A stretch of DNA of 32,385 nucleotides, taken from positions 14,509 through 46,893 of the forward strand of contig PMAM01000143.1 in assembly GCA_003152595.1 (NCBI GenBank), given 5' to 3'. The notes beneath the pieces were generated by a model, which was given only the letters and a program-made list of their open reading frames with translations, was not told where the DNA came from and did not search any database. Of this stretch, positions 1-32,385 are shown piece after piece; the stretch's first letter is position 1, and each line of letters starts with the position of its first letter. A program made the translations under genes and the position numbers. The stretch is from Acidobacterium sp. GTDB lineage: Bacteria; Acidobacteriota; Terriglobia; Terriglobales; Acidobacteriaceae.

Positions 1-1085
1 GAGGCCGATCCGGTGGTGACGTCGATCAGCACGCGGCTGACATCCTGGGCGCCGCGTGTCATCTCGCGACGGAGCAGGTCAGGGTCGGCGTCGTAACGTT
101 CGGCTTCGAGGGTGAGCACGCGAATGGGCGGATCGTTGGTGCCGCCGCTGAAGGTGCGCACCACGCCGGGCTTGATTTCGCGAGCGCCAAAGTAAAAGGG
201 CAGCACGCCGAACGAGCAGGTATCGGTGAGCAGGACACGCTCGCCGCGCGCGGCCAGGGCGCGGCCGATCGCGGCAACGAGACTGGTCTTGCCGACGCCG
301 CCAGCGAGAGAAAAGAACGTGAGGACCGGGACCTGGCCTTCCATGCGGGAGGGCTGGAGATCCTCGGGGTTGCGGCCGAAGACGCCGCGCAGCGCAAACC
401 AGCGTGAGGCGACTCGTTCGCGCGACTGCTGCAACGGCTCGCTCGCCGGAGTTTGGAGGGGAGGCGGCGGCATTGCCGGCGCGGATGGCGGAACCTGCGT
501 CACGGGCTGGGGCGGAGGCGAAGCCTGGACTAGGGGCGGAGGTGGAGGCAAAGGCGAAGAGTGGATCACCGGCGGAGGGCCGGTTTCGGCGAGCCATGCG
601 GGGCGCACCTCGGCGCCTTCCAGTTCGGTTGTCAGCTCGACGTCGCGCGGATCGGGCGGTGCCGATTCGCGAAAATAAGGAGCACCACCGAGGCCGTGGC
701 GGGTCGGGACGCTTGTCTCTGGTGCGGGCGGCAATGCGGCCGGCCTGCGCTCCGGTTCTGCCGGGCTCTCCAACCGCCGTTCGAAGGGATTTTCCCAGCG
801 AGCCGGCGCAGCAGCGCCTGCCGCGGCTTGCCGCTCGCTGCCGGGCAGCAGATCTTCCCAACGGGGGCCTTCGCCCAGGGCCGGAGGCGGATTCTGAGCT
901 TCTTCGCGGGCCAGTCGCGCGCGATCTGCCATGGTGCGCTGCCGCATCTGGACCCTCATTTCCTGGCGGGACGCACTGAAGTCCCGGTACTTGGCCCCGT
1001 GCAGGTTCGCCCACGAGTACAGTGTGGCAACGTCGTCGGCCTGCTCGGTTGTGTCGGGGTTCCGGGGAATCTCATCCGGCTTCAT
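1..1085 (-). CDS. bcsQ: BcsQ/YhjQ-like ParA/MinD-family ATPase, C-terminus truncated by the window edge
   Basis: Manual reverse-strand translation from ATG at 1085 gives one open frame: MKPDEIPRNPDTTEQADDVATLYSWANLHGAKYRDFSASRQEMRVQMRQRTMADRARLAREEAQNPPPALGEGPRWEDLLPGSE..., a Pro-rich linker, then VPVLTFFSLAGGVGKTSLVAAIGRALAARGERVLLTDTCSFGVLPFYFGAREIKPGVVRTF. GGVGKTS is a deviant Walker A motif. No stop before position 1. Confidence 0.8.
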   Translation of the reverse strand, partial: MKPDEIPRNPDTTEQADDVATLYSWANLHGAKYRDFSASRQEMRVQMRQRTMADRARLAREEAQNPPPALGEGPRWEDLLPGSERQAAAGAAAPARWENPFERRLESPAEPERRPAALPPAPETSVPTRHGLGGAPYFRESAPPDPRDVELTTELEGAEVRPAWLAETGPPPVIHSSPLPPPPPLVQASPPPQPVTQVPPSAPAMPPPPLQTPASEPLQQSRERVASRWFALRGVFGRNPEDLQPSRMEGQVPVLTFFSLAGGVGKTSLVAAIGRALAARGERVLLTDTCSFGVLPFYFGAREIKPGVVRTFSGGTNDPPIRVLTLEAERYDADPDLLRREMTRGAQDVSRVLIDVTTGSA

Positions 1086-1532
1086 GGCATCATCACCCTG
1101 GGCTTGCAGCAGGACCGCTGCTCTTGATCGACTGTCATGGCGGGAGGCGGGTAGCCGGCTGAAGAAACCCGACTGAAGCCCCACTTCCACGACGCTAAGG
1201 CTTCACTGTTGCGGCTATCTCCCCAACCTGACATGTCTCTCCTGTTGCTGGGGAGTGTTTGCTTTTGCGTTAACCTGACGACTGTCTCGAAACAGCACTC
1301 GAAGTAGAAGTCTAATCAAGTTAACCCTTTAAGCCACCATGGAACCATTCCTCTTCAGTAACTGGAGTACCGTTACGACAGGGGGGTCGAAGTCGAACAG
1401 AGTGTGCCACTCCGGAGGGTTCCGCATGGGGGAGTGGAGTGGCCGGACGGCGCGATCCAGGTCCTCTTGTGCACGAAGGACGGGCGATTGCTGTGCTTAC
1501 ACGAAGCAATCCGCACCCTACTGTTGAGTTCC

Positions 1533-1893
1533 ATGCGGCTGACTCTGCCGCCGGCTAACGCGAGAGATGTCCTTGAGCTGATGGTCTTCTGCGCGGCGAT
1601 CGATGGGAATCTGGCGCACCGGTTCAGCGAGGGCTACGGGGTTGGGCGGCGGACCGAGAGGGGCGCTCTGGCGGCGATGGAGCACGGCAGCGGGTTCGTC
1701 GGAAGATTTCGGGGCAGGATCGTCGCGTCGCTTACGCTGTCCACGAGGAATCCGTGGGCGATCGACGCCAGATACTTCGATCCGAGCGAGATGCCGCTGT
1801 ATCTGACTTCGATGGCTGTCGATCCACGGCACTGTTGAGAAGGCGTCGGGCGGCTCTGTCTGGATGAGGCGCGGCAGATCGCGACGGAGTGCG
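1533..1893 (+). pseudogene. GNAT-family N-acetyltransferase, interrupted and 3'-truncated
   Basis: Frame reads MRLTLPPANARDVLELMVFCAAIDGNLAHRF...GFVGRFRGRIVASLTLSTRNPWAIDARYFDPSEMPLYLTSMAVDPRHC, TGA at 1836-1838, then in the same frame EGVGRLCLDEARQIATE. The stop falls inside the acetyl-CoA-binding motif A region, and coding similarity ends at the tRNA boundary. Confidence 0.6.
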
Positions 1894-1969
1894 TGGTGAG
1901 CCCGCTGGGACTCGAACCCAGGACCCACGCCTTAAAAGGGCGTTGCTCTACCAACTGAGCTACGAGCTC
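1894..1969 (-). tRNA. tRNA-Lys (anticodon TTT), CCA encoded
   Basis: Reverse complement GAGCTCGTAGCTCAGTTGGTAGAGCAACGCCCTTTTAAGGCGTGGGTCCTGGGTTCGAGTCCCAGCGGGCTCACCA, 76 nt. Acceptor stem GAGCTCG/CGGGCTC, anticodon stem-loop ACGCC-CTTTTAA-GGCGT, T-loop GGTTCGAGTCC. Confidence 0.95.
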
Positions 1970-1983
1970 ACTATTGATTCAAC

Positions 1984-2230
1984 TTATTTATATTCAAAAA
2001 GTTGAAGGCTATCCAGTTTTCTGCTTCTCGTGGCCATTTTGGTGTTGGTAGCCAATTTGTAGCCACTTTGTACGGAACTCGACCTCGGACGAACCAAGGT
2101 CTCCAGCGCCTGCAACTTGTGCGTCGGCGCGAGATGGGCATACCGAGTGGTCATAGCGATCATGTTATGTCCCATGAAGTTCCTGCACTGTTTTTAAGTC
2201 TACCCCAGCCATCACCAGGCGGCTAGCGAA
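1984..2230 (-). pseudogene. Tyrosine recombinase (phage-type integrase) C-terminal fragment, frameshifted
   Basis: Minus strand reads FASRLVMAGVDLKTVQEL, one extra base near 2176, then MGHNMIAMTTRYAHLAPTHKLQALETL. This is the canonical integrase C-terminus (LMGHK.I.MT.RYAHLAP). Confidence 0.75.
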
Positions 2231-2277
2231 GGATCAAAGCCAGGATCGAGGGCGTCACCTGGCACACGCTGCGGCAT
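2230..2277 (+). pseudogene. Tyrosine recombinase fragment carrying the HxLRH box, on the opposite strand to its expected continuation
   Basis: Plus strand reads RIKARIEGVTWHTLRH. This motif normally lies directly upstream of FASRLVMAGVDLKTVQELMGH, which is encoded on the minus strand immediately adjacent. Confidence 0.65.
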
Positions 2278-2504
2278 GAAGCGCCGTGGCAAACCACTCG
2301 CCACCATCACGTAGCTCCCGCCTTCCCGGCGGCCCAGGCCTCGCGGCGTATCCTTTCCAGCAGGTGCGCAGGCAGCCTGCATTCCGGCGCAGTGGCCGCG
2401 AAGGCGGGAATTGGGGACCCAGTTCCGGTGAGACTGCATGACTTCGATGAACCAGGTTTCGAGCTTCGGGGCCTCAGAGAAGCGAAGAACAGTCCGCCAA
2501 ATCG

Positions 2505-2700
2505 ATTGTTTTGCAGGGAGACTCGACTGTCAGGCAGCGGCAGCTTTCGCAGCGTACCCGAACTGGTGGCCCGCATCAACCAGTTCGTTCAGCATTACAA
2601 CCTTAACTGCCGCCCCTTCGCCTGGACCGCTGCTGTATTCCATCCTGGAGAACCTTGCCCGACTTTGTTCATGTATTTCCGGGGCACAACGCCAGCCAGG
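2505..2700 (+). pseudogene. IS630-family transposase C-terminal remnant, frameshifted
   Basis: FCRETRLSGSGSFRSVPELVARINQFVQHYNLNCRPFAWTA, a +1 frameshift near 2635, then YSILENLARLCSCISGAQ. This matches the IS630 DDE transposase C-terminal pattern (SV.EL...I..F...YN...RPF.WTA..ILEK..RLC..ISGT). Confidence 0.6.
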
Positions 2701-2790
2701 CTGTGGGCCCCCTTGCGAGCTGGAGGCTCGCTCTGATCGCGGACCCCGGCAACGGCGCAAAAGAAGCATCCCTGCAAACGCAAGCCACGT

Positions 2791-5700
2791 TCAGTAATAG
2801 ATTTTTACGGCCAGCTGCAGGAGACGGGGTGGGAGCGCACCGGTTAGGTATCCGAAGGTCGGCGTGCCCATAATGGTCGAATTGATGGAGTTCTGTGGCC
2901 CAGGAGCTGCGAATTGGAAGTTCGGGTGATTGAATGTATTGAAAGCCTCGGCCCGTAACTCAATGTGGCGCGCTTCGCCGAGTGGAATTTTTTTCAGCAA
3001 GGCGAAGTCTACGTTCTTTTCATTCGGCCCTTCGAGACTGTTCATACTGACGTCGCCGGTAGAACCGAGGGCCGGATTTTGAAAGGCGCAGGTATTGAAA
3101 AATGTGCCGGGAACGCAAGGCTTCGATGTGGCTTTGATACCGGGGACGAAGTCGGGACGCTGCTGACCGTCGGAGTTGGCGAAGTTCGCGTTGCCATCGG
3201 TGACTGTGAACCAGGTGCCGGACGAAAGGGTGACGATGCCGGACCAGTTCCAGTCTCCGATGATGTGGTCAACGACCGCGTTGTGGGTAGCGAGGCGGTG
3301 ACCGGTACCGAAGGGCAGATCATAGAGGTAACTCGCCACGAAGTGATTCCGCACATCGAAATCGAGGGGCCCATATTCCTGATTCGGGTAGCGGCTATTG
3401 CGAAAGCCGTCGTTATTCTGCGATCCAAGATCGGCGCTGCTGGCGTTTCCGAGCGACTTGCTGTAGGTGTAGTTGACGATGAATTCGAGCCCGCGATTAA
3501 GTCTCTGCTGGAAGGAAGTCTGAAGGCCGTTATAGTTCGACGATCCTGCAGACTTGAGATAGCCGATCGCGGCATCCACGTAGGGGAAAGGACGACGCGG
3601 GGCGGTAGGAGCGGAGGGATCAGCGGTCGGCTGGGCCTGGTTTCCGTTCAGGTAGATGTAGGAACGGTCGCTTTTGGAGCCGACATAGGCTACTTCGAGC
3701 ACCGTCTTATCCGCCAGCTGATACTGCGTGTCCAGGTGCCATTGCAGCACATAAGGCATGCGAAGGTTCAGCTGCAGGGCGAAAAGAGTGGGCGTGTTGG
3801 GATCGGTGAGCGAGTTCGCAGGAAAACCCTGGGAAAGCACGCTGATGCCGGGGACAGAACAATCTTCGGCGGCCGGAGAATACGATGGCAGGCCGCAAGG
3901 GGCGGCAAATGTCTGGCTGATGAAATAGGGGGGATTGAAGCCAGGGCTGGGATTGCTGTAGGGGCCGGCCTCATCGCCGTTGAAGAAGACGCCGAAGGCA
4001 CTCTGCACAGCCAGATGTTTGGCGGCATTCCAGGCCAGTCCAGCGCGTGGACCGAAGTCCTTGTAGTCCGATGAGATGAGCGCATTGGAAGCGTTGTGAT
4101 TCACGGGCAAGGTCGCGGCCAGGGTGGGGGTAAGGCTCACATTGCTGTCGCGTGGAATGTCGAGATTGCCGGTGACGGGATTGAAGTTTGCCTGGGCATT
4201 GTTTTTGGAATACACGGGAGAGAAGAACTCATAGCGCAGTCCCAGATTCAAAGTGAGCTGAGGCAGGACACGCCAGTCGTCCTGGGCGAAGAGCGCCCAG
4301 GTGTGGCGGTAATAATCGATATTGTTCAGGTTGTTGATATTGCCGCCATCGGGTTGGCCGGTGAGCAGGGTTGCAAGGCTGTAGCCCCCTGTTCCGGGAT
4401 CACCCGCATTGTCGGTGTAGACGTGGGTGAAGCTCATGGTGCCGCGAGGATCGGCGGGCTCATAGATGGAGAAATGCTCGGGGCGAACTTCTCCGCCGAG
4501 CTTCCAGGCGTGATGGCCGGCGATGAGAGTGAACGTATCGGATACCTGAAATGTGGTTTGCCGTTCGATGGCGGGGAGAAATGTGGGACTGCCGAGATTG
4601 GAGGCATCGCTGAAGACCAGCTGCGGCAACCCACCATTGTTGGTTCCGGCCACATAGGGAACGCCGGAAAATCCCACGGTAGCGGAGATGTTCTGGTTAT
4701 AGTTGGCCTGATAGCGGCTGGTCTTGATCCAGTTAGCGCCCACGCGAAATTCGTTCACGTTGTGCGCGGAGAAGACGTGAACTTCGTTGGCGGCGCCGCT
4801 GTAGGCGGTGATCTGCTGAATGCCGTCGAAAAATCCTCCGCCGTCGGCGTATCCAGGAAATGGCGAACCGATGTTTTCAGGCGTATTGCTGGTGCTGAAG
4901 CGATAGAAGGCGTTGTCGTGCTGGGACCAGACCTGATCGATGCGGACATCGCCCTGGTCGGCTGTTTGGGTGGTTACAGGATCGGACAGATAGTTATAGC
5001 CGACCCCGGCAGCATTGGGTGAGGGAAAGAGGTTGATCAACTTGCTGCCGAGGGAATCGATTTTTGAGGCCGGGATGATATTACTGGGCGCACCGTTGGC
5101 ATAGCCGAACGGAACTCCGCAAAAGCCGCCAGCGGTGGCCTGAGTCTGGGTGGTATCGAAGATCTCACCCTGATAGGTCTGGACGCCGTTACAGTCGGCA
5201 ACACCTGTGGGAGAGGTCAGATCGAGCAGGCTGGAAAAGTCGCCGGTTCTCTGGGCCGCCGTGGGTACGACGGATGTGATGGTTTGCGCCTGGCTGATGC
5301 GTAGTCCCTCGTAATCGACAAAGAACAGCAGTTTGTCGCGGATAATTCGGCCGCCCAGCGATGCACCGAACTGATTCTGGTGATACGGCTGACGAGCGGT
5401 ATCGAAGTAGTTCATCGCATCCATATTCTGGTTGCGCAGGAACTCATAGACGGTGCCGTGGAAGTTGTTGGTGCCGCCTTTGGTTGTGGCATTGACGATG
5501 GCGCCGGTGGATCTGCCGAACTCAGCGTCGTAGTTCCCGGTTTCGACTTTGAACTCCTGCAGGGCGTCAGGAGGAGGCATGACGACATAGTTGGCTTCGT
5601 TGAGCAGGTCGGGCAGGTTGGAATTGTTATCGACCCCATCGAGGAGAAAGTTGTTATCGAGGGAACGCGATCCGCTGGCGCTGAAGCCGAACCCGCCGCT

Positions 5701-6258
5701 GTCGCGAGCTCCGGGCTCACTGGTGGTAACACCGACGCTGAGCTGAGCGAGCTGAACAGGGTTACGGCCATTCAGGGGAAAGCCGACCATGGAGGCGCTG
5801 TCGATGACCTGCCCGGTTTCGGAGGAGTCGGTTTCCAGCAGAGGAGCGGCCCCCTGTACTTCAACCTTTTCGCTTACCTGACCCACCTGGAGGGTGACGT
5901 CGGCACGCTGGCGCTGTTGCACATCGAGCGTGATGGGGCCGACGACCGCCTGCTTGAAACCCTGGGCGGAAATAGTAAGTGTGTAGGTGCCGATGCGCAC
6001 CGGGCTGATGGCCCAGGCACCCGACTGATCGCTTCGCGCGCGGTAAGTGAGGTTGGTTGCGCTGTTGACGGCCAAAATCTGAGCATTGGGGACGACCGCA
6101 CCGGACGTATCGACGACGAGTCCTTCCAGCGAGGCGGCATCGCGTTGGGCAGAGAGGGGACAGACGGACGCTGCGAGCAGCGCCAGGAAGGCAATTCGCC
6201 GTTTAGCAAGAGCAATCGACATCTGAGAGAGCCTCCTCCATGCAGTTCTGTCGGCCAC
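2791..6258 (-). CDS. Oar-like TonB-dependent receptor with N-terminal carboxypeptidase-regulatory-like domain
   Basis: 1155 aa ORF. N-terminal signal sequence, then SLEGLVVDTSGAVVPNAQILAVNSATNLTYRARSDQSGAWAISPVRIGTYTLTISAQGFK (CarboxypepD_reg), a plug-like region (GFPLNGRNPVQLAQLS...LLDGVDNNSN) and an outer-membrane barrel with aromatic C-terminus (...LLQLAVKIYY). Confidence 0.9.
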   Translation of the reverse strand: MADRTAWRRLSQMSIALAKRRIAFLALLAASVCPLSAQRDAASLEGLVVDTSGAVVPNAQILAVNSATNLTYRARSDQSGAWAISPVRIGTYTLTISAQGFKQAVVGPITLDVQQRQRADVTLQVGQVSEKVEVQGAAPLLETDSSETGQVIDSASMVGFPLNGRNPVQLAQLSVGVTTSEPGARDSGGFGFSASGSRSLDNNFLLDGVDNNSNLPDLLNEANYVVMPPPDALQEFKVETGNYDAEFGRSTGAIVNATTKGGTNNFHGTVYEFLRNQNMDAMNYFDTARQPYHQNQFGASLGGRIIRDKLLFFVDYEGLRISQAQTITSVVPTAAQRTGDFSSLLDLTSPTGVADCNGVQTYQGEIFDTTQTQATAGGFCGVPFGYANGAPSNIIPASKIDSLGSKLINLFPSPNAAGVGYNYLSDPVTTQTADQGDVRIDQVWSQHDNAFYRFSTSNTPENIGSPFPGYADGGGFFDGIQQITAYSGAANEVHVFSAHNVNEFRVGANWIKTSRYQANYNQNISATVGFSGVPYVAGTNNGGLPQLVFSDASNLGSPTFLPAIERQTTFQVSDTFTLIAGHHAWKLGGEVRPEHFSIYEPADPRGTMSFTHVYTDNAGDPGTGGYSLATLLTGQPDGGNINNLNNIDYYRHTWALFAQDDWRVLPQLTLNLGLRYEFFSPVYSKNNAQANFNPVTGNLDIPRDSNVSLTPTLAATLPVNHNASNALISSDYKDFGPRAGLAWNAAKHLAVQSAFGVFFNGDEAGPYSNPSPGFNPPYFISQTFAAPCGLPSYSPAAEDCSVPGISVLSQGFPANSLTDPNTPTLFALQLNLRMPYVLQWHLDTQYQLADKTVLEVAYVGSKSDRSYIYLNGNQAQPTADPSAPTAPRRPFPYVDAAIGYLKSAGSSNYNGLQTSFQQRLNRGLEFIVNYTYSKSLGNASSADLGSQNNDGFRNSRYPNQEYGPLDFDVRNHFVASYLYDLPFGTGHRLATHNAVVDHIIGDWNWSGIVTLSSGTWFTVTDGNANFANSDGQQRPDFVPGIKATSKPCVPGTFFNTCAFQNPALGSTGDVSMNSLEGPNEKNVDFALLKKIPLGEARHIELRAEAFNTFNHPNFQFAAPGPQNSINSTIMGTPTFGYLTGALPPRLLQLAVKIYY

Positions 6259-6570
6259 ACGAGACGATCAGTGATTGACTCACACCCCAAAGCCGGCAGG
6301 TTTCTTCCCGCGGGTGAAGCGGGAACGAACGGAAGAATATGACTGCAGAGCAAGAACCGAATCAGCCCCGGGGAGAAGAGCGGGGTCTATCGTTTATTTA
6401 CGAAAAATTACGCCGGTTCAGCAGAATTGTCAATGATGTTTTGATTTACGGAGGGAACCGATCCTATTCGTAACCTCATATAATTTAGGCTAAAATTAAC
6501 AAAATACATACGCTTACGAGAGTCCATATTCCCTATTTTCGATTGCACTCGCTGCATGACTCTTTCCAAA

Positions 6571-6606
6571 TTGACGATTACGAAAGCTGGATGTAGTCTT
6601 ACGAAT
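6571..6606 (+). promoter_or_regulatory. Putative promoter/operator region upstream of agaS
   Basis: TTGACG (6571-6576), 17 bp, TAGTCT (6594-6599). Overlaps two TTACGAA copies starting at 6578 and 6599 (21 bp apart). Confidence 0.35.
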
Positions 6607-6644
6607 GGTTTCTATTTTCTGGAGTATTCCTCGATTTTCCTGCC

Positions 6645-7796
6645 GTGCAGGAGTTGGTTCTCCTGGGGAGAAAGAGGAAAGCCGATGGAGTTTGCATGCC
6701 GCAGAATCTGAGTTGCGCTGGGCAGGAGGATATTCACGCGGCTGATCGCGTTACCGCACGAGAGATCGCACACCAGCCAGAGCTTTGGCCCGTGGTTGCT
6801 CAGGAAGTCCTTGCTGCTGCAGAGCAGGTGCAGCTGATTCAGAAGCTGCAGAACCGGAAAGTGCTTCTGACCGGTGCCGGAAGCTCGGCTTATGCAGCCA
6901 GCGCGGTGGCGGCGGCGTGGCCGGGAGCCACCGCAATCCCCACTACGGATCTGCTTGTGGATACGGAGCGCTATCTGATTGGAGTTGGCGCCGTCATTTC
7001 GCTGGCTCGTTCCGGCGAGAGCCCCGAAAGCGCCGCGGTGGTGGAACGGATCCGGAAGCTGCATCCCGAGATTCTGCAAGTGGCACTTGTCTGCAACCCC
7101 AACAGCGCACTCAGCCGCGCGGGGCTCGACGAACTGATTGCGCTGAATCCACGGACCAACGATCGCAGCCTGGTGATGACGAGCGCATTCTCAGGCCTGG
7201 TGCTGGCTGGATTGGTGCTGGCTCAGCCGCAGGCGGTGACTGCGAAGGTGAAGGCTCACAGCGCCCGCGCCGCCGCGCTCCTGCCTGAAATCGAGGCTGT
7301 GTGCCGACGTTTATCCGCCCGGGATTGCGATCGAATGGTGGTTTTGTCGTCGTCCCCTTTGTTCGGGTGGGCGCGAGAGGCGGGGCTGAAGACGCTGGAG
7401 ATGACTTCCGGACATCTTGCTGTGGTGACAGAGACTTTCCTTGGACTGCGGCATGGGCCGATGTCGTTTGTGAAGGCGGACACGCTGGTTGTGTGCCTGC
7501 TCTCGAGCGATTCGCTCCGGCGCTCCTATGAAATCGACCTGATCGACGAACTCCGGTCCAAGAAGATCGGCCATCTGGTGGGCATCGCGGAGACAGGCGA
7601 ATGGGACGCGTTATTCGATGAGAAGATTCCCGCGATTGCGCCGGAGGAAGATGACTCTCTGCGCACGCCGTATGAGATCGTAGGCCCGCAATGGCTGGGA
7701 TATTACCTGAGCCTGCGGATCGGGCTGAACCCCGATAATCCGAGCCCCGACGGCATCATCAACCGCGTCGTTAGCGGAGTACGGATCTATCGGTAA
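6645..7796 (+). CDS. agaS: AgaS-like SIS-domain sugar isomerase / aminosugar-phosphate deaminase
   Basis: KVLLTGAGSSAYAASAVAAAWP...LLVDTERYLIG..AVISLARSGESPESAAVVE...LKTLEMTSGHLAVVTETFLGLRHGPMSFV; two SIS halves. The true start may be ATG 6696 (MPQNLSCAGQEDIHAADRVTAREIAHQPELW). Confidence 0.85.
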   Translation: MQELVLLGRKRKADGVCMPQNLSCAGQEDIHAADRVTAREIAHQPELWPVVAQEVLAAAEQVQLIQKLQNRKVLLTGAGSSAYAASAVAAAWPGATAIPTTDLLVDTERYLIGVGAVISLARSGESPESAAVVERIRKLHPEILQVALVCNPNSALSRAGLDELIALNPRTNDRSLVMTSAFSGLVLAGLVLAQPQAVTAKVKAHSARAAALLPEIEAVCRRLSARDCDRMVVLSSSPLFGWAREAGLKTLEMTSGHLAVVTETFLGLRHGPMSFVKADTLVVCLLSSDSLRRSYEIDLIDELRSKKIGHLVGIAETGEWDALFDEKIPAIAPEEDDSLRTPYEIVGPQWLGYYLSLRIGLNPDNPSPDGIINRVVSGVRIYR

Positions 7797-8212
7797 GCAT
7801 CGCTCGGCTTGATCAGGGTGGACGAAGAGGAGATCCTGGCGTGCGGCCCGATGATTGCGGTCGGATGCGTCAGTACCCTCTCAGGGCCCGCCGGCAAACA
7901 GACTCTGGACCAGAGCGTCGTCGCGAAACGACTCCATGCCGCCGGAACGCAGGGTGGAAAGAGTCGAAACGCGGATCAGAGTCCTCAGGGATCTTGCGGT
8001 GCACTGCCTGTCCATCCTATCGAAAACGAAATGGAAACTCGTCGCAAATGAAATATATCGTAAACGCCGACGCGCTAAGGGAGGGATCCAGGGAACCGCA
8101 GTGGAGTTAAGATAAACACAATATTATCTATAACTTGGCGGAGCGCTGCGCCAGGCGTGACTTTGTCGCAGCTTTTAGTGTAACCTTCTCAGCGGAAAGC
8201 GGACGAAATTGA

Positions 8213-9016
8213 ATGGCGCGAACGCAAGAGGCATTCACCGGCGAGTCCGGTCAGCTGTTGATTGAAGAGCGCCGGCAGCACATCCTCTCTCTGATTCAGA
8301 ACGAAGGCCGCGTTCTGGTGGGCGATCTATCCCGGGATCTCGGCATCTCGCAGATCACCATCCGGAAGGATCTGGAGTACCTGCAGTCCAGGGGACTGGT
8401 TCAGCGCACGCACGGCGGGGCGCTTCGCATCCAGGCCAGCGCATTGTTCGATCCATCCCTCCAGGAAAAACAGAAGCAGCATTCGCAGGAGAAGCAAAGG
8501 ATCGCTGAAGCCGCGGTGAGGATGGTGGAAGAGGGCCAGTGCGTGATGCTGGACTCGGGCACCACCACCACGGCCATAGCCCATCAGCTGAGGAAATTCT
8601 CCCATCTCACGGTGATTACCAACGCCGTGAACATCGCGGCGGAACTGGCCAGTACTAATTTCGAAGTCATCCTGATTGGCGGAAGCCTTCGCAAGAACTC
8701 GTTCTCGCTGGTTGGGCCGCTGGCCGAAGACGTACTGCAGGAAATGCACGCCGACATTCTGTTCCTCGGCGTCGACGGGTTCGATCCCGAGGTGGGACTG
8801 ACCACGCCGAACTTTCTCGAATCGCGGGTGAATCGAGCGATGGTGAAGGCCTCCCGCCGCATTGTTGCGGTTTGCGACTCGACGAAATTCGGCCGCCGAA
8901 GCCTTTCGCGGATCGTGCCGCCTACGGCAGTTCACACCGTCATCACGGACCGCAATCTTTCCGCTCAGAATGCGGAAGCGCTGCGGACGCAGAACATCGA
9001 AGTGATCACGGTTTAA
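8213..9016 (+). CDS. DeoR-family transcriptional regulator (AgaR/GlpR-like)
   Basis: LLIEERRQHILSLIQNEGRVLVGDLSRDLGISQITIRKDLEYLQSRGLVQRTHGGA (DeoR HTH signature), then DSGTTTTAIAHQL...VITNAVNIAAEL...LIGGSLRKNSFSLVGP (DeoR sensor domain). Confidence 0.92.
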   Translation: MARTQEAFTGESGQLLIEERRQHILSLIQNEGRVLVGDLSRDLGISQITIRKDLEYLQSRGLVQRTHGGALRIQASALFDPSLQEKQKQHSQEKQRIAEAAVRMVEEGQCVMLDSGTTTTAIAHQLRKFSHLTVITNAVNIAAELASTNFEVILIGGSLRKNSFSLVGPLAEDVLQEMHADILFLGVDGFDPEVGLTTPNFLESRVNRAMVKASRRIVAVCDSTKFGRRSLSRIVPPTAVHTVITDRNLSAQNAEALRTQNIEVITV

Positions 9017-9067
9017 GTGAACAGGGTTTAGCCGGCTGCGTTTCTTTGCGGCCTCGGGCGCAGCGCC

Positions 9068-11518
9068 TCAGTTCCCCTCATATCGCTTTTTCGCAGGCGG
9101 AGTGAAGACTGTGGGCAGATGCCCAGTGACATGGATTTTACAGTCCTTGTCGCCGGACATGTTGTCCAGGCCGGCGGCGTTCACATGCACCTGGTAATCG
9201 CCCGGTTCAGTCCATGCATGGCTCACCTTCGACGCGCCGTCGAGGTGTACACCGTCTCCGAAATTCCAGTGCCAGGAGACTGCTGGATGAGCGTCGCCGC
9301 TGCGAGCGGAAAAGCCGGCGGCGTTTCCGGCGGTGGCAGAGTCAGGGCAACTGGCTGTGATTTCAGGCGCGGCTGCAGGCACATCGCGGTCGACGATCCT
9401 GAGCACCAGCACGGAGTGAGCGGGTTGATCCAGCGACAACGAGCCCGACGCAGGAGCCTGCTGCTTGTGGTCGAAAATATCGGTGATGGTGGAGGAGCCC
9501 GTCGCGCTGAGCCCAAGATCGGACAGACGAATCGTTCTCGAGAGCGACTTTTCGGTCCAGTTGAAAACGGTCAGAATACTCTGTCGATCGGACTCCTTGA
9601 GATAGAACACGCTCGGCTGCAGATCGGACGCCGCATAGTCCATCAAATCGACAGGCCGGGAAGCTTTGCCGAGGCGCACCATGTCGATGAGATCGCGATT
9701 CTCGATCAGCGCCAGGCGATCCGGTGTGCCTTCGAGAGAAGGAAGATTGTCTCCAATCTCCAGCATCCCTCCGGAAACGGCAGCCAGAGCGATGGAAACG
9801 CGCGCCTCATCCTGGGTGAGTGGCGCATTGCCCTCGTGCCACGACTGATCCGTGATGCGCTGCGTGGAGACCGTGAATGCATCGGGATCGGAAACATAGA
9901 AGTTGCGATCCATGTAGTACCGCGCAGCGATGCCGGTCGCCGCATCGCGGCTGGCCTCGAAGCTGTGGCCGGTGTCCTGGGAGATACGTCCATAGTCGAC
10001 ATAGCCGACCGGGTTCAGCATCGCGCTGCCGTCCTTGTCGAGGTACACGTCGTCTCCCACGGTGTCGCGGATGATTCCGAGCCCGATGCGCTGTGCCTCC
10101 ATCGCGGTGGTGTGCGGCTTGTAGAAATAGCCCTCGATCGCGCTGTCATCCATGAAATCCATCTTGATGTAATGAATTCCCCAGTCGTGGACGAGCTTGC
10201 GGTAGGTTGCACGCAGATATTCCTGCGCCGCCGGATTCGTGGTGTCGATGACATACAGCGGATCTTTTCCGTCTGTGACAAACCCTGCGTGGATTGGCTT
10301 GCCCTGCGCATTCTTCACCAGCCAGTCCGGGTGCTGTTGGTAAACAAAGGAGCGTTCAGAAACCTCGAAGGGCGCAGTCCAGATGCCGGGGGTCAGGCCG
10401 AGGCCCCGAATCTTGTATTCCATGGGCGCGAGCCCGTGCGGAAACAGAACCGCATCGGCGGTTCCATATTCACCGCGCGCGAACTGGTAGCCTTCGTCGA
10501 TGTGGAAGATGTCATAGCCGAAGGGCTTCAGGTGCTCGGCTTCCCAGGCAGCGTTGGTAAGCGCGGCCGCTTCATTCAGGCCGAAGTAATACGCCGTCCA
10601 GCTCCACCAGCCGAGCAGCGGCGGAGCGGAGACACGGGCGTGGTGGATTTGCCGGATCAGGGCACCGTAGGTTTCCAGCTGATGGTGGTAATCCGCGCTC
10701 ACGCTTATGGCCAGAGCTTCCGATGAAACCTCGCTGCCGGGCGCAACGGGCAGGCTGAGTTCCACGCGATCCACGGCGGACGATTTCTCGAGCGAATTCT
10801 CCATCTCCATCTCGGTGGTCCCGGTGGAATCGACTTCATATCGCGCGATCTGGCTTCCCTCGGTGTGGAGGCGAAGGATGGTGAGGAAGCGCTCGGATGT
10901 GAGGGCGCCGATGAAGAGGCTCCGATGAGATTCGCGGTTGTAGATCAGCTGGCTGCCTACGGCACGATACATCGTGTGCTCAGTGTCGCCCAGGTCGTGA
11001 ATCTGCATGGCAGGCCTGTCTTCGCTGAAGCTATCGGACAGAACACGATCGGCTGAGGAGGGGCCACCAAGACTGACGGTGCCGGGGCCGGATTCATCGA
11101 TGGAGCGAAGGCTCTGAACCGTAACCGCGGCAGCGGTGGTATTGCGGACCGTGACCTGCAAATCGACAAAGGGTTCAGAAGTGTAAGAGCGCAGACGGTA
11201 GATCAGGTCCGGCTTCCCTGCAAGACCGGAGAAGACAACGCGCTGCTGCTCCGCGGCGCCGAAGAAACCCTCCACGGTGTTTTTTTCAAGTTCATGTTTC
11301 GGGTAATCGGAAGAGTTGACCCATTGATCGTTGATTTTGGCAGCGACGCCTGAGACCAGGACCGGGTGATCGGGCGGCCCGAGAACGTATTCTCCGCGCG
11401 CGTTCACGGAAGCGATGAGCCGATGCTGCTGAGCCTGCAGGTGGCAGGCAGATGCGAGAAGGAAGCCCGCGAGCACCACCAGAATCCACTTGCGAACATT
11501 CGAAGCTGATTTGCTCAC
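9068..11518 (-). CDS. Secreted GH36-like alpha-galactosidase / alpha-GalNAcase with C-terminal PKD domain
   Basis: 816 aa, signal peptide. PPLLGWWSWTAYYFGLNE...FDIFHIDEGYQ-type barrel, HYIKMDFMDDSAIEG (putative nucleophile Asp), YVDYGRISQDTGHSFE. C-terminal PAVSWHWNFGDGVHLDGASKVSHAWTEPGDYQVHVNA is a PKD domain. Confidence 0.75.
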   Translation of the reverse strand: MSKSASNVRKWILVVLAGFLLASACHLQAQQHRLIASVNARGEYVLGPPDHPVLVSGVAAKINDQWVNSSDYPKHELEKNTVEGFFGAAEQQRVVFSGLAGKPDLIYRLRSYTSEPFVDLQVTVRNTTAAAVTVQSLRSIDESGPGTVSLGGPSSADRVLSDSFSEDRPAMQIHDLGDTEHTMYRAVGSQLIYNRESHRSLFIGALTSERFLTILRLHTEGSQIARYEVDSTGTTEMEMENSLEKSSAVDRVELSLPVAPGSEVSSEALAISVSADYHHQLETYGALIRQIHHARVSAPPLLGWWSWTAYYFGLNEAAALTNAAWEAEHLKPFGYDIFHIDEGYQFARGEYGTADAVLFPHGLAPMEYKIRGLGLTPGIWTAPFEVSERSFVYQQHPDWLVKNAQGKPIHAGFVTDGKDPLYVIDTTNPAAQEYLRATYRKLVHDWGIHYIKMDFMDDSAIEGYFYKPHTTAMEAQRIGLGIIRDTVGDDVYLDKDGSAMLNPVGYVDYGRISQDTGHSFEASRDAATGIAARYYMDRNFYVSDPDAFTVSTQRITDQSWHEGNAPLTQDEARVSIALAAVSGGMLEIGDNLPSLEGTPDRLALIENRDLIDMVRLGKASRPVDLMDYAASDLQPSVFYLKESDRQSILTVFNWTEKSLSRTIRLSDLGLSATGSSTITDIFDHKQQAPASGSLSLDQPAHSVLVLRIVDRDVPAAAPEITASCPDSATAGNAAGFSARSGDAHPAVSWHWNFGDGVHLDGASKVSHAWTEPGDYQVHVNAAGLDNMSGDKDCKIHVTGHLPTVFTPPAKKRYEGN

Positions 11519-11756
11519 GATTTTCTCCTTCGATTGATGTTTCGATTTATTATCGTTACGAGCGAAAGGCTAGAAGAAGGGCCTTGCCGTGTCAAGCGGG
11601 CGGCTCTTCCCCCGTTGATGATTGAAAGATGGGCACTTTGATGCGAAAGGGAGAGGGATTTCAGAATCGGGCCTGAGTCCCTGCATTCCCCCGACGGGCG
11701 CTCGATTGCTTACAACCGAAAATACTGGTAAGAATACGGAATCTCTCGGAGGCCCC

Positions 11757-11792
11757 ATGGCAGCCCCGTCCAGCGCTTACCCCAGGAGTTGA
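11757..11792 (+). promoter_or_regulatory. Possible leader uORF MAAPSSAYPRS overlapping the permease start
   Basis: GGAGG-cccc-ATG at 11757, 11 sense codons, TGA at 11790-11792 overlapping the TTG (11789) start of the permease ORF. Confidence 0.3.
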
Positions 11793-13162
11793 TCGTGGAA
11801 GCTTCTGGTTTATCTCTCGAGACGGGCCGCCAGACAGAATCGCCGGGGCTGCGCCGCTCGCTCAAGCTCTGGCATCTGGTGCTCTACGGGATCATCATCA
11901 TTCAGCCGACGGCCCCCATGAGCATCTATGGCGTGGTCAGCAATGCCGCCGGCGGTCATGTGGTGACCACGATTCTGATCGCGATGGTCGCGATGCTGTT
12001 CACTGCCATCAGCTATGGCCGCATGGCGCGAGTGTATCCCAGTGCCGGCTCGGCTTTCACCTATGTTGGACGTGAACTGCACCCGCTGGGCGGGTATGTC
12101 GTGGGCTGGTCGATGCTGATGGATTACATGCTCAATCCCATCATTTGCGCCGTCTGGTGCGGCGTTGCTATGCACGATATTTTTCCCAGGATTCCGTATG
12201 CCGCCTGGGTACTGGCCATCGTGATTGTGTTCACCGGCCTGAATCTCTTCGGCGTGCAGGCCTCGGCGAGAATCAATGCGATTCTGGCGCTCGGCATGAG
12301 CATGGTGGTCGTAATCTTCCTCGCTTATGCCTTCTATTACGTCGCGACCGTGATGAAACCGGTGGGCGGCGCCTGGCTCAGACCGTTCTACGATCCGCTT
12401 ACATTTTCGCCGCATAGGCTGCTGCATGGAACCTCGATCGCGGTTCTCACCTACATCGGCTTCGATGGGATCTCGACGATGTCGGAAGAGGTGGAAAATC
12501 CGCGGCGTAACATCATGCTGGGTACTGTTTTTACTTGCCTTGCGATCGGAATCCTCTCCGCGATCGAGGCCTACGCTGCGCAGCTCGCCTGGCCGGCCAC
12601 CTCACCGTTCCCGCCTGCCATTCTCGATACTGCATACGTCCACGTTGCGCTGCGGGTAGGCGGGCGCTTCCTCTTTCTGCTCCTAAATGGAACTCTGCTG
12701 GTTGCCAATATGGGCTCGGGCATCGCCGCCCAGTTTGGAGCCGCGCGCGTACTGTACGGCATGGGTCGGGAAAACGCTTTGCCGCGCAGCTTTTTCGGCG
12801 TAACAAGCCGGCGCGCAGCGATCCCGCGCAATAACGTTTTGCTGCTGGGCGTGGTGACTTTGATCGGCTGCTTCCTGCTGAGCTTTGAACGCGGCGCTGA
12901 GCTGCTGAACTTTGGCGCCTTTATCGCGTTTATGGGTGTCAATCTTGCAGCCCTGGTGCACTACCGATTCCGATCGGACGAGAAGGTACTGTTGCCTGGG
13001 CTCATTCCGCTTTCGGGCTTGTTGGTTTGCGGATTCATCTGGCTCAACCTTGCACACGCAGCTCAGCTTCTGGGCACCGCATGGATCGTGGTGGGATTGC
13101 TGGTCTATCTCCTGATGCGGTTCAGAAATAAGACGGCGAGCGTCCCGTTTGGAGCGGAGTGA
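11789..13162 (+). CDS. APC-superfamily permease (amino acid/polyamine transporter-like)
   Basis: 457 aa polytopic protein: LRRSLKLWHLVLYGIIIIQPTAPMSIYGVVSNAAGGHVVTTILIAM...YPSAGSAFTYVGRELHPLGGYVVGWSMLMDY...YIGFDGISTMSEEVENPRRNI. Alternative start GTG 11795. Confidence 0.9.
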   Translation: MIVEASGLSLETGRQTESPGLRRSLKLWHLVLYGIIIIQPTAPMSIYGVVSNAAGGHVVTTILIAMVAMLFTAISYGRMARVYPSAGSAFTYVGRELHPLGGYVVGWSMLMDYMLNPIICAVWCGVAMHDIFPRIPYAAWVLAIVIVFTGLNLFGVQASARINAILALGMSMVVVIFLAYAFYYVATVMKPVGGAWLRPFYDPLTFSPHRLLHGTSIAVLTYIGFDGISTMSEEVENPRRNIMLGTVFTCLAIGILSAIEAYAAQLAWPATSPFPPAILDTAYVHVALRVGGRFLFLLLNGTLLVANMGSGIAAQFGAARVLYGMGRENALPRSFFGVTSRRAAIPRNNVLLLGVVTLIGCFLLSFERGAELLNFGAFIAFMGVNLAALVHYRFRSDEKVLLPGLIPLSGLLVCGFIWLNLAHAAQLLGTAWIVVGLLVYLLMRFRNKTASVPFGAE

Positions 13163-13262
13163 GATCTTCGAAATCTGCCGACGACGATGGGTGTGAAATG
13201 CGTTGTCACTTCAGTTCGCCATAGGTTGCATTGCCGAGTTGGCAGGAGAGTGTGGCTGGACC

Positions 13263-16031
13263 ATGTTCGGGAACGGAAAAACCATGCCGAAGCTGATTAC
13301 GCTGTTCATCGTGCTGTTAACTCCCTGCGGTGTGGTTGCTCAGGGGGCTGCCGCCATCGCCGGTCCGCAACGCATCGAGCTCACGCAGGGATGGAGACTG
13401 ATGCCAGCCCGGGAAACGGCGGCGCCTGGAGAGGTAATCTCGACGGCGGAGTACGATGCAGCGGGGTGGCACCCGATCCATCGCATGCCGGCGACGGTGC
13501 TGGAGATTCTTGAGGAAGACGGGGTGTATCCGAATCTCTATTTCGGCATGAACCTGCTGAAGGAGGTTCCCCAGGATCTGTATCTGCAGGACTGGTGGTA
13601 CCGCACCCGTTTCACGGCTCCGGCCGACGCACCGGTTTACTGGCTGGAGTTTCCCGGCATCAACTACCGGGCCGAGATATGGCTGAACGGACATCATGTG
13701 GCGAACAGCCAGCAGGTGGTGGGGATGTATACCGCGCGCGAGCTGGATGTGACGCAGTGGATGCGGCCGGGCGAGGAGAACACACTTGCGGTGAAAGTCA
13801 CGCCGGAGCGTGCTATTCAGGATGTGAACGGCGTGGAGCTGGCAGACAGCTGGTTTGACTGGATCAACTGGAAATACCTGGGGTATCAGGGGCCCAGGCC
13901 TCCTCAGAGCCACGGGATCTCATTTGTACCCGATCGGAATGCGGGAATCTGGAAGCCGGTCTACCTGCGCATGTCGGGTCCGGTGACGGTGAGCCACCCG
14001 CTGGTCGATACGGTGTTACCGCTGCCCCATACGAATTCCGCACGGCTGACCGTGTATGCGGAGCTGGGAAATGCCTGGCAGCAACCGATCCAGGGAGTCC
14101 TGACGGCGACTATTACGCGCAAGGGCAAGCGGGAGATCCGACTGCAGCAACCCGTGAGCCTGGCAGCGGGCGAGCATCGGGAGGCGAGCTTTGCTCCGGA
14201 CCAGTTTCCGCAGCTTACCGTCGTAAATCCCGATCTTTGGTGGCCTTACACGATGGGGCAGCCGAACCTTTACGACCTCCAGCTGAAGTTCGTGGAGGGC
14301 GGAAGGACCTCCGATGAATCGCACATCCGATTTGGAATCCGGACGATTACGCAACATCGCGATGACGACGAGCGGTTTCCGGAAGTGGGCAAGGGGGGCA
14401 ACTTCTACCTGCAGGTCAACGGCCGCAACTTTCTTGTACGCGGCGCGGTGTACACGCCGGATCTGTTGTACCGGTACGATCCTGCCCGGGAAACGACAGT
14501 GCTGCGCTATGTGAAGAACCTGGGGCTGAACATGTTGCGCTGGGAATCGAAGATCGCGAGCGACCACATCGTGGAGGAGGCGGATGAGGAAGGAATTCCG
14601 CTGCTGCTGGGGTGGATGTGCTGCAACCAATGGGAGAAGTGGGATCAGTGGAGCGCGGAGGACCACAAGGTGGCGGGAGAGAGCCTGCGCTCGCAGATCC
14701 TGATGCTGCGGGCCCATGCATCGGTGTTTCTGTGGGCGAACGGGAGCGATGGATTGCCCCCGGTGCGAGTGCGGAATCAATATCACGGGATTCTGCAGGA
14801 GCTGCACTGGCAAAACGCCGTGGTGGACACGGTGTCATCGTTTGCGCGCGGTCCGGATGGGAACCGTGAATGGGATGGCATCCACATGCAGGGGCCGTAC
14901 AGCTGGCGGCCGCCCACCTACTGGTTCAGCGGGCGGTATGCCGCAGCGCGGGGGGCCTGCGCGGAGCAGGGAGACAATGAGGACATTCCGCCGTACGAGA
15001 GCCTGAAGAAATTCATTCCGGCGGATCGACTGTGGCCGATCAACGAGACGTGGTACTTCCATGCCGGCTCGAACGAGGGTAACAATACGCTGGCGAATAT
15101 TCAGCGGGCGGTGAACCGGAGATACGGACCTTCGACGAGCGCTGAGGAATTTGCGCGCAAGGCGCAGCTGGCGGCGTACGAAGATACGCGCGCCCAGTTC
15201 GAGGATTTCGCCGCGAATGGCTGGCCGAATCATAAGATGACCCTCTACTGGATGCTGGACAGCCAGTGGCCTTCGTTCTTCGGACACCTCTTTGACAGTT
15301 ACCTCAAACCCGGCGGGTCCTACTACGGAGCGATGAAGGGGCTGCGTCCGCTGTCGGTGGTCTTCGACTCCTTTGCGACCGGCGACCACAGTCAGGCACA
15401 TTTTACGGTGGTCAATCAGACGCCGGTGGAGCAGCAGAGGCTGACCGCGCGGATTCGCATCTACGACCTCGAGGGCAGGCTCCGGGAGGACAGGACCATC
15501 GCCTCCATCGCTGTGGACTCGGGCGGCGCAGCTCACATCCTGACCCTTGCGAAGCCACAGGAAATTACGCCGGTGTACTTCGTGCGATGTGAGCTGTTCG
15601 ATTCCCGGCGAAACCACATTGCGGAGAATGTCTACTGGCAGTCGACGAAGGACGACGATCTCGGTGATCCGAAGAACGACGATTCGTTCGATCTGCAGCA
15701 GCGGAGCTGGGCCGATATGACTGCGCTGAACACATTGCCCGAGGTACAGCTGGAATTAAGCGCCGAAGAAACGCATAGAAGCGCCGAGAGCCGCGTGACC
15801 CTCCGGCTGCAGAACTCCACCGACCATATTGCCTTCTTCGAGCGTGCAACCATTATCAGATCGAAAGACGGTGATGAGATTCTGCCCATTGAGTATGACG
15901 ACAACTATGTGACCGTGTTCCCGCACGAAACGACCGAGATCCACGGAATGATTCGCGATGCGGACGGAGCACCGAAGTGGGTTCGAGTGCGCGGATACAA
16001 CACCTCGGAGCAAGAGGTACAAGTCCGGTAG
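13263..16031 (+). CDS. Secreted GH2-family glycosidase, exo-beta-D-glucosaminidase (CsxA)-like
   Basis: WWYRTRFTAP...YWLEFPGINYRAEIWLNGHHV (GH2 sugar-binding), NLYDLQLKF...FGIRTI, FLWANGSDGLPP and CAEQGDNEDIPPYESLKKFIP, which resemble the catalytic NGSD and ...E...IP..ESLK regions of exo-glucosaminidases. Annotated from ATG 13263; the ORF track extends it to 13203. Confidence 0.72.
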   Translation: MFGNGKTMPKLITLFIVLLTPCGVVAQGAAAIAGPQRIELTQGWRLMPARETAAPGEVISTAEYDAAGWHPIHRMPATVLEILEEDGVYPNLYFGMNLLKEVPQDLYLQDWWYRTRFTAPADAPVYWLEFPGINYRAEIWLNGHHVANSQQVVGMYTARELDVTQWMRPGEENTLAVKVTPERAIQDVNGVELADSWFDWINWKYLGYQGPRPPQSHGISFVPDRNAGIWKPVYLRMSGPVTVSHPLVDTVLPLPHTNSARLTVYAELGNAWQQPIQGVLTATITRKGKREIRLQQPVSLAAGEHREASFAPDQFPQLTVVNPDLWWPYTMGQPNLYDLQLKFVEGGRTSDESHIRFGIRTITQHRDDDERFPEVGKGGNFYLQVNGRNFLVRGAVYTPDLLYRYDPARETTVLRYVKNLGLNMLRWESKIASDHIVEEADEEGIPLLLGWMCCNQWEKWDQWSAEDHKVAGESLRSQILMLRAHASVFLWANGSDGLPPVRVRNQYHGILQELHWQNAVVDTVSSFARGPDGNREWDGIHMQGPYSWRPPTYWFSGRYAAARGACAEQGDNEDIPPYESLKKFIPADRLWPINETWYFHAGSNEGNNTLANIQRAVNRRYGPSTSAEEFARKAQLAAYEDTRAQFEDFAANGWPNHKMTLYWMLDSQWPSFFGHLFDSYLKPGGSYYGAMKGLRPLSVVFDSFATGDHSQAHFTVVNQTPVEQQRLTARIRIYDLEGRLREDRTIASIAVDSGGAAHILTLAKPQEITPVYFVRCELFDSRRNHIAENVYWQSTKDDDLGDPKNDDSFDLQQRSWADMTALNTLPEVQLELSAEETHRSAESRVTLRLQNSTDHIAFFERATIIRSKDGDEILPIEYDDNYVTVFPHETTEIHGMIRDADGAPKWVRVRGYNTSEQEVQVR

Positions 16032-16094
16032 GTCTGCCGCTGTGACCGAAACCCTGCAAAAAGAAATGAAGCTGTACAGGTGGAAGCGGTCCCT

Positions 16095-16450
16095 TGTGCT
16101 CTGGGAACATTTCGCAATCAGATGATGAACCGCCACAACGCAGTCGCCTGTTCCCCAGGGTCCCTGCATGCGAAGACCCGGGACACCCGGGTCTTATCCG
16201 GAAGCGCAATTTGCGGAGTATGCTTCCCAAATCGTTCACGTCCAGGCGAAGCAAGCGTGCCCGCGGCGAGGCCGACGATCGCCAGGCGCAGGGTCTGCTG
16301 GACACGACTCCGGTCGTACCCAGTGCCATGCGCACGCCAATCTCCTGCGTCTTTTGTGGTAACCGAGCAGGAAATGACTCCATAAATCCCCAGTGCGGCG
16401 AGCAGGATTCCCCGGGGTAGCAAAGATCGTGACCAACGGGACAAAGAAGC
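16095..16450 (-). pseudogene. Decayed FtsX/MacB-type ABC permease C-terminal fragment
   Basis: Minus-strand pieces split across frames: GILLAALGIYGVISCSVTT, then KTQEIGVRMALGTTG in another frame, then RVQQTLRLAIVGLAAGTLAS, then GSILRKLRFRIRPG. Together they reconstruct the canonical FtsX C-terminal domain. Confidence 0.65.
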
Positions 16451-16603
16451 GGGGCGGCGTCACTGAGCGATCGACAAGCATAGTTGCAACGCAGACCTTG
16501 CGCTTGGTTCGCTGGTAAGAAGTCCGGGATTTCTCTGCCTGAGAGCCGATCCCCCATCTCTTAGGTTGACATCCGACCCAAAGCGGGTCCATACTCCTGT
16601 CGA

Positions 16604-16972
16604 ATGCCGACCCAACTGCCCAGCGACGACCGCATCGCTCTCCTGCAGGGCACCCTCGACCTGCTCATCCTCCGCACTCTGCTCTTCGGTCCCTGTCACG
16701 GCCAGGGTGTTGCCCGCTCCATCCAGCGCCAGTCTGAAGAAGTCCTCTTCGTCGACCACGGCTCTCTCTACCTCGCCCTTCAGCGCCTCGAAGACAAAAA
16801 GTGGATTCGCGCCCGCTGGGGCGTGAGCGAAAACAACCGCCGCGCTCGCTTCTATGAGCTCACTCCCAAAGGCCGGGCTCAGCTGGCTGAAAAAACCTCG
16901 CAGTGGAACCGCCTCACTGAAGCCATGGCCCGCATTCTCAATGCCGCTGGTGCGCAAAACGAGGAGGTCTGA
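16604..16972 (+). CDS. PadR-family transcriptional regulator (acidobacterial, ADOP-associated type)
   Basis: [82 protein letters not shown]. Ends 2 nt before the permease ATG. Confidence 0.93.
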
Positions 16973-16974
16973 TC

Positions 16975-19620
16975 ATGTTCCGTCGCCGCCGCAGCGAAGA
17001 CGATTTTGCAGAAGAAATTCGCGCCCACCTCGAACTCGAAGACGACGACCTCCGTCAGGAAGGCATTTCCCCCGAGAAAGCCCGCTTCCAGGCTCGCCGC
17101 ACCTTCGGCAATGTTCGCGCTGCCCAGGAGAGCTTCTACCTCCGCGGTCGCTGGATCTGGCTCGATCGCTTCCTCCGCGACCTTCGCTTCGGCCTCCGCT
17201 CCATGCGCCAAAGCCCCGGCTTCACCGCCACCGCCATCCTTACCCTCGCACTTGGCATGGGCGCGAATACCGCGGTCTTCAGTGTCATGAATGCCGTTCT
17301 CCTGCGTTCGCTCCCCGTGGCCGATCCCCAGCGCGTCGTCTACCTCGAAACCTCCAGCCGCCCTTTCGGCGCCAGCAACATTGACGCCCACGACACCTTC
17401 TCTTACGCCGTCTACACCGCCCTGCGTCCGCCCAACGGCGCCCTCAACGACCTCATCGCCGTCGGCCTTCTCTCCGGGGACAAGGTCGGCATTCGCATCA
17501 GCAGCGTCCCCGAACAGGCCGAAGCCGATATGGTCTCCGGCAATTTCTTCTCCGGCCTCGGCGTCCCCATCGTCCGCGGACGCGGCTTCACCCCGCAGGA
17601 TGAAGCCATCAGCGCCTCCGTCCTCGTCCTCAGCTACGACTACTGGGCCCACCGCTTCGATCGCGATCCGAACGTCCTCGGCAGCACCATCACCGTCAAA
17701 GGCGTTCCCTTCACCGTCATCGGTATCAGCGACCGGGGCTTTGAAGGCGTCGAGCCCACCCACTCCACCGATTTCTGGATTCCCCTGCAGAACCGCCTCG
17801 CGTTCAACGTCCTCGGCAATCCCCCTGAAAAAGGCAAGCTCTATCAGGCCGATCCCACCTGGTGGTGCCTCCGCCTCATCGGCCGCCTCGCCCCCGGCGT
17901 CAGTCGCGCTCAGGCCATCGGCCGGCTCCAGCCCATCTTCCAGAACGCATCCCGCATGGGCCTGGGCAATCCCCAGCCTGGAGAGCGCCCGGTCGTTCTC
18001 AGCTTTTCCGACCCGAAGAGCTTCCCCGGCTACGACACGCGGTACGGCCAGCCCCTCCGCATGCTCATGGCCATGGTCGGCCTCGTCCTGCTCATCGCTC
18101 TCACCAACCTCATCATGCTGCTCATGGCGCGCAACGCCGCCCGCCAGCGCGAGTTCTCCCTCCGCCTCGCTCTCGGCGCCCGCCCCGCGGAACTCCTCCG
18201 CCAGCTCCTTACCGAATCCGTCCTCCTCGTCCTCCTCGGCGGCGCGCTCGCCTGGGCCTTTGCTGAGTTAGCGACGCGCGTGCTCGCCCGCTGGGCTCTC
18301 ATCGAATCCAGCCTGGTTCCCGACCGCACCGTTCTCCTCTTTACCGCTGGCGTGCTCACCGTCAGCGCGCTGCTGTTGGGCTTCGCGCCTTTCCGCGCCG
18401 CCCTCGACGCTGGCCTCGCTCTGAAAACATCGGCTGCTGCCGCACACATCGACGGCGGCAAAACCCGGCTCGGGAAAGCCATCGTCGTCCTGCAGATGGC
18501 TCTCTGCCTCGTGCTCCTCGTTGGCGCCGCCCTGCTCACCCGCACCCTGCAGAACCTCCGCAACATCCCCCTCGGCATGAACACCTCCGGCCTCGTGGTC
18601 TTCGGCCTCAATCCGCAAAACGCTCATGCCCAGCCCCAGCTCGTCCACTTTTATCAGGATCTCCAGACGCGTCTACGCGCTCTCCCCGGCATCGAATCCA
18701 CGACCGTGATGTCCAGCCGCCTCGGTTCCGGATGGTCCAACAACTCCAGCGTGACCATCGACGTCCGAGAAGACCGTACCGCCGGCGGCGACGAGCCCAC
18801 AGTCCGCATGAATGACATCGGTCCAGGCTTCTTCCACACCCTCCAGGTCCCCATCCTTCTCGGCCGCGAATTCACCGACGCCGACGGCGCGTCCAAAAAC
18901 GACGTCGCGATCGTGAACCAGCTCTTCGTTGATACCTTTTTCCCGCACCAGAACCCCCTCGGCCATCAGGTCAACGGCGCCACGATCGTCGGCGTCGTCG
19001 CCAATCACAAATACCGCAGCCTGCAGGAAGAACCCATCCCCATGGCCTGGTGGGACTACGCCCAGGGCCCCGGCGAAGGCGAGATGAATGTCGAATTGCG
19101 CGTCCGTGGCACCGACCCACTCGCGATCCTGCCCTCGGTGCAAAATGCAGTCGCGCGGATGGATCCCAACGCTCCGCTCATCCAGCCCATGCTCCAGCGC
19201 GAGCAGTTTGAGACCACCATCTCCCAGCAGCTCCTCTTCGCGCGCCTCTCGGAGTTTTTCGGACTTCTCGCCGTCATCCTCGTCGCCACCGGTCTCTACG
19301 GAACCCTCGCGTATCGCGTGAATCGCCGTACCGCGGAAATCGGCGTCCGCATGGCCGTCGGCGCCCGCCGCGGCCAGGTCGTCTGGATGATCCTGCGCGA
19401 CAGCCTTGCCCTCACCGCCATCGGCGTGGTCCTCGGTATCCCACTCGCCATGCTGGTCGGGCGCGCCCTCGCCTCATCGCTCTATGGCGTTCAGCCTCTC
19501 GACCCGCTGAGTTATTTCCTGTCTGTTGCTGGCGTCGCCTTCGTCGCCCTCGCCGCCGGAGCACTCCCGGCTTCTCGCGCCGCCGGCATCGATCCGCTCT
19601 CGGCGCTGCGGACGGAGTGA
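16975..19620 (+). CDS. ADOP-type (acidobacterial duplicated orphan permease) ABC transporter permease
   Basis: 881 aa. N-terminal FRRRRSEDDFAEEIRAHLELEDDDLRQEGISPEKARFQARRTFGN module, RDLRFGLRSMRQSPGFTATAILTLALGMGANTAVFSVMNAVLLRSLPV, two FtsX domains, C-terminal AGALPASRAAGIDPLSALRTE. Confidence 0.93.
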   Translation: MFRRRRSEDDFAEEIRAHLELEDDDLRQEGISPEKARFQARRTFGNVRAAQESFYLRGRWIWLDRFLRDLRFGLRSMRQSPGFTATAILTLALGMGANTAVFSVMNAVLLRSLPVADPQRVVYLETSSRPFGASNIDAHDTFSYAVYTALRPPNGALNDLIAVGLLSGDKVGIRISSVPEQAEADMVSGNFFSGLGVPIVRGRGFTPQDEAISASVLVLSYDYWAHRFDRDPNVLGSTITVKGVPFTVIGISDRGFEGVEPTHSTDFWIPLQNRLAFNVLGNPPEKGKLYQADPTWWCLRLIGRLAPGVSRAQAIGRLQPIFQNASRMGLGNPQPGERPVVLSFSDPKSFPGYDTRYGQPLRMLMAMVGLVLLIALTNLIMLLMARNAARQREFSLRLALGARPAELLRQLLTESVLLVLLGGALAWAFAELATRVLARWALIESSLVPDRTVLLFTAGVLTVSALLLGFAPFRAALDAGLALKTSAAAAHIDGGKTRLGKAIVVLQMALCLVLLVGAALLTRTLQNLRNIPLGMNTSGLVVFGLNPQNAHAQPQLVHFYQDLQTRLRALPGIESTTVMSSRLGSGWSNNSSVTIDVREDRTAGGDEPTVRMNDIGPGFFHTLQVPILLGREFTDADGASKNDVAIVNQLFVDTFFPHQNPLGHQVNGATIVGVVANHKYRSLQEEPIPMAWWDYAQGPGEGEMNVELRVRGTDPLAILPSVQNAVARMDPNAPLIQPMLQREQFETTISQQLLFARLSEFFGLLAVILVATGLYGTLAYRVNRRTAEIGVRMAVGARRGQVVWMILRDSLALTAIGVVLGIPLAMLVGRALASSLYGVQPLDPLSYFLSVAGVAFVALAAGALPASRAAGIDPLSALRTE

Positions 19621-19736
19621 GGTTCTCAGCGATCCAAGCAGCGTGTGGTCGTGTCAACGAGCGATGAATCGACAAATGCAATCAACAAGGGGTTAGCCTG
19701 AGTCGCGAACTTTTCAGCAACCGATTCGTAGCCGAC

Positions 19737-19751
19737 TCTCTTAAAAAGAGA
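19737..19751. terminator. Possible bidirectional stem-loop between convergent genes
   Basis: TCTCTT-AAA-AAGAGA, 6-bp perfect stem, in the 202-bp gap between genes ending at 19620 (+) and 19823 (-). No T-tract. Confidence 0.3.
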
Positions 19752-19822
19752 CGTGATCGGCGTTCATGTTATCTCTCTCGCCGAATCCCCTCATGCATTT
19801 CTGCGCTCTCCTCGCCGCGCGG

Positions 19823-21835
19823 TCACTTCTCTGTCCGATTCGCTTCCAGATATTCGATGTATCCAAGCAAGGCGCCCCAGTGATAAAAACGATCGCTGTT
19901 GCGCACATCGTCGCCGGTGCCGCTGATGGCGTTGTAGTTCTCGTGGACATGGCGGTGCTCCGACCACTCCTTCAGAAACAGGGCGTACGATTTCTGCGCG
20001 AACTCCTGGCGCGCAGCAGGGTCATCGTAGTTACAAAGGCCGAGATACACGAGGTAGTTCATTGGTCCCCAGATCCGGCCGCGCCAGTAATCCTGATCAT
20101 GAAAGGCCGGGTCGTCGCGCTCGATAGAAGGAATCACCCACTGTCCCCAGAACTGGTCCGGGTTCAGCAGGTGCTTCTCGATCATGATGTGCGCCTGCTC
20201 GGGCGTGGCGGCGCGGGCCAACAGAGGATAAAAATTCGTCGGCGAAAGCCGCGTGCTTGATTGCCCGGTGTGCAGGTCCTTATTCAGGAAGATGCCCTCC
20301 TGATCGCTCCAGAGCGTCGAGAGCTTCACCCGATAGCGGGCGGCGCGGTCCTTCAACTCTCTTTCGATCTCCGGTTTGCTCAGTACCTGCGCCATTTCAG
20401 CGAGCGCTTCGCAGTCGGTGATGTACAGGCTCATCAGGCCGACGTCGGCATACTCGAGTACGTGCTTCTGCGCATTGTAGGCGGCGGTATCGTACATCGG
20501 GCTGTTGTCGAGGCCGGACTCAAGAATCGCGCCGGCGCGCGTCCCGCGTGAGTCGTCATCGAGATTTGCGGGGAGATTCTCGCCGTCGCTGCCCCAGGCG
20601 AGATAGCCGTCTATGTCGCGATGCGCCGCCCACCATCGGTTCCAGCGCAGCAACGGTTCGAACGCGTCCTCAAGGAACCAGCGGTCGTTAAATTTCCGAT
20701 AGAGCCCCAGCACGCTGATTGCACCGACCGGCGGCTCCGAGCGATCGAAGCTCTTCCACTCGCCGCCGCGCGCGTAGTTGGGTACAAAGCCCTCAGCCGT
20801 TGCCTCGCGCAGCGTCTCCATGGCATTGGCATAGGCGAGGTCGTGGTTGCCGATCCCCGCCATCGTCGCGGCGAAAAAGTTATCCCAGTCAAAGATCACA
20901 TACCCGCCCCACCCCACACTCCACACGCGGCTCACCGGGGATACGACGCGCTCGCGGCTCGGCTCGTAGATCGTGTCCCAGCCCAGCGTGGTCTCGATCG
21001 CGTCCACAATCGGCCCGTTCTTGCCGACCGCGTGAATGGAATCCTCGTAAGCCTGCCGCTGACTGTCGATTGCTGCCTCAATCTCGCCCAGCGTCCGGCG
21101 TTTGCCGGTGCTAACGCCGACTGGCCCAGTGAGATTGGCGGAGAACCAGGAACCGCCGGTGGGCATATCGATCTGCTCGCGCGCCGGCTCAGATCCAGCG
21201 GGCGCACACGTGCAAAAGACCGGAATCGACCCCGCGGGGCTCTGCGCCTCGATGAAGTCGCTGCGACGCATCGTTGTGCCGGGCCGGTTCCACAGGAAAT
21301 CCACGGTGAAAATGATGGCGGGAGGAAGAGCCGACTCCCGGTTGCCGGGCAAGGGAGTTGCCAGAATTACCACATCGCTGCCGTCGTGCGCGCTCTGCAT
21401 CCGCCATTCGTGCCCGTGCCATGCCACGCGGAGATCGGTGTAGCTGCCCTCCCACGAGTGCGGCCCTGGCGTCACTTGTTCGGCGCCCGGGATCAGCCTC
21501 CCGATCAGCGCATCCTGCAGAAACGCGTCGCTGCCTTCGGTCGTGTTGTGCTTCAATCCTGCGTGGATCGCGAGGCCCTCGGGCAAAAGCACCTGGGTGA
21601 TTACGCTGTGCACATCCCAGGTGTTCCAGCCCTGGGCCAGGCGCTGCTGCACCTGGCGGTACTCAGCGGATTCCGCCGGTGGCAACGCCTGGCCCGGAGC
21701 GATTCGCGAACCGACGGTCGGAGTCTGCGCCTGCGGACTGCAGGACAACCCCATGCCAGCTACCAGGACTGCCAGAGCGTCGCGCGCTACACCGCGCAAC
21801 CGCGTCACTCGATTCAAGCTCCCCTCCGGTTGCAC
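19823..21835 (-). CDS. GH63-like (MGH1-type clan GH-G) secreted glycosidase, possible lipoprotein
   Basis: 670 aa. Lipobox-like GMGLSC near the N-terminus. WGGYVIFDWDNFFAATMAG, GLDNSPMYD, YWRGRIWGPMNYLVYLGL, HVHENYNAISGTGDDV match the (alpha/alpha)6 GH63/MGH1 catalytic core. Confidence 0.75.
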   Translation of the reverse strand: MQPEGSLNRVTRLRGVARDALAVLVAGMGLSCSPQAQTPTVGSRIAPGQALPPAESAEYRQVQQRLAQGWNTWDVHSVITQVLLPEGLAIHAGLKHNTTEGSDAFLQDALIGRLIPGAEQVTPGPHSWEGSYTDLRVAWHGHEWRMQSAHDGSDVVILATPLPGNRESALPPAIIFTVDFLWNRPGTTMRRSDFIEAQSPAGSIPVFCTCAPAGSEPAREQIDMPTGGSWFSANLTGPVGVSTGKRRTLGEIEAAIDSQRQAYEDSIHAVGKNGPIVDAIETTLGWDTIYEPSRERVVSPVSRVWSVGWGGYVIFDWDNFFAATMAGIGNHDLAYANAMETLREATAEGFVPNYARGGEWKSFDRSEPPVGAISVLGLYRKFNDRWFLEDAFEPLLRWNRWWAAHRDIDGYLAWGSDGENLPANLDDDSRGTRAGAILESGLDNSPMYDTAAYNAQKHVLEYADVGLMSLYITDCEALAEMAQVLSKPEIERELKDRAARYRVKLSTLWSDQEGIFLNKDLHTGQSSTRLSPTNFYPLLARAATPEQAHIMIEKHLLNPDQFWGQWVIPSIERDDPAFHDQDYWRGRIWGPMNYLVYLGLCNYDDPAARQEFAQKSYALFLKEWSEHRHVHENYNAISGTGDDVRNSDRFYHWGALLGYIEYLEANRTEK

Positions 21836-21874
21836 AGCGATTCGTAGCCAGCGCCATGCCCGCCGTGCTCCGCT

Positions 21875-24361
21875 CTAGCGCATGGCCGTCTCGCCACCCG
21901 CTTCAGTTCTTAGCGCCGCGGCCGTGCCGTGGATCACTTCCAGCAGTTCGCTATCCGGTTGGGTCCAGGCCGCAGCGCCGCTGTGCGTCAGACGCTGCGC
22001 CTGATCCTCCCAATGCAGCTTTGTGACCTCGCCGCCCGTTTTCTCATACCCATAAGTCTCGCCATCGTCCTGGTACAGCGCAAAATCCGCGTCCGCGCCC
22101 GGCCACACTTGTATCTTCGCAATGACTTGCTTCAACTCCGCGTTCGCGGCCGGAGGTCCCAGCGGCAGGATCGATCCCGCGCGCACAAAGAGCGGCAGCG
22201 TATCGATAGGAGCGTTCACGGTGATGCTCTGGCCACCGTGGTACCGCTCTTTTGTCCAGTAGTTGTACCAGTCCGCACCGGCTGGCAGATAAACGTCGCG
22301 GCTGGTTGCACCTTGTTCGGAAACCGGAGCAACCAGCAGAGCCGGCCCATACATATACTCATCCGGGATATTCGCAGCCTTCGGATCTCCGGGGAAATCC
22401 ATGAAAAGAGCCCTCATATAAGGGGCCCCGGTCTGGTAGCTCCGATAGGCAAGGGAGTAGGTATAGGGAAGAAGTTGGTGACGCAGCTTCAGATACTTCG
22501 CGAGGATTGGCTCCGCCTGTTTCCCGTAGGACCATATCTCGTTATGCATCCTCTCGCCGTGCGCCCGCATGACCGGCTGGAACGAGCCCCACTCGAACCA
22601 CCGCACAAACAATTCAGGATAGTCTTCGTAATTTCCAATCGTTCCCCGCACGTCCGATCCGTCAATCAGTGGTCTGTGCGCAGCATGATAGTCAGCCGGG
22701 ATCGGCGGCGAGAAGAACCCCGCGATGTCCGTATCCCAGTAGGGCAGACCGCTTGCGGTGAAGTTCAGACCTGCCGGGATCGAGCGCTTCAGCATGTCCC
22801 AGGTCGAAATAATATCGCTCGACCAGAACACGGTGCCGTTCCGCTGCGCGCCCAGATAGGCAGCCCGCGCCAGAATCATGACCCGTCGGCTGTCGCCAAA
22901 ATCCCGCCGGAAGCCCTCGTACACCGACGCGGTATGAAAGAGCGGATAGACGTTATAAAAGCGAGTGCCGGAGCCGATCGAGAAAACGTCCTTCGCCGGG
23001 TCAATATCCGGCTCTGTCTCATCCAGCCAGAGGTAATCGAAACCGTCCGGCTTGACATACCGGTCACGAATCTTTTCCCAGAACCACTTCGCCGCCTCGG
23101 GATTGGTCGTGTCGATATTGGGTCCGATCGTGTCCCGGAAGTGTCCCGAATCCGGCTTCCCGTCCGGTGTATGGATGAGCCATCCTTTGCTCTGCAACAT
23201 GTCGTAGAACTGTGTCCCGGGTGCAAAGTGCGGCCACACGCTGAGCAACGTCCTCACATCCATCGCATGCAGTTCACGATTCATCGCAGCCGGATCGGGC
23301 CAGCGTTTCGGATCGAGGTCCATCTCGCCCTGGCGCGTCATGTTCAGGAAGTCCACCACGATAACGTCCAGCGGCAGATTCCTCTCGCGATATCCCTTCG
23401 CTACATCCAGAATCTGTTCCTGGGTCGGGTAGATCGCCTTGCTCTGGATGTACCCATAAACTCCCCGTGACAACATATGCGTCACGCCGGTCAGCAGCCG
23501 ATAGCCCTCGTAAATTTCATCGCTGGTCTGCCCGGCAATGACGAAATACGACACCCGGTCTCCAACCTCTGACGACCACATATTCCGGCCATTGAATCCA
23601 AGATCGACGGTCGTTTTCGATGGGTTGTCCCACAGCAAGCCGTAGCCGCCACTGGAGACCATAAACGGAACGCACACATCCTGGCCGCCGATTGCCGAAT
23701 AGTCGTGCCAACAGCGAATTTCGTGATCGCGCAGGTCCATCCAGCCCTTTTGTTCCTGCCCGAGTCCGTAGTAGTGCTCGTCGGCGGGCGAGTCAAACAT
23801 GGCCCCCACCCGGTACCCTTTATCCGCAGCGTCCGCCTGGGCTACTTCCGGACTTTCCGGCGCCATCATCCAGGTGCGCATTTGTAGCAGCGTCTTGCCG
23901 TCCGCCGTTGTCACCCGCAACGCATCATTGTGCGGAGCGTTCCCGCGGCCCCCTCCTCCGAAATACTGCTGGCGCAGCTGTCGATTCAGATCATCCAGCG
24001 GCATCGAATTAGGCAGTTTGTCTGCTGGCAGCTCGCCCGGCGCCACGCGCACCACCATTTGCGCCGATCGATACACGTCGCCACCGTCCGCATCCCGATC
24101 ATGGGTCCATCCCTCTGCCGACGGCTGCGCCACGATCCCGTATCCCGGCGCGCCGGTCGCACCGGCCTTATCGATGCTGAGTGTTATCCGCAGAACGTTG
24201 GGGGCATAAGGAACGAGCGAAATCACTCGCCCCTGCCTCTCCAGCACGAGTGGCCCGCTGGGGCCCGCACTTTCCTGGGCGACGAGTGGATACGCCAGCA
24301 GGATCATGCCAGCAACAGCAATCACCGCTGAAAGGAGAACTCTCCGAGGACCTTTCTTCAT
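21875..24361 (-). CDS. GH31 alpha-glucosidase/alpha-xylosidase-like
   Basis: 828 aa, signal peptide. LDVIVVDFLNMTRQGEMDLDPKRWPDP, FDYLWLDETEPDIDP (nucleophile region), GTVFWSSDIISTWDMLKRSIPAGLNFTASGLPYWDTDIAGFF (acid/base region), ERMHNEIWSYG. Confidence 0.88.
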   Translation of the reverse strand: MKKGPRRVLLSAVIAVAGMILLAYPLVAQESAGPSGPLVLERQGRVISLVPYAPNVLRITLSIDKAGATGAPGYGIVAQPSAEGWTHDRDADGGDVYRSAQMVVRVAPGELPADKLPNSMPLDDLNRQLRQQYFGGGGRGNAPHNDALRVTTADGKTLLQMRTWMMAPESPEVAQADAADKGYRVGAMFDSPADEHYYGLGQEQKGWMDLRDHEIRCWHDYSAIGGQDVCVPFMVSSGGYGLLWDNPSKTTVDLGFNGRNMWSSEVGDRVSYFVIAGQTSDEIYEGYRLLTGVTHMLSRGVYGYIQSKAIYPTQEQILDVAKGYRERNLPLDVIVVDFLNMTRQGEMDLDPKRWPDPAAMNRELHAMDVRTLLSVWPHFAPGTQFYDMLQSKGWLIHTPDGKPDSGHFRDTIGPNIDTTNPEAAKWFWEKIRDRYVKPDGFDYLWLDETEPDIDPAKDVFSIGSGTRFYNVYPLFHTASVYEGFRRDFGDSRRVMILARAAYLGAQRNGTVFWSSDIISTWDMLKRSIPAGLNFTASGLPYWDTDIAGFFSPPIPADYHAAHRPLIDGSDVRGTIGNYEDYPELFVRWFEWGSFQPVMRAHGERMHNEIWSYGKQAEPILAKYLKLRHQLLPYTYSLAYRSYQTGAPYMRALFMDFPGDPKAANIPDEYMYGPALLVAPVSEQGATSRDVYLPAGADWYNYWTKERYHGGQSITVNAPIDTLPLFVRAGSILPLGPPAANAELKQVIAKIQVWPGADADFALYQDDGETYGYEKTGGEVTKLHWEDQAQRLTHSGAAAWTQPDSELLEVIHGTAAALRTEAGGETAMR

Positions 24362-26808
24362 CGCCGAACCTCTACCGTAGTTTCTTTTCCGTCATAGCTG
24401 ATGGTGCGATTCGCCCTGGCGGTCACAGCTTCTCCCGCACCGTGGCCCTTTGCGACAAGCACAACGTGGAAATCCATCTTCGGGGGCATGCCGGGATATG
24501 AACCCCGACGCTCCCCTATCGTCAGGCTTGAGGTCTTGTCATCCCAGTGCATCGGGATCAGAGCGCGCTCGCCTTTCTCATAGGCATATCCGTCGCCGGC
24601 ATCCTGGTACAGGTTGAAGTCGCCATCGGCTCCGGCATAGATGCGCAGCTCCACCGGACCGGCCGGGTCCTGTTCCGCGTACTCGATCTCCGGCCCCATG
24701 GGAAGGATGGAACCAGCGCGCACGTAAAGAGGCATGCGGTCCAGTGGCGCGGCGACTTCAATTTGCTCTCCGCCTTTTGTTGTTCCTCCCGTCCAGAAGT
24801 CGTACCAGAGCGCGCTGCCGGGAAGATACACCGTCCTGGTCGCAGCGTTTGCTTTCAGAACTGGGTTCACCAGGAACGCAGGGCCGAACATGAACTGATC
24901 GCCGATGTTCCATGTGTTGGGATCCGAGCGCCAGTCCATTACCAGGGGCCGCTGCATAGTGTAGTCCTCGCTGCTGACTTTCCACGCGAGGGAATAGATG
25001 TAAGGCATTAGACGGTAGCGCAGCCTATCCCAGGTGATAAGGATGGGCTCGACATTTTCATAAGTCCAGATCTCGTTTTGCGGGCGGTGGCCGTGGCTGC
25101 GAAAGATCGGACAGAACACGCCGAACTCAAACCAGCGCGCGTAGAGCTCCTGATAGTCGGCGATCTCAGTTTTGCCTTCGTATGCGGGCCAGTAGCCGCC
25201 GATGTCCGTTGTCCAGTAGGGATACCCGGAGAGTGCGAAGTTCAGTCCAGCAGGGACCTGGTGGCTGAGTCCCCAGTAAGTGCTGTAAACATCGCCGGAC
25301 CAAACCGTTGCGCCGACGCGCTGCTGTCCCAGAAAGGCCGAGCGGGTCAGTAAAAAGACCCGCTTTTGATCTGAGGCCGCTTTCCAGTGCTCCTGAACGC
25401 CGAGCGTGTGCATGAGCGGGAAAATGTTGGTGTACTCCGCCCCGTTGCCAATGGCAAGTTGTTTGCTGCGCAGGATCGCGTCCCCAAAATGCGGCCAGTA
25501 TTCCTCGGGCTCGGCGCTGTCCAGCCAAAACGCGTCCCAGCCCTGGGACAGCAATTTTCCCACCAGATGATTCCAGTAAATATCTCGAGCCCCGGGATTC
25601 GTAGCATCGTAGACGTGTGCGCCGGGAACAAGATCGTGCTGGTCGTCCAGTACTTTGTAAGTCTCGGAGGCGGGATCCAGAAGACCCCAGACCGAGATCA
25701 TCGCATGCACATGTTCCTGGTGCAGTACGTCCAGGTCCTTCGGTACATCGTGATAATTGGCGTTGAAGATGGGATCGCCTTCGGTCTTCCACCAGAACCA
25801 GTCCTGAACCATCGCATCCAGAGGAATGTGCTCATCACGATAGCGTTTCGCGATCTCCTGAATTTCGTCCAGGGAGACATATCGATCCTTCGACTGGAAG
25901 AAACCGAAAGCCCACTTTGGAAGCATGGGAGCATGGCCCGTCATGCTTCGGTACTGATGGATGATATTGTCCATCTCCGGTCCGTAGATGACGTAGTAGT
26001 CCACAGCCGGCCCGGCAATCGAGCTGAATTTCAGTTCCAGAGGGAAACGGTTATCGACATAGGTCAGCGCCGCCGTGTTCCACAGGATTGCATAGCCCTT
26101 GCTGGAGACGAGCAACGGAATCGCGACGTCGGTATTGTCCTGTCCGAGTTCAACAGTAGCCCCTCGATAATTGAACAACCCGCTTTGGTGTTGCCCCAGT
26201 CCGTAGAACGCCTCGGTTGCGTCCGGCGCGAAGCGGTCGGTTATTTGCCAGGTGTGCTCTCCGTTCAACTCAACGGGCTCGTAGGTGCGTGGTATGCCTT
26301 CTCCTTCATGGAGGAGCGCCGTGCCTCCAACCTGAAAGAAGCTGATATTGCCTCGAGTAAGGGAGAAATCCACTCGCAGCTGTCCGGTCGTCAGCGACGC
26401 CGCCTTATCACTCTTTGCGAACTGGAAAGGCGCTCCGGGGCAGGATTGCTGCGCATCGAGCATCCAGGGGCGCGCCATTTTCCCCGAGAGTGGTCCGTTT
26501 GGACTAGCCACAACATGGATCGCCGAACCCATACAAACGGAAATTTCGACGACCTCACTACCCACCGTGGCTCGCATTCCATGTTCCGACTGCGCAACCA
26601 CAATCGTTGGCTGATCCGGTATGGATTGCCCAGGCATCTGTCCTTTGGCGTCGGGTGGGACGGCCAGGGCTAACGCGAAAAGTGCGATGACCAAAAGTGC
26701 AGGCCTCGCGACCGCCTCCCCGCAAGGAGTTCCGCTCGTTTCAACCCTCATCGTCTGGCCCATCCTCTGACTCAAAACAGCGCCGGGCACCATACTCGCG
26801 TGAGACAT
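24358..26808 (-). CDS. GH31 alpha-xylosidase/alpha-glucosidase-like
   Basis: 816 aa. LDAMVQDWFWWKTEGDPIFN, WDAFWLDSAEPEEYWP, GATVWSGDVYSTYWGLSHQVPAGLNFALSGYPYWTTDIGGYW, GHRPQNEIWTY. Stop overlaps the start of the downstream GH31 gene by 4 nt (ATGA). Confidence 0.88.
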   Translation of the reverse strand: MSHASMVPGAVLSQRMGQTMRVETSGTPCGEAVARPALLVIALFALALAVPPDAKGQMPGQSIPDQPTIVVAQSEHGMRATVGSEVVEISVCMGSAIHVVASPNGPLSGKMARPWMLDAQQSCPGAPFQFAKSDKAASLTTGQLRVDFSLTRGNISFFQVGGTALLHEGEGIPRTYEPVELNGEHTWQITDRFAPDATEAFYGLGQHQSGLFNYRGATVELGQDNTDVAIPLLVSSKGYAILWNTAALTYVDNRFPLELKFSSIAGPAVDYYVIYGPEMDNIIHQYRSMTGHAPMLPKWAFGFFQSKDRYVSLDEIQEIAKRYRDEHIPLDAMVQDWFWWKTEGDPIFNANYHDVPKDLDVLHQEHVHAMISVWGLLDPASETYKVLDDQHDLVPGAHVYDATNPGARDIYWNHLVGKLLSQGWDAFWLDSAEPEEYWPHFGDAILRSKQLAIGNGAEYTNIFPLMHTLGVQEHWKAASDQKRVFLLTRSAFLGQQRVGATVWSGDVYSTYWGLSHQVPAGLNFALSGYPYWTTDIGGYWPAYEGKTEIADYQELYARWFEFGVFCPIFRSHGHRPQNEIWTYENVEPILITWDRLRYRLMPYIYSLAWKVSSEDYTMQRPLVMDWRSDPNTWNIGDQFMFGPAFLVNPVLKANAATRTVYLPGSALWYDFWTGGTTKGGEQIEVAAPLDRMPLYVRAGSILPMGPEIEYAEQDPAGPVELRIYAGADGDFNLYQDAGDGYAYEKGERALIPMHWDDKTSSLTIGERRGSYPGMPPKMDFHVVLVAKGHGAGEAVTARANRTISYDGKETTVEVRR

Positions 26809-26831
26809 GCTTTGCGGCTTCCTGAAAAGTC

Positions 26832-26889
26832 AGGGAGAAATGACGGGAGGCGGTTGTCATCTCTCCCTCTCACGGAGGGAATCTCCCTC
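26832..26889 (-). promoter_or_regulatory. Tandem hairpins between the Oar-like receptor gene and its downstream GH31 genes
   Basis: AGGGAGAAATGAC (26832-26844) pairs 12/13 with GTCATCTCTCCCT (26856-26868), 11-nt loop. Also perfect GAGGGA-ATC-TCCCTC (26875-26889). Confidence 0.6.
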
Positions 26890-29800
26890 AGAAGCTCGCA
26901 CGCAAATGGAACTGCAGATAGCGTGCGGGCAACTGATTCTGGGAGTGCCCGAAAGCACTGGCAGAGCTATTAAGATCGGCATTGACGCCTGTGAGGTTAA
27001 CTCGATTGAACAGGTTGGTGACCTCACCGCGAGCCTCGATCCTCATCTTCTCACTGAAGAACCAGGGCACGTCGAAGAACTTCTCAAAGGTGAAATCGAG
27101 ATTGTTATAACCGGGCCCGTCGTAAGTGCCACGCCCCAGGTTTCCCTCCTGTCCCAGAGAAGGGGCCGGGAAGGCGGAAGCTCCCGCCGAACCGAAGATC
27201 CCCTGCAGGAACTTCTTGTTGCTCACACCGCTCAGACGCCGTCCAAAGCTCGGGGCGTTGGGGATGTCATAGTTAGTCCCGTCGGCGTTGTAGTCCCCAC
27301 CCGTGTTGCCGACGACGTTGCCACCCGCATCGAAGACCGGGGCAAAGGGCGCACTCGTCGTTACGGTAAAAGGCAGGCCCGACGCCATGACCCAGACACC
27401 GCTGAACTGCCAGCCACCGAGAGTGTTGCGTTCGAACGCGTTCCCATAGTGGTTCGGCACAATCCAGTCACCATCCGCGGTGACCTGCTGATGGATACTG
27501 AAGTCTGCGCGGCCGCGCTGATACTTCAGATTCTGCCAGTCGACCACGCCCGTAGTGGTTGTGATGGCTCCCGCGTCAAGCGAGTCGGACTGGCTCACTT
27601 CGTCGAGTGTCTTGCCCAGGGTATAGATGCCGCGCAGGGCGAAGCCATGGGCAAGGCGGCGAGTCGCAACGGCAGAGCCATAGTTGCCCACGGAATTGCT
27701 GGTGGAACTGGCGTACTCGACAGATCCGAAATATGGACTTAGCCGCTCAAGAGTGCCCTTATTAACGATAAGGTCGCCGGCAAATCGGTTGATGCCATTG
27801 TCGTCTTCCACCGGCAAGTGATGGGCTTCAGTGCCGGAATAGTTCAGTTCGACTACGAGATCGCTTTGCACCTGTTGCTGTACGCTCAGCGTCCATGCTT
27901 CGATCTGGGTTAGCTTGAAATTCGTGCTATAGCCATTCACATTGGCGCGGCTGCCCGGGACCGCGCCGAAGGAGTTGAGCGTGATGTTGCTGGTGTCTAC
28001 GATCGGGCAGTTCTCGTTATAGCCGTTCGGAGCGGAACATAGCTGGAACGCAGGCATGGGCTGCCCGGATTTCACGTTGATCGATGGAGTGTAATAGTTC
28101 GGCAAATTCGCCGAGATGAGGTCGGTGATGTGCAGGTAGGGCGGCTGATCGGAGAACAATCCGGCGCCCGCGCGGACGGCCGTTTTCCCGTTCCCACGTA
28201 CATCCCAGGCAAAACCGAGCCGGGGGTTGAACGCCCAGAGATTGTGATCGAGCACATGCGTCGTACCGGTCAAAACCGCCTTGCCGTTGGCAACCTGGCT
28301 GTTGAGCGTCGATCCCGTGCCAAGAATGAAGTTCGTTTCGGTCGGGGTTTCGATGTCGAAGTAATTATTCATCTCGTCATAGCGAATGCCTGCGTTGAAG
28401 GTGAACCGAGGCTTCACTTTCCAGGCATCCTGCAGGTAGTACGCCTGGTAGAAGGCCCGATAGCGGCGGTCATAAGGACCTTCCTGGTGAGTGGTGAGGC
28501 TGACCGGCGTCGCATTTTCACTGGTGGCTTCGCTTTGGACGAAATCCAGAAGATTCTGGAAATTGTAGGTCGGGCGATCGAAGGCACTGCTCTGGTTGTC
28601 GATTTCGCGAATGTCGAACATTTCGGTGCCGAACTTAAGAGTGTGCGTCCTCAGGGTCGCGGTCATCACATCGTGCCACCCATAGGTGGACTGAATGAAG
28701 TTACCTGCACCCCAGTTCGAGAATCCGTTCAGAGAACTGACATTGATATAGGGAATTTCCTCCAGAGCTGTTGGCAGGTCAGCACCCTGGGGCCGAATCA
28801 GATCTGCGCCCGCCTCGTTCAGGAGAGTTGGTGTAAAAGTGTGGGTCCAGTTGAGGTTGACAAAGTCAGAGGAGTTCGCCTGGGGAATATTCAGCACCGG
28901 CCGGCCAATGTTGCTCAGGCCGGTATCGTAAGTGCGCATCGCGTCGACGTAGATGCGGTCGGACTTCGTCAGGTAGTCATCGACGCGGAAGCTCCATTGA
29001 TAACCGTTCTTGGGGGCGGTGAAACTGATATTCGAGGTACCGACAGCATTCAGACTGCCCGGGATGCCGGGGGGCGGAGCGTAATAGCCGGGTACGGAGG
29101 ATTCCAGCTGGCTAACTGTCAGAAAGCCGGACGACGGGAAGTTGAGAGGCGGCGCTTCAAGAAGAATCTGTGCTCCGAGACTGTTGGGCAGATTGGCTTT
29201 GGCCCAGGTGTCGAAGTCCTGGGTCTCGAATGTGCCCTGGTAAGACGTTGTTTGACCGGAACGAAGCACGTCGATGGCTCCGAACCAGAAGAGCTTGTTC
29301 TTAAGGGCTGGACCGCCAATGGTGGCGCCCACCTGATTCCGCGTGAAAGGCGAAACCAGGGTCTGAAACTCGGTGCGGGCGCTCAGCGAATTGTTGAGGA
29401 AGTAGTAGTCGAAGGTTCCGTGGATGTCATTGGTGCCGGAACGGGTGTAGACATCGACGATGGCGCCCCCGTTTCTTCCCTTCTGAGCGTCGAAGGAGTT
29501 GGTTTCGATATTGATCGACTGCACGATTTCCGGATTGGGAGAGATAGAACTGGCCCCGCCGCGGGACGGCGTGTTGGTAAAGGCACCGTCAATCATGTAG
29601 CCGTTTTCTTCCTGACGAAGGCCCGCGGCGTTGATGTTGATCGAGTACTCGTTGGTATAGTTGTCGCCGGCGGTGACAGCGGTGCCAGTCACGCCAGGGG
29701 TAATGGAGGCCAACGCATAGACGTTTTGACCCGGCAAGGGCACCTGTTCGACCGTGGCTTCGCCGATGACGGCTCCTGTGTCGGGAGTGGTAAGGTCCAC

Positions 29801-30181
29801 CGACTCGGCCGCGGCCGAAACAGTGACATTGGTGGACACGGCTCCAATCTTGAGGACCGGCGTAATTTCGCGAACCTCTCCGGCCTGGAGGTCGAGATCG
29901 GTCTGCCGCCAGGTTTCAAAACCATTGGCCTGGATCTGGACGGTGTAGTTGGAGGCGCCGATACTGTCGATGCGGAAGTAGCCGACCTGATTGGTGCTGG
30001 TGGTCTTGGTGACCCCGAGCCGCGTGTCGGTGACCGTGACCGTGGCGCCCGACACGACCGCGCCGCTGGAGTCGTGGGCTGTACCTTCAATGCCGCTGGA
30101 GTATTGAGCCAGAGCTGCTGCGCAGCTCACAACGGCGAAGACGAACAGCAGCGTCACTTTTTTCAGAGAAGCGTTTCTCAC
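26888..30181 (-). CDS. Oar-like TonB-dependent receptor with N-terminal carboxypeptidase-regulatory-like domain
   Basis: 1097 aa. Signal peptide, SSGIEGTAHDSSGAVVSGATVTVTDTRLGVTKTTSTNQVGYFRIDSIGASNYTVQIQANGFETW, plug-like VPLPGQNVYALASITPGV...MIDGAFTNTPSRGG, barrel, terminal YLQFHLRASF. Confidence 0.92.
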   Translation of the reverse strand: MRNASLKKVTLLFVFAVVSCAAALAQYSSGIEGTAHDSSGAVVSGATVTVTDTRLGVTKTTSTNQVGYFRIDSIGASNYTVQIQANGFETWRQTDLDLQAGEVREITPVLKIGAVSTNVTVSAAAESVDLTTPDTGAVIGEATVEQVPLPGQNVYALASITPGVTGTAVTAGDNYTNEYSININAAGLRQEENGYMIDGAFTNTPSRGGASSISPNPEIVQSINIETNSFDAQKGRNGGAIVDVYTRSGTNDIHGTFDYYFLNNSLSARTEFQTLVSPFTRNQVGATIGGPALKNKLFWFGAIDVLRSGQTTSYQGTFETQDFDTWAKANLPNSLGAQILLEAPPLNFPSSGFLTVSQLESSVPGYYAPPPGIPGSLNAVGTSNISFTAPKNGYQWSFRVDDYLTKSDRIYVDAMRTYDTGLSNIGRPVLNIPQANSSDFVNLNWTHTFTPTLLNEAGADLIRPQGADLPTALEEIPYINVSSLNGFSNWGAGNFIQSTYGWHDVMTATLRTHTLKFGTEMFDIREIDNQSSAFDRPTYNFQNLLDFVQSEATSENATPVSLTTHQEGPYDRRYRAFYQAYYLQDAWKVKPRFTFNAGIRYDEMNNYFDIETPTETNFILGTGSTLNSQVANGKAVLTGTTHVLDHNLWAFNPRLGFAWDVRGNGKTAVRAGAGLFSDQPPYLHITDLISANLPNYYTPSINVKSGQPMPAFQLCSAPNGYNENCPIVDTSNITLNSFGAVPGSRANVNGYSTNFKLTQIEAWTLSVQQQVQSDLVVELNYSGTEAHHLPVEDDNGINRFAGDLIVNKGTLERLSPYFGSVEYASSTSNSVGNYGSAVATRRLAHGFALRGIYTLGKTLDEVSQSDSLDAGAITTTTGVVDWQNLKYQRGRADFSIHQQVTADGDWIVPNHYGNAFERNTLGGWQFSGVWVMASGLPFTVTTSAPFAPVFDAGGNVVGNTGGDYNADGTNYDIPNAPSFGRRLSGVSNKKFLQGIFGSAGASAFPAPSLGQEGNLGRGTYDGPGYNNLDFTFEKFFDVPWFFSEKMRIEARGEVTNLFNRVNLTGVNADLNSSASAFGHSQNQLPARYLQFHLRASF

Positions 30182-30484
30182 TTGTTACCTCCCAAAAATG
30201 CGTGCTCTCCAGGCTTGCCGACGCGCCTTTTGCGTGAAAGCGGGCGGAGCCGGGGAAACGCTTACCATCCCAGGGCGCACGTCGAACTCCACCTTTGGAT
30301 GGAATTCCGGCCGCGCCCACCGTAGTGACCATGACCGGAACATGCAAGTATTGGACGGTTAAATACGGTACCGCCCGTGCTTCGTTCGCCGTCCGAGATG
30401 GACCGTAAGCCTTTAGAGATCAACAGAACCAGCCGATGATCTTTCCTCGACCGGCCCAGGAGTGCCAACCCCGTCTGGTTTTGC

Positions 30485-30490
30485 TATAGT
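30485..30490 (+). promoter_or_regulatory. Putative extended -10 element for the 30515 gene
   Basis: TGC-TATAGT ending 24 bp before ATG 30515, with GGAGG at 30498-30502. The candidate -35 (GTGCCA, 30462-30467) is weak. Confidence 0.4.
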
Positions 30491-30514
30491 TCCGAGCGGA
30501 GGCCGGGTGGCTTT

Positions 30515-31885
30515 ATGGCTGGTTCTGTTAAAGACCACGAACCTCTGGCTCCCAACCCCCATTCGGCCCCGGAATCCAGCGAGGCACAGGCGGTGATCCT
30601 CAGTGAGCTGGAGAAAATCCTGGCAAGCCCCCATTTTCGGGGCAGCAACCGCCGTAAGGAATTCCTTTCCTACGTCGTTCACCACAGCCTCGAAGGCCAA
30701 CATGAGCAGCTGAAAGAGCGGATCATCGGTGCCGAAGTTTTCCACCGCGATGCCGATTACGCCACCGGAGACGACCCGGTAGTCCGCGTGCAGGCGGGAG
30801 AAGTCCGCCGTCGGCTGGAGCAGTACTATTACAGCGCCCCGCCCGATCTTCCGGTCCGCATCGAGATTCCCATCGGCTCTTACTGTCCGACATTTCACTG
30901 GAGAGATTCCGCTTCGGCTGGAACGCCTCCGCAATTCGCTGCCCCCCACCCGCCGCACCCATCGGTCCATGAGCCGATCACTGATTCGGGTCCTGAACTC
31001 CATGTACCTCAGCCACAGGGGCCAACACCTGCTGCATCGACCAACAAATCGCCGTGGATCTTCGGCATCACGGGGCTGGTGCTGATCGCAGCCGCTGTTG
31101 CATTTTTCGCGTTCGAGCATGGCCACAAGCCCCCGGCAACGCCACTCGATGTCTTCTGGTCGCCGGCACTACAGTCCTCGCAGCCCGTTATCATTTGTCT
31201 GGCCAAGCCCGTCGTCTATCGTCCCAGCGACGAGATGTATGAGCGCTATGCCCGCACCCATCCCGGCAGTTTCCAAACCGAGGCCGAGCGCGATAACCAG
31301 GTCCTGCCGCTTCCCCCATCAGAAAGAATGACCTGGGGAGACATGCAGATTTATCCCGGCTACGGCGTGGCCAGCGGCGATGCATTCGCCGCAGTGCAAA
31401 TTTCGAATCTGCTCGTCCGCATGGGAAAGACCAGCCAGGTTCGCATTGGCAACAGCTACTCCTTTGAGGACCTGCGTACCTCTCCCGCGGTAGTCCTCGG
31501 CGCATTCAATAATCGATGGACCATGCAGCTGACCTCGAATCTGCATTTCGCCCTGGTCTACCACGTGGGCATTCAGGAGCAGGGTTCCAAAGGCCGTCTC
31601 TGGGAGTCGCAGTACGAGCCCGGCAAGGGATACTCGGCCGACTACGGCGTAATCACTCGCCTGCTCGACGCGAAAAGCGGGCAGTTCCTGGTCTCGGCCG
31701 CCGGTATCGGGTCGCCGGGTACGCAGGCTGCGGGCGAGCTGATTTCCAACCCGGCTTATCTCAATGAAGTTCTTCGCACCGCGCCACCGGACTGGAGCCG
31801 CAGGAACATGCAGGTTGTCGTCCAGACCAGCGTCATCGACTCCATTCCAGGACCGCCGCACGTGGTGGCCAGCTATTACTGGTAG
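30515..31885 (+). CDS. Membrane-anchored protein of unknown function: acidobacterial N-terminal module, one TM helix, extracytoplasmic domain
   Basis: ILSELEKILASPHFRGSNRRKEFLSYVVHHSLEGQHEQLKERIIGAEVFHRDADYATGDDPVVRVQAGEVRRRLEQYYYSAPPDLPVRIEIPIGSYCPTFHW, then TM IFGITGLVLIAAAVAFFAFEH, then a roughly 250-aa C-terminal domain. Confidence 0.8.
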   Translation: MAGSVKDHEPLAPNPHSAPESSEAQAVILSELEKILASPHFRGSNRRKEFLSYVVHHSLEGQHEQLKERIIGAEVFHRDADYATGDDPVVRVQAGEVRRRLEQYYYSAPPDLPVRIEIPIGSYCPTFHWRDSASAGTPPQFAAPHPPHPSVHEPITDSGPELHVPQPQGPTPAASTNKSPWIFGITGLVLIAAAVAFFAFEHGHKPPATPLDVFWSPALQSSQPVIICLAKPVVYRPSDEMYERYARTHPGSFQTEAERDNQVLPLPPSERMTWGDMQIYPGYGVASGDAFAAVQISNLLVRMGKTSQVRIGNSYSFEDLRTSPAVVLGAFNNRWTMQLTSNLHFALVYHVGIQEQGSKGRLWESQYEPGKGYSADYGVITRLLDAKSGQFLVSAAGIGSPGTQAAGELISNPAYLNEVLRTAPPDWSRRNMQVVVQTSVIDSIPGPPHVVASYYW

Positions 31886-31996
31886 CACCCGCAAACGGCC
31901 GACGCTCTGCCGCTCGCCGACCGATCCGCTTCGGCTCTCACAGATAGCGTTTCCCTGGCCGTCGGGAACGATTATGATGTGGGCTTGGTCTCCGTC

Positions 31997-32385
31997 ATGC
32001 GTACCGGCCGGCGTGGTTTTCTTCATCTCTCTTTGGCAACCATCGCGGCCACAATCGCCGGTCGCTCCGCGGCGCAGCGGCAGCAACTCGGCGGGATGGG
32101 TGGACGCGTAGCGGCGGCTCAGGCGAAACCCAAACAGTCCGGACGCCCCTTCGACGCGCACTTTGTGGATGTCTCGGCATCCGCCGGTCTCACCGCGCCG
32201 GTTGTTTATGGTGGCGTCGATCACAAGGAATTCATTATTGAGGCCAACGGTTGCGGCTGCGCTTTCCTCGACTATGACAACGACGGTTGGCTCGATATTT
32301 TTCTGCTGAGCGGAACCCGGCTCGAAGGCGCCCCTCCCGGCGCTACCAATCGCCTCTACAGGAACAATCGCGATGGCACCTTTAC
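31997..32385 (+). CDS. CRTAC1 / FG-GAP-VCBS repeat protein with Tat-like signal, 3' truncated by the window edge
   Basis: Manual translation: MRTGRRGFLHLSLATIAATIAG...FDAHFVDVSASAGLTAPVVYGGVDHKEFIIEANGCGCAFLDYDNDGWLDIFLLSGTRLEGAPPGATNRLYRNNRDGTF, open at 32385. Confidence 0.82.
   Translation, partial: MRTGRRGFLHLSLATIAATIAGRSAAQRQQLGGMGGRVAAAQAKPKQSGRPFDAHFVDVSASAGLTAPVVYGGVDHKEFIIEANGCGCAFLDYDNDGWLDIFLLSGTRLEGAPPGATNRLYRNNRDGTF

Follow-up and report, generated by a model that had tools for sequence, protein, structure and literature searches.

The window, by which we mean the whole stretch of 32,385 nucleotides analysed here, carries on its plus strand a gene with an ATG start for a putative transmembrane regulator of 456 aa (30515..31885), delineated from the open reading frame list and by family search. 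A divergent intergenic region of 333 bp (30182..30514, also from the open reading frame list) separates it from four predicted target genes on the minus strand: an Oar-type TonB-dependent receptor (26888..30181; OMP_b-brl_4, E 9e-115, with CarboxypepD_reg), two GH31 alpha-glycosidases (24358..26808 and 21875..24361) and an MGH1/GH63-like hydrolase (19823..21835), the three enzymes being assigned by Pfam. An earlier sequence-only reading had described divergent receptor, GH31 and GH63 genes across a 333-bp gap, and all are present. Downstream of the regulator and co-directional with it, the start of an ASPIC/UnbV FG-GAP gene (31979-32383, plus strand) is cut by the end of the stretch; this neighbour is conserved at 68-88% identity in the related loci L037, L038, L051, L052, L055, L056 and L191. 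Elsewhere in the window lie a second Oar-type receptor (2791-6258, minus strand) and a DeoR/AgaR-type regulator gene (8213-9016, plus strand) with melibiase-like and GH2 genes beside it, which hints at a distinct locus for galactosides.

The 456-aa protein gave zero matches in Pfam, NCBIfam and PDB sequences, and without any Pfam domain it also lacks a phosphoryl-acceptor receiver domain. A full-length AlphaFold2 model, built on an alignment of the regulator with 24 relatives, has a pLDDT of 85 overall and of 92-97 in an N-terminal module (N-module; residues ~20-130, 30572..30904, plus strand), residues 1-16 and a linker at ~133-178 being disordered. The module is followed by a single transmembrane helix (residues 181-203, 31055..31123, plus strand), placed from the model and from hydropathy (mean Kyte-Doolittle up to 2.5) with no second candidate in the protein, and then by a predicted periplasmic sensor domain without a named family (residues 208-456, 31136..31882, plus strand; AlphaFold2 and Foldseek), these C-terminal ~250 residues being modelled as a confident alpha/beta domain. 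No signal peptide was seen in the regulator, and among 78 relatives the K/R count is higher on the N side of the helix in 52 and equal on both sides in 12 (the regulator of this locus is itself neutral, 1 and 1), so the N-module is predicted to be cytoplasmic. The predicted layout of cytoplasmic N-domain, one transmembrane helix and periplasmic C-domain is bitopic, as in the ToxR-like regulators CadC, ToxR and TcpP, which are membrane-integrated one-component proteins without a receiver domain (PMC5936718, PMC5430869). The open reading frame, the models and the empty Pfam, NCBIfam and PDB searches thus bear out the N-module, single helix and large unnamed extracytoplasmic domain of the sequence-only reading, whose quoted peptide is present, and the extracytoplasmic N-module that would have spoken against it is not what is predicted.

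Relatives, sensor domain and gene neighbourhood

Across the order, 46 of the 60 genomes searched contain relatives of the regulator, well beyond chance, with up to 28 matches in a single genome. Searched with a module profile, two complete genomes yielded 22 and 20 copies, and the richest acidobacterial genomes hold 20-28. The genome to which the window belongs has six module copies, five intact and one that reads as a truncated frame. In a GTDB-wide scan the best 80 loci are nearly all labelled Acidobacteriota, with one 'Nevskia soli' record, and no family member was found in the viral contigs searched. We found no description of the family in the open literature, most subscription journals lying outside this search.

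The same C-domain is present in at least 78 of the 80 closest loci. By Foldseek its best match is the cellulose synthase component BcsB (E 0.009, probability 0.96, poor TM-score), and it also resembles, weakly and with poor TM-scores, the N-terminal domains of GH67/GH115; at E <= 0.001 neither the C-domain nor the N-module had a match. One paralogue of the same genome (L005:307-1878, minus strand) joins the N-module and a transmembrane segment to Malectin (PF11721, E 2e-31), a carbohydrate-binding domain. Given the Malectin of this paralogue and the weak similarity of the C-domain fold to BcsB and GH67/GH115, saccharide sensing by the C-domain is plausible. Plasmids of rhizobia and Azospirillum carry the module ahead of transmembrane, TolB/FlgO-like and TPR segments, an order that resembles CadC-like proteins with Trans_reg_C in the module's place. 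The claim that one N-module is fused to varied C-termini has therefore held, with Malectin in the same genome and TolB/FlgO-like and TPR segments elsewhere. Some of these genes (L134:3929-5734, L139:3791-5605 and others like them on rhizobial plasmids) are labelled 'adenylate cyclase'. Proteins so named (such as WP_038497254.1 and WP_275027864.1) share the N-module with the regulator but differ from it in their C-terminal part (transmembrane, TolB/FlgO-like, TPR). A catalytic cyclase domain was found neither in the regulator nor in the rhizobial relatives, so that the annotation of the latter looks wrong, and we reject it.

Regulator, receptor, GH31, GH31 and GH63 keep the same order in L037 and L038. 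Across the nearest loci the order differs (divergent, co-directional or split) and the gene content is kept; a GH31 gene is nearby in 16 of the 20 nearest loci versus 2 of 60 further ones. A divergent receptor lies within 1 kb in 38 of the 78 named loci whose upstream sequence reaches far enough, and two further module copies of the same genome are divergent to a receptor. In the two complete genomes, a divergent receptor is the upstream neighbour of 15 of 42 module genes, a lower bound, since the count was limited to the 61 best receptors of each genome, while random placement gave a mean of 0.53 such pairs and a maximum of 4 in 2000 trials. The survey of genome neighbourhoods that the sequence-only reading had proposed thus finds receptor association far above chance in whole genomes.

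Fold of the N-terminal module

Modelled alone from an alignment of 14 sequences, the N-module reaches a pLDDT of 96.9 and a pTM of 0.89, and runs in the order helix, helix, short helix, long helix, beta-hairpin, so that alpha1-alpha2-alpha3 followed by a beta-hairpin wing are present in the AlphaFold2 models. The long helix is the putative recognition helix (residues 89-107, 30779..30835, plus strand; the VVRVQAGEVRRRLEQYY region), identified from the model and the invariant positions, and on it sit the near-invariant R91, R98 and R100; the predicted 'wing' after it spans residues 114-129 (30854..30901, plus strand; VRIEIPIGSYCPTF). Structure prediction and Foldseek had been put forward as a check on the module, and they return a helical domain with a C-terminal hairpin whose best-ranked PDB matches, ScpB and RpaA followed slightly lower by Sap1, are all winged helices and all non-significant (E >= 0.46). 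Of these, RpaA is a DNA-bound OmpR-family regulator (Foldseek probability 0.60, E 0.55, likewise non-significant).

Profile comparisons lean the same way. PF00486 (Trans_reg_C) is the sole Pfam family matched by more than two of 50 module sequences, with three matches at E <= 1 (best E 1.9e-4), and one of the three, from Shinella, scores 20.0 bits against it over residues 59-122, below the cut-off of 26.2. When the 50 modules were aligned by hhalign with 14 Trans_reg_C domains from the same genome, helix fell on helix and wing on wing with a score of 18.3, at an HH probability of only 4%; the scores of 60 column shuffles did not exceed 15.3, and that of the reversed profile was 11.8. The family profile against PDB gave chance matches only. 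As the regulator's own module reaches no Pfam cut-off and no Foldseek match was significant, the winged-helix call rests on weak signals; several of them agree, and they tentatively suggest a winged-helix-like module of divergent OmpR/CadC type.

Whether the regulator is simply a divergent member of the ToxR/CadC (OmpR-type) family, in need of no new name, is a question on which we find the chances even, and a positive answer would be compatible with the main explanation proposed below. The bitopic layout is the same, a few members match PF00486 weakly, and the order of helix, helix, long helix and hairpin, the alignment register and a predicted tandem 10-bp operator (see below), with its sites about one helical turn apart, all recall OmpR/PhoB proteins and the direct repeats to which they bind (PMC4832192). 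However, the models of the N-module lack the beta1-beta4 platform that characterises CadC/OmpR domains (PMC5430869) and have an extra N-terminal helix, with no strands, in place of the beta-sheet, and 47 of the 50 module sequences have no PF00486 match at E <= 1. An OmpR-type DNA-binding domain is accordingly not recognised in the regulator at Pfam level, and in both respects, platform and Pfam match, the module differs from those of ToxR-like regulators.

A candidate operator and its clade specificity

Aligned with L037 and L038, the intergenic DNA is poorly conserved except for a 25-bp island, CAAGTAnTGGACGGTTAAATACGGT, which contains ACGGT-N5-ACGGT. This pair has 16 exact copies in 1.32 Mb of locus DNA, 13 of them within 420 bp upstream of module genes, regions that make up 2.6% of that DNA; the 13 include the three loci from which the motif was taken, and some others are near-copies of each other. 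When all 5-mers with spacers of 2-9 were enumerated, ACGGT-N5-ACGGT came first with 13 regions and the next, in overlapping frames, reached 5. The more general ACNGT-N5-ACNGT is found in 15 of 64 non-redundant upstream regions versus an expectation of 0.37 taken from the remaining DNA of those loci, and with any other spacer from 0 to 20 the ACNGT pair occurs in at most 3 regions. An iterative PWM (41/64 regions) was left out of the evidence, having been trained on the same regions.

In the regulator's clade the pattern extends to ACNGT-N5-ACNGT-N4-TACTTG, which we call OP1 and consider a predicted operator on the basis of the conserved island and the motif counts. At this locus it lies on the minus strand at 30345..30369 and reads ACCGTATTTAACCGTCCAATACTTG toward the receptor, and at the loci examined it points toward a receptor or enzyme gene. 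We counted 23 sites with 19 distinct sequences; the extended OP1 is present in 17 of the 21 members of the clade and absent from the DNA examined for the other 4. The half-sites, here at 30365-30369 and 30355-30359, stand 10 bp apart, in tandem at about one helical turn; ACNGT is its own reverse complement, so that direct and inverted repeats look alike. The half-site ACNGT with its 5-bp spacing differs from the PhoP arrangement of 7 bp + 4 bp (PMC4832192). The sequence-only reading had placed control of the operon in the 333-bp intergenic region, and the conserved predicted operator located there supports it.

OP1 also meets a putative receptor promoter (30319..30347, minus strand), read from the sequence as TTGCAT (-35, 30347-30342) and a weak -10, TACGGT (30324-30319), at 17 nt: ACTTG overlaps the -35, TACTTG holds TTG at the -35 position, and the same TTG-N17-hexamer spacing recurs in other loci, a -10-like hexamer standing 17 nt on in many of them. 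On the other strand, a putative regulator promoter, GTGCCA-N17-TATAGT with an extended -10 TG (30462..30490, plus strand), is conserved in L037 and L038. The fit of TACTTG to a -35 element raises the idea that the conserved site is the core promoter of the receptor and nothing else. We consider this scarcely credible, because the ACNGT pair is strictly spaced and located upstream of the -35, other receptor promoters in these genomes lack the site (the present genome having one exact site) and another regulator clade comes with another motif.

The distribution of OP1 follows the regulator and its predicted targets. The 5.3-Mb genome contains exactly one OP1, at 30345-30369, even when one mismatch is allowed. 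Across 150 genomes of the order there are 5 exact sites, all at regulators of the same clade, and 2 sites for the reversed pattern; about 5 would be expected by chance (14 specified bases, ~0.7 Gb, even base use), so that the count is not in excess and the argument is one of location. Two genomes of the same genus have neither a close regulator nor an OP1 site. OP1 precedes the relocated receptor in L049 and L054, the GH31 gene in L053 and, in L191, a separate GH63 gene that is 70% identical to the one of this locus.

A sister clade, among L064-L114, has a different operator, OP2 (CGTANNATAC), in 16 of 21 non-redundant regions of 480 bp upstream of module genes versus 0.06 expected. The ACNGT pair occurs in none of the OP2-clade regions and CGTANNATAC in none of the OP1-clade regions, and in a maximum-likelihood tree of the regulators the two types fall on opposite sides of a branch with an SH-aLRT of 96. 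OP2 is also found where no receptor adjoins (L078, L088, L091, L094, L108 and L114). Because OP2 differs from OP1 and occurs without an adjacent receptor, the site appears to follow the regulator. We rejected ACNGT as a general operator of the family: among distant paralogues of the two complete genomes there is 1 match in 40 regions versus 0.4 expected, and this lack of enrichment points to clade-specific operators. In a third clade of regulators, whose aligned members have the helix IVRVKATEVRRRL, an exact ACGGT-N5-ACGGT with a different spacer sequence lies upstream at L068, L069, L081-L083, L085, L086 and L090.

These patterns bear on the possibility that the partner of the N-module is not DNA but a protein of the cytoplasm, such as a sigma or anti-sigma factor, and that the operator is another regulator's. 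In its favour, the regulator has no Pfam HTH match and its module no significant Foldseek match to a known DNA-binding fold. We nevertheless hold this to be very unlikely, since operator type tracks regulator clade (OP1 in 17/21 of one clade and OP2 in another, with a supported branch between them), OP2 is present away from receptors, the predicted recognition helix carries conserved arginines and no other regulator gene common to the loci was seen, the loci being annotated in part. The site OP1, its geometry, its co-variation with clade and its presence at relocated targets can be read directly from the DNA. Of the indirect evidence for the N-module reading this predicted site, the co-variation of operator and clade is the strongest.

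Proposed mechanism and meaning for Acidobacteriota

The computational evidence strongly supports a ToxR/CadC-like one-component regulator with an unnamed predicted DNA-binding module. We think it likely that this membrane-integrated protein regulates transcription through OP1, most likely by activating the divergent receptor-GH31-GH31-GH63 operon. The periplasmic C-domain would sense a saccharide-related signal, which would pass the single transmembrane helix and change the dimerisation or DNA binding of the N-module. The module itself would bind the tandem ACNGT half-sites of OP1 directly, perhaps cooperatively, as OmpR/PhoB proteins do, and could activate in class-II style from a position just upstream of, and overlapping, the receptor -35. 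In this the regulator probably works like the ToxR/CadC regulators (PMC5936718), an already known kind, although its pairing with Oar-type TonB receptors and glycoside hydrolases and its unnamed C-domain set it apart from them. The location of OP1 would also allow the opposite sign: a site common to the divergent pair and overlapping the receptor -35 is where a bound repressor would block polymerase, and the regulator might repress the divergent operon, possibly also itself, until a ligand releases it. We consider repression unlikely, given half-sites upstream of and at the -35 and a poor -10 at 17 nt. Half-sites at the -35 combined with a poor -10 are the usual layout of activator-dependent promoters, with PhoB and CadC as precedents.

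A more far-reaching reading, which we regard as possible but speculative, is that the module is a fold of its own and not an OmpR derivative, and that the regulators form an undescribed superfamily on the scale of the phylum, many with their own TonB receptor and with operators that differ by clade, in which the C-domain may use a carbohydrate-associated fold like that of BcsB to read glycans delivered by the receptor. Polysaccharide-utilisation loci of Bacteroidota have local regulators, SusR and hybrid two-component systems. By comparison of layouts, the present locus resembles them in that its operon of TonB receptor and glycoside hydrolases is accompanied by one membrane sensor-regulator of its own, and differs in domain layout, the regulator here being a one-component protein. 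If the superfamily with its own fold is real, it would be the Acidobacteriota counterpart of these SusR and hybrid two-component switches.

Acidobacteriota rank among the most common bacteria of soil, and little is known about how they turn their many genes for glycan import on and off. The regulator family is numerous yet has no Pfam or NCBIfam model, and a predicted DNA site, predicted targets and a receptor partner make it testable at once. Such a family would suggest a function for many genes now called 'hypothetical' or wrongly labelled 'adenylate cyclase', and it would offer a prediction of substrates from regulator clades.
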